Assembly: GCA_002699185.1 (NCBI GenBank)
Contig: PABG01000121.1
Span: 1 to 58,377, forward strand
DNA: 58,377 nucleotides
Direction: 5' to 3'
From: Gammaproteobacteria bacterium
GTDB lineage: Bacteria > Pseudomonadota > Gammaproteobacteria > Thiohalobacterales > Thiohalobacteraceae
Part shown: positions 1 to 58,377 of the stretch, piece after piece
Numbering within the stretch: position 1 is the first letter of the stretch
How the letters are laid out: each line of letters starts with the position of its first letter
Made by a program: the position numbers and the translations under genes
The notes under the pieces: generated by a model
Seen by the model: only the letters and a program-made list of their open reading frames with translations
What the model was told of the DNA's origin: nothing
The model's database searches: none

Positions 1-459
1 CTCAAGGCGGTGATCCCGGGCGGTTCATCCATGCCGGTGCTGCCGGCCGATATCATCACCCAGTGCACCATGGACTATGACTCGCTGGCCCAGCACGGCT
101 CGGCCCTGGGCTCGGGCGGCATGATCGTGATGGATGACTCCACCTGCATGGTCAAGGCGCTGCTGCGTATCTCGCGCTTCTACTACGCCGAGTCCTGCGG
201 CCAGTGCACGCCCTGCCGCGAAGGCACCGGCTGGATGCACCGGGTCATTCAGCGCATCTACGAGGGTAAGGGCCGGCCGGAGGATCTGGAACTGCTGGAT
301 GCCGCTGCCGGCCAGATCGAGGGCCGTACCATCTGCGCCTTCGGTGATGCCGCGGCCTGGCCGGTGCAGAGTTTTCTGAAGCATTTCCGCCATGAGTTCG
401 CCTACATGATCGAGCACAAGCGCTCCATGGTCACCGACACCGCGGGAGAGGCGGCATGA
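1..459 (+). CDS. nuoF: NADH-quinone oxidoreductase subunit F, C-terminal part (5' truncated by window)
   Basis: This is the C-terminal 152 residues of the NADH- and FMN-binding subunit of complex I. The frame is open from base 1, so the start lies outside the window. The N3 [4Fe-4S] cluster ligands are visible as ESCGQCTPCREGTGW (Cys-x2-Cys-x2-Cys), with the fourth Cys in the later TICAFGDAAAWPV motif. This subunit passes electrons from NADH to the chain in NuoE/NuoG on the cytoplasmic arm. Its stop codon overlaps the nuoG start (ATGA), the usual sign of translational coupling within the nuo operon. Identity is secure from the cluster motif and the gene order. Confidence 0.97.
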   Translation, partial: LKAVIPGGSSMPVLPADIITQCTMDYDSLAQHGSALGSGGMIVMDDSTCMVKALLRISRFYYAESCGQCTPCREGTGWMHRVIQRIYEGKGRPEDLELLDAAAGQIEGRTICAFGDAAAWPVQSFLKHFRHEFAYMIEHKRSMVTDTAGEAA

Positions 460-2852
460 GCGCGAAGCCCGAGATCCCGCCCGAGGACGTCATCAACGTC
501 GAGATCAACGGTGAGACCTATCCGGCGCGCAAGGGCCAGATGATCATCGAGATCACCGACGAGCACGGCATCAGCGTGCCGCGCTTCTGCTATCACAAGA
601 AGCTGCCCATCGCCGCCAACTGCCGCATGTGTCTGGTGCAGGTGGAGAAGGCGCCCAAGCCGTTGCCGGCCTGTGCCACGCCGGTTGCCGACGGCATGAA
701 GATCTGGACCGACTCCGACTACGCCCGCGAGGCGCAGAAGTCGGTGATGGAGTTTCTGCTGATCAACCATCCGCTGGATTGCCCGATCTGCGATCAGGGC
801 GGGGAGTGCGAATTGCAGGACGTCGCCCTGGGCTATGGCCGCAGTGTGTCGCGCTTCACCGAGAAGAAGCGGGTGGTCAAGGACGAGGATCTGGGCTCGC
901 TGATCGCCACCGACATGACCCGCTGCATCCACTGCACCCGCTGTGTGCGCTTCCTGGATGTCATCGGCGGCTACAAGGAACTCGGCGGAGTGGGCCGCGG
1001 CGAGAACATGACCATCCGTGCCTACGTGGGGCAGGGTGTCAGTTCCGAGATGTCGGGCAATGTCATCGACGTCTGCCCGGTGGGGGCGCTGACCTCCAAG
1101 CCGTTCCGTTTCCGCGCACGGGCCTGGGAACTGACCCAGCACGCCAGTGTGGCGCCCCACGACTGTGTCGGTTCAAACCTCTATCTGCATGCCCGCCGCG
1201 GCGATGTGCTCCGCGTGGTACCGCGTGAGAACGAGGAGATCAACGAGGTCTGGCTGTCCGATCGGGACCGCTTCGGTTACGCGGGTCTGAACAGTCCGGA
1301 GCGCCTGGAACGGCCCATGATCAGACGCGACGGCGAATGGCAGGAGACCGATTGGGAAACCGCCCTGCAGGCAGTCGCCGATATGCTGCGGGTCTACAGC
1401 GGCGAACGCGCCGCGCAGCTCGGGATGCTGGTCTCGCCGACGGCCACAGTGGAAGAGATGTATCTGCTCAGCCGCCTGGCTGAACAGCTCGAGTGCAGCA
1501 ACATCGATCACCGCCTGCGCCAGAGCGATTTCAGCGACCAGGATCGCCTGCCCCTGTTCCCGTGGCTGGGTCAGCGCATCGAGGAGCTTGAGCAGCAGCA
1601 GGCGGTGCTGCTGGTCGGTTCCAATATCCGCAAGGAACAACCGATTCTCGGCCATCGTCTGCGCAAGGCCTGTCTCAATGGCGCCGGGATTATGGCCATC
1701 AATCCGGTCGATTATGATTTCAATTTCGATCTGGTGGAGAAACTGATCCATACCCCGCACGCAATGGTCGATGACCTGGCCGGTGTGGCCGCTGCCCTGT
1801 TGACCCTCAAACAGGAGGCGGCCCCGTCCGAACTGCATGGCGTGATCGCCCAGGCCAGTCCGTCTGAAGTCCATCAGTGTATTGCCGAACGACTGAGCGA
1901 GGCTCGGCCGGCCACCGTTATTCTGGGCTCGACTGCCGCCGCACATCCCTCCGCCAATGCCCTGCGGGCGCTGGCCGGGTTCATTTGTGAACTGAGCGGC
2001 GCGACCCTGGGCCTGCTCTCGGACGGCGGCAACGGTGCCGGCGGCTGGCTTGCCGGGGTGCTGCCGCACCGCGGCCCGGCCGGCAGTGACCGTGACAGCA
2101 CCGGCCTCGATGCGCGGGCCATGCTGGAGACGCCGCGTTCGGCCTATGTGCTGTACGGCTGCGAGCCTGAGTTCGATTTTGCCGATGCGCAGCAGGCCCG
2201 CCAGGCGTTCGCCCGGGCCGAGACGGTGGTTGCCTTCACGGCCTATGTCTCCGACAGCCTGCGCGAGTGCGCGCGGGTGCTCCTTCCGATCAGCCCCTAC
2301 AGCGAGACCTCGGGCACCTACGTCAATGTGGAAGGGCGCTGGCAGAGCTTCGCCGGTGCCGTGGCACCGCGCGGCCACGCCCGTCCCGGCTGGAAGGTCG
2401 TCCGGGTCCTGGGCAATCTGCTGGGATTGAAGGACTTCGACTACATGTCTTCCGAGGAAGTGCGCGACGAACTGCGCGGCCAGGCGGCAGACCGACGGCC
2501 TCGCAACGAGCGGGTGCCGGGAGAGATGGTGCTGGCGCCGGCACCGGACGGCCTGCAGCGCATCGGCGATGTGCCTATCTATGCCGTCGACGGCATTGTG
2601 CGACGGGCGCCCGCGCTGCAGGCGGCGACCGACGGTGGCGATGCCCAGCTGCGGCTGAACCCTGCGGAGGCCGCGAGGCTGAATCTCGGCTCCGCTACCC
2701 AGGTCAGGGTGGAGCAGGGCGAGGCGCAGGCCGTGCTGCCGCTGGTACTGGATGAGCAGGTGCCCGAGGGCGCGGCCTGGATTCCGGCCGGCTGCCCTGC
2801 TACGCGCGATCTGGGTGCGAGTTTCGGCGGCGTTAAACTGAACTGGGTGTGA
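456..2852 (+). CDS. nuoG: NADH-quinone oxidoreductase subunit G
   Basis: This 798-residue protein is the large iron-sulfur subunit of the complex I peripheral arm. The N-terminus is a 2Fe-2S ferredoxin-like domain with [17 protein letters not shown] and a fourth Cys in LPACATPV. Next come the His-x3-Cys-x2-Cys-x5-Cys cluster ([14 protein letters not shown]) and a 4Fe-4S motif with CIHCTRC and a downstream CPVGALT. The remaining ~550 residues are the molybdopterin-oxidoreductase-like domain, which is catalytically inert in complex I. Length and domain order are normal for the family. It starts inside the nuoF stop codon and ends 7 bp before nuoH. Confidence 0.97.
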
Positions 2853-2859
2853 TCGGCAC

Positions 2860-3870
2860 ATGATGGAAGCAATCAAGGAAGTCAGCTGGATCCTGTTCCT
2901 CATCGGCGGTATCGTCACGCCGCTGATGCTGTGCGTGGCCTATCTGACCTTCGCCGAACGCAAGATCATCGGTGCGATCCAGGTCCGCATCGGCCCCAAC
3001 CGGGTCGGCCCCGGCGGCTGGCTGCAGCCGATTGCCGATGCGGTGAAACTGCTGTTCAAGGAGATCATCCTCCCCACCCATTCCAACCGTTTCCTGTTCG
3101 TGATCGCGCCCATCCTGTCCATCGGTCCGGCGCTGGCGGCCTGGGCGGTGATCCCCTTCGACAACGGCATGGTGCTGGCCGACATCGACGCCGGGTTGCT
3201 CTACGTGCTGGCGCTGACTTCCGTGGGTGTGTACGGCGTGATCATCGCCGGCTGGGCCTCCAACTCCAAGTACGCCTTCCTCGGTGCCATGCGCTCGGCG
3301 GCCCAGATCGTCGCCTACGAGATCGCCATGGGTTTTGCCCTGGTCGGGGTGCTGATGGCCGGCGGCAGCCTCAATCTCAACGACATCGTGCTGGCGCAGA
3401 GCGGCAGCATCCTGCACTGGTTCTGGCTGCCCCTGCTGCCACTGTTCCTGATCTATTTCATTTCCGGCGTGGCCGAGACCAACCGCGCGCCCTTCGACGT
3501 GGCCGAGGGCGAGTCCGAGATCGTGGCCGGCTTCCATGTCGAGTACTCCGGCATGGCCTTCGCGGTGTTCTTCCTGGCCGAATACGCCAACATGATCCTG
3601 ATCTCGGCGCTGGCCGCGCTGCTGTTCATGGGCGGCTGGCTCTCCCCCTTCCAGCCGCTGCCGGTGATCGGCGAGCCGAGCATCATCTGGTTCCTGGCCA
3701 AGACGGCCGTGTTCCTGTTCTTCTTCCTGTGGTTCCGCGCCACCTTTCCCCGCTACCGCTACGACCAGATCATGCGGCTGGGCTGGAAGGTGTTCATTCC
3801 CATCACCATCGTCTGGTTGCTGGTGGAGGGGGCGGCGATCGTCGCCGGCGTCGGGCCCTGGTTCGATTGA
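2860..3870 (+). CDS. nuoH: NADH-quinone oxidoreductase subunit H
   Basis: A 336-residue polytopic membrane protein (about eight hydrophobic segments) forming the quinone-binding heel of complex I, where the peripheral arm meets the membrane arm. Family signatures visible are the N-terminal [22 protein letters not shown] segment (quoted in part, residues about 28-50), the acidic loop [21 protein letters not shown] around residue 205, and the C-terminal [11 protein letters not shown]. The ATG is 7 bp after nuoG, so the genes are co-transcribed. Length is typical and no key segment is missing. Confidence 0.97.
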
Positions 3871-3888
3871 TATGAATGGTGACCTGAT

Positions 3889-4377
3889 ATGCAAGCCCTG
3901 AAACAGTACGTCAAGAGCCTGTTCCTGTGGGAACTCCTCATGGGCCTGCGGCTGACCGGGCGCTATCTGTTCGCGCGCAAGATCACGGTCCAGTACCCGG
4001 AGGAGAAGACCCCGCAGTCGCCGCGCTTCCGCGGCCTGCATGCCCTGCGCCGCTATCCCAACGGCGAGGAGCGCTGCATCGCCTGCAAGCTGTGCGAGGC
4101 TGTGTGTCCGGCCCTGGCCATCACCATCGAGGCCGCGCCGCGCGAGGATGGCACCCGGCGGACCACCCGTTACGACATCGATCTTTTCAAATGCATCTTC
4201 TGCGGCTTCTGCGAGGAATCCTGCCCGGTGGATTCCATCGTCGAGACGCGGATATTCGAATACCACTTCGAGAATCGCGGCGAGCAGATCATGACCAAGG
4301 AGAAGCTGCTGGCCATCGGCGACAAGTACGAGGACCAGATCGCCGCGGACCGGACGGCGGATGCGTTGTATCGGTGA
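3889..4377 (+). CDS. nuoI: NADH-quinone oxidoreductase subunit I
   Basis: A 162-residue ferredoxin-like subunit carrying clusters N6a and N6b, which pass electrons to N2 next to the quinone site. The two 4Fe-4S motifs are explicit: [12 protein letters not shown] near residue 64 and [12 protein letters not shown] near residue 103. Length matches the family. It lies 18 bp after nuoH. The operon is then interrupted by a ~200-bp gap holding an inverted repeat before nuoJ. Confidence 0.97.
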
Positions 4378-4412
4378 CAGGCTTGAAACCGCGAAGGCGA
4401 ATAAGGCGCGTG

Positions 4413-4547
4413 AAGGAAACCTGTATTCAAAAGAAACCGTCATTGCGAGGAGCGACAGCGACGCGGCAATCTCCAGGGGGCAGAATCTGAGTTGCGAGAT
4501 TGCCGCGCTTCGCTCGCAATGACGGGCGGGTTATATTTGGTTTCCTT
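4413..4547. repeat. Nested inverted repeat between nuoI and nuoJ (family A)
   Basis: An outer pair of 9-bp arms (AAGGAAACC at 4413-4421, GGTTTCCTT at 4539-4547) encloses a longer imperfect inverted repeat at 4437-4525. The left inner arm begins CCGTCATTGCGAGGAGCGAC and carries GCAATCTC. The right inner arm carries GAGATTGCCGCGC and ends CTCGCAATGACGG. The same core recurs after pnp at 50117-50206. It has no coding capacity and fits a dispersed palindromic intergenic (REP/MITE-like) element. As RNA it would fold into a long hairpin inside the nuo transcript. Confidence 0.85.
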
Positions 4548-4580
4548 TGCGATACGCAAAACTAAGGCATAACATCAGAT

Positions 4581-5186
4581 ATGACATTCGAGAAGTTCAT
4601 TTTTTACGTTTTCGCCGCGATCCTGGTGTTCGCCGCGGTGCGGGTGATCACGGTGCGCAACCCGGTGCATGCCGCGTTGCACCTGGTGCTGGCCTTCTTC
4701 ACCACGGCCGGGTTGTGGCTGCTGCTGGAGGCGGAGTTCCTCGCCATCACCCTGGTGCTGGTCTATGTCGGTGCGGTGATGGTGCTGTTCCTGTTCGTGG
4801 TCATGATGCTGGACATCAATGTGGCCCCGCTCAAGGAGGGCTTCGCCCGTTATCTGCCGGTGGCGTTGCCGGTGGCGATCCTGATGCTGGTCGAGATGTT
4901 GCTGGTGGTGGGCTCCCACTATTTCAGCGACGAGCGCATGCCGGCGCCGCCACGCCATGGCGAGGACTACAGCAACACCCGCGAGCTGGGCAGCGTGCTT
5001 TACACCGATTATGTCTACCCATTCGAGATCGCCGCGGTGATCCTGCTGGTCGCCATCGTCGCCGCCATCGCACTTACTCTGCGTCGGCGACCGGACACCA
5101 AGTACCTGAATCCGGCCGATCAGATCAAGGTCCGGCGCGAGGACCGGGTGCGGGTGGTGAAGATGGATGCGGAGTCCAGGGATTGA
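4581..5186 (+). CDS. nuoJ: NADH-quinone oxidoreductase subunit J
   Basis: A 201-residue membrane subunit with five predicted hydrophobic segments, part of the membrane arm next to NuoK and NuoH. The N-terminal FEKFIFYVFAAILVFAAVRV helix, the NPVHAALHLVLAFF segment and the VYVGAVMVLFLFVVMML helix (the conserved broken helix region) are typical. The ATG at 4581 is about 200 bp after nuoI because a palindromic repeat sits between them. nuoK follows after 69 bp. The C-terminal tail is charged and cytoplasmic, as usual. Confidence 0.96.
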   Translation: MTFEKFIFYVFAAILVFAAVRVITVRNPVHAALHLVLAFFTTAGLWLLLEAEFLAITLVLVYVGAVMVLFLFVVMMLDINVAPLKEGFARYLPVALPVAILMLVEMLLVVGSHYFSDERMPAPPRHGEDYSNTRELGSVLYTDYVYPFEIAAVILLVAIVAAIALTLRRRPDTKYLNPADQIKVRREDRVRVVKMDAESRD

Positions 5187-5255
5187 GCCCGGGATCAACC
5201 GGCAATTGCGTGCGCCTGCGGGCGTCTGAACGATGCAACGGCTAGAAAATCAAAA

Positions 5256-5561
5256 ATGATTGAACTATCGGACTATCTGGTATTGGGGGCGATCCTGTTC
5301 AGCCTGAGCGTGGCGGGGATTTTCCTTAACCGCAAAAACGTCATCATCCTGCTCATGGCCATCGAACTGATGCTGCTGGCGGTGAACATGAACTTCGTCG
5401 CCTTCTCTTATTTCCTCGGCGACACGGCCGGGCAGGTGTTCGTATTCTTCATCCTCACCGTGGCGGCTGCGGAGGCGGCAATCGGGCTGGCCATCCTGGT
5501 GGTGCTGTTCCGCAATCGCCAGACCATCAATGTCGATGACCTCGACAGCATGAAGGGGTAG
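5256..5561 (+). CDS. nuoK: NADH-quinone oxidoreductase subunit K
   Basis: A 101-residue, three-helix subunit of the proton-pumping membrane arm (MrpC-like). The two conserved membrane glutamates are present, in the helix with [17 protein letters not shown] and in the next helix with [18 protein letters not shown]. Length is exactly that expected. It ends 3 bp before nuoL, so the pair is tightly coupled. The Shine-Dalgarno upstream of the ATG is weak and A-rich. Confidence 0.96.
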
Positions 5562-5564
5562 GGC

Positions 5565-7553
5565 ATGGAACTCGTCTATCTCGCCATACCGCTCGCACCC
5601 CTCGTGGGGGCCATTCTGGCCGGACTGTTCGGCGGCACTCTGGGCCGCAAAGGCGCCCACAGCGTGACCATCGGCGGTGTGGGCATCGCCTTCCTGCTCT
5701 CGCTGGTCGTGCTCAAGCATCATGTCGTTGACGGTGCCGCAGCCTTCAACGGCAGTGTCTATACCTGGATGGTTTCCGACGGCATCCGCTTCGAGATCGG
5801 CTTCCTGGTCGACAATCTGACCGTGCTCATGATCAACGTCGTCACCTTCGTCTCGCTGATGGTGCACATCTATACCATCGGCTACATGGCCGACGACGCG
5901 CACAACTGGCCGAAGGAGAGCCTGGCGGGGCGCAACAGCTACCAGCGCTTCTTCAGCTATATCGCCCTGTTCACATTCGCCATGCTGATGCTGGTGATGT
6001 CCAACAATTTCCTGCAGCTGTTCTTCGGCTGGGAGGCCGTCGGACTGGTCTCCTACCTGCTGATCGGTTTCTGGTCCACTCGACCGACGGCTGTCTTCGC
6101 CAACCTCAAGGCGTTCCTGGTAAACCGCGTAGGCGATTTCGGTTTCCTGCTGGGTATCGCCGCCATCCTGATGTATTTCAACAGCCTGGACTACTGGGAT
6201 GTATTTGCCGCCGCGCCGGCGCTGGCCGATGTCAATATCGAGATCCTCGACGGCCAGGCCTGGTCGCTGATGTCGGTGATCTGCATCCTGCTGTTCATCG
6301 GTGCCATGGGCAAGTCGGCCCAGGTGCCGTTGCACGTATGGCTGCCCGATTCCATGGAAGGCCCGACACCCATTTCGGCCCTCATCCATGCCGCCACCAT
6401 GGTCACGGCCGGCATCTTCATGGTGGCGCGCATGTCGCCTCTGTTCGAACTGTCCGAGGCGGCATTGAGTTTCGTGCTGGTGATCGGCGCCATTACCGCC
6501 CTGTTCATGGGTTTTCTGGGCCTGGTGCAGAATGACATCAAGCGGGTGGTGGCTTACTCCACCCTGTCGCAGCTTGGCTACATGACGGTCGCGCTCGGCG
6601 CCTCGGCCTATGCCGCCGGCATCTTCCATCTCATGACCCACGCCTTCTTCAAGGCGTTGCTGTTCCTGGGGGCGGGGTCGGTCATCATCGCCATGCACCA
6701 CGACCAGGACATGCGCAATATGGGTGGGCTGCGCAGGTACATGCCCATTACCTGGCTCACCTCGCTGATCGGCTCGCTGGCGCTGATCGGCACGCCCTTC
6801 TTCTCGGGCTATTTCTCCAAGGACAGCATCATCGAGGCGGTGCATCTGTCCCAGATCCCCGGCTCGGACTTTGCCTATGTCGCCGTGCTGGCCGGGGTGT
6901 TCGTCACTGCCCTGTACAGCTTTCGCATGTATTTCCTGGTGTTTCACGGCAAGCCGCGGATGGATACCCATACCCGCGAGCACCTGCACGAAACGCCCTG
7001 GGTGGTGACCCTGCCGCTGGTGCTGCTGGCCATTCCCTCCATCTTTGCCGGCTACTGGATGGAGCCGATGCTGTTCGGGAGCTATTTCGACGGCGTGATC
7101 CATGTGGCGCCCGCGCATGACGGCCTGGCGCAACTGGGCGGGCATTTCCACGGCACCGTGGCCTTTGCGCTGCATGCCTTCGCCAATCCGGCCTTCTACC
7201 TGGCACTGGCCGGGGTGCTGACGGCCTGGTACATCTACATGATCAATCCCGGGCTCGCCGACCGCGCGCAGCGCAATTTTTCCTGGATCCACCGGCTGCT
7301 GGTCAACAAGTACTATGCCGACGATTTCAACCAGACCGTGTTCGCAGGCGGGACACGCGGCATAGGTCATGCTCTGTGGAACCTGGGCGACCGCATCATC
7401 ATCGACGGGCTGATCGTCAATGGCAGTGCCCGCGTGGTTGGCTGGGTTGCCGCCTTCGCGCGTCATGTGCAGACCGGCTACCTGTACCACTATGCCTTCG
7501 CCATGATCCTGGGCCTGCTGGCCCTGATCAGCTGGACGGTATTCATGCGCTGA
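5565..7553 (+). CDS. nuoL: NADH-quinone oxidoreductase subunit L
   Basis: A 662-residue antiporter-like subunit at the distal end of the membrane arm. It has some 14-16 hydrophobic segments and a C-terminal extension consistent with the lateral helix. Visible hallmarks are FFGWEAVGLVSYLLIGFW (key Glu of TM5), the MGKSAQVPLHVWLPDSMEGPTPISALIH block (split here as residues ~247-274, with pump Lys and His), and KRVVAYSTLSQLGYM. Length is slightly above the E. coli protein and normal for the family. It is in operon with nuoK and nuoM (39-bp gap). Confidence 0.97.
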   Translation: MELVYLAIPLAPLVGAILAGLFGGTLGRKGAHSVTIGGVGIAFLLSLVVLKHHVVDGAAAFNGSVYTWMVSDGIRFEIGFLVDNLTVLMINVVTFVSLMVHIYTIGYMADDAHNWPKESLAGRNSYQRFFSYIALFTFAMLMLVMSNNFLQLFFGWEAVGLVSYLLIGFWSTRPTAVFANLKAFLVNRVGDFGFLLGIAAILMYFNSLDYWDVFAAAPALADVNIEILDGQAWSLMSVICILLFIGAMGKSAQVPLHVWLPDSMEGPTPISALIHAATMVTAGIFMVARMSPLFELSEAALSFVLVIGAITALFMGFLGLVQNDIKRVVAYSTLSQLGYMTVALGASAYAAGIFHLMTHAFFKALLFLGAGSVIIAMHHDQDMRNMGGLRRYMPITWLTSLIGSLALIGTPFFSGYFSKDSIIEAVHLSQIPGSDFAYVAVLAGVFVTALYSFRMYFLVFHGKPRMDTHTREHLHETPWVVTLPLVLLAIPSIFAGYWMEPMLFGSYFDGVIHVAPAHDGLAQLGGHFHGTVAFALHAFANPAFYLALAGVLTAWYIYMINPGLADRAQRNFSWIHRLLVNKYYADDFNQTVFAGGTRGIGHALWNLGDRIIIDGLIVNGSARVVGWVAAFARHVQTGYLYHYAFAMILGLLALISWTVFMR

Positions 7554-7592
7554 GTGCCGGCCGCCGGCAGAAGAAGAATCAAGGAAACCTGA

Positions 7593-9107
7593 ATGTTGTC
7601 AGAACTGCCATTACTGAGCCTGTTGATCTGGGTCCCCATCCTGGGCGGCATTGCTGTGCTCGCGGCCGGCGACCGTGAGCCCTGGGGCGCGCGGACCCTG
7701 GCGCTGGCGACATCGCTGCTGACCTTCCTGCTCAGCATCCCCCTGTTCACCGGTTTCGAGACCGGTACGGCGGCGATGCAGTTCGAGGAGCTCAGACCCT
7801 GGATACCGGCCTTCAATGTCAATTATCACCTCGGCGTGGACGGGATCTCGGTCCCCTTGATCATCCTCACCACCTTCACCACCGTGCTGGTGGTACTGGC
7901 CGGCTGGGAGGTCATCCAGAAGCGCGTGGCCCAGTACATGGCCGCCTTCCTGATCATGGAAGGCCTGATGATCGGGGTGTTTGCCGCGCTTGATGCGGTG
8001 CTGTTCTATGTGTTCTGGGAAGGCATGCTGATTCCGATGTTCCTCATCATCGGTATCTGGGGCGGGCCGCGCCGTGTCTATGCCACCATCAAGTTCTTTC
8101 TCTATACCTTCTTCGGCTCGGTGTTCATGCTGGTCGCACTGATCTACATGTACATCCGGTCGGGCAGTTTCGGCATCCTGGACTTCCACCTGCTGCCGCT
8201 GGGCATGACCGAGCAGATCCTGATCTTCATCGCCTTCCTGCTGGCCTTCGCGGTCAAGGTTCCGATGTGGCCGGTACATACCTGGCTGCCGGATGCGCAT
8301 GTCGAGGCGCCCACCGGCGGATCGGTGATCCTGGCAGCCATCATGCTCAAGATCGGTGGCTACGGTTTCCTGCGCTTCAGTCTGCCGATCACGCCCGATG
8401 CCAGCCAGGAACTGGACTGGCTCATCATCGGTCTGTCGCTGATCGCCGTGGTCTATATCGGCTTCGTCGCCATCGTCCAGCAGGACATGAAGAAGCTTAT
8501 CGCCTACTCATCCATCGCCCACATGGGCTTCGCCACCCTGGGCTTCTTCCTGATCTTTGCCATTCTCGAGAACACCGGCACGGTACAGGGCGCGTTGCTG
8601 GGTCTGGAAGGCGGGATGGTGCAGATGATATCGCACGGCTTCATCTCCGGGGCGCTGTTCCTGTGCGTGGGCGTACTCTATGACCGCATGCACTCGCGCG
8701 AGATCGCCGACTACGGCGGGGTGGTGAACACCATGCCGGTATTCGGCGGTTTCATGGTGCTGTTCGCCATGGCCAATTCCGGTCTGCCCGGGACCTCCGG
8801 TTTCATCGGTGAGTTCATGGTGATCCTGGCGAGCTTCAAGGCCAACTTCTGGTACGCCTTCCTCGCGGCCACCACCCTGATGCTGGGCGCGGCCTACAGT
8901 CTGTGGCTGGTCAAGCGGGTGGTGTTCGGCGAGGTGGCCAACAAGCGGGTCGCCGAGCTGCAGGACGTGAACCGGCGGGAATTTCTCATCCTTGGCGTAC
9001 TCGCCGCTGCCGTGCTGCTGCTCGGTCTGTGGCCGGCGCCGCTGGTGGATCTCATGCATGCCACGCTGGAGAACCTGCTGGCCCATGTGATGGTGTCCAA
9101 ATTATGA
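7593..9107 (+). CDS. nuoM: NADH-quinone oxidoreductase subunit M
   Basis: A 504-residue antiporter-like (MrpD-type) proton channel subunit of complex I. The essential glutamate is in LFYVFWEGMLIPMFLIIGIWG. The lysine/histidine core is in FAVKVPMWPVHTWLPDAHVE, with KKLIAYSSIAHMGFATLG further on. About 14 hydrophobic segments cover the protein. A Shine-Dalgarno-like AAGGAAA lies before the ATG. An inverted repeat, not a promoter, separates it from nuoN. Confidence 0.97.
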   Translation: MLSELPLLSLLIWVPILGGIAVLAAGDREPWGARTLALATSLLTFLLSIPLFTGFETGTAAMQFEELRPWIPAFNVNYHLGVDGISVPLIILTTFTTVLVVLAGWEVIQKRVAQYMAAFLIMEGLMIGVFAALDAVLFYVFWEGMLIPMFLIIGIWGGPRRVYATIKFFLYTFFGSVFMLVALIYMYIRSGSFGILDFHLLPLGMTEQILIFIAFLLAFAVKVPMWPVHTWLPDAHVEAPTGGSVILAAIMLKIGGYGFLRFSLPITPDASQELDWLIIGLSLIAVVYIGFVAIVQQDMKKLIAYSSIAHMGFATLGFFLIFAILENTGTVQGALLGLEGGMVQMISHGFISGALFLCVGVLYDRMHSREIADYGGVVNTMPVFGGFMVLFAMANSGLPGTSGFIGEFMVILASFKANFWYAFLAATTLMLGAAYSLWLVKRVVFGEVANKRVAELQDVNRREFLILGVLAAAVLLLGLWPAPLVDLMHATLENLLAHVMVSKL

Positions 9108-9115
9108 ATTTGTCA

Positions 9116-9181
9116 ACCACGAAGGACACAAAGAACTCAGAGTCCATGAATATGCTTGGTGGCCTTTGCGTGCTTTGTGGT
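9116..9181. repeat. Inverted repeat between nuoM and nuoN (family D)
   Basis: The arms ACCACGAAGGACACAAAG (9116-9133) and CTTTGCGTGCTTTGTGGT (9164-9181) are reverse complements at 15 of 18 positions, with a 30-bp loop. This is the ACCACGAAGGACAC type of dispersed intergenic palindrome seen in many proteobacteria (recognised from general knowledge, not from a search). It fills nearly all of the nuoM-nuoN spacer and extends the nuoN frame upstream of its likely start. Confidence 0.8.
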
Positions 9182-9197
9182 GAATCAGGTATGCAGA

Positions 9198-10637
9198 ATG
9201 ACTGTCGAACTAATTGAATTTCAACTTCTGATGCCCGAGATCTTCGTGCTCAGCATGGCCTGCATCGTGCTGGTGCTGGACCTGTTCATCCATGACCGCA
9301 ACCGGGTCATTACCTATGGACTGTCGCAGCTGACCCTGTTCGGTGCCCTGGCCCTGGTGATTGCGCTGGCGGACGGCGAATCGCATACGGCCATGTTCGG
9401 CACCTATGTGGCTGATCCGATGGCATCTCTGGCCAAGGCCTTTGTGATGATCGTGGTATTCGCGGTGTTCCTTTATTCCAAGGATTATCTGCGCCAGCGC
9501 GATCTGTTCAAGGGCGAGTATTACGTACTCGGCCTGTTCGGCGTGCTGGGCATGATGATCATGATCTCCGCCCACAGCTACCTGACCCTGTACCTCGGCC
9601 TGGAGCTGCTTTCGCTGTCACTCTACGCCATGGTGGCCCTGCACCGCGATTCCAGCATCGCCTCCGAGGCGGCGATGAAATATTTCGTTCTCGGCGCGCT
9701 GGCCTCCGGCATGCTGCTTTACGGTATGTCGCTGCTCTATGGCATCACCGGCAGTCTGAATATCGCCGAGGTGGCCTCCAGCATCAGCGCCATGGCGGAA
9801 CTGGATCTGGCGCTGATCTTCGCGCTTTCCTTCGTGGTGCTGGGGCTGGCCTTCAAGCTGGGCGCGGTGCCGTTCCACATGTGGATTCCGGATGTCTATC
9901 ACGGCGCGCCGACCTGTGTGACCGTCTTTATCGGCAGTGCGCCCAAGATCGCCGCCTTCGCCATGGCGATGCGCCTGCTTGCCGAATCCCTGGGCGGGGT
10001 GCAGGCCGACTGGGGCGGGATGCTGGCCATCCTGGCGGTGCTGTCCCTGGCCGTGGGCAACATCATTGCCATCGCCCAGGCCAATCTCAAGCGCATGCTG
10101 GCATATTCGACCATATCGCATGTCGGCTTTCTGCTGCTGGGCATCCTCTCCGGTACGGTGGAGGGCTATGCCTCGGCGCTGTTCTACGCCATTACCTACG
10201 CCATCATGGCCGCGGCGGCCTTCGGTATGATCATCCTGCTCAGCCGCAGCGGCTTCGAAGCCGATACCCTGGAGGACTTCAAGGGCCTGAATACCCGCAG
10301 CCCCTGGCATGCCTTTCTGATGCTGCTGGTGATGTTCTCCATGGCGGGTGTGCCGCCGACCGTGGGTTTCTACGCCAAGCTGGCCGTGATTCAGGCGGTG
10401 GTCGGCGTCGATCTGCTGTGGCTGGCGCTGGCCGCGGTATTCTTCTCCATCATCGGCGCCTTCTACTACCTGCGGGTGGTGAAGCTGATGTATTTCGACG
10501 AGCCGGTGGATACCCGGCCGCTGCAATACGGGACCGATATGCATGTGGCCATCAGCGTCAATGGTCTGGCCATACTCCTGCTGGGGTTGTTTCCCGGCGC
10601 TCTGATGGGTGCCTGCATGGCTGCAATGGCAGGCTGA
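9198..10637 (+). CDS. nuoN: NADH-quinone oxidoreductase subunit N
   Basis: A 479-residue antiporter-like subunit next to NuoK in the membrane arm. The TM5 glutamate lies in [20 protein letters not shown], and the central Lys in [20 protein letters not shown]; the later [19 protein letters not shown] is also conserved. The frame is open upstream to 9156, but those 14 codons come from the palindromic repeat. The ATG at 9198 ([14 protein letters not shown]) matches the family N-terminus and was chosen. It is the last nuo gene; the DUF2818 gene follows 70 bp later. Confidence 0.95.
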
Positions 10638-10707
10638 GGGGGGTCTGCCGCGGGCCGCCGATTTCCGGTACAATCCTCTTCAGCGCAAATGGCCTGCCGG
10701 AATCCGC

Positions 10708-11040
10708 ATGTCCGATATTCATTTCTCCTGGCTGCTCATCCTGGTCGCCTTTCTGGCGGCAAATCTGCCCTGGCTGACAGAACGCCGATTCTTCCTGCTG
10801 CCCGCAGGGGCCCAGGGCAAGCCGGCCTGGTTCTGTTTAATGGAGTGGCTGGTGCTGTATTTTGTCGCAGGGGGCATTGCCCTGGGACTGGAACAGAAGA
10901 GCACCGGCGGGATCCACGCCCAGGACTGGGAATTCTACGTGGTGACCCTGTGCCTGTTCATGGTGTTCGCGCTGCCGGGTTTCATCTATCGCTATGACCT
11001 GAAGGCGCACCTGGAAAAGGCCAGGCGCAGGCGGCGATAA
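10708..11040 (+). CDS. DUF2818 family small membrane protein
   Basis: A 110-residue protein with three hydrophobic segments. Conserved-looking features are the N-terminal AANLPWLTERRFFLLP, then a central VLYFVAGGIALGLEQK, then DWEFYVVTLCLFMVFALPGFIYRY, ending in a basic cytoplasmic tail. This pattern, with the position directly after nuoN, matches the DUF2818 family, commonly found at the end of nuo operons in beta- and gammaproteobacteria. Function is unknown; a role in complex I assembly or stability is only a guess from linkage. The ATG at 10708 is preferred over upstream in-frame starts because the earlier codons do not resemble a membrane protein. Confidence 0.85.
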   Translation: MSDIHFSWLLILVAFLAANLPWLTERRFFLLPAGAQGKPAWFCLMEWLVLYFVAGGIALGLEQKSTGGIHAQDWEFYVVTLCLFMVFALPGFIYRYDLKAHLEKARRRRR

Positions 11041-11052
11041 TCCGCGACGGGC

Positions 11053-11081
11053 TTGCAAAGCACCGGCCTTGTCATTAGAAT
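11053..11081 (+). promoter_or_regulatory. Sigma70-type promoter of tRNA-fMet
   Basis: A -35 box TTGCAA (11053-11058), 17-bp spacer and -10 box TAGAAT (11076-11081) lie 13 bp before the first base of the tRNA. The geometry is ideal for a short 5' leader. The same -35 hexamer with a 17-bp spacer precedes rimP at 41201. Confidence 0.7.
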
Positions 11082-11094
11082 GCGTTCTCTCTGT

Positions 11095-11171
11095 TGCGGG
11101 GTGGAGCAGTCTGGCAGCTCGTCGGGCTCATAACCCGAAGGTCGCAGGTTCAAATCCTGCCCCCGCTACCA
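11095..11171 (+). tRNA. Initiator tRNA-fMet (CAT)
   Basis: A 77-nt cloverleaf with encoded CCA and anticodon CAT in the loop CTCATAA. The anticodon stem carries the three consecutive G-C pairs (GGG...CCC) diagnostic of initiator tRNA. The acceptor stem pairs GCGGGG with CCCCGC and leaves the first base unpaired. Here the 1:72 pair is T-T rather than the C-A of E. coli, so the no-Watson-Crick rule for formylation is kept by an unusual mismatch. The T arm is GCAGG-TTCAAAT-CCTGC. In related genomes this tRNA lies directly before rimP; here about 30 kb intervenes. Confidence 0.97.
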
Positions 11172-11229
11172 CTTTCCCTTCCTTTCCCGTTCTGGTTCCG
11201 CCGCATAGCTGTGGCAGACAGCCGTCTGT

Positions 11230-11550
11230 TCAGTTCCCGGGAAAGCCGATCTGAATGGCCGGGCTCGGGCTGACGATATGCACCATGGCATTGGCTTCCC
11301 GCAGCGGCACGATGAGTTCGGCGAGCGCCGCCAGGACGCCGACTTGTGCGGCCTGTTCCACCAGTTCGTGACCACCGTCCAGGTCAAGTGATTCCGGCCG
11401 GCTGTCTGCGGGTGCCAGGTGACTGCACAGGGCGAAGTGCGTATCGGGCGGCAGCTGCAGTTCCAGCGGAGTGCGCTGGTCGATCAGTTGCAGCGTTTCC
11501 CGAATCGTCTCCTTGCCTTCCCAGACAAGTATGGTGGGGTGAGCGGGCAT
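11230..11550 (-). CDS. Small protein downstream of mlaC, possible divergent STAS/MlaB-like domain
   Basis: A 106-residue soluble protein with no signal peptide, starting 17 bp after the mlaC stop on the same strand with an AGGGAGAGG ribosome site. I do not recognise it with certainty. Its second half (residues about 60-100, with VGVLAALAELIVPLREANA followed by MVHIVSPSPA) has the helix-strand layout of the second half of STAS domains. MlaB, a STAS protein, normally follows mlaC, so it may be a divergent MlaB. The characteristic STAS Asp-Ser/Thr-Gly motif is not evident. Function remains open. Confidence 0.55.
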   Translation of the reverse strand: MPAHPTILVWEGKETIRETLQLIDQRTPLELQLPPDTHFALCSHLAPADSRPESLDLDGGHELVEQAAQVGVLAALAELIVPLREANAMVHIVSPSPAIQIGFPGN

Positions 11551-11567
11551 GTGTATCCTCTCCCTGT

Positions 11568-12215
11568 CTATTGCTTCAGATCCGCGATCAGGGCATCCAG
11601 CCCGTTGCGGCTGATTTGTGCCGAAAATTCCTTGCGATAGGTGAGCGCCAGGCTGATGCCGTCGATGGCCAGGTCAGCGATTTTCCAGTTCCCGGCGGTT
11701 TTGACCATGGTGTAGTCGACCTGAGCGGTTCCGCCCCTGGGCAGAGAAATGCGGCTGCGTACCGTCACCTGGTCGCTGCCGTTCGGATCGCGCAGGGGAG
11801 GGTAGCTGACCTCGTCGGCATGCGCGAGAATCTCGTCGGTGTAGGTGATCATGGAACTGACATAGGTGCGCATCAGGTGCTGCCTGAAGCCATCCATGAA
11901 GGCTGCCCGCTGTGCTTCGCTGGCGCTGCGCCAGTGCTTGCCGAGCACCCAGCGTGCGATGCGTTCGAAATCGATGTGGGGCACCACGATCCGGTCGGCC
12001 AGCCGATAGGCGATGGCGTCGTCCTGGCGAATGGCCTCGCGCTGATCGCGCAGGGCATCGACCAGTTCATTGGAGACGTGCATGACCAGTTCGCGCGGAT
12101 CGGCCGGTTGAGCAGCGGGTGGCGTTTCTCCGACCGCAGCCGGAGACAGCAGCAGGCTGACGAGCAGCACGATGAGACCGCCCGGATACCGCATCGCGGC
12201 AGCAAGTCCTGTCAT
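11568..12215 (-). CDS. mlaC: MlaC/Ttg2D family phospholipid-binding periplasmic protein
   Basis: A 215-residue secreted protein. The signal peptide has hydrophobic core YPGGLIVLLVSLLLSPAAVG. The mature part has the family features HIDFERIARWVLGKHWRSAS (with FMDGFRQHLMRTYVSSMITY after it), then a beta-rich lipid-binding half ending WKIADLAIDGISLALTYRKEF. MlaC shuttles phospholipids between the outer-membrane MlaA complex and the inner-membrane MlaFEDB transporter. None of mlaD, mlaE or mlaF is adjacent, so this is an isolated copy or a second MlaC. An alternative start is the in-frame ATG at 12194. It is divergent from the phosphoketolase gene. Confidence 0.88.
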   Translation of the reverse strand: MTGLAAAMRYPGGLIVLLVSLLLSPAAVGETPPAAQPADPRELVMHVSNELVDALRDQREAIRQDDAIAYRLADRIVVPHIDFERIARWVLGKHWRSASEAQRAAFMDGFRQHLMRTYVSSMITYTDEILAHADEVSYPPLRDPNGSDQVTVRSRISLPRGGTAQVDYTMVKTAGNWKIADLAIDGISLALTYRKEFSAQISRNGLDALIADLKQ

Positions 12216-12398
12216 GGATCTGTCATCCCCTCATGGTTGGATTACTGCTTCGCCAGTGTACCTGTCCAGGGCCGGGCTGGATAGCGCCCGCGACCGATGG
12301 GCGGGGCGCTTGCAATCACCCGGACAGCGTTTATCTTTCTGGTAGCCCTGCCGCATCCATCCCCGCGGCAGGGCCAACAGGCCCTGACAGGAGCCGAC

Positions 12399-14789
12399 AT
12401 GTCCATCCCCGCGTACGCGACCATTGAAACCCGCCCGCTGGGGGCCGCTGAGCTGGGCCATCTGGATGCCTACTGGCGGGCGGCGAATTATCTGTCCGTC
12501 GGCCAGATCTATCTGCTCGACAATCCCCTGCTGGCCCGCAGCCTGGAACTGAAGGACGTCAAGCCGCGCCTGCTCGGCCACTGGGGGACGACGCCCGGGT
12601 TGAATTTCATCTATCTGCACTGCAATCGGGTCATCCGACGCGATGACATGGACATGATCTTCATCACCGGCCCGGGCCACGGCGGCCCGGCGCTGGTGGC
12701 CAATACCTGGCTGGAAGGCAGCTACAGCGAGTTCTATCCCGATGTCACCCCGGATGCCGACGGCATGCGCAAGCTGTTCCGTCAGTTCTCCTTTCCGGGC
12801 GGCATTCCCAGTCATGTCGCGCCCGAGATACCCGGCTCGATCCACGAAGGCGGCGAGTTGGGCTATTCCCTCGCGCACGCCTTCGGCGCGGTGTTCGACA
12901 ACCCGGAGCTCATTGCCTGCTGCGTGGTGGGCGACGGCGAGGCCGAGACCGGCCCGCTGGCCGCGGCCTGGCATTCGACCAAGTTCCTCAATCCCGCCCG
13001 CGACGGCGCCGTGCTGCCGGTGCTGCACCTGAACGGCTACAAGATCGCCAATCCCAGCCTGTTCGCCCGCATGGAACGCGACGAGCTTGCCAGCCTGTTC
13101 ACCGGTTATGGCTACGAGCCCCTGTTTGTCGAGGGCAGCGAACCTGAATCGATGCATCAGGCCATGGCCGCTGCCATGGACGCGGCCGTGGAGCGGATCG
13201 GCAGGATCCAACAGCAGGCCCGCGGCGGCGGCGAGCAGAGGCGTCCCCGCTGGCCCCTGATCATCCTGCGCAGTCCCAAGGGCTGGACCGGGCCGAAGGA
13301 AGTCGAGGGCAGGAAGGTGGAGGACTTCTGGCGGGCCCACCAGGTGCCCATCACCGGTCTGGACCAGCACCCCGAACGCCTGCAGCTGCTCGAGGACTGG
13401 ATGCTGAGCTACCGGCCGCGGGAACTGTTCACGGAGCAGGGCGGGCTGCTGCCCGAACTGGCCGCACTGGCGCCGGCCGGCGAGCGGCGCATGGGCGCCA
13501 ACCCCCATGCCAACGGCGGCAGCCTGCTGCGCGACCTCAGCCTGCCGGATTACCGGGATTACGCCGTGGCGGTGGATGAGCCCGGCCGCACCCGGGCCGA
13601 GGCCACCCGGGTGATGGGACAGCTGCTGCGGGACGTGATGCGCGCCAACCGCAAGCGCGCCAACTTCCGCGTCTTCGGTCCCGACGAGACCAGTTCCAAC
13701 CGGCTGGACGCCCTGTTCGAGGAGACCGCCCGTACCTGGATGGAACCGCGCCTGCCCGAGGACGAGCATCTCGCCCCCGACGGGCGGGTGATGGAGATCC
13801 TGAGCGAGCATACCTGCCAGGGCTGGCTGGAAGGTTATCTGCTCACCGGCCGTCACGGCCTGTTCTCCTGCTACGAGGCCTTCATCCACATCGTCGATTC
13901 CATGTTCAACCAGCACGCCAAGTGGCTCAAGGTCGCCGGCAGCGAGATCCCCTGGCGCCGCCCCATCGCCTCGCTGAACTATCTGCTGACCTCGCATGTC
14001 TGGCGCCAGGACCACAACGGTTTCTCGCACCAGGACCCGGGCTTCATCGACCATGTGGTCAACAAGAAGGCCGATGTCATCCGCGTGTACCTGCCGCCGG
14101 ATGCCAACACGCTGCTCCATGTCACCGACAAGTGTCTGCGCTCGCGCAACTTCATCAACGTGATCGTCGCCGGCAAGCAACCGCAGCCGCAGTGGCTGGA
14201 TATGGACGCCGCCATCAAGCACTGCAGCGCCGGCGTGGGCATCTGGCAATGGGCCAGCAATGACCAGGGCGCCGATCCGGACGTGGTCATGGCCTGCGCC
14301 GGCGATGTGCCCACGCTGGAGACCCTGGCCGCGGTGGCCTACCTGCGCGAACTGGTGCCGGACCTGAAGATCCGTGTGATCAATGTGGTGGACCTGATGA
14401 CGCTGCAGCACCACACCGAACATCCCCACGGCCTGAACGACCGGGATTTCGACACCCTGTTCACCACCGACAAGCCGATCATCTTCGCCTATCACGGCTA
14501 TCCCTGGCTGATCCACCGGCTGACCTACCGGCGCACCAATCACGCCAACCTGCACGTGCGTGGCTACAAGGAGGAGGGCACCACCACCACGCCCTTCGAC
14601 ATGGCGGTGCGCAACGACATCGACCGGTTTCATCTGGCCAGTGACGTGATCGACCGGGTGCCGCGGCTGGGCTACCTGGCCGCCCATGCCAGGCAGGTGA
14701 TCCGCGACAAGCTGATCGAGCACCGGGAATACATCCGCCGTTACGGCCAGGACCTGCCCGAGGTGCTGGAGTGGGAGTGGCCGTATTGA
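12399..14789 (+). CDS. xfp: Phosphoketolase (xylulose 5-phosphate/fructose 6-phosphate type)
   Basis: A 796-residue thiamine-diphosphate enzyme that cleaves xylulose 5-phosphate (and often fructose 6-phosphate) with phosphate to acetyl phosphate plus a triose or tetrose phosphate. Family motifs visible are [51 protein letters not shown] and the TPP/Mg site [18 protein letters not shown], with [17 protein letters not shown] in the C-terminal half. The ATG at 12399 has an AGGAG ribosome site 6 bp upstream; the 34 in-frame codons before it have no family character. It converges on the acetate kinase gene, which would use its product. Confidence 0.95.
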
Positions 14790-14846
14790 CGGCAGATACA
14801 GGAGACAAGTTGAAGGATGCGGGTGTTGCAGGTTGAGTCAGCAGTA

Positions 14847-14924
14847 GTAGGTTGGGTTAGGTGCATGGCACCGTAACCCAACATGCCGCGGGGTGTCGGG
14901 TTACGCTACACTAACCCGACCTAC
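14847..14924. repeat. Double palindrome between xfp and ackA (family B)
   Basis: The outer arms GTAGGTTGGGTTAG (14847-14860) and CTAACCCGACCTAC (14911-14924) are near reverse complements. Each half also folds on itself (GTTGGGTTAGG...CCGTAACCCAAC, then TGTCGGGTTACG...CTAACCCGAC). The same element type lies between rbfA and truB at 46538-46619. It sits between convergent genes and could act as a transcription barrier, but there is no T-tract. Confidence 0.85.
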
Positions 14925-14998
14925 GTACTGGAATAAGGGCCGTGAGGCCCGTTTCCGGCGGCAACCGGGATTGCCGGGAACGCTGCGCTTATCACGGC

Positions 14999-16111
14999 CT
15001 ACGTTTCTCTGGTCAGCAACTCCGCTGCCTGCCGCGCCATCAAGGCCCCCTCGTCGACGGGCATGACCCACACTTCGACCCGGCTGTCGTCGCTGCTGAT
15101 GCGCCGGCGCTCGCCGCGTGCGGCTGAATTGAGGTCCGGATCCAGGCGGATGCCCAGGTAGTCCAGCCCTTCCAGGATGCCGGCGCGCACCGGCGCGGCG
15201 TTCTCGCCCACGCCGCCGCCGAACAGGACGGCATCCACGCCGCCCAGCACGCCGGTGTAGGCGGCGAGGTACTTGCGGGTGCGGTAGCAGAACAGTTCCA
15301 CTGCCAGACGGGAGCGGTCGTCGTCCGCCTCCAGCAGGGTCTTCATGTCGCCGCTGCGGCCGGAGACGCCGAGCAGTCCGCTGTCGTGATTGAGCAGGGA
15401 TTCCAGCCCGGCGTCTGACAGGCCCAGGCTGCGCTTGAGATGGAACAGCAGGCCGGGATCGATATCACCGCAGCGTGTGCGCATCATCAGGCCTTCCAGC
15501 GGGGTGAAGCCCATGGAGGTATCGAGTGCCCGGTCGTCCAGCGAGGCGGTGACGGAACAGCCGCCGCCGAGCTGCAGCGAAATGACCCGTCGCGGCGTGG
15601 ATGCGGCGCTGTGGCATGCGGACAGCCCGGCCAGCATGGACTGGTGCGCGAGCCCGTGAAAGCCGTAGCGGCGCAGACCCTGTTCCGAGCTGATCCCATG
15701 CGGCAGCGGGTAGGTGGCGGCCACTTCCGGCAGGTCGTGATAGAAGCCGGTGTCGAAGCAGGCGATGTGCGCCAGTTCCGGGTCGAGCTGCGCGCGCACC
15801 CGGCGCAGCAGGTTCAGGGCATGCGGGTTGTGCAGCGGGGCCAGTTCGCCGGCCTGTTCGATGGCCCGTTCGACCTGTTCCGAAATGCGGGCGGGCCGCC
15901 ACAGCTGCGGACCGCCATGCACCACCCGGTGGGCCGCGGCGTCCACCGGCAGCGGGATCGTCGCCAGCAGATCGTCCAGCTGCTGCCCCAGCTGCTCGGG
16001 GGGCTGCTCCCGGTGATCCTGCCACAGGCAGTCCGCGGCTCCGGCATCGACCCGGTACAGGGCGCTGCGCAGCGAGGAGCTGCCGGCATTGAAGATCAGT
16101 ATCCGGCTCAT
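14999..16111 (-). CDS. ackA: Acetate kinase
   Basis: A 370-residue ASKHA-fold kinase converting acetyl phosphate and ADP to acetate and ATP. Visible motifs are the N-terminal ILIFNAGSSSLR, HRVVHGG, CFDTGFYHDLP (catalytic Asp), RRYGFHGLAHQ, LGGGCSVTASL, DTSMGFTPLEGLMMRTRCGD (Arg of the active site) and FGGGVGENAAPVRAGILEG. It is ~30 residues shorter than E. coli AckA. The LGGGCS and RTRCGD segments differ from the common HLGNGAS and GTRSGD. The start ATG overlaps the ATPase stop (ATGA). A longer in-frame extension upstream is the shadow of the ATPase gene and was rejected. Confidence 0.93.
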   Translation of the reverse strand: MSRILIFNAGSSSLRSALYRVDAGAADCLWQDHREQPPEQLGQQLDDLLATIPLPVDAAAHRVVHGGPQLWRPARISEQVERAIEQAGELAPLHNPHALNLLRRVRAQLDPELAHIACFDTGFYHDLPEVAATYPLPHGISSEQGLRRYGFHGLAHQSMLAGLSACHSAASTPRRVISLQLGGGCSVTASLDDRALDTSMGFTPLEGLMMRTRCGDIDPGLLFHLKRSLGLSDAGLESLLNHDSGLLGVSGRSGDMKTLLEADDDRSRLAVELFCYRTRKYLAAYTGVLGGVDAVLFGGGVGENAAPVRAGILEGLDYLGIRLDPDLNSAARGERRRISSDDSRVEVWVMPVDEGALMARQAAELLTRET

Positions 16112-18834
16112 GCTGCCGCGGCACGCCGCTGGCGGCGTGCCAGGTGGCGGCGGATGCCCCATTTCTCCAGTTCCACGATCACCACCACGCTGAGTGCAAC
16201 GAGCAGGATCCGGCCCCAGGTGTCCAGGCCGATGGGCGCGGTGCCGAACAGATACTGCATCGGGGGCAGATAGGTGAAGGCCAGCTGCAGCAGGATCAGC
16301 ACACCCACGGCGATCAGTACATAGCGGTTGCCCGTCAGCCCCTCCCAGTTGAGCGAGGGCGCCAGCAGATAGCGGGCGCAGAACAGATAGAAGATCTCGA
16401 AGCTGACCAGGGTGTTGACCGCGATGGTGCGGGCGGTGTCGATCGGCACGCCGGCATTGCGTTCCAGGATGAACAGGCCGAAGCTGCCGCTGACCAGGAT
16501 GACCGATACCAGCAGGATACGCCAGATGAGAAAGCCCGTGAGCAGCGGCTCGCGCGCATTGCGCGGCGGCCGCTGCATGACGTCCTTCTCCGCCGGTTCG
16601 AAGGCCAGGGCCAGGGCCAGCGTCACGGCGGTGACCATGTTCACCCACAGGATCTGCACCGGCGTGATGGGCAGCATGTAGCCGCCCAGGATGGCGGCGA
16701 TGATGGCCAGGGCCTGGCCGCCGTTGGTCGGCAGGATGAACAGGATGGATTTCTTCAGGTTGTCGTAGACGGTGCGGCCTTCCTCCACGGCATGGGCGAT
16801 GGAGGCGAAGTTGTCATCGGCCAGCACCATCTCTGAGGCCTCCTTGGAGACCTCGGTGCCCTTCATGCCCATGGCAATGCCGACATCGGCCCGCTTCAGG
16901 GCCGGGGCGTCGTTCACACCGTCGCCGGTCATGGCCACCACCGCGCCGTCGGCCTGCAGCGTGGAGACCAGGCGCAGCTTGTGCTCCGGACTGGTGCGGG
17001 CGAACACGCTGGCTTCAATCGCCGCCCGCTGCAGCTGAGCGTCGTCGTACTGGTCCAGATCCGTGCCGTTGATCGCCTGGATGTCTTCGCCGATTCCCAT
17101 CTGTTCGCCGATGCTCTTCGCCGTGACGGCATGATCGCCGGTGATCATCTTCACCCTGATGCCGGCGCTGCGGCAGGTCCGGATGGCCTGGATGGCGTCT
17201 TCGCGCGGCGGATCGATCAGGCCGACCACCCCGAGCAGGGTGAGGCCGCCGTTGACATCCTCGAAGCGCAACTCGCGCTGCTCCGGCGCGGCACCGCGGT
17301 AGGCCAGCGCCAGCAGTCGCTGGCCGTGTTCGGCCATGACGTGCATGCGGCGGGCCCATTCCTCGTGGTCCAGGGGGATGTCCTCGCCCCGGACCCGCTG
17401 ACAGGTGCACATCTCCAGCACCCGCTCGGGCGCACCCTTGAGATAGATGAAGGCGTGGCCGGCGTGGTCATGGTGCAGGGTCGCCATGAACTTGTGCATG
17501 GATTCAAACGGAATCACGTCGGTGCGCGGCCACTGCTCATGCTGATACGCCAGATCCAGCCCGCCCTTGCGCCCGAGGGTGAGCAGGGCGCCCTCGGTGG
17601 GGTCGCCGTGGATGTGCCAGCCCTGTTCGTCCCGGGTCAGGCTGCTGTCGTTGCAGAGGATCCCTGCCCGCATGAGTTCCGTGAGTTCGGCTTCGGTGTC
17701 GGGGTCGACTGTCTCGCCGTCCCGGGTGAAGCCGCCGTGCGGGTCGTAACCCGAGCCGCTGACCTCGAAGCGTTTGTTGTCGCAGATGATCTCCTGGACC
17801 ATCATTTCGTTGTGGGTGAGTGTTCCGGTCTTGTCGGAGCAGATCACCGTGACCGAGCCCAGGGTCTCGACCGCCGGCAGCCGGCGGATGATGGCATTGC
17901 GCCGGGCCATGCGCTGCACGCCGATGGCCAGGGTGATGGTCATGATGGCCGGCAGGCCCTCCGGGATGGCGGCCACGGCCAGGCCGACGGCGGCCAGGAA
18001 CATGTCGGCGGCGGAATAGGCCTGGAAGCCGACACCGTAGACGAAGGTGGCCGTGGCCAGCACCAGGATGGCACCGGTCAGCCAGCGCGCGAACTGCGCC
18101 ATCTGCCGCAGCAACGGCGTGGTCAGGGATTCGACCTGTCCGAGCATGCCGCTGATGCGGCCGATCTCGGTCTGCTCGCCGGTGGCGACCACCACGCCCA
18201 GGCCGTGGCCGTAGCTGACCAGGGTGCCGGAGTAGGCCATGCAAGTGCGATCACCGAGCACGGCTGTCTCGGCTACCGCCCGGGTGTCCTTTTCCACCGC
18301 CTCCGACTCGCCGGTTAGGATCGCCTCGTCGATGCGCAGATCCTTGACCTTGAACAGGCGCACATCGGCCGGCACCTTGTCGCCGGATTGCAGGCTGAGG
18401 ATGTCGCCGGGGACGACCTCGGTGGCGGGCAGGGTGATGAAGGCATTGTCGCGCTTGACCATGGCCTGCTGCGACAGCATGCGGCGGATGGCATCGAGCG
18501 CCTTCTCCGCCTTGCCTTCCTGGATGTGGCCGATCAGGGCGTTGATGAGCACCACGCCCAGGATCACGCCGCTGTCCACCCAGTGCTGCAGCAGCAGGGT
18601 GACCAGGGCCGCGGCCAGCAGTACGTAGATCAGCAGATTGTGGAACTGCAGCGCAAAGCGCTTCAGTCGGCTCTGTTTCTCGGGCGGGCGCAGTTCGTTT
18701 CGGCCGTACTCTTCCAGCCGCGTCTTCGCTGTCTGCGCATCCAGTCCCCCGGGATCGGTCTGGAAATGATCGAAGGCGGCCTGCGGCTCGCGGGCATGCC
18801 AGTCGGCGGGAGGGGTCGGAGCGGGATCGGCCAT
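16108..18834 (-). CDS. Cation-transporting P-type ATPase (type II, CtpF/PacL-like)
   Basis: A 908-residue ion pump with an N-terminal cation-ATPase domain, about ten membrane helices, actuator TGES (174-177), phosphorylation motif DKTGTLT (Asp334) and hinge [13 protein letters not shown]. Helix M4 has IPEGLP, typical of type II pumps (Ca2+, Na+/K+, H+). Helix M6 reads [16 protein letters not shown], so the acidic residue that co-ordinates Ca2+ in SERCA M6 is replaced by Ala. The transported ion therefore cannot be assigned, though Ca2+ or another cation is likely. It overlaps ackA by 4 bp, an unusual coupling of a pump to an ATP-producing kinase. Confidence 0.93.
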
Positions 18835-18942
18835 GATCGGATGATTTTCCTGCGGGCGGGATGAGGGCTTGTCGAGCCCAGTCTAACCAATCCACCGGGG
18901 GCGGTGAACCGGGGGAAAGCGCCGGCCAGGTGTCGGCGCAGC

Positions 18943-19620
18943 TCAGGCGCCGCGCTTCCGGCGCCGGTGTGCCCAGCGCGAAAGCAACAGGGCGGACACG
19001 GCCAGTATGGCCACCACCGCGACAAATACGGCCAGGGTCCGCGGCGTCGGGTTGCGGATGATGGCCAGGATACGGTCGATCAACAGGGCAATGGCGATCA
19101 TGCCCGGTGCCATGCCGAGCAGCGTGCCGATGAGATAATCCCGGAAACCGACATGAGAGGCGCCGGCCACCAGGTTGATGATGCTGAAGGGGGCGACCGG
19201 GATCACCCGCAGCAGGAACACGGTCAGGATGCCGCGCTGGCCGAGCCGGCTACTCACCGCGTTGATGCGTTCACCCGCCAGCTGGCGGATGCCGCGCCGG
19301 CCGAGGTGGGCACCGACGGCGTAGCCGGACGCGGCATTGGCGATGACGCCCAGCAGGGCATAGACAAAGCCGGCCAGCGCGCCGTAGGTCAGAATGGTCG
19401 CCACGATCAGGGCCGTGATCGGCATGATCAGCAGGCCGCCGACCACGAACAGAACGACCACCACCAGCGGCCCGTACCCGAAGTTGCGCACCGCCTCCAG
19501 CGTACCGAGCAGACGCTGCGGATCGGCCCATTCAGACAGTGGCGTCAGGCGCCAGGCCAGGACCAGTGCCAGAAGCACCAGGCCCAGTATCAGCCAGCGA
19601 TGGGAATGGCGTAGCGGCAT
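18943..19620 (-). CDS. TVP38/TMEM64 (VTT-domain) family inner-membrane protein
   Basis: A 225-residue protein with about five or six hydrophobic segments. The VTT/SNARE-associated domain signatures are visible: GPLVVVVLFVVGGLLIMPIT, then a Gly-rich GVIANAASGYAVGAHLGRRG and the FLLRVIPVAPFSIINLVAGA amphipathic re-entrant region. The family is related to DedA and is thought to be involved in lipid scrambling or transport; the precise role is unknown. It lies 108 bp upstream of the P-type ATPase on the same strand and is divergent from adk. Confidence 0.88.
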   Translation of the reverse strand: MPLRHSHRWLILGLVLLALVLAWRLTPLSEWADPQRLLGTLEAVRNFGYGPLVVVVLFVVGGLLIMPITALIVATILTYGALAGFVYALLGVIANAASGYAVGAHLGRRGIRQLAGERINAVSSRLGQRGILTVFLLRVIPVAPFSIINLVAGASHVGFRDYLIGTLLGMAPGMIAIALLIDRILAIIRNPTPRTLAVFVAVVAILAVSALLLSRWAHRRRKRGA

Positions 19621-19706
19621 GCGGCCTCGCAGGCGATTTCGGGCGGCTCAGTATACAGGTCCGAGCCATCAATATCTTCTATGCCTGCTAAAGAAATGCT
19701 CATGGA

Positions 19707-19735
19707 TTGAACCTGCCGGGCGAGTCGCGCACAAT
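19707..19735 (+). promoter_or_regulatory. Candidate sigma70 promoter of adk
   Basis: TTGAAC (19707-19712), a 17-bp spacer and CACAAT (19730-19735) lie 60 bp upstream of the adk GTG. The -35 matches consensus at 4 of 6 positions and the -10 at 4 of 6. No other pair with good spacing is seen in this divergent region. Confidence 0.5.
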
Positions 19736-19795
19736 TGCCGCCCACGCCGGGCGCCTGCCCGGGGAAACGATTCGACAGGTTGAAGGAGGAATTCC

Positions 19796-20437
19796 GTGAA
19801 GCTGATTCTTTTGGGCGCGCCCGGTGCGGGCAAGGGCACGGTCGCCAAGATGCTGACCGACATCGACGGTTCGGTGCAGATCTCCACCGGCGACATCCTG
19901 CGCGCCGCCGTGAAGGAGGGCACCGAGCTGGGCAAACAGGCCGAGGCTTACATGAAGGCGGGCGACCTGGTTCCGGATGAGCTCATCATGGGCATCATGG
20001 AGCAGCGCCTGCAGGAACCGGACTGCGCCAACGGCTTCCTGCTCGACGGTTTCCCCCGCACCATCCCGCAGGCCGAGCAACTCAAGGCGCTGCTGGACAA
20101 GCTGGGGATCAAGCTGGACATGGCCGTGAATCTGGAAGTGCCGCGCGAGGTCATCCTCGATCGCCTGACCACCCGGCGTACCTGCACCAATTGCGGTGCC
20201 ATCTACAACGTCAAGAGCGCCCCGCCCAAGGTTGAAGGTGTTTGCGACAAGTGCGGTGGTCCGGTGGTACAGCGTGACGATGAGACCGAGGAGGCCATTT
20301 CCAACCGCCTCGACGTCTATAACGAGAAGACGGCCCCGCTGGTCGAGTTCTACCGCAACGAGGGTCTGCTGCTGGATGTGAACGCCACTTCCAGCGATGA
20401 GGTGGTCAAGACCATCAAGGCCAGGCTCGCCGGCTGA
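19796..20437 (+). CDS. adk: Adenylate kinase
   Basis: A 213-residue nucleotide kinase interconverting 2 ADP with ATP plus AMP. The P-loop is GAPGAGKGT at the N-terminus; ISTGDILRAAV and DGFPRTIPQAEQ form the AMP site. The LID domain carries four cysteines (CTNCGAIYN and CDKCGG), so it is the zinc-binding long-LID form; many gammaproteobacterial Adk proteins lack these Cys. It starts at GTG 19796, preceded at ideal distance by AAGGAGGA. It is monocistronic, followed directly by a strong intrinsic terminator. Confidence 0.96.
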   Translation: MKLILLGAPGAGKGTVAKMLTDIDGSVQISTGDILRAAVKEGTELGKQAEAYMKAGDLVPDELIMGIMEQRLQEPDCANGFLLDGFPRTIPQAEQLKALLDKLGIKLDMAVNLEVPREVILDRLTTRRTCTNCGAIYNVKSAPPKVEGVCDKCGGPVVQRDDETEEAISNRLDVYNEKTAPLVEFYRNEGLLLDVNATSSDEVVKTIKARLAG

Positions 20438-20458
20438 TTCCCGCCTCCGGCTGCTCTG

Positions 20459-20489
20459 AAAACCCCCGCCCTGACGCGGGGGTTTTTGT
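20459..20489 (+). terminator. Rho-independent terminator of adk
   Basis: The stem AACCCCCGC / GCGGGGGTT with a CCTGAC loop is followed by a T-tract (TTTTTG). It lies 22 bp after the adk stop. Confidence 0.9.
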
Positions 20490-20519
20490 TTCCTGAGGTG
20501 TCCGCAATACCGCATCCAG

Positions 20520-20525
20520 TATAAT
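20520..20525 (+). promoter_or_regulatory. -10 box (TATAAT) immediately upstream of tamA
   Basis: A perfect TATAAT ends only 7 bp before the tamA ATG at 20533. No Shine-Dalgarno sequence is present between them, and the adk terminator lies just upstream. If used, transcription would begin at or within a base or two of the ATG, giving a leaderless mRNA. The -35 region (around 20497) is poor. Confidence 0.45.
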
Positions 20526-20532
20526 CCGGCCC

Positions 20533-22266
20533 ATGTCCGTGCGCCGGTTTCTCACCCTCCTGTTCCTGATGCTGTATCCGCAGCTGCTGCCGGCCGCGGA
20601 AATCAATATACGTATCGAGGGCCTGGGACAGGACAGCCTGCGCGCAAATGTCCTGGCACTGCTGTCACTGACCACCCTGAAGGAACGTGAGGCACCCTCC
20701 GAGGTGCGGGTGCGGCGTTATTTCAACCTGGCCGAACGGGAGATCCACACCGCGCTGGAACCCTTCGGTTATTACCGTCCGCAGATCGAGTCCCGTCTGC
20801 AGCGTACCGAGGCGGGCTGGCAGGCCAGCTTCGATATCGAGCCGGGGGAGCCGGTGCGGGTACGCGAGTTGGCGCTGGAGTTGCAGGGTCCGGGCCGCGA
20901 AGCACCGGACCTGCAGGTGCTGATTGATGATCCGCTGCTCGGTCTGGGCGAGGTGGCCGTGCATGCCCGCTATGAGGCCTTGAAGAAATCCCTGCTCGGC
21001 AAGGCACTGGAACTGGGCTACCTGGACGCCGCCTACACCCGTCACGAACTGCGCATCGATCCGGCTGCCGGGAGCGCGGCAGTGCTGCTGCAGCTGGATA
21101 CAGGTCGGCGCTATCGCTTCGGCGAGATCAGCTTCGAAGAGGCCGGGCTGCGCGAAACCCTGCTGCGCCGGTATCTAAGCTTTGCTCCGGGTGAGCCCTA
21201 CTCGGATCGCAAGCTGCTCGAGTTTCAGCGTGCCCTGCTCGACAGTGACTACTTCGAATCGGTGAACGTGGTCGATCAGCGCGAGGCCGCGCAGGATTAC
21301 GCCATCCCGATCGAAGTCCGCCTGGAGCCGCGCAAGCGCCATCGCTATACCGCGGGCATCGGTTTCGGTACCGATACGGGCGTGCGCGGCAAGCTGGGCT
21401 GGGAGGTGCGGCGCATCAACAGCCGCGGACACACCCTGCTGACCGAACTCAGGGCCTCGGAGATCCGCCAGGGCACGAGCGTGGAATACGGTATTCCGGT
21501 GCGCAATCCACGCACCGACCGCCTGAGCTTCACCGGTGCCGTGGAACAGGAGGACAGCGCTACGATCGAGAGTGACTCCCGCACCCTGGCGGCGAATCTG
21601 AGTCGGGTCCGGGGACGACTGCGCGAGAATCTGTCGCTGACCTTCCTGGATGAGGATTTCCGCCTGGGCGATCAGAAGGGCAGTACCCGGTTGCTGATGC
21701 CTGGCGTGGCCTGGACCTACATCAAGGCCGACGATCCCCTGATCACCCGGCATGGCTGGCGGGCGCAGCTGGAACTGCGCGGGGCGACCCCGGAACTCAT
21801 CTCCGAGACCCGCTTCCTGCAGCTCGTCGCCGGCGCCAAGTACATCCTTCCCCTCGGTTCCCGCGGACGCATTCTCACCCGCGGCCGGGTCGGTACCACC
21901 TGGATGTCGGACTTCGATGTGCTGCCGGCCTCGGTGCGCTTCTTCGCCGGCGGCGATCGCAGCGTGCGCGGCTTCGATTACCAGAAACTGGGGCCGACCG
22001 ACGCCAGCGGCGAGGTGGTCGGCGGCCGCCACCTGCTGACCGGCAGCCTTGAATACGAGCACAGGATCAGGGGCAAGTGGCGCGCCGCGGTGTTCGTCGA
22101 TACCGGCAACGCCTTCGATGATTTCGGCGACGAACTGGAAACCGGCGCCGGCATCGGGGTGCGGTGGGAATCACCCGTGGGTCTGCTGCGCGTCGACATC
22201 GCTTCGGCGGTCAGCCGTCCGGACAATCCGCTGCGGCTGCACATCACCCTGGGGCCGGACCTGTGA
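20533..22266 (+). CDS. tamA: Translocation and assembly module outer-membrane protein TamA
   Basis: A 577-residue Omp85-family protein. A signal peptide (RRFLTLLFLMLYPQLLPAA) precedes a POTRA region (residues about 24-260), then a 16-strand-type barrel. The barrel carries the signature FFAGGDRSVRGFDYQKLGPT (the RGF loop motif) and ends with an alternating strand terminating in Leu. TamA works with TamB in envelope assembly and phospholipid transport to the outer membrane. It overlaps tamB by 4 bp (GTGA), and this linkage supports the assignment over BamA. Confidence 0.93.
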   Translation: MSVRRFLTLLFLMLYPQLLPAAEINIRIEGLGQDSLRANVLALLSLTTLKEREAPSEVRVRRYFNLAEREIHTALEPFGYYRPQIESRLQRTEAGWQASFDIEPGEPVRVRELALELQGPGREAPDLQVLIDDPLLGLGEVAVHARYEALKKSLLGKALELGYLDAAYTRHELRIDPAAGSAAVLLQLDTGRRYRFGEISFEEAGLRETLLRRYLSFAPGEPYSDRKLLEFQRALLDSDYFESVNVVDQREAAQDYAIPIEVRLEPRKRHRYTAGIGFGTDTGVRGKLGWEVRRINSRGHTLLTELRASEIRQGTSVEYGIPVRNPRTDRLSFTGAVEQEDSATIESDSRTLAANLSRVRGRLRENLSLTFLDEDFRLGDQKGSTRLLMPGVAWTYIKADDPLITRHGWRAQLELRGATPELISETRFLQLVAGAKYILPLGSRGRILTRGRVGTTWMSDFDVLPASVRFFAGGDRSVRGFDYQKLGPTDASGEVVGGRHLLTGSLEYEHRIRGKWRAAVFVDTGNAFDDFGDELETGAGIGVRWESPVGLLRVDIASAVSRPDNPLRLHITLGPDL

Positions 22267-25200
22267 CGGCGCTGCGCCGCATCGGCTGGCTCATCGGCGT
22301 CCTGCTGCTCCTGCTGCTGCTGGTACTGCTGTGGCTGAGCCTGACCCCCAGCGGTCTGCGCACCGGCCTGGCACTGACCGCCCGGCTGGTGCCGGGTGAG
22401 CTGCGCTGGGAGGAGGTGGACGGCCGCCTCGCCGGACCGCTGCAGATCCATGGCCTGCACTTCAGCGGCGCCGCCGGCGATTACCGCCTGCAACGGCTCG
22501 ATTTCGACTGGTCTCCGAAGGCCCTGGCCGACATGACCCTGGCCGTGGAGCGGCTGCACCTGGACGGATTGCGCCTGGCCCCGGCGCCCGCGTCCGGGAC
22601 GCCCGCTGCCGCTGCGGAACAAACCGCCCTGCCCGATATCCGGCTGCCGCTGCGCATCAGGGTACGCGACGTGCAACTCAACGGCATGGAATTCATACCG
22701 CCCGACGGCGCGGCGCAACGTATTGAACGGCTGCAGCTCAACGCGGACGCTGCCGGCAGCACAGTGAGTCTGCAGCACCTGGAACTGGTGCTGGCCGGCG
22801 TGACGGTGCAGGCCGGCGGCCACGTTGCCCTCGACCCCGACAGCCAGACCCAGCTCGATTTCCAGTGGCACGCGGCCCTTTCCGAGTTGCCAGCCTATGC
22901 CGGTGCCGGCACGCTGCGCGGCACTCCGGCAATGCTGACGCTGACGCATCGTCTGAAGCAGCCGGCCCCGGCGGAGTTGGAACTGCAGGTGCGTGAACCC
23001 CTGGACGCGCTGCAATGGACACTGGCAGTGTCGCTGCCGCCTGCCGCTCTGCCCGAGTTCGCTCCGGAACTGCCCGAGCATACGCTCGGCCTGACGCTGC
23101 AGGCCGGCGGCGATCTCTCCGCCGCGCATTTCGAAGCCAGCCTGGTCAGCGATCATCCCGATCTGCAGGGGGAGCCGCTGAGCCTCCAGGGCCGATTGCG
23201 CCACAGCGACTGGAACCATTACCGCCTGGAGTCGACCGAACTTCAGCTGGCCGGGAACCGTCTGCAGGTGAATGCCGACTGGACACTCGATACAGCCAGC
23301 GGCCGGTTGGAACTGGACTGGCCGGCCCTGGCCTGGCCACCGCTGACACCGGCGTTCAGCGCTGCCGACGGCCGGCTGGTCTGGCAGGGCGGCAGGCAGG
23401 ATTTCACGCTCGAACTGCACACGGCGCTGGCCGGGCAGTCCGTGCCGGCTGCGCAGCTCGCCCTGCAGGGGCGCGGGGATGCAGAAGGATTTTCCCTGGA
23501 TCGGTTCCGGGCCGGACTGCTCGACGGCCAGATGCAGGGGAAGGGTCGGATCGGCTGGGGCGATACACTGGACTGGCGTCTGAGCTTCAGCGCACAGGAC
23601 ATCGATCCGGGCCGCCACTGGCCGGACTGGCCGGGGCGGCTGTCAGCGGTGCTGGAATCCAGCGGCGAGCTGAAGGGCGAGACGCTGACAGCCGGGGTAG
23701 AGCTGCAGCAACTGGACGGACAGTTGCGCGGTCTGCCGCTGACCGGCGGCGGCAGCTTCGCGCTCGGTCCCGACGGCTGGCGCTTCGCCGATCTCGCATT
23801 GCGCACGGGCGCGAACCGGCTGACCCTGAACGGTGGACCGCACGAGGCGGACGGGTTGCGCTGGCGGCTGGACTTCCCCGAGCTGGCCGACACCCTGCCG
23901 GGCATCCGGGGTGCGGCGGTGGGTCAGGGCCGGCTGCAGGGTGCCTGGCCGCAGAGCCGGATCACGGGTGAGTTGCGACTGGAGGCGCTGGAACACGCCG
24001 ATCTGATGATGGCGCAGGCCGAGCTCGACTTCGATGCCGGACTGGGCAGTCCGGATGCGCCCGTGCAGTTGCAGCTCCAGGGCCGGGGCTGGCAGTGGCA
24101 GGCACGCGAACTGGACAGGGTCAGCGCGGAGCTTACTGGCAGTCTTGCCAGGCACCGGCTGCAGGTCGATGCCGGCGGGCCTTCGCATGCGCTGCAGCTG
24201 GCGCTGAACGGCAGCTGGCAGGACCCCGACTGGAGCGGGCGCATCGTCCGGCTCGACTGGACCCTGCCGGAGACCGGCGCCTGGACGCTGAAGGAGGCCG
24301 TGGCCATGACCCTGGGGCCCGAGGCCGCGCGGGTCGATCCCGCCTGCTGGCAGCAGGCGGCGGCCGCGTTGTGCCTGGAAGGCCGTGCCGCCCGCGCCTG
24401 GACCGACTGGCAGGCCGAGCTCCGACTCGACGGACTGCCCCTGAACCGGCTGCAGCCCTGGCTGCCGGTGGGGGTCGGGTTCGATTCAAGCCTGTCGGCG
24501 CGGCTGTCCGCGCAGCAGGCCGAAGGCCGCTTGCGCAGCGAGGGCAGGCTTGATCTGCCGGCCGGGACGGTGGCCTGGGGCGAGGGCGAGGGCCGGCAGC
24601 GGCTTGCGCACGGCGCGGGCACCCTGGACTGGCGGCTGGATGCAGAAGGTCTCCAGGCCGTCGCCCGGCTTGGTCTGCTGGAGCAGGATCATCTGAGCGC
24701 CGAAGTGAACCTGCCCGGTTTCCGGCCGGGGGTGGCGATGGATCAGCAGACCATTACCGGTCGCCTGCAGGGCGGGATCCGCCGACTCGAGGTGATTGAA
24801 CTGTTCGTCCCCGCCGTCACCCGGGTGCAGGGGCGGCTGGACATCGACAGCCGCATCGCCGGCCGCCTGATCGCCCCGGAACTGGAACTCGGGGCGCGGC
24901 TGCATGAGGCCGCCCTGTGGGTGCCGGCAGCCGGTATTCATATCGAGGACATCGGGCTGGAGTTGGCTTCGGCCGCCGACGGGCAGCTGCGATTGCAGGG
25001 CGGGGCGCGTTCCGGCGGGGGCCGGATCGGGCTCGACGGCACACTGGATCTGGCCCGGTTGCCGGACTGGCGCTTGCAGCTTGGTGTCGAGGGCGAGGAG
25101 TTCCTGGTGCTGGATGTGCCCGAGGCGCGGTTGCCGGTCTCACCCGAGCTGGAACTGAAGGTGCAGCCGTCGCGCATCGATCTTGCCGGCCGGGTGCATG

Positions 25201-26006
25201 TGCCGGAGGCGCGGCTGGCACCGCGTGATTTCAGCGGCGCGGTCGGACCGTCACGCGATGTGGTTGTGGTCACAGGGGAGGCTCAGCCGCCGCCGCACTG
25301 GGAGGTTCATACGCGGGTGACGCTGAGTCTGGGCGAGGCGGTCATGTTCGAGGGCTACGGCCTGACCGGGCGCCTCGCCGGCCAGATCGAGCTGATCGAC
25401 GAGCCGGGCCAGCTGACCCGCGCCCGGGGTGAACTGCAGGTGGTCGACGGCAGCTATGCGGCCTATGGCCAGACGCTGGAGATCACCCAGGGCCGGGTGA
25501 TCTACAGCGGTGGTCCGGTGGACAACCCGGCACTGGATGCCACCGCCGTGCGCCGGGTCGACGAGGTTACCGCCGGCCTCCGGCTGGGAGGCTTCCTGCA
25601 GGATCCGGAACTGGAGTTGTTCTCGCGGCCAGCGATGGCCGAGGGCGATGTCCTGTCCTATCTGATGCTGGGGCGGCCCATGGCCGGGGCAAGCGGGGCC
25701 GAGGGACAGTTGTTGATGCGCGCTGCCACCGCCATGGGGGTGAAGGGTGGCAATGCCCTGGCCGGGCAGATCGGCGAAAGCCTGGGGCTGGACGAGGTCA
25801 GCGTCAGCGGCGGCGAGACCGCGCAGGATGCCTCGCTGGTGCTGGGCAAGTATCTCTCGCCGCGCCTGTACGTGAACTACAGTGTGGGTCTGTTCGAAAA
25901 CCTCAGTACCCTCAATCTGCGCTACGAGCTGTCCAGGCGCTGGACCCTGGAGAGCGAGGTCGGCGTCGAGAGCGGGGTGGATCTGCTGTTCAATATCGAG
26001 CGGTGA
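22263..26006 (+). CDS. tamB: Translocation and assembly module protein TamB (AsmA-like)
   Basis: A 1247-residue protein anchored by one N-terminal helix (residues about 8-27, Leu-rich). A very long, repetitive beta-rich periplasmic stretch follows, then the C-terminal TamB (DUF490) domain with YAAYGQTLEITQGRVIYSG and PELELFSRPAMAEGDVLSYL. Such proteins form a hydrophobic beta-taco groove that bridges the two membranes and carries phospholipids. The start chosen is the GTG at 22263 inside the tamA stop; the 33 in-frame codons before it overlap the tamA barrel. Length is in the family range. Confidence 0.93.
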   Translation: MTALRRIGWLIGVLLLLLLLVLLWLSLTPSGLRTGLALTARLVPGELRWEEVDGRLAGPLQIHGLHFSGAAGDYRLQRLDFDWSPKALADMTLAVERLHLDGLRLAPAPASGTPAAAAEQTALPDIRLPLRIRVRDVQLNGMEFIPPDGAAQRIERLQLNADAAGSTVSLQHLELVLAGVTVQAGGHVALDPDSQTQLDFQWHAALSELPAYAGAGTLRGTPAMLTLTHRLKQPAPAELELQVREPLDALQWTLAVSLPPAALPEFAPELPEHTLGLTLQAGGDLSAAHFEASLVSDHPDLQGEPLSLQGRLRHSDWNHYRLESTELQLAGNRLQVNADWTLDTASGRLELDWPALAWPPLTPAFSAADGRLVWQGGRQDFTLELHTALAGQSVPAAQLALQGRGDAEGFSLDRFRAGLLDGQMQGKGRIGWGDTLDWRLSFSAQDIDPGRHWPDWPGRLSAVLESSGELKGETLTAGVELQQLDGQLRGLPLTGGGSFALGPDGWRFADLALRTGANRLTLNGGPHEADGLRWRLDFPELADTLPGIRGAAVGQGRLQGAWPQSRITGELRLEALEHADLMMAQAELDFDAGLGSPDAPVQLQLQGRGWQWQARELDRVSAELTGSLARHRLQVDAGGPSHALQLALNGSWQDPDWSGRIVRLDWTLPETGAWTLKEAVAMTLGPEAARVDPACWQQAAAALCLEGRAARAWTDWQAELRLDGLPLNRLQPWLPVGVGFDSSLSARLSAQQAEGRLRSEGRLDLPAGTVAWGEGEGRQRLAHGAGTLDWRLDAEGLQAVARLGLLEQDHLSAEVNLPGFRPGVAMDQQTITGRLQGGIRRLEVIELFVPAVTRVQGRLDIDSRIAGRLIAPELELGARLHEAALWVPAAGIHIEDIGLELASAADGQLRLQGGARSGGGRIGLDGTLDLARLPDWRLQLGVEGEEFLVLDVPEARLPVSPELELKVQPSRIDLAGRVHVPEARLAPRDFSGAVGPSRDVVVVTGEAQPPPHWEVHTRVTLSLGEAVMFEGYGLTGRLAGQIELIDEPGQLTRARGELQVVDGSYAAYGQTLEITQGRVIYSGGPVDNPALDATAVRRVDEVTAGLRLGGFLQDPELELFSRPAMAEGDVLSYLMLGRPMAGASGAEGQLLMRAATAMGVKGGNALAGQIGESLGLDEVSVSGGETAQDASLVLGKYLSPRLYVNYSVGLFENLSTLNLRYELSRRWTLESEVGVESGVDLLFNIER

Positions 26007-26031
26007 TGCCAGCTGCCGGGAGAGTTCAACG

Positions 26032-26125
26032 CAGCGGGCTGGATGGGTGAAGGCGCTTGCGCCGTACCCCATCTCCAGGCCGGGTGACGCCGGCTTGCGC
26101 TGCGCTTCATCCATCCAGCCTGCTG
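26032..26125. repeat. Long inverted repeat downstream of tamB (family C)
   Basis: The left arm CAGCGGGCTGGATGGGTGAA (26032-26051) pairs imperfectly with the right arm TTCATCCATCCAGCCTGCTG (26106-26125). Smaller hairpins lie inside (AAGGCGCTTGCGCC). It occupies the gap between the convergent tamB and chalcone-isomerase-like genes. A related arm (GGATGGGTGAAG) occurs at 40066-40077. Confidence 0.8.
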
Positions 26126-26129
26126 AATA

Positions 26130-26684
26130 TCACCCGTCGCCGCCGAGGATACCGCCGGCCCCCAACCAGATACCCAGATACAGCCGGGCCAGTTCCGGAT
26201 CGGGCTGAAACAGCACCCGCCGGCCGTTGTGATCGAGCGTCAGGCCGCTGTCCGGGAGCCGGCACAGGCGGTAGCTGTCGCCGACGCGGATATCGACATA
26301 GGCCGCGTGCAGCCGCGCCAGGCCGTCACTGAACGCCTGCAGACGCGGCGCCGGATGCTGCCGTTGCAGGATCCGGTGTGCCGCCTCGATCAGGATTTCC
26401 CGCGCCAGGTCGCGATGATAGCGGGCCTCGATGCAGGTGCTGGCATCGGTGGCCAGCAGCTGCGGCAGCGGTTGTGGCGCGGGGGCGTAGACACCGAGGC
26501 TGTAGACCCGGAACAGTCCGCCATAACGAATGGTATCCTGCCGGATCAGGGACAGGCGTTCGTCCCCGACCTCCACCGCCGCCGGCAGCGCCACCTCGGC
26601 CCGGACCGGCGCCGCCAGCGCCAGCAGCAGACCGATCAGCCAGCCTCGAACAGATCGTGCGCGCAGTATGGCGACATGCATCAT
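26130..26684 (-). CDS. Chalcone isomerase-like family protein
   Basis: A 184-residue exported protein: signal peptide (VRGWLIGLLLALAAPVRA), then a chalcone-isomerase-like fold region with RQDTIRYGGLFRVYSLGVYA and IEARYHRDLAREILIEAAH. Bacterial members are not flavonoid enzymes; fatty-acid binding is suspected from structural relatives, but the function is unproven. The start ATG at 26684 overlaps the stop of the DUF3833 gene (ATGATG context); an upstream in-frame start would run far into that gene. It is last in the minus-strand lipid operon. Confidence 0.8.
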   Translation of the reverse strand: MMHVAILRARSVRGWLIGLLLALAAPVRAEVALPAAVEVGDERLSLIRQDTIRYGGLFRVYSLGVYAPAPQPLPQLLATDASTCIEARYHRDLAREILIEAAHRILQRQHPAPRLQAFSDGLARLHAAYVDIRVGDSYRLCRLPDSGLTLDHNGRRVLFQPDPELARLYLGIWLGAGGILGGDG

Positions 26685-27235
26685 GGCGCAGCCGTCCCGG
26701 CATCGGTCTTGATGAACACCAGCGTGACCTCGCCCAGCCGGATGCCCCATTTGCTCATGGTGGCGCGGTTGATCATCACCCGCTCGTCCTGCAGGAACAT
26801 CCAGTCATCGAAGTGCACGACATAGTGTTTGCCGCCCACTTCCAGGCGCAGCCGGTATTCCCAGTTCAGGGCATTGCCGTATTGCGCTCCGCGGGCCACT
26901 CCGACCACATCGTCGGCCCGACCCTCGTAATGGTGTGCGTCCAGCTTGCGGATGCGCCAGATGCGCTGCTGGCGTTCGCCGTCGGCATAGACGAAGTCCT
27001 CCTGCAGCACCAGCTCGTCGCCTTCCATCCGGCCCTGGATATCGACGTGGAACCGACGTTTAACCTCGCCGCGACGGTTCTGGAACATCCCCCAGGCCTG
27101 CAGCCCGCCCTGGAAGTACTCCTCCAGCACCAGCGCTGGTTGCTGACCCTGGTAGTCCTGCGCCTGCATGTGACTACACCCGGCGCTCAGCCACAGGCCG
27201 CAGGCGATCAGTATCAGCAGGGACAATCTCATCAT
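26681..27235 (-). CDS. DUF3833 family lipoprotein
   Basis: A 184-residue lipoprotein: the N-terminus MMRLSLLILIACGLWLSAGC has a clear lipobox ending at Cys20. The rest is beta-rich with LEEYFQGGLQAWGMFQNRRG, typical of DUF3833, and IWRIRKLDAHHYEGRADDVVG. Function is unknown. The family is repeatedly found with cyclopropane-fatty-acid-synthase-like, DUF1365 and chalcone-isomerase-like genes, as here. Its 5' end overlaps the MFS gene by 62 bp, and the signal sequence is needed, so the overlap is probably real. Confidence 0.82.
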   Translation of the reverse strand: MMRLSLLILIACGLWLSAGCSHMQAQDYQGQQPALVLEEYFQGGLQAWGMFQNRRGEVKRRFHVDIQGRMEGDELVLQEDFVYADGERQQRIWRIRKLDAHHYEGRADDVVGVARGAQYGNALNWEYRLRLEVGGKHYVVHFDDWMFLQDERVMINRATMSKWGIRLGEVTLVFIKTDAGTAAP

Positions 27236-28550
27236 CGCTTCTCTCCGGGGAACGGGCGCTGTCGCGCAGGGTGAGCAACTCGGATTCGGTCAACGGCAGC
27301 CGCCAGACCAGCCAGGTGGCGTGGAGCTTGATGGTCACCGGCAGCAGGGCATAGAGCAGGGTGAGCCACAGCTGCTGCATCGAAGTGGCCGTCCGACCCG
27401 ACTCCAATCCGGTAGCCGACAGCAGGGGGAAGGCGATGCCCACGGCCACCGCCAGTGCCAGCTTGGTGAGCAGGCTCCACAGCCCGAACAGGGTGCCGGT
27501 GCGGTGCTGGCCGGAGACCAGTCGCTGCTGCTCGGCGACATCGGCCTGGATCGAGGCCGGCAGCGCCATGTCGATGCCCAGACTGGCGCCGGTGAGCAGG
27601 CAGATAACGGTGAAGCCGGCGACGTCCCCCGGCCCCAGGCCGAGCACGCCGACAAAGGCGGCGCTGGCCAGCAGCATGGACAGCGCCCAGGTGCGGGCCT
27701 TGCCCAGGCGCCGCGCCAATGCCTGCCACAGAGGCAGGGCGAGCAGACCGCTGAAGAAGTAGGCGCCGAGAAACAGCGGCAGTGAGGTCCCCGCCTGCAA
27801 CACCGTTTCCACGTACAGAATGATCAGCGAGGCGGGGATGGCGTTGGCCATGCTGTTGCTGAAGAAGGCCAGCGACAGCCGTCGCAGCAGGGGGTCCTCG
27901 AGCAGCGCCCGCAGATAACCGGGGGCCGTCGCCCGCCGCTGTGCCGGGGCGGGGGTGGCGAGCAGGGTGATCAGCACCGCCGTCGGCAGCAGGAGGTAGA
28001 GCAGCCAGGCCGCATCCCGCATCAGCAGCGCCAGTTCGTCCGTATGCCCCGTCAGCAGCGGCAGGGCGATCATCAGTATCGTGCCGAGGATGGTGAAGGC
28101 CTCGCGCGCGACGGTCACGCTGGTGCGGGCATGATAGGCCTCGGTCAACTCAGCGCCCCAGGCCAGGTAGGGCACGCTGATCAGGGTCCAGCCGGTGTAA
28201 CTGACCAGGCTCCACAGGAACAGGTAGACGCCGCCGGCATCCGCCGGCGGCACGAACAGGCGGCTGATGCCGAACAGCAGCAGCAGGGCGCCGACCAGCA
28301 TCAGCGGCCGGCGCAGGCGGTTGCCCCAGCGGTTGCGGTCATACCAGTAGCCGACCAGTGGATCGGTGAACACATCCAGTGAACGCGCCAGCAGGATGGC
28401 AATGCCGGCCACCGCCAGCCCCACCTCCGGCAGGCCGGCATAGAAGGCCGGCAGGAACACGTACAGCGGCAGGCCGAGCGCGGCCAGCGGCAGGGCGGTC
28501 ACGCCGTAGGCCAGCAGGCTGCGCCTCCAGTGCGCGATGCTCACGGACAC
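27174..28550 (-). CDS. MFS transporter (glycoside-pentoside-hexuronide/MFS_2-like)
   Basis: A 458-residue permease with about 12 hydrophobic segments. The early loop SLDVFTDPLVGYWYDRNRWG is the MFS_2/GPH-type A-like motif (D-x3-DP-x-G-x2-SDR variant). The substrate is unknown; sugar specificity should not be assumed because the neighbours act on membrane lipids. It starts 10 bp inside the end of the methyltransferase gene and overlaps the DUF3833 gene by 62 bp at its 3' end, so the three are probably co-translated. Confidence 0.85.
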   Translation of the reverse strand: MSVSIAHWRRSLLAYGVTALPLAALGLPLYVFLPAFYAGLPEVGLAVAGIAILLARSLDVFTDPLVGYWYDRNRWGNRLRRPLMLVGALLLLFGISRLFVPPADAGGVYLFLWSLVSYTGWTLISVPYLAWGAELTEAYHARTSVTVAREAFTILGTILMIALPLLTGHTDELALLMRDAAWLLYLLLPTAVLITLLATPAPAQRRATAPGYLRALLEDPLLRRLSLAFFSNSMANAIPASLIILYVETVLQAGTSLPLFLGAYFFSGLLALPLWQALARRLGKARTWALSMLLASAAFVGVLGLGPGDVAGFTVICLLTGASLGIDMALPASIQADVAEQQRLVSGQHRTGTLFGLWSLLTKLALAVAVGIAFPLLSATGLESGRTATSMQQLWLTLLYALLPVTIKLHATWLVWRLPLTESELLTLRDSARSPERSDDEIVPADTDRLRPVAERRV

Positions 28551-29767
28551 GGCGGCCGGATCAGGGTGGTCTGCATCAGGTCGATGCGGCCGCTCTCGAA
28601 GCCCGCCTCACAGTAAGCGAGATAATAGTGCCACAGGCGGATGAAGCGGGTGTCGAAGCCCTGTTCGCGCACCGCGTTGCGGTTGAGCATGAAGCGGTGC
28701 TCCCAGTGGCGCAGGGTGCGGGCATAGTCGGCGCCGTGGAACTCGCAACGGCTGATCTGCAAGCCGGCCCGGGCGGCGTGGGCGGCGAACACCGGGACCG
28801 AGGGCAGCATGCCGCCGGGGAAGATGTACTTCTGAATGAAGTCGGCCCGACGGGTATAACGCTCGAAGGCGGTCTGATCGATGGTGATGACCTGCAGGGC
28901 CGCGCGCCCGCCGGGGCGCAGACAGTTGAACACCGAAGCGAAGAAATCCGGCCAGTAGTCAGTGCCCACGGCCTCGAACATCTCGATCGAGACGACATGG
29001 TCGAAACGGCCGCGCAGGTCGCGGTAGTCCTGCAGCCGCAGTTCGACGCGTCCGGACAGGCCGGCGGCCTCGATGCGCGCGCGGGCATACTCATACTGGG
29101 CGTGGGACAGGGTGATCCCGGTGACCCGGTGACCGTGGCGGGCGGCGTATTCGGCAAAGCCGCCCCAGCCGCAGCCGATTTCCAGGATATGATCACCCGG
29201 GGCGGCATGCAGCGACGCCAGCAATTCGGCGTACTTGCGCGTCTGCGCCGCCTCCAGTGCCTCGTCGGGGCGGTCGAAGCGGGCGCCGGAGTAGGTCATG
29301 CCCGGGTCGAGCCAGAGCCGGTAGAAATCATTGCCCAGGTCGTAGTGGCGGCGGATGTTGCGGCGGCTGCCGCGCCGGGTGTTGGCGCGCAGGCGATGCT
29401 GCAGCCGGTCCAGACCCGCCAGCAGCTGCCGCCCCGGGAAGGCCGCGCGCATGTGGCGTTCATTCAGCGCCAGGACCTGCAGGGTCTCCGCCAGCCGGGT
29501 GCTGGACCAGTCGCCCCGCAGATACCCCTGCGCCAGGCCCATGCCGGCATTGGCGATCAGGCGCAGGCTGAAGCGGGCGGGATGCTGCAGCCGCAGCACG
29601 CCGGCCGGTCCGTCCCGGTCGCCGATGAAATCGAAGTGGCGGCCGTCGGCCAGTTCCAGACGCAGGGAACCGATACGGATGGCGCGCAGCAGGGGCAGCA
29701 GCAGTCGCAGTGCGCCGGGAATCTGTTGCGGCCGCGGCTCGAAGCGCAGCACCTTTTCTGTGTTCAT
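28541..29767 (-). CDS. Cyclopropane-fatty-acyl-phospholipid synthase family methyltransferase
   Basis: A 408-residue SAM-dependent methyltransferase acting on unsaturated phospholipid acyl chains. Landmarks are RRNIRRHYDLGNDFYRLWLD, GMTYSGARF, motif I LEIGCGWGGFAEYAA, SIEMFEAVG and FIQKYIFPGGMLPS. The family covers Cfa (cyclopropane formation) and relatives that methylate the double bond, such as the one used for furan fatty acids in alphaproteobacteria. The operon context favours the second group, but residues cannot decide it. The ATG at 29767 overlaps the DUF1365 stop; 20 upstream in-frame codons belong to that gene. Confidence 0.9.
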   Translation of the reverse strand: MNTEKVLRFEPRPQQIPGALRLLLPLLRAIRIGSLRLELADGRHFDFIGDRDGPAGVLRLQHPARFSLRLIANAGMGLAQGYLRGDWSSTRLAETLQVLALNERHMRAAFPGRQLLAGLDRLQHRLRANTRRGSRRNIRRHYDLGNDFYRLWLDPGMTYSGARFDRPDEALEAAQTRKYAELLASLHAAPGDHILEIGCGWGGFAEYAARHGHRVTGITLSHAQYEYARARIEAAGLSGRVELRLQDYRDLRGRFDHVVSIEMFEAVGTDYWPDFFASVFNCLRPGGRAALQVITIDQTAFERYTRRADFIQKYIFPGGMLPSVPVFAAHAARAGLQISRCEFHGADYARTLRHWEHRFMLNRNAVREQGFDTRFIRLWHYYLAYCEAGFESGRIDLMQTTLIRPPCP

Positions 29768-30534
29768 GAACTGAACTCCTTGCGGGGCGGTGAGGGTTTG
29801 CGATGGAAGGGCACCTGCCTGAACCACAGCTTCAGGGCCTGCCAGTGGATCATGGCCATGACCTTGAAGGTCATCAGCGGTATGCGCAGGGCGAGTGCCA
29901 GCCAGGTGCGGTCATTCAGCGGGCGGCGCTGTCCGGTCTGCACCGCGGCCAGCAGCAGCCGGTCCTGCTGGTATTCCCGGATGACGTACTGCAGGCGCGC
30001 ATCCGGTCGCGACAGCCGGAAATGGTAGCGGGCGTTCATGTCGATGAAGGGCGAGACGTGAAACTGCTTGTCATGCTCGCCCGTGACCGGCCACGACAAC
30101 GCCGCGCCCTGCGCATGCAGGACATAGGTATGGGACTCGTCGAAGGTGTTGTGGACCTCGCACAGCACGGCGACGGGCCGGCCCTCGGCGGTTTCCACGT
30201 ACCACAGGCTGAGCGGGTTGAAGACATAGCCCAGTACACGGGGAAAGCACAGCAGATGGATGCGGGTCCCCGCGTCCGGCAGGCCGGCATCGCGCAGCAG
30301 CCGCTCGGCCCAGGCGCGCAGGCTGCTGCCGTCGCGGAGGCCATGGTCGCGATCGTGGAAGTCGAACAGGTTGAAGCGATTGTGCGAGAACAGCCGGCAG
30401 TGCGCGACGGCCTCGTCGATGCGGTCGATGTCCACGAACAGATTGAAGACCCGATAGCGGAAACGATAGGCCACCGGGAAACGTCGCCGGTGCATGACCT
30501 CGCCCGCATAGATGCAGCCGGCCGCGTCCGTCAT
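29764..30534 (-). CDS. DUF1365 family protein
   Basis: A 256-residue protein with the DUF1365 N-terminus YAGEVMHRRRFPVAYRFRYR and the motif CFPRVLGYVFNPLSLWYVET, followed by HNTFDESHTYVL and FHVSPFIDMNARYHF. Function is unknown; the family is almost always adjacent to a flavin amine-oxidase-like protein and a cyclopropane-synthase-like methyltransferase, as here. It begins 1 bp after the flavoprotein stop and overlaps the methyltransferase start. No membrane anchor or signal is evident except a hydrophobic C-terminal stretch. Confidence 0.87.
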   Translation of the reverse strand: MTDAAGCIYAGEVMHRRRFPVAYRFRYRVFNLFVDIDRIDEAVAHCRLFSHNRFNLFDFHDRDHGLRDGSSLRAWAERLLRDAGLPDAGTRIHLLCFPRVLGYVFNPLSLWYVETAEGRPVAVLCEVHNTFDESHTYVLHAQGAALSWPVTGEHDKQFHVSPFIDMNARYHFRLSRPDARLQYVIREYQQDRLLLAAVQTGQRRPLNDRTWLALALRIPLMTFKVMAMIHWQALKLWFRQVPFHRKPSPPRKEFSS

Positions 30535-30535
30535 G

Positions 30536-31531
30536 TCAGGCCGCGCCCCGCCGCTCGCCCCGGGTGACCCAGGGCGGCTGCACCCCCAGCCGTTCGGCGA
30601 CCGTCACGGCCGAGCGCAGGGCGTCCTCATGGAAGCCGTAGCCGGAATAGGAACCGCACAGCCACAGGCCGTCGCGGCCCTGCAGCGATTGCAGCCGTGG
30701 CTGCTGGCGCAGGGCCTCGCTGTCATAGACCGGATGATGGTAGACCATGCGGGCATGCACGGTCTCGGGGGCCGGTTCCTGCAGCGGATTCAGGGTGACG
30801 AAATACGGCTGCGGGCTGTCGAGTCGCTGCAGCCGGTTCATCCAGTAGGTCACACACACCGCGCGGCCTCCGGAGGTGTCCTGCTCGGAGCGGTAGTTCC
30901 AGGCCGACCAGACCCGGCGCAGCCGCGGCATCAGGCCGCTGTCGCTGTGCAGTACCGCCCGGTTCTGCTGGTAGCGGAAGGCGGCCAGCGGCTCGCGGTC
31001 AGTGCGCAATTCCGGTGCCAGCATGGCCCAGGCCTCGTCGGCGTGACAGGCCAGTACCACATGATCGTAGCCGGCAAGCTCGCCGTCGGTGGTGTGCAGG
31101 GACCACCGCCCGTCTGCGCAGCGCCGCACCTGCTCCACCCGGCAGTCGCGCCGGGCACGCTGGTTCAGATCGCGCAGCATGGCCTTGACGTAGAGATAGC
31201 TGCCCCCGCGCACGCTGCGCCACTGCGGCCGGTTGCGCAGGCTGAGCAGGCCGTGATTGGCGAAGAAGCGACTGAAGCTGTGCATCGGGTAGGCCAGCAT
31301 GGCCTCCACGGGACAGGACCAGATCGCCGCCGCCATGGGCAGCAGGTAATGATCGCGCAGTTCACGGCTGTAACCGTGACGATCCAGGAAGCCGCCCAGG
31401 GTCAGTGACGAGGGCTGCTGCAGCTGCCGCGTGGCCCGGCGATTGAAGTCGAGGATCTCGCGCAGCATGCGCAGGTGGCGGGGGTCGGTCAGACTGCCCG
31501 GGCGGGCGAACAGGGTCTGCAGGCTGCTGCC
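30536..31531 (-). pseudogene. FAD-dependent amine-oxidase-like oxidoreductase, N-terminus missing
   Basis: The C-terminal ~331 residues of a flavoprotein of the FAD/NAD(P)-binding amine-oxidase family. Conserved parts present are AGSSLQTLFARPGSLTDP, RMLREILDFNR, the substrate-domain motif YLLPMAAAIWSCPVE, the VVLACHADEAW segment and the C-terminal FAD motif LWLCGSYSGYGFHEDALRSA. The N-terminal ~100 residues, including the GxGxxG dinucleotide-binding motif, are absent: homology ends at the palindrome at 31526-31537, where SDR sequence begins on the other strand. An internal ATG at 31468 could start a shorter product, but it would not bind FAD normally. Confidence 0.85.
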
Positions 31532-31537
31532 GGCAGC
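31526..31537. other. 12-bp perfect palindrome at a chimeric junction
   Basis: GCTGCCGGCAGC reads the same on both strands. Flavoprotein homology on the minus strand and SDR homology on the plus strand both run up to this site and stop. It marks an inversion, a deletion or an assembly chimera. Confidence 0.85.
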
Positions 31538-32202
31538 TGGTGATCTCGGCCCGGCGGCGCGACCGCCTGGAGGCGGTGCGTGACAAGCTGTCGCAGCGGG
31601 GCGGGGACATACGGGTAGTGCCGGTGGATGTGGTCGATGCCGACGCTGTCGCTGCAGCCGCGCTGGCCGTCGAGGAGCAGGCCGGCGTGCCCGATCTGGT
31701 CATCTACAATGTCGGCGACTACGAGCCCGCCGGCATGGATCAGCTCGACCCGGCCGTGTTCGAACGCATCACCCGGATCAACTATCTCGGCGCGGTCAAC
31801 TGCCTGGCCGCCGTGGTCCCCCGTATGCGCGCCAGCGGCGGTGGCCGTATCCTGATCAATGCCAGTCTGTCCGGCTACGCGGGGCTGCCGCATGCCGCGG
31901 CCTACGGCCCGACCAAGGCGGCCCTGATCAATCTGGCCGAATCGCTGCACCCGGAACTGACACGCGTGGGTATTCATCTCGGCGTCATCAATCACGGTTT
32001 TGTCAGAACGCGCCTGACTGAAAAGAACGAATTCACCATGCCGCAGCTGCTGGAGCCGGCCGCCGCTGCGGCGGCCATTCTTGAACATCTCGACGATCCG
32101 GGCTTCGAGATCCGGTTCCCGCGGCGTCTGGCCTGGATGCTGTGCCTGCTGCGGATGCTGCCGTATCGGCTGTTCTTCGCGCTGACGCGCAGGCTGGTGT
32201 AG
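31534..32202 (+). pseudogene. Short-chain dehydrogenase/reductase, N-terminus missing
   Basis: About 222 residues of an SDR. Present are QLVISARRRDRLEAV (end of the second beta-strand), VVPVDVVDAD, the NVGDYEP equivalent of the NNAG motif, the Ser in ILINASLSGYAGLP and the catalytic YGPTKAALI (Tyr-x3-Lys). The first ~25-30 residues, with the TGxxxGIG cofactor motif, are missing because the frame meets the junction palindrome. A GTG at 31540 could start a truncated product, but without the glycine motif NAD(P) binding is unlikely. An NTF2-like gene follows 2 bp after the stop. Confidence 0.85.
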
Positions 32203-32204
32203 GC

Positions 32205-32648
32205 ATGGCACAGGACATCGAACACCTGACCGCTGCCCTGGCTCAGTTCTATGCGGAGCTTGCGCCCGCTGACCTGGAGCGTGTGGACGAGTTCTATGCC
32301 CCGGACGCCCACTTCCGCGATCCCTTCAACGACGTGCATGGCACGCCGGCGATCCGGGCGATCTACCGGCACATGTTCACACAGCTGCACGATCCCCGTT
32401 TCGAGATCCTGCACTGGGCCTGCAGGGACGACTGGGCCTGTATGCTGTGGCGGTTCCGTTTTTCCGCCCGCCGCCTGGCCGGTGGACGGCCGCTCGAGGT
32501 CGAGGGCATGTCCCGCGTCCGCTTCGACGCCGCCGGACGCGTGGCGGCCCATCACGATTACTGGGATGCGACTGCCATCTACCGACACATCCCCGTGCTG
32601 CGCGGCATGCTGGCCCTGCTGCAGCGCCGGTTAAGCGCAACCGGATGA
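32205..32648 (+). CDS. NTF2-like (SnoaL-type) protein
   Basis: A 147-residue protein with an NTF2-like alpha+beta fold layout: an N-terminal helix (LTAALAQFYAELAPADLERV), DEFYAPDAHFRDPFNDVHG, then paired strands with ACMLWRFRF and GMSRVRFDAAGRVAAHHDYWD. The acidic/His pair in the last motif is typical of SnoaL/NTF2-like proteins that bind small hydrophobic ligands. The function is unknown. It is coupled to the SDR (2-bp gap). SDR/NTF2 pairs commonly accompany the flavoprotein/DUF1365/methyltransferase cluster in other gammaproteobacteria, supporting one pathway. Confidence 0.82.
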   Translation: MAQDIEHLTAALAQFYAELAPADLERVDEFYAPDAHFRDPFNDVHGTPAIRAIYRHMFTQLHDPRFEILHWACRDDWACMLWRFRFSARRLAGGRPLEVEGMSRVRFDAAGRVAAHHDYWDATAIYRHIPVLRGMLALLQRRLSATG

Positions 32649-32658
32649 GGAGATCACA

Positions 32659-32958
32659 GTGCTGGAACGAATGTCACTGCTGCGCAATGATCCCGAGGCT
32701 GCCCGTCGCCTGTTCGAGCGGGCGAGGAGGGGGGATGTGGATGCCCAGTATGCCCTGGGCCTGAGCTATGCCGAGGGTCGGGGCGTGGCCATCGATGATG
32801 CCAGGGCCTATTTCTGGCTCAGCCAGGCGTGCGCTCAGGGTGATGGGGAGGCGCGCATTCTGCGCAATATCGTGGCCCGCGACATGTCTGAGGATGCCTT
32901 CCAACAGGCCCGGCGCATGTGCGACACACCCGATTACATGCAGCATATCGAACTCTGA
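32659..32958 (+). CDS. Sel1-like repeat protein, small
   Basis: A 99-residue soluble protein with one and a half Sel1-type repeats: ARRGDVDAQYALGLSYAEGR, followed by GVAIDDARAYFWLSQACAQG (Sel1 helix pair signature). Such repeats mediate protein-protein contacts. It begins at GTG 32659, 10 bp after the NTF2-like gene, with AGGAG in front. An ATG four codons in is an alternative. No signal peptide is seen. Its role is unknown. Confidence 0.78.
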   Translation: MLERMSLLRNDPEAARRLFERARRGDVDAQYALGLSYAEGRGVAIDDARAYFWLSQACAQGDGEARILRNIVARDMSEDAFQQARRMCDTPDYMQHIEL

Positions 32959-33014
32959 GCCGGTTTCCGGTGCGACTCCGTGCCTCTGCGCGCGCTGCAT
33001 TCATATCGCGACGT

Positions 33015-34979
33015 TCAGAACACCACATTCAGCATGGTCAGCGACACCACCAGGAACAGTACCGTCATGATGCCGCCGGCCCGCATGAAGTCCGGCACCC
33101 GGTAGCCGCCCGGCCCCATGATCAGGGCATTGACCTGGTGGGTGGGGATGAGGAAGGAGTTGGAGGTGGCGATGGCCACGGTCAGTGCATAGATGGCCGG
33201 ATCGGCGCCGACCTGGACGGCGATGTTGACCGCCAGCGGCACCAGCAGCACGGTGGCGCCGACGTTGGACATCACCAGGGTGAAGAAGGTCGCCAGCACG
33301 GCGATGGCGGCCTGAATGATCCAGGGCGCGGCCTCGCCGACCCGGGCCACGACCTCCTCGGCGATGTAGCGGGCGGTGCCGCTGGTCTCCACCGCCAGTC
33401 CCAGCGGGATCAGCGAGGCGAGCAGGAACACCGTCTTCCAACTCACCGCGCGGTAGGCCTCGTCGATGGACAGTACGCCGGAGAGCACCATGCCCATGGC
33501 CCCTGTCAACAGCGCCACCGACAGACGCAGGTCGGTGAACAGGACCAGTCCCAGCGTGATGACAAAGAACAGCAGGGCGTGCGGCACCTTGTGCGGGCGT
33601 TCCTCCTCGTGCGGGTACTCGGTGGTGACGATGACGAAGTTGCGGTCCCGCTCCAGTCGCGCCAGGTCCGCCCAGGTGGTGTGCACCACCAGGGTGTCGC
33701 CGGATTCGAATGGGATGTCGCGCACGCCTTCGCCCTCGCGGCTCAGGGTCTTGCCGCCGCGGTGGAGGGCCAGCAGTGACAGGCCGTAGGTCTTGCGCAG
33801 CCACAACTCCCGGGCGGACTGGCCGATCATCTTGGAGCCGGGCGGAATGACGATCTCGGCGATGCCCGCCTTGGTCGGCACCAGCACCTCGCTGAAGCGG
33901 TCCAGGTCCGTCCGTACCCGCAGCTGATGCTCGCCGGCGAAGCTGTCCAGCGCTTCGCGCGTGCCGAGCAGGGCCAGCCGGGTGCCGGGCTCGATGCCCA
34001 GGCTGCGGTCCACGCCGGCGGCGCCGACGCGGATGCCGTCACCCTTGTCGAGGGCGATCACCCGTACCCGGTAGTCGTGTTCCATCTGGTCCAGGTCGTG
34101 TCCCACCAGCGGGCAGTTGGCGGGCACCTCGGCCTCCACGATGTCGTAGCCCACCCCGTAGACTTCCTGGAAGTAGCGCTTGGTGTCCTCGCCGCGGCTG
34201 CGACCTTCCTCGCCGGCAGCGCTGTCCGAGGGCAGCACGAAGCGGCCGGCCAGGATGAAATAGAGCACGCCGGTGGTGACCAGGGCGATGCCGATGGGGG
34301 TGATGGCGAACAGTCCGAAGGTCTCCATCTGCTGGTCGGGCGGCAGGCCCTTGTTGGAAGTGAGCAGCAGGTCGTTGAGCAGGATCACCGGACTGGAGCC
34401 GACCATGGTCATGGTGCCGCCGAGGATGGCGCAGAAGCCCATGGGCATGAGCAGGCGCGACATGGGCAGGCCGGTGCGGGCCGAGATGCGCGAGACCACC
34501 GGCAGGAACAGGGCGGCGGCGCCCACGTTCTGCATGAAGCTGGAAATGACCCCGACCGTGCCCGAGATCAACGGGATCACGCGCGCCTCGGTGGAACCGC
34601 CGATGCGCAGAATGAAGCCGGCGACCTGGGTCATGATGCCGGTGCGGTCCAGGCCGGCGCCGATGATCATGACCGCAATGATGGAGATCACCGCGTTGCT
34701 GGCAAAGCCGGTGAACAGGTTGTTGGGATCCACCAGGCCCCGCTCCAGCCCCATCAGGGGTGCGAACAGCGCGCTCAGCCCCAGCAGTACCATCACGGTG
34801 ACGGCGGCGACATCGACCTCGACCACCTCGAAGGCGAACAGGAAAATGGTGAACAGCAGAAAGGCGCTGACCCAGGCGATCTCCACCGTGGGCACCACAC
34901 CGGCGATATAGACACCCGCCGCCAGGAACAGGACAGCGGCGATGATCTGTTTCTTGTTCAGACTGAGGCTTTCACTCAC
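33015..34979 (-). CDS. SLC13-family permease with TrkA-C (RCK_C) domains
   Basis: A 654-residue membrane protein: about 11-12 hydrophobic segments split by a cytoplasmic insert (residues about 240-450) carrying two RCK_C/TrkA-C domains (around YRVRVIALDKGDGIRVG and LSLLALHRGGKTLSREG). Halves carry the repeated SLC13 loop patterns SFMQNVGAAALFLPVV and LVMSNVGATVLLVPLAV. Members move anions such as sulfate or dicarboxylates with Na+ or H+; in sulfur bacteria some are sulfate permeases. The start is uncertain: GTG 34979 has an AAGGT ribosome site, GTG 34985 is next, and the frame is open to 35129. Confidence 0.85.
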   Translation of the reverse strand: MSESLSLNKKQIIAAVLFLAAGVYIAGVVPTVEIAWVSAFLLFTIFLFAFEVVEVDVAAVTVMVLLGLSALFAPLMGLERGLVDPNNLFTGFASNAVISIIAVMIIGAGLDRTGIMTQVAGFILRIGGSTEARVIPLISGTVGVISSFMQNVGAAALFLPVVSRISARTGLPMSRLLMPMGFCAILGGTMTMVGSSPVILLNDLLLTSNKGLPPDQQMETFGLFAITPIGIALVTTGVLYFILAGRFVLPSDSAAGEEGRSRGEDTKRYFQEVYGVGYDIVEAEVPANCPLVGHDLDQMEHDYRVRVIALDKGDGIRVGAAGVDRSLGIEPGTRLALLGTREALDSFAGEHQLRVRTDLDRFSEVLVPTKAGIAEIVIPPGSKMIGQSARELWLRKTYGLSLLALHRGGKTLSREGEGVRDIPFESGDTLVVHTTWADLARLERDRNFVIVTTEYPHEEERPHKVPHALLFFVITLGLVLFTDLRLSVALLTGAMGMVLSGVLSIDEAYRAVSWKTVFLLASLIPLGLAVETSGTARYIAEEVVARVGEAAPWIIQAAIAVLATFFTLVMSNVGATVLLVPLAVNIAVQVGADPAIYALTVAIATSNSFLIPTHQVNALIMGPGGYRVPDFMRAGGIMTVLFLVVSLTMLNVVF

Positions 34980-35095
34980 GTTCACACCTTGTGACTGGTC
35001 TGGTTTGGTGCCGGCGGCCGGGGTGGGCCGTGGGCAAAGGTGCGTAATTCTACCAGCCGGAACGTGGAATGACAGGCATGACGCCCGCCCGGGGA

Positions 35096-35740
35096 TCAGC
35101 GCCGGGGCCGGTGCAGGGCCAGAAAGCACTGCACCGTGTGCCGCACCACCCGGTCGATCTCGGCCTGCGGAATCGCTTCCTCAAGGACCAGGGCGCGGGT
35201 GCGCAGCGAGCCGAGCAGGGCGCCGGTGAACTGCCGGGCAGCCAGGTCCGGATCCTCGATATCGAGCATCCCGCGCTCGCACAGGCTCTGCAGATACTCG
35301 GCCAGCCGCCGGTTGCCACGCTCGGGGCCGGATTCGTAATAGAGCCGGCCGACCCGCGGCAGGCTCCGGCTCTCGGCCACGATCAGCCGGTGCAGGGCCA
35401 GCGCCGAGGGTTCCAGCAGGATGTTGAGCAGGAGGGTGGCGAATCGGGTCAGGATGCGCTCGATGCCGTCCTCGTCGGGCGAGGAGGACAGCAGCGTGTC
35501 CAGCAGTTCGCTGCAGCGCTGGGTGATGATGGCCCGGAACAGGGCCTCCTTGTTGCCGAACTGGTTGTAGATGGTCTGCTTCGACACCCCCGCCGTGCGG
35601 GCGATCCGCTCCATGCTGGCCTGGTCGTAGCCCTGTTCCAGGAATATGGCGGTGGCGGCCTGGATGATGGCCTGCTGCTTTTCGGTGACGGCCGGTGGAG
35701 AGCACTGGGGGACAGGGGTGCGGGACATCGGGAGATACAA
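35096..35740 (-). CDS. TetR/AcrR family transcriptional regulator
   Basis: A 214-residue repressor. The N-terminal helix-turn-helix spans residues about 18-65, with IIQAATAIFLEQGYDQASME and RIARTAGVSKQTIYNQFGNK. The C-terminal ligand-binding domain resembles AefR/AcrR-like members. It is divergent from the RND efflux genes with a palindromic operator in the shared 132-bp gap, so it very probably represses the pump and is relieved by a pump substrate. The alternative start is Met5. Confidence 0.9.
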   Translation of the reverse strand: MYLPMSRTPVPQCSPPAVTEKQQAIIQAATAIFLEQGYDQASMERIARTAGVSKQTIYNQFGNKEALFRAIITQRCSELLDTLLSSSPDEDGIERILTRFATLLLNILLEPSALALHRLIVAESRSLPRVGRLYYESGPERGNRRLAEYLQSLCERGMLDIEDPDLAARQFTGALLGSLRTRALVLEEAIPQAEIDRVVRHTVQCFLALHRPRR

Positions 35741-35756
35741 TCAGTGGGCAATGAAG

Positions 35757-35797
35757 TTGACAGGAATTTTTACAGATCTGGACTGGACCGTCCAGTC
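35757..35797 (+). promoter_or_regulatory. Divergent control region with palindromic operator (35781-35797)
   Basis: GACTGGACCGTCCAGTC at 35781-35797 is a perfect 8-bp inverted repeat around one central base, the usual size of a TetR-family site. A consensus TTGACA -35 lies at 35757-35762 on the pump strand, so the operator covers the region where the -10 box would sit. No good TATAAT-like hexamer is seen at exact spacing; TCTAAT at 35796 is a possible one. Confidence 0.7.
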
Positions 35798-35872
35798 TAA
35801 TTCAGCCAGAATAGCTGCCTTCACGCGTGTCCGCTGCGGTGGCCGCGCCGATTCCGGAAATGAGGTGATGCC

Positions 35873-36970
35873 GTGATCAAGCGACTGATCATCGTCCTGC
35901 TGTTGCTGGCCGTCCTGTTCGGCGGCATCTTCGGCTGGAAATACCTGCAGATGCAGAAAATGATCGAGCAGGCTACCCAGCCGCCGCCGCCGGCGACCGT
36001 GGCCGCCGCCGAGGTCGAGCGCCAGCGCTGGCAGCCCAAGCTGCGGGCCGTGGGCAGCCTGACTGCATCCCGGGGCATCGACCTGACCATCGAGGTTGCC
36101 GGCGTGGTGGAATCGCTGGGGTTCGATTCCGGCCAGACGGCCGAGGCCGGTCAGGCACTGCTGCAGCTCGATGCCAGCGTGGACCGCGCCGTGCTCGAGG
36201 GTCTGGTGGCACAGCGCAAGCTGGCGCAGCTGCAGTTCGAACGCAACCAGCGGCTGCGGCGCGAGAACAGTGTCTCCCAGTCCGAACTGGACGCGGCCCG
36301 TGCCAGCCTGGACGAGGCCACCGCCGCGGTTGCCGCCCAGCGGGCACGGCTGGACAAGATGACCCTGCGCGCGCCCTTTGCCGGCCGCCTGGGTATCCGC
36401 CGGGTCGACCCGGGCCAGTACCTCACCCCGGGCGATCCGGTTGTGACCCTGCAGGCGCTGGATCCGGTCTATGCCGATTTCAGTCTGCCGGAACGCTACC
36501 TGGACGATCTCGAACCCGGCCAGACCGTGACCGTCGCGGTACAGGCCTATCCCGACGCGCGCTTCGAAGGCACCCTCAGCGCGCTCGAGTCGCGCATCGA
36601 TCAGGGTTCGCGCCAGATCCGGGTGCGCGCCACCCTGCCCAATCCCGAGCAGCGTCTGCGTCCGGGTATGTTCGCCGAGGTGGAGGTCTGGCTGCCCGAG
36701 ATCGAGGAGGTCCTGACCCTGCCGCGCCAGGCCGTGGTCTACAACCCCTACGGCAGCAGCGTGTTCCTGATTCAGGAGCAGGAGGACGGCAGCCTGACCG
36801 TCCAGACCCGCCAGGTGCAGACCGGCGAGGTGCGCGATGGCCGCATCAGTATCACCAAGGGACTCGAGGCGGGAGACCGCGTGGTCAGCGCCGGCCAGGT
36901 CAAGTTGCGCAACGGCCAGGCCGTGAGCATCGACAATTCGGCCGAAATGACCGGCGAGTTCGGTAAATGA
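35873..36970 (+). CDS. RND efflux periplasmic adaptor (membrane fusion protein)
   Basis: A 365-residue adaptor: N-terminal membrane anchor (RLIIVLLLLAVLFGGIFGW), then the split biotinyl-lipoyl domain (VAGVVESLGFDSGQTAEAG and LRAPFAGRLGIRRVDPGQYL). An alpha-hairpin lies between (residues about 100-160), and beta-barrel and membrane-proximal domains follow. It links the inner-membrane pump to an outer-membrane channel. The start is GTG 35873 with a GAGGTGA ribosome site. The stop overlaps the pump start (ATGA). No outer-membrane factor gene is nearby, so the system must share a TolC-type protein encoded elsewhere. Confidence 0.93.
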   Translation: MIKRLIIVLLLLAVLFGGIFGWKYLQMQKMIEQATQPPPPATVAAAEVERQRWQPKLRAVGSLTASRGIDLTIEVAGVVESLGFDSGQTAEAGQALLQLDASVDRAVLEGLVAQRKLAQLQFERNQRLRRENSVSQSELDAARASLDEATAAVAAQRARLDKMTLRAPFAGRLGIRRVDPGQYLTPGDPVVTLQALDPVYADFSLPERYLDDLEPGQTVTVAVQAYPDARFEGTLSALESRIDQGSRQIRVRATLPNPEQRLRPGMFAEVEVWLPEIEEVLTLPRQAVVYNPYGSSVFLIQEQEDGSLTVQTRQVQTGEVRDGRISITKGLEAGDRVVSAGQVKLRNGQAVSIDNSAEMTGEFGK

Positions 36971-39900
36971 AGCGCTTCACCGATATCTTCGTCCATCGTC
37001 CGGTGCTGGCCAGCGTGGTCAGCCTGCTGATACTGGTCATCGGCCTGCGCTCACTCGGCCTGCTCGAGGTGCGCCAGTACCCCGAGACCGAGAACACCGT
37101 GGTCACCGTGACCACCACCTATCCCGGGGCGAGTTCCGAACTGGTCAAGGGCTTCATCACCACGCCGCTGCAGCAGGCCATCGCCGAGGCCAACGGCATC
37201 GACTATCTGTTCGCCCGCAGTACCCAGGGGACCTCGGTGATCGAGGCCCACATGGAACTGAACTACGATGCCAACGCCGCCGTGGCCGAGATCCAGGCCA
37301 AGGTGGCCAGTCAGCGCAACGTGCTTCCGGCCGAGGCCGAGGATCCGGTGATCGACTCCACCACCGGCGATACCACCGCGCTGATGTACATGGCCTACTA
37401 CAGCGAAGAGATGACGCCCTCGCAGATCACCGACTATCTGCTGCGGGTGGTGCAGCCCAAACTGCAGGCGCTGCCGGGCGTGGCCAAGGCGGAACTGCTC
37501 GGCAACAAGATCTTCGCCATGCGCATCTGGCTGGATCCGCAGCGCATGGCCGCGCTCGGCGTTTCGGCTCAGACGGTGGCCGAGGTGCTGCGCGAGAACA
37601 ACTACCTGGCCGCGGTCGGCCAGTCCAAGGGCGCCTACGTGGCCATCGATCTGGGTGCCAACACCGATATCAGCCGGGTGCAGGATTTCCGCGACCTGGT
37701 GGTGCGTTCCGAGGACGGCAGCCTGGTGCGCCTGTCGGACATCGCCGTCCCCGAACTGGGTGCCGAGGATTACGATTCGACCAACTGGTACAAGGGCAAG
37801 CCGGCCATCTTCATCGGCATCGAGCAGGCACCGGGCGCCAATCCGCTGGACGTGGCGAAGCGGGTGCGCGACGCCATGCCGGAGATCCGCAGCCAGATGC
37901 CGGAAGGCCTCCAGGCCCACATCCCCTACGACGCCAGTGTCTTCATCGAGGACTCCATCAACGAGGTGTTCAAGACCATCGGCGAGGCGGTGATCATCGT
38001 GCTGGTGATCATCTACCTGACCCTGGGCTCGATCCGGGCGGCCATCGTCCCTGTCATCGCCGTGCCCCTGTCGCTGATCGGTGCCGGCATCATCATGCTG
38101 ATGCTGGGCTTTTCGGTGAACCTGCTGACCCTGCTGGCGCTGGTGCTGGCCATCGGCCTGGTGGTCGATGACGCCATCATCGTGGTGGAGAACGTGCACC
38201 GTCACATCGAGGAGGGAGCGGGCCGGATCGAGGCCGCGCTCAAGGGCGCGCGCGAACTGGCCCTGCCCATCATTGCCATGACCACCACCCTGGTCGCGGT
38301 GTATGCGCCGATCGGCTTCATGGGCGGACTCGTGGGCACCCTGTTCACCGAATTCGCCTTCGCCCTGGCCGGGGCGGTGCTCATCTCCGGCGTGGTGGCG
38401 CTCACGCTCTCACCCATGGTCTCCTCGCGCGTGCTCAAGCCCCACGGCCAGTCCGGGCCGTTCGAGCAGCGGGTGGAGCGTTTCTTCAACTGGCTGGCCG
38501 ACAGCTATCAGCGCAGTTTGCACGCGGCGCTGAGTTATCTGCCGGTGGTGCTGACCTTCGCCGGAGTGATCCTGGTGAGCATCTACTTCATGTTCGTCAC
38601 CACCCCGAACGAGCTGGCCCCGACCGAGGATCAGAGCATCCTGTTCTTCCAGGCGCGCGCGCCCCAGACCGCGACGCTGGAGTACAACGAGATCTATACC
38701 CGCCAGATCGTGGAGGCCTTCGAGTCTGTTCCGGAATATCACGAGAGCTTTCTGATCCTCGGCTTCGGCCGCGATGCCAGCACCGTGTTCGGCGGCTTCA
38801 AGATGGAACCGCCGACCCTGCGCGAGCGTTCGCAGATGCAGGTCCAGCCGGAGGTGCAGGGCAAGCTGGCGGGCATCGCTGGGTTCCAGACCGCGGTTTT
38901 CCCACGTCCCAGCCTGCCCGGGTCGGGCGGCGGCCTGCCGGTGCAGTTCGTCATCACCACCGATGCCGGCTACGAGCAGCTGGACCAGGTGGCCGACACC
39001 CTGATCGGCCGCGCCATGCAGTCGGGGGATTTCATCTTCCTGCAGAAGACGGTGGAGTTCACCCGGCCGCGGGTCAATCTGGTCATCGACCGCGACCGGG
39101 CGGCGGACCTGGGAATCCGCATGCAGGACATCGCCGCCAATCTAGGCTCCATGCTCGGCGGCGGGTATGTGAACCGCTTCAATCTGGAGGGACGCAGCTA
39201 CAAGGTCATTCCGCAGGTGGCGCGCGAGTTCCGTCTCGAGCCGGAGGACCTCAAGCAGTACTACATACCGACGGCCTCCGGCGAGATGGTGCCGCTGGCC
39301 TCCTTTGCCAGCCTGACCGAGCAGGTCGAGCCCAGCCAGCGTACCCAGCACCAGCAGCTCAATGCCGTGACCGTGCAGGGCGTGATGGCCGGCGGCGTGA
39401 CCCTGGGCGATGCGCTGAACCGTCTCGAGACCATCGCCGCCGAGGAATTCCCACGCAACTTCGGCTGGGACTACACCGGCATGTCGCGCCAGTTCACCCA
39501 GCAGGGCAGCGCGCTGATACTCACCTTCTTCATGTCCATCCTGGTGATCTACCTGGTGCTGGCGGCTCAGTTCGAGAGCTGGCGCGATCCGGTGATCATT
39601 CTGGTGTCAGTGCCCATGTCCATCGCCGGCGCGCTTATCTTCATGACCCTCGGCGTGGGCGGGGCGACGGTGAATATCTACACCCAGGTGGGGCTGATCA
39701 CCCTGATCGGCCTGATCGCCAAGAACGGCATTCTGATCGTGGAATTCGCCAACCAGCTGCAGATCCGCGACAAGCTGTCACGGCGCGCGGCGGTGGAGCA
39801 GGCCGCGGCCATCCGCCTGCGGCCCATCATCATGACCACCCTGGCCATGGTCATGGCCATGCTGCCGCTGCTGTTCGCCACCGGTCCCGGCGCGGTCAGC

Positions 39901-40065
39901 CGCCTGCACATCGGTCTGGTGATCGCCACCGGCCTGGGCATCGGTACCCTGTTCACCCTGTACGTGGTGCCGGCGGTATACCTGCTGCTGGCGCGCGACC
40001 ACCAGGCCGCGGCGAAAAAGGAGGCCGCCGAGGCGCTGGCGGACGAAAATCCGCAGGAATCGTAG
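36967..40065 (+). CDS. RND multidrug efflux pump, inner-membrane transporter (HAE1-like)
   Basis: A 1032-residue proton-driven exporter with 12 hydrophobic helices and two large periplasmic loops (residues about 35-335 and 560-860). Proton-relay acidic residues are in TM4 (LVLAIGLVVDDAIIVVENVH), and TM10-11 show the usual GLIAKNGILIVEFANQ. The N-terminus FTDIFVHRPVLASVVSLLIL is typical of MexI/MexF-type members. The TAG stop lies inside the first arm of a downstream repeat, so the extreme C-terminus (NPQES) may have been set by repeat insertion. Confidence 0.94.
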   Translation: MKRFTDIFVHRPVLASVVSLLILVIGLRSLGLLEVRQYPETENTVVTVTTTYPGASSELVKGFITTPLQQAIAEANGIDYLFARSTQGTSVIEAHMELNYDANAAVAEIQAKVASQRNVLPAEAEDPVIDSTTGDTTALMYMAYYSEEMTPSQITDYLLRVVQPKLQALPGVAKAELLGNKIFAMRIWLDPQRMAALGVSAQTVAEVLRENNYLAAVGQSKGAYVAIDLGANTDISRVQDFRDLVVRSEDGSLVRLSDIAVPELGAEDYDSTNWYKGKPAIFIGIEQAPGANPLDVAKRVRDAMPEIRSQMPEGLQAHIPYDASVFIEDSINEVFKTIGEAVIIVLVIIYLTLGSIRAAIVPVIAVPLSLIGAGIIMLMLGFSVNLLTLLALVLAIGLVVDDAIIVVENVHRHIEEGAGRIEAALKGARELALPIIAMTTTLVAVYAPIGFMGGLVGTLFTEFAFALAGAVLISGVVALTLSPMVSSRVLKPHGQSGPFEQRVERFFNWLADSYQRSLHAALSYLPVVLTFAGVILVSIYFMFVTTPNELAPTEDQSILFFQARAPQTATLEYNEIYTRQIVEAFESVPEYHESFLILGFGRDASTVFGGFKMEPPTLRERSQMQVQPEVQGKLAGIAGFQTAVFPRPSLPGSGGGLPVQFVITTDAGYEQLDQVADTLIGRAMQSGDFIFLQKTVEFTRPRVNLVIDRDRAADLGIRMQDIAANLGSMLGGGYVNRFNLEGRSYKVIPQVAREFRLEPEDLKQYYIPTASGEMVPLASFASLTEQVEPSQRTQHQQLNAVTVQGVMAGGVTLGDALNRLETIAAEEFPRNFGWDYTGMSRQFTQQGSALILTFFMSILVIYLVLAAQFESWRDPVIILVSVPMSIAGALIFMTLGVGGATVNIYTQVGLITLIGLIAKNGILIVEFANQLQIRDKLSRRAAVEQAAAIRLRPIIMTTLAMVMAMLPLLFATGPGAVSRLHIGLVIATGLGIGTLFTLYVVPAVYLLLARDHQAAAKKEAAEALADENPQES

Positions 40066-40146
40066 GATGGGTGAAGCGAAGCGCAACCCATCGCAGTGCG
40101 GTTGAAATTGATGGGTTGCGGCGCAGCCGCCTCCACCCATCCTACG
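40061..40146. repeat. Inverted repeat at the 3' end of the RND gene (family C)
   Basis: The outer arms CGTAGGATGGGT (40061-40072) and ACCCATCCTACG (40135-40146) are perfect reverse complements. Inner arms GCGCAACCCATC and GATGGGTTGCGGC also pair. It is immediately followed by an intrinsic terminator, and it contributes the RND stop codon. Confidence 0.88.
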
Positions 40147-40171
40147 CTTGAAAACAGCCAAAACCGTTCCA

Positions 40172-40209
40172 CAAAAAAACGGCCCGTCGAATGACGGGCC
40201 GTTTTTTTT
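40172..40209. terminator. Bidirectional intrinsic terminator between convergent RND and AP2-like genes
   Basis: The perfect 10-bp stem ACGGCCCGTC / GACGGGCCGT with GAAT tetraloop is flanked by A7 on the left and T8 on the right. It can therefore terminate both the RND operon and the minus-strand AP2-like gene. Confidence 0.95.
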
Positions 40210-40229
40210 CACGGGATGTCAGAACGCGC

Positions 40230-40817
40230 TCAACGCCCGTCCCACCACTGGTCCCACTTGGGACTGATCAGGCTGCGCCACTTGGGGCCCAGGCGTTCCC
40301 TGAGATGGGCGGCCATGGCCTTGCGATCGGGGGCGCTGGGCAGGCGCTTGACGTCCTGGCCGGTTTCCTCGAACCGCTTCTTGACCAGGGTGCGGAAGGC
40401 TGTCTTGTAACCGTGCTTGGCGATCGACAGGCTGCGGGTCTTGAGGCCGGTGTCCTTGCGGTACCACTGAGCCTTCCAGGTCGCGTGATAGTAACCGTCC
40501 TTCTCGTGCAGCTGCAGACCTACACCCACTACGCCGGTGAAGTTGCGCGGATCGGTTTCGCGGTAATTGGCGTAGGGCCCGGCCGCGCGCAGCTTGCGGG
40601 GGATGACGTTGTACTTGCGCACCAGCTGGTTGCGGTAGCGGATGGCGGCCTTTTTGGCCTTGTCGAACGAGCCGTACTGGGCCAGGGAAAAGAACGCCGG
40701 TTCGAGCAGCTCACCATTCTTGACGATGCGTACCCAGACACCCTTGGAGTTGTGGTAATCGGCGATGGTGAGGTAGGTGTCTCCAAGTTGCTTGATGACG
40801 GTATTGATTGAAGGCAT
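40230..40817 (-). CDS. AP2-like DNA-binding-domain protein (two modules)
   Basis: A 195-residue basic protein of unknown function. Two similar modules are visible. Module 1 (residues about 20-70) has GVWVRIVKNG, then YGSFDKAKKAAIRYRNQLVR. Module 2 (about 93-150) has GVVGVGLQLHEKDGYY, then WKAQWYRKD and AKHGYKTAFRTLVKKRFE. Three strands followed by a helix opening with a YGS/HGY-type turn is the layout of AP2/ERF-like domains found in bacterial and phage proteins. DNA binding is thus likely but unproven. No integrase or nuclease domain is attached. The ATG at 40817 was chosen; it has its own promoter about 120 bp upstream. Confidence 0.7.
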   Translation of the reverse strand: MPSINTVIKQLGDTYLTIADYHNSKGVWVRIVKNGELLEPAFFSLAQYGSFDKAKKAAIRYRNQLVRKYNVIPRKLRAAGPYANYRETDPRNFTGVVGVGLQLHEKDGYYHATWKAQWYRKDTGLKTRSLSIAKHGYKTAFRTLVKKRFEETGQDVKRLPSAPDRKAMAAHLRERLGPKWRSLISPKWDQWWDGR

Positions 40818-40937
40818 GGATTTGTCGGCCTCTTGAATTGAATTGACAACTGCAAAATGTTTCTTCTGTCTCCGCCTCTGTGCCCTGTGTGCACCCGCAT
40901 CGGGAGCCATTTATTGTTGTTAGAGTGAAAGCGCTCG

Positions 40938-40967
40938 ATTATAACAGGATATGGGTAATGATGTAAC
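40938..40967 (-). promoter_or_regulatory. Promoter of the AP2-like gene
   Basis: On the minus strand, GTTACA (40967-40962), an 18-bp spacer and a perfect TATAAT (40943-40938) are present. The start would be near 40930, giving a 5' leader of ~110 nt. From here to the rimP promoter (40968-41200) I see no gene or clear structure, only a weak proline-rich frame. Confidence 0.65.
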
Positions 40968-41200
40968 TTGAGGCCGGGTCATCCTGCTGTATGTGTGGGT
41001 GGAGGAGGGTACCGCCGACAGCGACAGCTGTGGCCGGGATGTCGCCGTCATGTCGCCGGGCGGTGGGGGCGGCGTATCCACGGCAGCCTGTGCCAGGGAC
41101 CGTCGTGTGATCCATAACACCATGATTGTATTGGGATAAACCGCGCCGCCCCCGGTCGAGCCCGAGCCCCGGGCCGGAGTGATTATCCTAAGCTGTTGTC

Positions 41201-41229
41201 TTGCAAGTCATTGCAGAGACTTTTATAAT
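41201..41229 (+). promoter_or_regulatory. Sigma70 promoter of the rimP-nusA-infB operon
   Basis: TTGCAA (41201-41206), a 17-bp spacer and a perfect TATAAT (41224-41229) start a transcript about 190 nt upstream of rimP. The -35 and spacer match those of the tRNA-fMet promoter at 11053. Confidence 0.85.
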
Positions 41230-41235
41230 CCGCGT

Positions 41236-41370
41236 TGGTTGTCGAGCCTGGCAGCCGGGATTGAGGTGAAAGGTGGCCCCGTTCTCGGGGTCTTTTCATA
41301 TCCGCGCCTGCTATCTTGTATTCAGGAGCAGGCCGGCACCTGGAGTGGGCCGTCGGCCCATTTTTTGTTT
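41236..41370 (+). ncRNA. rimP leader with attenuator-type terminator
   Basis: The leader of the rimP operon holds two hairpins. The first is GGCCCCG-TTCT-CGGGGTC (41275-41292), followed by TTTT. The second is TGGGCC-GTC-GGCCCA (41346-41360), followed by T6GT3, a canonical intrinsic terminator lying 60 bp before the rimP ATG. This agrees in position and form with the known gammaproteobacterial rimP leader, a predicted attenuator. It implies that NusA or ribosome-assembly status feeds back on readthrough; that mechanism is inferred. Confidence 0.8.
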
Positions 41371-41427
41371 GCGACAGCGGCGTGCCGGATGACGGTGCGG
41401 ACAGGGTAAGGCGGCCACGGCGAAAAG

Positions 41428-41892
41428 ATGCGCAAGGATCCGTTCAAGCTGCGGGAACTGCTGGAACCCGCGGTGCGCGCACTGGGTTACGAGCTGGTGG
41501 GGATCGAGTATCACCCCAGCGGCAAACACAGCGTGCTGCGTATATATATAGACAGTGAAGCCGGTATTACGCTGGATGACTGCACCGCGGTGAGTCATCA
41601 GGTCAGCGGCATCCTCGATGTGGAGGATCCGGTGCCGGGCCAGTACAGCCTGGAGATTTCCTCCCCGGGGCTTGACCGGCCGTTGTTCCAGGCCGCGGAC
41701 TATGAGCGCTTCCGGGGCAACAGGGTAAAGCTGCGCACGCGTCTGCCGGTGGGCGGGCAGCGCAAGTTCACCGGCCTGCTGCAGGGATTGCGGCAGGAGG
41801 ATGTCGTCATCATCGACGACGAGGGCAATGAAGTGTGTCTGCCGCTGGATCAGATCGAGCAGGCACGATTGGTCCCTGAGTTTCAGGGGTAA
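41428..41892 (+). CDS. rimP: Ribosome maturation factor RimP
   Basis: A 154-residue 30S-assembly factor. Visible features are [20 protein letters not shown] at the N-terminus, [20 protein letters not shown], and [15 protein letters not shown], followed by a C-terminal Sm-like barrel ([20 protein letters not shown]). It helps the early S19/S13 branch of 30S maturation. It is first in the operon with nusA 38 bp downstream, the conserved arrangement. The ribosome site before ATG 41428 is weak (GAAAAG), perhaps fitting low expression. Confidence 0.95.
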
Positions 41893-41930
41893 TTTTTTCG
41901 ACTTGGGTAGCCAGTCGGAGACAGGCAGTC

Positions 41931-43436
41931 ATGAGCAAAGACATTTTAATGGTGGTCGATGCCGTCTCGAACGAGAAGGGTGTCGATAAAGAAATCATCT
42001 TCCAGGCCATCGAAGCGGCGCTGGCGTCCGCCACGAAGAAGCGTCACGGCGGCGGCATCGATGCGCGCGTGGCGATCGACCGCAAGACGGGGGACTACGA
42101 GACCTTCCGCCGCTGGCTGGTGGTCGACGACGAGGATGAGAATTTCGAATCGCCCGACTACCAGGTGCTCTACACACGGGCCCAGCAGATCCAGCCGGGT
42201 ATCGAGGTGGGCGACTACATCGAGGAGCCGATCGAGTCCGAGGAATTCGGCCGCATCGCTGCCCAGACCGCCAAGCAGGTGATCGTGCAGAAGGTGCGCG
42301 AGGCCGAGCGGGCGCAGGTGGTGGAGGCCTACCAGGACAAGAAGGGCACGCTGGTCAACGGCACCGTCAAGCGGGTCGAGCGTGGCAATGTCCACCTGGA
42401 TCTGGGCGAGGGCGTTGAGGCCTTCATCCCGCGCGAGTGGATGATCCCGCGCGAGTCGGTTCGCCCGGGTGACCGCCTGCGCGGCTTCCTGGTCGATGTG
42501 CGTTCCGAGCCGCGCGGCCCGCAGCTGTTCGTCAGCCGCGTCGCGCCGCAGTTTCTGATCGAACTGTTCACCATCGAGGTGCCGGAGATCGGCCAGGAAC
42601 TGATCGAGATCCTGGGCGCGGCGCGCGATCCCGGCCTGCGCGCCAAGATCGCGGTGCGCTCGCTGGATCCGCGCATCGATCCGGTCGGCGCCTGCGTGGG
42701 CATGCGCGGCTCGCGCGTGCAGGCCGTGTCCAATGAACTGGCCGGAGAGCGTGTCGACATCATTCTCTGGGACGAGAACCCGGCCCAGTTCGTCATCAAC
42801 GCCATGTCGCCGGCTGAGGTGGTCTCGATCGTGGTCGACGAGGATACCCACAGCATGGACATCGCGGTGGCCGAGGAGCAGCTCTCGCAGGCCATCGGCC
42901 GCGGCGGCCAGAACGTGCGCCTGGCCAGCCAGCTCTCCGGCTGGGAGCTCAACGTGATGACGGTGGAGGACGCCGAGCAGAAGAGTGAGCAGGAGGCCCA
43001 GCAGCTGCAGCAGATGTTCATGGAGCAGCTGGACGTCGACGAGGAGATCGCCGCCATCCTGGTGCAGGAGGGCTTTTCCAGCATCGACGAGATCGCCTAT
43101 GTACCGGCCTCGGAACTGGTCCAGGTCGAGGAGTTCGACGAGGATATCGTCGAGGAGCTGCGCGGGCGTGCCCGTGACGTGCTCCTGACCAAGGCGATCC
43201 AGAGCGAGGAACAGATGCCGGACACCGAGCCGGCTCAGGATCTGCTCGATCTGGAGGGCATGGATCAGGACCTGGCCTACAAGCTGGCGGCCAAGGGTGT
43301 GTGCACCCAGGAGGACCTGGCCGAGCTCGCCGTCGACGAGTTGCAGGAAATCGCAGAGGACATGGACGAAGATCGCGCCGGCGCCCTGATCATGGCCGCG
43401 CGCGCACCCTGGTTCGCGGAAGAACAGCAGGGTTAA
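41931..43436 (+). CDS. nusA: Transcription termination/antitermination factor NusA
   Basis: A 501-residue RNA-polymerase-binding factor: N-terminal domain (to ~125), S1 domain (about 135-200, [20 protein letters not shown]), and two KH domains (about 230-345, [20 protein letters not shown] and [20 protein letters not shown]). Two C-terminal acidic helical repeats (about 360-495) follow, as in E. coli. It promotes pausing and hairpin termination and forms the Nus antitermination complex. It could act on the terminator in the leader of its own operon. Confidence 0.97.
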
Positions 43437-43463
43437 CCAAAGTAATGGAATGCGCGTAGCGCG

Positions 43464-43510
43464 CTCCCTGTCCCCCGCCCTCCCTCACGGAGAGGGTCGG
43501 GGTGAGGGAG
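43464..43510. repeat. Imperfect inverted repeat in the nusA-infB spacer (family E)
   Basis: A C-rich left half (CTCCCTGTCCCCCGCCCTCC) and a G-rich right half (GGGTCGGGGTGAGGGAG) can fold around CTCACGGAGAG. It is of the CCCTCACCCCGACCCTCTCC type of dispersed proteobacterial repeat. It is read through in the operon mRNA. Confidence 0.7.
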
Positions 43511-43511
43511 C

Positions 43512-43531
43512 CGGTCATGGCGCCATGACCG
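43512..43531. repeat. 20-bp perfect palindrome before infB
   Basis: CGGTCATGGCGCCATGACCG is its own reverse complement and ends 20 bp before the infB ATG, close to the ribosome site AGAGAGAA. In mRNA it would form a hairpin just upstream of the IF2 start; it contains two internal ATGs. Confidence 0.8.
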
Positions 43532-43551
43532 TTCGGGAGAAGAGAGAAATT

Positions 43552-46089
<2,538 letters not shown>

Positions 46090-46125
46090 TCCGTCCGCGG
46101 CCGCCCCGGCGCCCGTTGTCCGCCT

Positions 46126-46497
46126 ATGCCCAAAGACTATCCACGAACCCGCCGTGTCGGCGAACAGATTCAGCGAGAACTGGCCATGCTCGTGCGCGAG
46201 GAGATCAAGGACCCGCGCCTGGGCATGACCACCGTCTCGGCGGTCCATGTCTCGCGCGATTTCAGCCATGCCAAGGTCTACGTCACGGTACTGGGCGATG
46301 CCGGGGTGCAGCATCAGTCGCTGGAGGTGCTGCGTCGGGCTGCCGGTTTCCTGCGTCGGGAACTGGGCCGGCGCATGCTGATCCGTACCGTTCCCGAACT
46401 GCATTTCGTCTATGACGAGTCCATCGAGCGCGGCAGCCGCCTCGATGCGCTGATCGAGCAGGCGGTGACCGAGGACAAGGCCCGGCACCGGGACTAG
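46126..46497 (+). CDS. rbfA: Ribosome-binding factor A
   Basis: A 123-residue KH-like protein acting late in 30S maturation near the 16S 5' helix. Typical sequence includes [52 protein letters not shown] and the C-terminal [20 protein letters not shown]. Length is normal. It is 36 bp after infB. A 164-bp gap with a family B repeat precedes truB. Confidence 0.96.
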
Positions 46498-46537
46498 CAG
46501 GGCCTGTGGGAAATCGCCACGAAATCCACCAAAGTAG

Positions 46538-46619
46538 CGTAGGTCGGATTAGCCCGCAGGGCGTAATCCGACGTTGGCCGCAGAAATGTCGGGTTACGCT
46601 GCGGCTGACCCGACCTGCG
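46538..46619. repeat. Double palindrome between rbfA and truB (family B)
   Basis: The outer arms CGTAGGTCGGATTAG (46538-46552) and CTGACCCGACCTGCG (46605-46619) are near reverse complements. Each half folds internally (CGGATTAGCCC...GGGCGTAATCCG; GTCGGGTTACG...GACCCGAC). It is the same type as at 14847-14924. It lies inside an essential operon. Confidence 0.85.
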
Positions 46620-46661
46620 ATCAAGTTTCATGAATCATTCACAGCCGAGGTAGAGACAACG

Positions 46662-47579
46662 ATGGCGCGTCATCGTCCCAAGGGCAGAAACGTCAATGGC
46701 ATCCTGTTGCTGGACAAGCCCACCGGTATCACATCCAACGAGGCGTTGCAGAGCGTCAAACGACTGTTCAAGGCCCGCAAGGCCGGGCATACCGGCAGCC
46801 TGGATCCGCTTGCCAGCGGTCTGCTGCCCATCTGCCTGGGCGAGGCGACCAAGGCCTCAGGCTTTCTTCTGGATGCCGACAAGCACTATCAGGTGCGCTG
46901 CAAGCTGGGTGAGAAGACCGCCACCGGTGATGCCGAGGGCGAGGTGACCGAGACCCGGCCGGTCGAGGGCATCGACGCTGCCCGCCTTGAGTCGGTACTG
47001 GCCGGTTTCCGCGGCGAGATCGTCCAGATCCCGCCCATGTACTCGGCCGTCAAGCACCAGGGGCAGCGGCTGTACAAGCTGGCCCGTCAGGGGGTGGAGG
47101 TCGAACGTGAGCCCCGGCATGTGACCATTCACAAGCTGATCCTCGAATCGATGGATCTGCCCTTCTTCGACCTCGATGTCCACTGCACCAAGGGCACCTA
47201 TGTGCGCACCCTGGCCGAGGACATCGGCGAGGCGCTCGGCTGCGGTGCCCACGTCACCGCCCTGCGACGCCTGGGCGTGGGGCCGTATGACAGCGAAAAA
47301 ATGGTGACTTTGGAAAAACTTAAAGAATTATCTGAAGGTAGTTTCGAAGATCTGGACGCGCTTCTGCTGCCGATTGAGAGTGCCCTGGCCCAGTGGCCGG
47401 ATGTCCGGCTCAACGACGATGCCGCCTATTACGTGCGGCAGGGGCAGCCGGTGCAGGTACCGCATGCCCCGACCAGCGGGTGGGTACGCATGTACCAGAA
47501 CGGCGATCGCTTTCTCGGTATGGGCCAGATCCTGGACGATGGCCGGGTGGCCCCCCGCCGCCTGATGGGTGCCCGCTGA
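46662..47579 (+). CDS. truB: tRNA pseudouridine(55) synthase TruB
   Basis: A 305-residue enzyme that makes pseudouridine 55 in the T-loop of tRNAs. The catalytic aspartate is in [20 protein letters not shown]. Other motifs are [40 protein letters not shown] and [24 protein letters not shown]-like C-terminal part is present. ATG 46662 matches the family start; 52 in-frame codons upstream arise from the repeat region and were not included. Confidence 0.96.
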
Positions 47580-47621
47580 TCCGCCCTCCGGAGTGGGCTA
47601 AGTTTCTGCCGCGATTGGAAC

Positions 47622-47650
47622 TTGTGGCCCCTCTGGGGGGAAGTTACAAT
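47622..47650 (+). promoter_or_regulatory. Candidate promoter of rpsO
   Basis: TTGTGG (47622-47627), a 17-bp spacer and TACAAT (47645-47650) lie 43 bp before rpsO. An extra promoter for rpsO-pnp within the operon is well known in E. coli. The GGCCCC/GGGG between the boxes can pair. Confidence 0.5.
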
Positions 47651-47693
47651 ACGCGGCTTCGATACATCCGTATTTTTGGGAGAGAGTAAACAG

Positions 47694-47966
47694 ATGTCAT
47701 CACTGTCGGCTGAACAGAAGAGCGAAATCGTCAAGGATTTCCAGCAGGCGCCGGAAGATACCGGTTCGCCCGAAGTGCAGGTTGCGCTGCTGTCCGCGCG
47801 CATCACCCACCTGCAGGATCACTTCTCCGCTCACAAGCAGGATCACCATTCCCGTCGCGGTCTGCTGCGCATGGTCAACCAGCGCCGCAAGCTGCTGGAT
47901 TATCTCAAGCGCAAGGACACCAAGCGTTACCAGGACCTGATCAGCCGTCTGGGTCTGCGTCGCTGA
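47694..47966 (+). CDS. rpsO: 30S ribosomal protein S15
   Basis: A 90-residue primary 16S-binding protein. It has [60 protein letters not shown], and ends in [13 protein letters not shown]. Length and sequence are canonical. ATG 47694 has an AGAGAG ribosome site; an in-frame extension to 47622 overlaps the promoter and was rejected. pnp follows 58 bp later. Confidence 0.98.
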
Positions 47967-48024
47967 TTGTCCACTGGAACAGCAGCGCGATACCAGCGAA
48001 CAACCGCCAAAACAGGATCTGCCC

Positions 48025-50112
48025 GTGAGTTTAGTCAAAAAGAGCTTTCAGTTCGGTGAGCACAACGTAACCCTGGAGACCGGCGAGATCGCCCGCCAGG
48101 CCACCGGGGCCGTGATGGTCAACATGGACGAGACCGTGGTGCTGGTCACCGTGGTCGGCAACAAAAAGGCGATGGAAGGACGCGACTTCTTTCCGTTGAC
48201 CGTGGACTACCAGGAACGCACCTACTCGGCAGGCAGGATCCCGGGCGGTTTCTTCCGGCGCGAGGGCAGGCCGAGCGAGAACGAGACTCTGGTATCCCGC
48301 CTCATTGACCGCCCGATCCGTCCGCTCTTTCCCAAAGGTTTCACCAACGAAGTCCAGGTCGTCGCCACCGTTCTCTCCCTGAATCCCGAAGTCGACCCCG
48401 ACATCCCCTCCCTGATCGGCACCTCCGCCGCCCTGAGCATTTCCGGTCTGCCCTTCAACGGCCCCATCGGCGCGGCCCGGGTCGGCTATATCGACGGCAA
48501 CTACGTGCTCAACCCGACCCACAGCCAGCTGGAAGAGTCCCAGCTCGACCTGGTGGTGGCCGGCACGGCCAATGCCGTGCTGATGGTCGAGTCCGAAGCC
48601 AGGGAGTTGCCCGAGGAGACGATGCTCGGGGCGGTCATGTATGGCCACGAACAGTTCCAGGCCGCCATCAACGCCATCAACGAACTGAAGGCCGAGGCCG
48701 GCAAGCCGGTCTGGGAACTTCCCGAGCTCGCCGCCGATACCAGTGTGGCCGATGCCGTGGCCGCCGCCGGCAGGGAAGCCCTGACCGAGGCCTACCAGAT
48801 CGCCGAGAAGATGGATCGCTACAGTCGCCTGGACAGCGTGCGCGAAGAGATCGTCCAGAAGCTGTGCGGCGAGGGTGCCGATCCGGCCTTCGATGAGGCC
48901 GCCGTGCAGTCCGCCATCGAGAAGCTGGAGAAGCGCATCGTGCGTGATCGCATCCTGGCGGGCGAGAAGCGCATCGACGGCCGCGACACCAAAACCGTAC
49001 GTCCGATCACCATTCGCACCGGCGTACTGCCCCGCGTTCACGGCTCGGCCCTGTTCACCCGCGGCGAGACCCAGGCCCTGGTGGTCACCACCCTGGGCAC
49101 GGCCCGCGACGCCCAGATCATCGATGCCATTCAGGGCGAGCGTCGCGAGCACTTCATGCTGCACTACAACTTTCCGCCCTACTGCGTGGGCGAGACCGGC
49201 CGTGTGGGTTCTCCCAAGCGCCGCGAGATCGGCCATGGCCGGCTGGCCAAGCGCGGCGTGGCCGCAGTGATGCCGCCGCAGGAGAGCTTCCCCTACAGCA
49301 TCCGCGTGGTTTCCGAGATCACCGAATCCAACGGTTCCAGTTCCATGGCCAGTGTGTGCGGCAGCAGCCTGGCCATGATGGACGCCGGCGTGCCGATCAA
49401 GGCGCCGGTGGCCGGCGTGGCCATGGGCCTGATCAAGGAAGGCGACAACTACGCCGTGCTGACCGACATCATGGGCGACGAGGACCACCTCGGCGACATG
49501 GACTTCAAGGTGGCCGGCACCAGCGATGGCGTGACCGCGCTGCAGATGGACATCAAGATCGACGGTATCACCCGCGAGATCATGGAGGTGGCGCTGGAAC
49601 AGGCTCACCAGGGCCGGCTGCACATCCTGGGCGAGATGAACAAGGTCATCTCCGCACCGCGCGAGGATATGTCCAAATTCGCGCCGCGCTACATCACCAT
49701 GAAGATCAACCCGGACAAGATCCGCGACGTGATCGGCAAGGGCGGTGCCACCATCCGCGCCATCACCGAGGAGACCGGTACCAGCGTCGACATCGACGAC
49801 AACGGCAACGTGAAGATCGCCTCCATCGATGCCACCGCCGGCGAGGAGGCCCGCAAGCGCATCGAACAGCTGACCGCCGACGTCGAGGTGGGCAAGATCT
49901 ACGAGGGCAAGGTGGTCAAGCTGATGGACTTCGGCGCATTCGTGACCATCCTGCCCGGCAAGGACGGCCTGGTGCACATTTCCCAGATCTGCGAGGAGCG
50001 CGTTCAGAATGTCAGCGACAAGCTGAGCGAGGGCGACGTGGTCAGGGTCAAGGTACTGGAAGTGGACAAGCAGGGCCGCATCCGCCTGAGCATGAAGGCC
50101 GTCAACGAGTAA
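48025..50112 (+). CDS. pnp: Polyribonucleotide nucleotidyltransferase (PNPase)
   Basis: A 695-residue phosphorolytic 3'-5' exoribonuclease and degradosome component. It has two RNase PH domains ([20 protein letters not shown] in the first; [20 protein letters not shown] and then [19 protein letters not shown] in the second, active one), a helical linker, a KH domain ([20 protein letters not shown], about 558) and a C-terminal S1 domain (about 620-692). It starts at GTG 48025 ([11 protein letters not shown]). A strong terminator follows at 50233-50258. Confidence 0.97.
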
Positions 50113-50116
50113 TACA

Positions 50117-50206
50117 CCGTCATTGCGAGGCGCTTGACAGCGCCGCGGCCATCTCCCAACGCTGTATTTGAAGTATCGGGGTTGCCGCGCTTTGCTCGCA
50201 ATGGCG
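50117..50206. repeat. Inverted repeat downstream of pnp (family A)
   Basis: The left end CCGTCATTGCGAGGCGC and right end GCGCTTTGCTCGCAATGGCG form the arms. The core is shared with 4437-4525 but is more diverged. It sits between the pnp stop and its terminator. Confidence 0.8.
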
Positions 50207-50232
50207 TCGGCAAGGCGATAGCTGTCTCAGGA

Positions 50233-50258
50233 AAGGGGGCCCATCAGGCCCCCTTTTT
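50233..50258 (+). terminator. Rho-independent terminator of the rimP-pnp operon
   Basis: The stem AAGGGGGCC / GGCCCCCTT with a CATCA loop is followed by TTT. It lies 120 bp after the pnp stop, beyond a palindromic repeat. Confidence 0.92.
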
Positions 50259-50281
50259 CTGTGTGAACCAGGATAACAACA

Positions 50282-50908
50282 ATGCAGACTGATACCCATG
50301 TGTTCCTGATCGGTATCCTGTGCGCCTTGATCTTTCTCGGGTTCTCCTGGGTGCTGAACCGGCGCTTGATGCGCGGCCCCTTTCGTATCGATGCGCTGGA
50401 AATCGCCTTGTATGCCGCTACCGTGTTTCTTGTTGCGGTAACTTGCGAGATTCTGGTTAATTCCGGATATGAAGCCCTGTTCGGGCGCAAGCTGTGGGAA
50501 TACCGGATCCTCCCCCTGTATGACGGCGACATCTCCCTGCTGGCATTCATCATCTGGCCTGTCTACGGTGTGCATCTGTACTTTTTCCGGCAGGTGCTGG
50601 CAAAGCGCTTGCCGAAGCAATTCAACAGAGACCGCATATATGCGGCAGTGATAGGCCTCGACGCCCCCCTGTTCTACGAAGTCTGCGGCAATCTTCTGTT
50701 TCTTCTGCTTCTGGGCGAATACTACGCGTATTATCTGCCTGGTGAATTATTCCACCTGACCTCGGTTCAGGTCATTCCGATATATATGGTATTCATTTAT
50801 CTGGGGATGAAGGTTCTGGATTGGTTCATGCGGGTCCGGTTTTATCGATGGCCCTGGCTTGTGTATCTCATGGGCCTGGTGGTGGTATCCAGCGCCTACG
50901 CCTGGTAA
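50282..50908 (+). CDS. Polytopic membrane protein of unknown function
   Basis: A 208-residue protein with about six hydrophobic segments. I do not recognise the family. Polar loops hold GYEALFGRKLWEYRILPLYD and RRLMRGPFRIDALEIALYAA. The Trp/Tyr-rich membrane part (LAFIIWPVYGVHLYFFRQVL, APLFYEVCGNLLFLLLLGEY) suggests a lipid- or pigment-associated membrane enzyme or an ABC-permease-like fold, but this is only an impression. Base composition is visibly more AT-rich than its neighbours, so recent transfer is possible. It stands alone between the pnp terminator and the convergent terminator at 50926. Confidence 0.75.
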   Translation: MQTDTHVFLIGILCALIFLGFSWVLNRRLMRGPFRIDALEIALYAATVFLVAVTCEILVNSGYEALFGRKLWEYRILPLYDGDISLLAFIIWPVYGVHLYFFRQVLAKRLPKQFNRDRIYAAVIGLDAPLFYEVCGNLLFLLLLGEYYAYYLPGELFHLTSVQVIPIYMVFIYLGMKVLDWFMRVRFYRWPWLVYLMGLVVVSSAYAW

Positions 50909-50925
50909 GAGCAATGCATGGCAAT

Positions 50926-50954
50926 GAAAAATGCGGCTGATCGCTCAGCCGCAT
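50926..50954 (-). terminator. Rho-independent terminator of the beta-propeller-like gene
   Basis: The perfect 10-bp stem ATGCGGCTGA / TCAGCCGCAT with TCGC loop is followed, on the minus strand, by TTTTT. It lies about 30 bp after the stop at 50983. Confidence 0.88.
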
Positions 50955-50982
50955 CCAGGTGTTTTCCGGTGCTCCGTAACGA

Positions 50983-52350
50983 TCAGTTGATCATACTGTC
51001 CGCCGCGGAGATGTAGGAGTACAGCGGCTGCGTCGGTGCATCGTGGCGGACCTTGATCAGATTCTTGTCCAGATCATGGCGCTTGTAGCCCACGTTGCGC
51101 TGCTCCCATACCAGGTTTCCGGAGCTGGCGTCGAAGACCTTGATCAGGCCGCCGGCACAAGCCACGGCGACGCGGCGGCTGTCAGGCGAGATGTCGGTGG
51201 CGCAGCGCTTACCCTCGGTGCGGGCATCGGTCACCTTCAGTTCCCGTTCCTCGCCGGTCTGGACGTCCACCACGAAGACCTTGTCGGCCTTGCCGTAGGA
51301 ACGCGGCAGGCCCTTCTCGTCAAAGGTGATGAAGGAGCGCTTGGGCTTGACCAGCACAAAATAGCTGAGGTCGGGTGAGACGCTGACAGAGGACGTGCGG
51401 CCCTTGTTGACGGCTGAATCATCACTCCAGGCCAGCTCCTTCTCGTTACCGCTTTCAATATCATAGATGAAGTGCAGCGAGACCAGGCGGGTGGCCTCTT
51501 CATTGAAGTAAAGGGTGCTGAACTGGCGCGGTACCTGATATACCGCATCGGGATATTCCTCGATCACGCGCTTGTTCCGGTCTTTCAGATCGAGCACGGC
51601 GAACTGGTCGCGACCCACGTAGGCGACCCGTTCGCCGTGATTGGCGACGCCGATGGCGTAGACTCCCGAGTCCAGTTTTTCCACCGTGCGCTTGATACTC
51701 ATGTCCTGCAGGTCGACGATATGCAGGGTGGAATCGTACTGGGCGATAGGCACGGGACGGTCGTTCTCGGACTTGCAGGTATTGACGACGACGGCGGCGT
51801 AACGGCCGTTGTCCGAGGCGGCCACGGGGCCGACGAATTCATAGGCGTTTTCCGCATCGCAGCCACTGGCCTGACGCTTGGCACTCAAGGGGATGCGGGA
51901 CGGCTGCCTGCTGTCGAGATTGAAATAACCGCCGATCAGATCCGGCAGCTGCACATCGGTGCGATCCTGGATCCGGCCCAGCGAGCTCGGCAGCAGCACC
52001 ACCTTGCCGTCGGGATAGTTGCCGGAGACGACGATGTCCTTGAAGCTGTGTATGTTCCAGCGGCGTTTGCCGACCCGGCCGTGCCGTTCACCGAAGATCG
52101 TCTGTATATCCGCCTGCTGGCCGAAGGCCTTGACCAGCTTGCCGCTGCTTACGTCCCACAGCTTGATGCCGCCACTGAAATTCTCGTCATATTCAAGGCT
52201 GTTGCCACCGGAGCCGCCGGTCACCAGATGCCTGCCATCGGCGGAGAACTGCACGGCATAAATGTCCTCGGCGCCGGCATGGGCCTGGTTCAGGCAGAGA
52301 TGGCTGACGAAGGCGAAGCTGACGATAAAGAGAGATTTCAGGCCATTCAT
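50983..52350 (-). CDS. Periplasmic WD40/beta-propeller-like protein
   Basis: A 455-residue exported protein: signal peptide (KSLFIVSFAFVSHLCLNQAHA), then blade-like repeats such as YAVQFSADGRHLVTGGSGGN with GGIKLWDVSSGKLVKAFG, ASDNGRYAAVVVNTC, ISPDSRRVAVACAGGLIKVF and DASSGNLVWEQRNVGY. These are WD40-type beta-strand patterns, consistent with a seven-bladed propeller. No catalytic or anchoring domain is visible, and its partner is unknown. The gene is monocistronic with its own terminator. An AT-rich stretch near 52555-52580 may hold its promoter. Confidence 0.75.
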   Translation of the reverse strand: MNGLKSLFIVSFAFVSHLCLNQAHAGAEDIYAVQFSADGRHLVTGGSGGNSLEYDENFSGGIKLWDVSSGKLVKAFGQQADIQTIFGERHGRVGKRRWNIHSFKDIVVSGNYPDGKVVLLPSSLGRIQDRTDVQLPDLIGGYFNLDSRQPSRIPLSAKRQASGCDAENAYEFVGPVAASDNGRYAAVVVNTCKSENDRPVPIAQYDSTLHIVDLQDMSIKRTVEKLDSGVYAIGVANHGERVAYVGRDQFAVLDLKDRNKRVIEEYPDAVYQVPRQFSTLYFNEEATRLVSLHFIYDIESGNEKELAWSDDSAVNKGRTSSVSVSPDLSYFVLVKPKRSFITFDEKGLPRSYGKADKVFVVDVQTGEERELKVTDARTEGKRCATDISPDSRRVAVACAGGLIKVFDASSGNLVWEQRNVGYKRHDLDKNLIKVRHDAPTQPLYSYISAADSMIN

Positions 52351-52726
52351 AGTAGAAGCTCGCTCTGGTCGAGGGGCCCGCGGGTCCCGTGTGCGTTGAG
52401 TTCGGTTGTTGTTGTGCCCGGCCGGGGTGATTTGCGCGCCAAATCCTTGACATCCGGTTCTAGTTCAGGTAGCGGCACTTCTCCGGCCGACTTGAACACT
52501 GGACGGGCAGGGCGCCGCGCCGCACCTGGGGTGCGCGTCGAAGAGCGGATATTAATACCGTAAATACAATGATTTATTGGTTACCGGCCAGCTGGATTCC
52601 GGATCCGGGTGTGAACACGACCGGGGCGGCGATGGTGCGGGAGAGTGCGCGGGAGCGGTTGCGGTTGAGCCTGGAGGTCGGCCCACAGCGGCATCAAAAT
52701 TTCGTCGGGCAGGCTCCGGCCGGGGA
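52351..52726. other. Intergenic region with no gene recognised
   Basis: 376 bp between the start of the propeller gene and the end of the response regulator. It holds an AT-rich patch (52548-52580) on an otherwise GC-rich background, probably promoter DNA for the propeller gene, but no hexamer pair with correct spacing is convincing. No RNA gene or terminator is evident. Confidence 0.5.
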
Positions 52727-53512
52727 TCAGGCCAGCACGGTCTCGATCATGCGGCGCAGGGTCTCGACATCGAAGGGCTTGTCGAACACGGCCGACACGC
52801 CGCTCTGCTGCAGTGCGGCGATACGGTTTTGATCAGTGCGCGAACTGACCATGAGAACCGGCACGCCCGGCTGGCTGCTCTGGTTGCGGATGTAATCGAC
52901 CAGCGCCTGGCCGTCCATCTCGGGCATGTAATAGTCGCTGATGATCAGGTCGTAAAAATTGTGATCGATGAGTTCGCGTGCCTCGCGGCCATTGGCGGCC
53001 TCGTCGATCTTTTCAATGCCGAGCCGCTCAAGTATATGCCGCATGAAGCGCCGGCCGGTCTGCATGTCATCGACCAGCAGGAGATTGAGTTCCTCGGCGG
53101 TGTAGTGGCCCAGTTGCAGCGTGCCGGGTTCGAGGTAGTCCAGGGTGGAATAGAGGGCGCGCTTGAGTTGTTCCTGGTCGAAGGGCTTGGGCAGGATGGC
53201 GGTCACACCGGCCTGACGTAGCGGTTCCAGGTAGCGGAATCCGGTTTCACTGGAGATGAGGATAAAGCCGATCTCTTCCGAACCCGGCAGTCCGCGCATG
53301 TCCTGAAGCAATTCGGTGCCGGTACGGTCGGCCAGATGCATTGCGCTGACGACGAGATCGGGCCGTTTACCCTGGATCTGGGTTAGCGCCTCGCCGGCCG
53401 TGTGCACGCAACTCAGGTGTTCGATACCGAAATCCTGCAGCCAGTCGCGAACGATGCGTTGCTGTGTGGAAGACGGCTCGACCAGCAATACGTACAGCTG
53501 GGTAATATCCAT
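52727..53512 (-). CDS. Response regulator with tandem receiver domains, first one degenerate
   Basis: A 261-residue protein made of two CheY-like receivers and no output domain. In REC1 (about 5-125) the phospho-acceptor position reads VVSAMHL, with Ala57 in place of Asp, and the acidic pair is replaced by Glu-Pro (LLVEPSS); only Lys109 (ILPKPF) is kept. REC2 (about 143-260) is intact: LLVDDM, phospho-acceptor Asp193 in LIISDYYMPEMDG, MVSSRTD and FDKPFD. REC1 is thus a pseudo-receiver, probably for binding. The gene starts 30 bp after acs on the same strand, suggesting co-transcription. Confidence 0.9.
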   Translation of the reverse strand: MDITQLYVLLVEPSSTQQRIVRDWLQDFGIEHLSCVHTAGEALTQIQGKRPDLVVSAMHLADRTGTELLQDMRGLPGSEEIGFILISSETGFRYLEPLRQAGVTAILPKPFDQEQLKRALYSTLDYLEPGTLQLGHYTAEELNLLLVDDMQTGRRFMRHILERLGIEKIDEAANGREARELIDHNFYDLIISDYYMPEMDGQALVDYIRNQSSQPGVPVLMVSSRTDQNRIAALQQSGVSAVFDKPFDVETLRRMIETVLA

Positions 53513-53542
53513 GCAGCGGCCCTTTCCGGGTGGATTGTTGTG

Positions 53543-55480
53543 TCAGTGATTGGCGCGGTTTGCGGTCAACTCGTCCACCACGCCGGGGTCGGCCAGGGTG
53601 GAGGTATCCCCCAGCGTGTCCAGTTCGTTGGCGGCGATCTTGCGCAGGATGCGGCGCATGATCTTGCCCGAGCGGGTCTTGGGCAGGGCCGGCGCCCACT
53701 GAATGACATCCGGCTTGGCAATGGGGCCGATTTCGTCCCGGACCAGCGCGATCAGCTCCTGGCGCAGTTCGTCACTGGGCTCGACATTCTTGACCAGGGT
53801 GACATAGGCATAGATGCCCTGGCCCTTCACGTCATGCGGATAGCCGACCACGGCCGCCTCGGCCACCGCCTTGTGCAGCACCAGTGCGCTCTCCACCTCG
53901 GCGGTGCCCAGCCGGTGGCCGGAGACATTGAGCACATCGTCCACCCGGCCGGTGATCCAGTAATCGCCGTCGGCGTCGCGGCGGGCGCCGTCGCCGGAGA
54001 AGTAGTAGCCCGGGAAGGCCTTGAAATAGGTGTCGATGAAGCGCTGGTGGTCACCGTAGACGGTGCGCATCTGGCCGGGCCAGGGCCGGGTGATGACCAG
54101 GCTGCCCTCGCATTCGCCCTCGAGCAGTCGGCCCTCGTTGTCGACGATACCGGGCACGACGCCGAAGAAGGGGCGGGTGGCCGAGCCGGGTTTCATCGGG
54201 ATGGCGCCGGGCAGGGAGGTGATCATGTGGCCGCCGGTCTCGGTCTGCCACCAGGTGTCCACAATCGGGCAGCGGCCGTCGCCCACCACGTTGTAATACC
54301 ATTCCCAGGCCTCCGGGTTGATGGGCTCCCCCACGGTGCCGAGCAGCTTGAGCGAACTGCGCTTGGTCGCCTGCACCGGCGCCTCGCCTTCACGCATCAG
54401 GGCGCGGATGGCGGTCGGCGCGGTGTAGAAGGTATTGACCCGGTGCTTGTCCACCACCTGCCAGAAGCGCGAGGCATCAGGCCAGGTGGGCACGCCCTCG
54501 AACACCAGGCTGATGGCGCCGTTGGCCAGCGGGCCGTAGACGATGTAGGAGTGACCGGTGATCCACCCCACATCGGCGGTGCACCAGTAGATATCGCCGT
54601 CATGGTAGTCAAAGGTGTACTTGTGGGTGATGGCGCAGTAGAGCAGGTAACCGCCGGTGGTGTGCAGCACGCCCTTCGGCTTGCCGGTGGAGCCCGAGGT
54701 ATAGAGGATGAACAACGGATCCTCGGCGTCCATCTCCTCGGCCGGGCAGTCGACGGAGGCCTCGGCCACTTCCTCGTGGTACCAGACGTCGCGGTTCGTC
54801 TCCCAGTGGACGTCCCCACCGGTACGCTTGACGGTGAATACGGTATGGACATCGGGACAGGATTGCAGGGCCTTGTCCGCATTGGCCTTGAGCGGGACAT
54901 GGCGGCCGCCGCGCACGCCCTCGTCGGCGGTTATGACGACCCGGCAGTCGGAATCCAGAATGCGGTCCTTGAGCGATTCCGGCGAGAAGCCGCCGAAGAC
55001 CACCGAGTGCACCGCGCCAATGCGGGCGCAGGCCAGCATGGCAATGACCGCCTCGGGGATCATGGGCATGTAGATGCACACCCGGTCGCCCTTTTTCACC
55101 CCGCGCGATTTGAGCGCATTGGCGAACCTGCACACCGCTTCAAACAGCTCACGGTAAGTGAGCTTCTTGTCGATCTCCGGATCGTCACCCTCCCAGATCA
55201 GCGCGGTCTGCTCGCCGCGCGTGTCCAGATGCCGGTCCAGGCAGTTGTAGCAGGCATTGAGTGTTCCGCCCTCGAACCAGCGGATGTGGGCCTTGTGAAA
55301 ATCCCACTCCAGCACCTGGTTCCAGGGCTTGAACCAGGTCAGGAACCGTTCGGCCTGTTCGGACCAGAAGCCCTCCGGATCCTCGACGGAGCGGCGGTAC
55401 ATGCTGTCGTACTCCGCGGCATCAATCAGAGCGTTGGCCGCGAAGTCGTCCGGGACGGGATGGACCTTGATATCCGACAT
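53543..55480 (-). CDS. acs: Acetyl-coenzyme A synthetase
   Basis: A 645-residue AMP-forming enzyme that activates acetate through acetyl-AMP. Motifs are the P-loop-like [54 protein letters not shown] and the C-terminal [13 protein letters not shown], whose Lys is the acetylation-control site. The length is normal. ATG 55480 has a consensus AGGAGG. Acs scavenges low acetate and could recover acetate made by phosphoketolase/acetate kinase at 12-16 kb. A degenerate-receiver regulator follows. Confidence 0.97.
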
Positions 55481-55744
55481 AGAGCCTCCTGGTGCCTATG
55501 GGTTGCCTGCGCCGGCCGTTTGATCAGGGCCGGCGGCCGCTTCCAGTCCCGCGCGAGACGGGCCGGCCACCATTCTAGCCCAGAGCGGCCGTGCATGTGG
55601 AGTCATGGCGGTGAGGCTGTACACAGGCTGACGGACAGCGCGAACACGCAGCCGGAATAAAAACCGGATGCCGGATCTCTAGTGAGGGAGTGCCGGCAAC
55701 ATCGAAAACAGATTCAACCATACCGCGTCAGGAGGAACGAGATC

Positions 55745-56218
55745 ATGAAACACATCATTGCCGCCGTACTGGCCGGCCTGTTGGGAATGATTTCCACAGC
55801 AGGGCTGGCCGGGGACTATGAAAAGCAGAAGGTGGTTTATCACATCAATTATGACGATCCCAAGCTGCAGACGGCCGCCATGCGCAATATCCAGAACCAC
55901 ATCAATGCGGTTGGCGCTGAAAATCTGGAGGTGCGCGTTGTGATGCACGGCAACGGCCTGAGTCTGCTGCTGACCCCCGAGGCCGGCGAACGGCTGGAGA
56001 AGTTCAGAACCGGCAACGCCGATCAGAAGATGGCAGCACGTATCGACGGCCTGCGCGGCCAGGGGGTGAAATTCAACGTCTGCAACAACACCGTGCGCGG
56101 GCGCAACGTGGATATCGCCGCCGATCTGCATTATGTGAGCGAAGAGGATATCGTCCCCAGCGGAGTGGCCGAGGTGTCACATCTGCAGCAACAGGGCTTT
56201 ACCTATATCAAACCCTGA
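55745..56218 (+). CDS. Periplasmic DsrE-family protein
   Basis: A 157-residue exported protein: signal peptide (KHIIAAVLAGLLGMISTAGLAG), then a DsrE/F-like fold with KVVYHINYDDPKLQTAAMRN, VRVVMHGNGLSLLL and VKFNVCNNTVRGRNVDIAAD. The single conserved Cys sits in the position that carries persulfide in active DsrE-like proteins. Such periplasmic forms are common in sulfur-oxidising bacteria, but the function is not defined. ATG 55745 has CAGGAGGA in front; an in-frame upstream extension lacks signal-peptide character. Confidence 0.85.
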   Translation: MKHIIAAVLAGLLGMISTAGLAGDYEKQKVVYHINYDDPKLQTAAMRNIQNHINAVGAENLEVRVVMHGNGLSLLLTPEAGERLEKFRTGNADQKMAARIDGLRGQGVKFNVCNNTVRGRNVDIAADLHYVSEEDIVPSGVAEVSHLQQQGFTYIKP

Positions 56219-56234
56219 GACCCGGGCTGCCGGT

Positions 56235-56266
56235 CCGGCGCCGGATCAGATCTGATCCGGCGCCGG
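56235..56266. repeat. 32-bp perfect palindrome between convergent dsrE-like and gluQ genes
   Basis: Each 16-bp half is the reverse complement of the other (CCGGCGCCGGATCAGA and its mirror). It overlaps the last codons of gluQ. As RNA it forms a very stable hairpin on either strand, but neither side has a T-tract. Confidence 0.85.
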
Positions 56267-57154
56267 CTTGTTCAGGATTCCCCTGAGCCTGTCCACCTGC
56301 CAGTGATTCAGGGCCCAGTCCCAGAAGCTGACCAGCGACGCTGCCCGCAACCGCTCGGGCGGGCTGAGTTCCAGAAAGGCGGCGGCCCGCCACAGCGTCT
56401 CCACGGGCTCGGCGTCCTCCAGGCCCGGCGCACGGGTCTGTTTGCTCAGCTTGTCACCCGCGGCATTGACCGCGACGGGAACGTGCATGTAGCTGGGGCG
56501 TGGCAGACCCAGTTGGGTCTGCAGCCAGCACTGGCGCGGCGTCGACCCCAGCAGGTCACTGCCGCGCACCACATCGGTGATGCCCTGGGCGGCGTCGTCG
56601 ATGACCACGGCGAGCTGGTAGGCGAACAGGCCGTCGGCGCGGCGGATGACGAAGTCGCCCAACTCACGGCCGAGGTTCTGACAGATGCGCCCCTGCAGCC
56701 GGTCCTCCAGGCTGATTTCCGTATCCGCGACCCGCAGCCTCACCGCACGCGGCCTTTTGCCCGGCGACAGACCCTCGCGGCAGGTTCCCGGATAGACCGG
56801 CCCCTCGGCACCGAAGCGGGCGTCCTGCAGGATCTCCTGCCGGCTGCAGCCGCAGTGGAAGGCCTGCCCGCCGGCAAGCAGCCGCTCGAGTTCCGCCTGA
56901 TAGACCTCGCTGCGCCGGCTCTGGTACCACACCGGCCCATCCCATTCGAAACCGAACCGGTCCAGGGTGTGCAGGATGCTGTCGGCTGCCCCCGGCATCT
57001 CGCGCGGCGGATCCAGGTCCTCCATGCGCACCAGCCAGTGTCCGCCCCGGCTGCGCGCGTCCAGATAACTCGCCATGGCCGCGATCAGGGAGCCGATATG
57101 CAGCGGGCCGGTGGGAGAGGGTGCGAAGCGGCCGCGGTAGGGGGTGTCGTTCAT
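56246..57154 (-). CDS. gluQ: Glutamyl-Q tRNA(Asp) synthetase
   Basis: A 302-residue paralog of the GluRS catalytic domain that attaches glutamate to queuosine in tRNA-Asp. It has RFAPSPTGPLHIGSLIAAMA (HIGH-type motif), a zinc site formed by HCGCSRQEI with a later Cys in YPGTCREG, and the KLSKQ variant of KMSKS. No anticodon-binding domain follows, which separates it from GluRS. It is 113 bp after dksA on the same strand, the order seen in E. coli; a hairpin lies in the gap. Confidence 0.93.
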   Translation of the reverse strand: MNDTPYRGRFAPSPTGPLHIGSLIAAMASYLDARSRGGHWLVRMEDLDPPREMPGAADSILHTLDRFGFEWDGPVWYQSRRSEVYQAELERLLAGGQAFHCGCSRQEILQDARFGAEGPVYPGTCREGLSPGKRPRAVRLRVADTEISLEDRLQGRICQNLGRELGDFVIRRADGLFAYQLAVVIDDAAQGITDVVRGSDLLGSTPRQCWLQTQLGLPRPSYMHVPVAVNAAGDKLSKQTRAPGLEDAEPVETLWRAAAFLELSPPERLRAASLVSFWDWALNHWQVDRLRGILNKPAPDQI

Positions 57155-57215
57155 GGGGGGATTCTATCCAACCCATGCGAAGGGAGGGAACTGACGCCGG
57201 GTCGCTCCGGTCCGC

Positions 57216-57236
57216 CCCTGTCCGGACGGGACAGGG
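57216..57236. promoter_or_regulatory. Hairpin between dksA and gluQ
   Basis: CCCTGTCC (57216-57223) and GGACAGGG (57229-57236) pair perfectly around a 5-bp loop. There is no T-tract. In E. coli a terminator in this gap limits gluQ expression; this hairpin may do the same, or it may simply stabilise dksA mRNA. Confidence 0.5.
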
Positions 57237-57267
57237 ACGGCTCCGGAACCACCATACGCGCCTGGGC

Positions 57268-57969
57268 CTATTTGCCCATGTGCTTCTCGCGGATCTCGTC
57301 GAGGGTCTTGCAGTCGATGCACAGGGTCGCGGTGGGACGGGCCTCCAGCCGGCGGATGCCGATCTCGATGCCGCAGGACTCGCAGTACCCGTACTCGTCA
57401 TGATCCAGCTTGTCCAGCGCCTCGTCGATCTTCTTGATCAGCTTGCGCTCGCGGTCGCGGGTGCGAAGCTCGAGACTGAACTCGGATTCCTGGGTTGCAC
57501 GGTCGTTGGGGTCGGGGAAATTGGCCGCCTCGTCCTGCATGTGATGCACGGTCCGGTCGACCTCTTCCATCAGTTCACGTTTCCAGGCCCAGAGCAGGTC
57601 GCGGAAGTGCGACTTCTGGTCCTCGTTCATGTACTCCTCGCCAGCCGCTTCCTGGTAGGGCGCGATCTCCTCGATCAGCGTCGTACCCTTGCCGCCGACC
57701 TTTTCCGCCGCGGGCGCCTTTTTGCCCGCCGGCTTCTTTACTGCAGCCTTCTTCGCCGCGGCCTTCTTCACCGCGACCTTTTTCTTCACCGAGGCCTTCT
57801 TTGCCGGCGCCTTCTTGGCTGCGCTCTTCCCGGTGGCAGCTTTCTTGACCGCTGCTTTCTTCTTCACCGCGGCCTTCCTGGCGGGCGCGGCCTTTTTCTT
57901 GACTGCGGTTTTCGCTGCCTTCTTCGCAACCGCCTTCTTCTTGGCGGTGGCCTTTTTCTTGGTAGCCAT
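57268..57969 (-). CDS. dksA: RNA polymerase-binding transcription factor DksA with Lys/Ala-rich N-terminal tail
   Basis: A 233-residue protein. The C-terminal ~140 residues are canonical DksA: a coiled coil with tip sequence [12 protein letters not shown] (the Asp-Asp-Ala tip residues kept) and a four-Cys zinc finger (CESC and CIDC). It modulates RNA polymerase with ppGpp through the secondary channel. The first ~93 residues are almost only Lys, Ala, Val and Pro in AAKKA/VKKA-type repeats, like histone H1 or AlgP tails; E. coli DksA (151 aa) lacks this. The frame begins at ATG 57969 with a GTAGGAGA ribosome site, so the tail is probably translated. Confidence 0.93.
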
Positions 57970-58186
57970 CCAGTTCTCCTACATGGATCGGTGACTGCGG
58001 ATTGTCCCGGTTCAACGCCAGCGGATCGTCACGGCGAAAAACTACAAGCGGGTAAGTTTCGGGATACAGGGAGCCCGAGTCAAGCCCGCGGGCGGGCGAT
58101 TTTCCTGCCGGCGGCGCCGTGACGATGAAAACCGGCTCCGGCTCGGGTAAGCTTGGCCGCCTTCAGCTCCCGGAGAACCCCTTTCG

Positions 58187-58377
58187 ATGACGGAATTACA
58201 GGCATTGCTGTTTGATGTGGACGGTACCCTGGCCGAGACCGAGGAGGTCCATCGTGAGGCCTTCAACAGTGCGTTCGCCGCGGCCGGGCTGGACTGGCAC
58301 TGGGATCAGGCCACCTATGGTGATCTGCTGGGCGTGACCGGCGGGCGCGAGCGCATCCGTTTCTTCCTGGAGAAATA
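58187..58377 (+). CDS. cbbY: CbbY-like HAD phosphatase, N-terminal part (3' cut by window)
   Basis: The first 63 residues of a HAD-superfamily hydrolase. Motif I is ALLFDVDGTLAETE with the nucleophile Asp. The continuation EAFNSAFAAAGLDWHWDQAT and YGDLLGVTGGRERI closely follows CbbY proteins. CbbY dephosphorylates xylulose 1,5-bisphosphate, a Rubisco inhibitor, so its presence hints at CO2 fixation by the Calvin cycle; other sugar-phosphate phosphatases of the family cannot be excluded from this part alone. The stop lies outside the window. Confidence 0.8.
   Translation, partial: MTELQALLFDVDGTLAETEEVHREAFNSAFAAAGLDWHWDQATYGDLLGVTGGRERIRFFLEK

Follow-up and report, generated by a model that had tools for sequence, protein, structure and literature searches.

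Two divergent genes of a UfaDOM-like lipid cluster are truncated at a deletion junction relative to a sister genome

The homologs of UfaD, UfaO and UfaM in R. palustris are encoded in the order RPA2571, 2570, 2569 (PMC7380195). For Pseudomonas, it has been reported that class II LitR proteins control ufaM, that genes for an SDR and an FAD oxidoreductase lie in the same region, and that TGTACA half-sites go with the LitR proteins (PMC9758184). CarH is characterized by the motifs Wx9EH and D/ExHx2G, and its operators consist of tandem 11-bp repeats of the form nnnnTnnACAn (PMC9304148).

The window analyzed here is a stretch of 58,377 nucleotides, contig C121 of the genome that we call G000. Genes for a flavoprotein, a DUF1365 protein and a methyltransferase of the cyclopropane-fatty-acid-synthase (CFA) type are adjacent in it, and a UfaD/UfaO/UfaM-like role in fatty-acid modification is predicted for them, with membership assigned by gene content only. 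The features of the locus are as follows.

26007..33016, no strand: accessory cluster, whole (7 kb), absent from the congener G001
26130..26750, minus: chalcone-isomerase-like protein, intact
26681..27235, minus: DUF3833 protein, intact
27174..28550, minus: MFS_2 transporter, intact
28541..29827, minus: CFA-synthase-family methyltransferase (UfaM-like), intact
29764..30534, minus: DUF1365 protein (UfaO-like), intact, now without an upstream promoter
30536..31534, minus: UfaD-like FAD flavoprotein of the amine oxidase family, C-terminal remnant without residues 1-98, which include the FAD-binding GxGxxG
31526..31537, no strand: 12-bp palindrome GCTGCCGGCAGC, which spans the junction; the left homology ends at 31534 and the right homology starts at 31535/31536
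31534..31535, no strand: deletion junction, which lacks 1546 bp found in the sister genome G002 (C1:1834629-1836174)
31535..32202, plus: SDR oxidoreductase, C-terminal remnant without residues 1-31, which include GASSGIG (TGxxxGIG)
32205..32648, plus: SnoaL-like (NTF2-fold) protein, intact, downstream of the SDR gene
32659..32958, plus: Sel1-repeat protein, final gene in the cluster

The congener G001 has an empty site in place of the cluster, with only 46 bp between tamB and the transporter-like gene that lies at 33015-35129 (minus strand) in the window (L160, G001:C1:177001-196000). Within the genus the cluster is thus accessory and dispensable, and it has been either gained or lost.

The first-pass annotation had proposed that the flavoprotein and SDR genes lose their N-termini at a single point, and the alignments bear this out, since both borders fall inside GCTGCCGGCAGC. 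Read on the minus strand from the palindrome, the flavoprotein remnant is AAGSSLQTLFARPGS..., and its homology runs up to base 31534 (AGSSLQTLFAR...). Read on the plus strand, the SDR remnant is ...CCRQLVISARR..., with homology from 31535/31536 (QLVISARR, where the sister species has RLVISARR). Compared with the intact genes of G002, residues 1-98 of 430 are lost from the flavoprotein and residues 1-31 of 252 from the SDR. The Pfam profiles agree: Amino_oxidase is matched only from profile position 121 by the window protein and from position 1 by that of G002, and adh_short only from position 27 and from position 3, respectively. As the same annotation had noted, the nucleotide-binding motifs GxGxxG and TGxxxGIG are thus gone. 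Both truncations are real features of the sequence as given. Because the dinucleotide-binding motifs are absent, family knowledge indicates that both enzymes should be inactive if the deletion is real.

A survey of related loci, a few of which are the same genome fetched twice, found the flavoprotein N-terminus in 93 of 94 loci; in the remaining one a contig end interrupts the gene. This part of the earlier description held, whereas the statement that the two genes are often co-directional did not: among the 57 loci with a detectable SDR, only 3 had that arrangement, 7 were head to head and 47 had the SDR gene distal and in opposite orientation. Head-to-head pairs occur in L054, L057, L058, L060, L061 and L066, and genes for SDR and SnoaL proteins are commonly found near UfaDOM-like clusters. 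In the survey loci L054-L133, MerR-type regulators, often with a B12 domain, recur inside or adjoining the gammaproteobacterial clusters. In many alphaproteobacterial clusters their place is taken by a sigma factor and ChrR, and lineages seem to have exchanged the type of regulator.

Close orthologs were found in G002, a single-contig genome of the same genus, when 56 genomes were searched. The flavoprotein ortholog is 88% identical (C1:1833633-1834628, minus strand) and the SDR ortholog 91% identical (C1:1836165-1836839, plus strand); both genes are complete there (430 aa with GAGVAGL and 252 aa with GASSGIG) and stand head to head. We read structural differences from the gaps of nucleotide alignments; the longest open reading frames in GC-rich DNA are often antisense shadows. 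The window and G002 are colinear across all 58 kb, and the aligned blocks differ by no more than about 170 bp with a single exception, about 1.5 kb extra in G002. The blocks that flank this excess meet at window 31513-31534, as window 26119-31534 corresponds to G002 1829213-1834628 and window 31513-32966 to G002 1836152-1837607. At the base level, window 31534 is G002 1834628 and window 31535/31536 is G002 1836175/6, so that 1546 bp (G002 1834629-1836174) are absent from the window. Given colinear flanks and additional G002 DNA between the borders, the junction is a deletion relative to the sister genome, and the absence of the 1546-bp interval relative to G002 is near certain. It is the only gene-breaking structural difference in the approximately 146 kb compared.

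Neither the missing DNA nor the missing regulator protein was found in the rest of the G000 assembly, which is 79% complete, and the same search readily found the adjacent G002 DNA (90% identity) in G000.

Two further features of these genomes were observed. G000 has 328 bp of intergenic sequence (C83:27385-27714) where G002 has about 32 kb (C1:1161693-1193857), likely a genomic island. A repeat about 80-165 bp long (L165:10890-11065, G000:C136) is dispersed in dozens of copies in G002, with matches on both strands.

The content of the missing interval can be read in G002 (L050:6630-8175). Between flavoprotein codons 1-98 at one end and SDR codons 1-31 at the other lie an AT-rich control region, a regulator gene and another control region. 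The regulator is as follows.

L050:7096-8001, minus: MerR/B12-binding regulator of the CarH/LitR type, complete, 301 aa, present in G002 only and missing in the window

This protein matches the Pfam families MerR_1 (PF13411), B12-binding_2 (PF02607) and B12-binding (PF02310), the last with 25.7 bits, under the 32.1-bit cut-off. It aligns with T. thermophilus CarH (3whp/5c8d) over most of its length with E ~1e-32 and contains Wx9EH (WKQSDTGIAQEH) as well as ExHxxG (EHHELG). Its score of 147.2 bits lies below the 400-bit cut-off of the NCBIfam CarH equivalog. Two repeat pairs spaced 11 bp are located in the control regions (L050 6966/6977 and 8024/8035), although some copies do not fit TnnACA, and the pair at 8024/8035 overlaps two divergent sigma-70-like promoter sites. 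An operator role is predicted for these regions. Both also share the exact 16-mer GTACAAGTATTGTACA, which stands inverted on either side of the CarH-like gene (L050:6900-8080). No further exact copy was found in G002 and none in G000, where near-matches were no more frequent than those of a reversed-pattern control. The gene with its flanking 16-mers looks like a self-contained regulator-operator module.

We lean towards a genuine, very recent and possibly strain-level illegitimate deletion as the origin of the junction. The locus would have been head to head from the outset, as in G002, whose arrangement we infer to be the ancestral state. A single 1546-bp deletion at little or no microhomology would then have cut short both divergent genes and taken out the intervening regulator gene together with both promoters, silencing a dispensable fatty-acid-modification cluster. 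A search around the junction gave no promoter-like site, whereas the G002 interval has two, so the downstream genes would be left without their promoters if the deletion is real, and the pathway is presumably dead. The contig sequence is continuous across the junction, without N. When two other G000 contigs were aligned with G002 over about 88 kb, the large differences were intergenic and no second gene-to-gene blunt join was found; the assembly is therefore not littered with such joins. On balance, the deletion appears to be present in the organism and not merely in the assembly.

The remnants also bear on the age of the loss. The dN/dS values are 0.171 for the flavoprotein remnant and 0.162 for the SDR remnant, alongside 0.171 for the CFA gene and 0.23 for DUF1365, both intact neighbors. 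Over the columns of the two remnants that are conserved in relatives (94 + 57, that is 151), there are no window-specific departures, and the G002-specific ones amount to 0 + 1. The remnants lack relaxation, and a deletion of any age should leave departures, so the loss is unlikely to date back further than a small part of the lineage's history. The deletion is therefore very recent or strain-specific, unless the assembly collapsed here.

Such a collapse, already named as an alternative in the first-pass annotation, is still live, and we regard it as quite plausible if short of probable. The organism would then be intact like G002, and the assembler would have skipped about 1.5 kb, joining ends or merging strains at a GCTGCCGGC-like sequence. 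Neither the remnants nor the genes downstream of them show decay, as would be expected if both genes were intact in the cell; the assembly is fragmented (139 contigs), and the junction lies within a short GC-rich palindrome. Against this, the G002 interval has no long repeat at its ends, the missing piece is on no other contig of the bin, and the 88-kb comparison yielded no second case. The overlap common to both ends is also limited. Among 92 relatives, 88 have Tyr at flavoprotein residue 98, so an intact left end would probably go on with GTA..., which holds the overlap to about 9 bp. An overlap of that length is short for assembler joining. Our search of the literature on microhomology misassembly in metagenome assemblies found nothing directly usable. 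Two dead enzymes should not be declared for the species on the junction alone.

We consider it rather unlikely that the deletion is real and still under way in the population, which would make the window a snapshot of the loss of a photoprotective pathway, with intact and deleted strains coexisting.

An inversion that broke each gene once, as first suggested, would explain why the two head-to-head truncations coincide, and is very improbable. The sister locus is already head to head with colinear flanks on both sides and unchanged orientation, and about 1.5 kb of DNA is missing, whereas an inversion moves DNA; the missing N-termini joined head to head, which such an event should have left, were not found in the 79%-complete assembly. 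A reversible phase switch, for which only the palindrome speaks, can practically be dismissed: the genome has 5 more copies of this palindrome, no segment is enclosed by inverted repeats, no alternative segment or second copy is present, and a regulator and two gene starts, once lost, cannot be regained without another copy.

The palindrome was also rejected as the cause of the preferred deletion. The window holds 25 perfect 12-bp palindromes, and a random join of two places in the window gives one across the junction in 0.6% of cases. This figure is worth noting, but the comparison is post hoc. The palindrome probably arose as a by-product when ...GCTGCCGGC was joined to (A/G)GCTGG.... Microhomology at the breakpoints is strictly 2 bp (GC) common to the G002 ends; it could possibly reach 9 bp (GCTGCCGGC) if the window's own lineage differed from G002 there.

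If the deletion is true, a single step has only just deprived an accessory membrane-lipid cluster of a regulator of the B12/light type and of both promoters. The case matters little beyond annotation, and it keeps an inversion or a switch from being claimed in error. The intact sister locus appears to be a CarH-like-regulated, UfaDOM-like cluster with divergent putative operators, which makes it a candidate for light control.

Compared with known systems, the window shares the order flavoprotein, DUF1365 and CFA-type methyltransferase with the UfaD-UfaO-UfaM furan fatty-acid genes (PMC7380195) and differs in that its UfaD-like gene is truncated. With paired pseudogenes made by illegitimate (short-homology) deletion it has in common the colinear flanks, the sister-only DNA, the blunt join and two truncated genes; it differs from them in that the remnants have no accumulated decay and the deletion is putative in the organism. 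The G002 regulator resembles CarH and class I LitR in its MerR HTH with WERRY, both B12-binding domains and the Wx9EH and ExHxxG motifs, and the G002 locus may do so in its TGTACA-type repeats, which are spaced 11 bp and overlap a divergent promoter. Unlike CarH, this putative light/B12 regulator scores under the equivalog cut-off (147 vs 400 bits), and its gene is located in a lipid cluster, not a carotenoid cluster.
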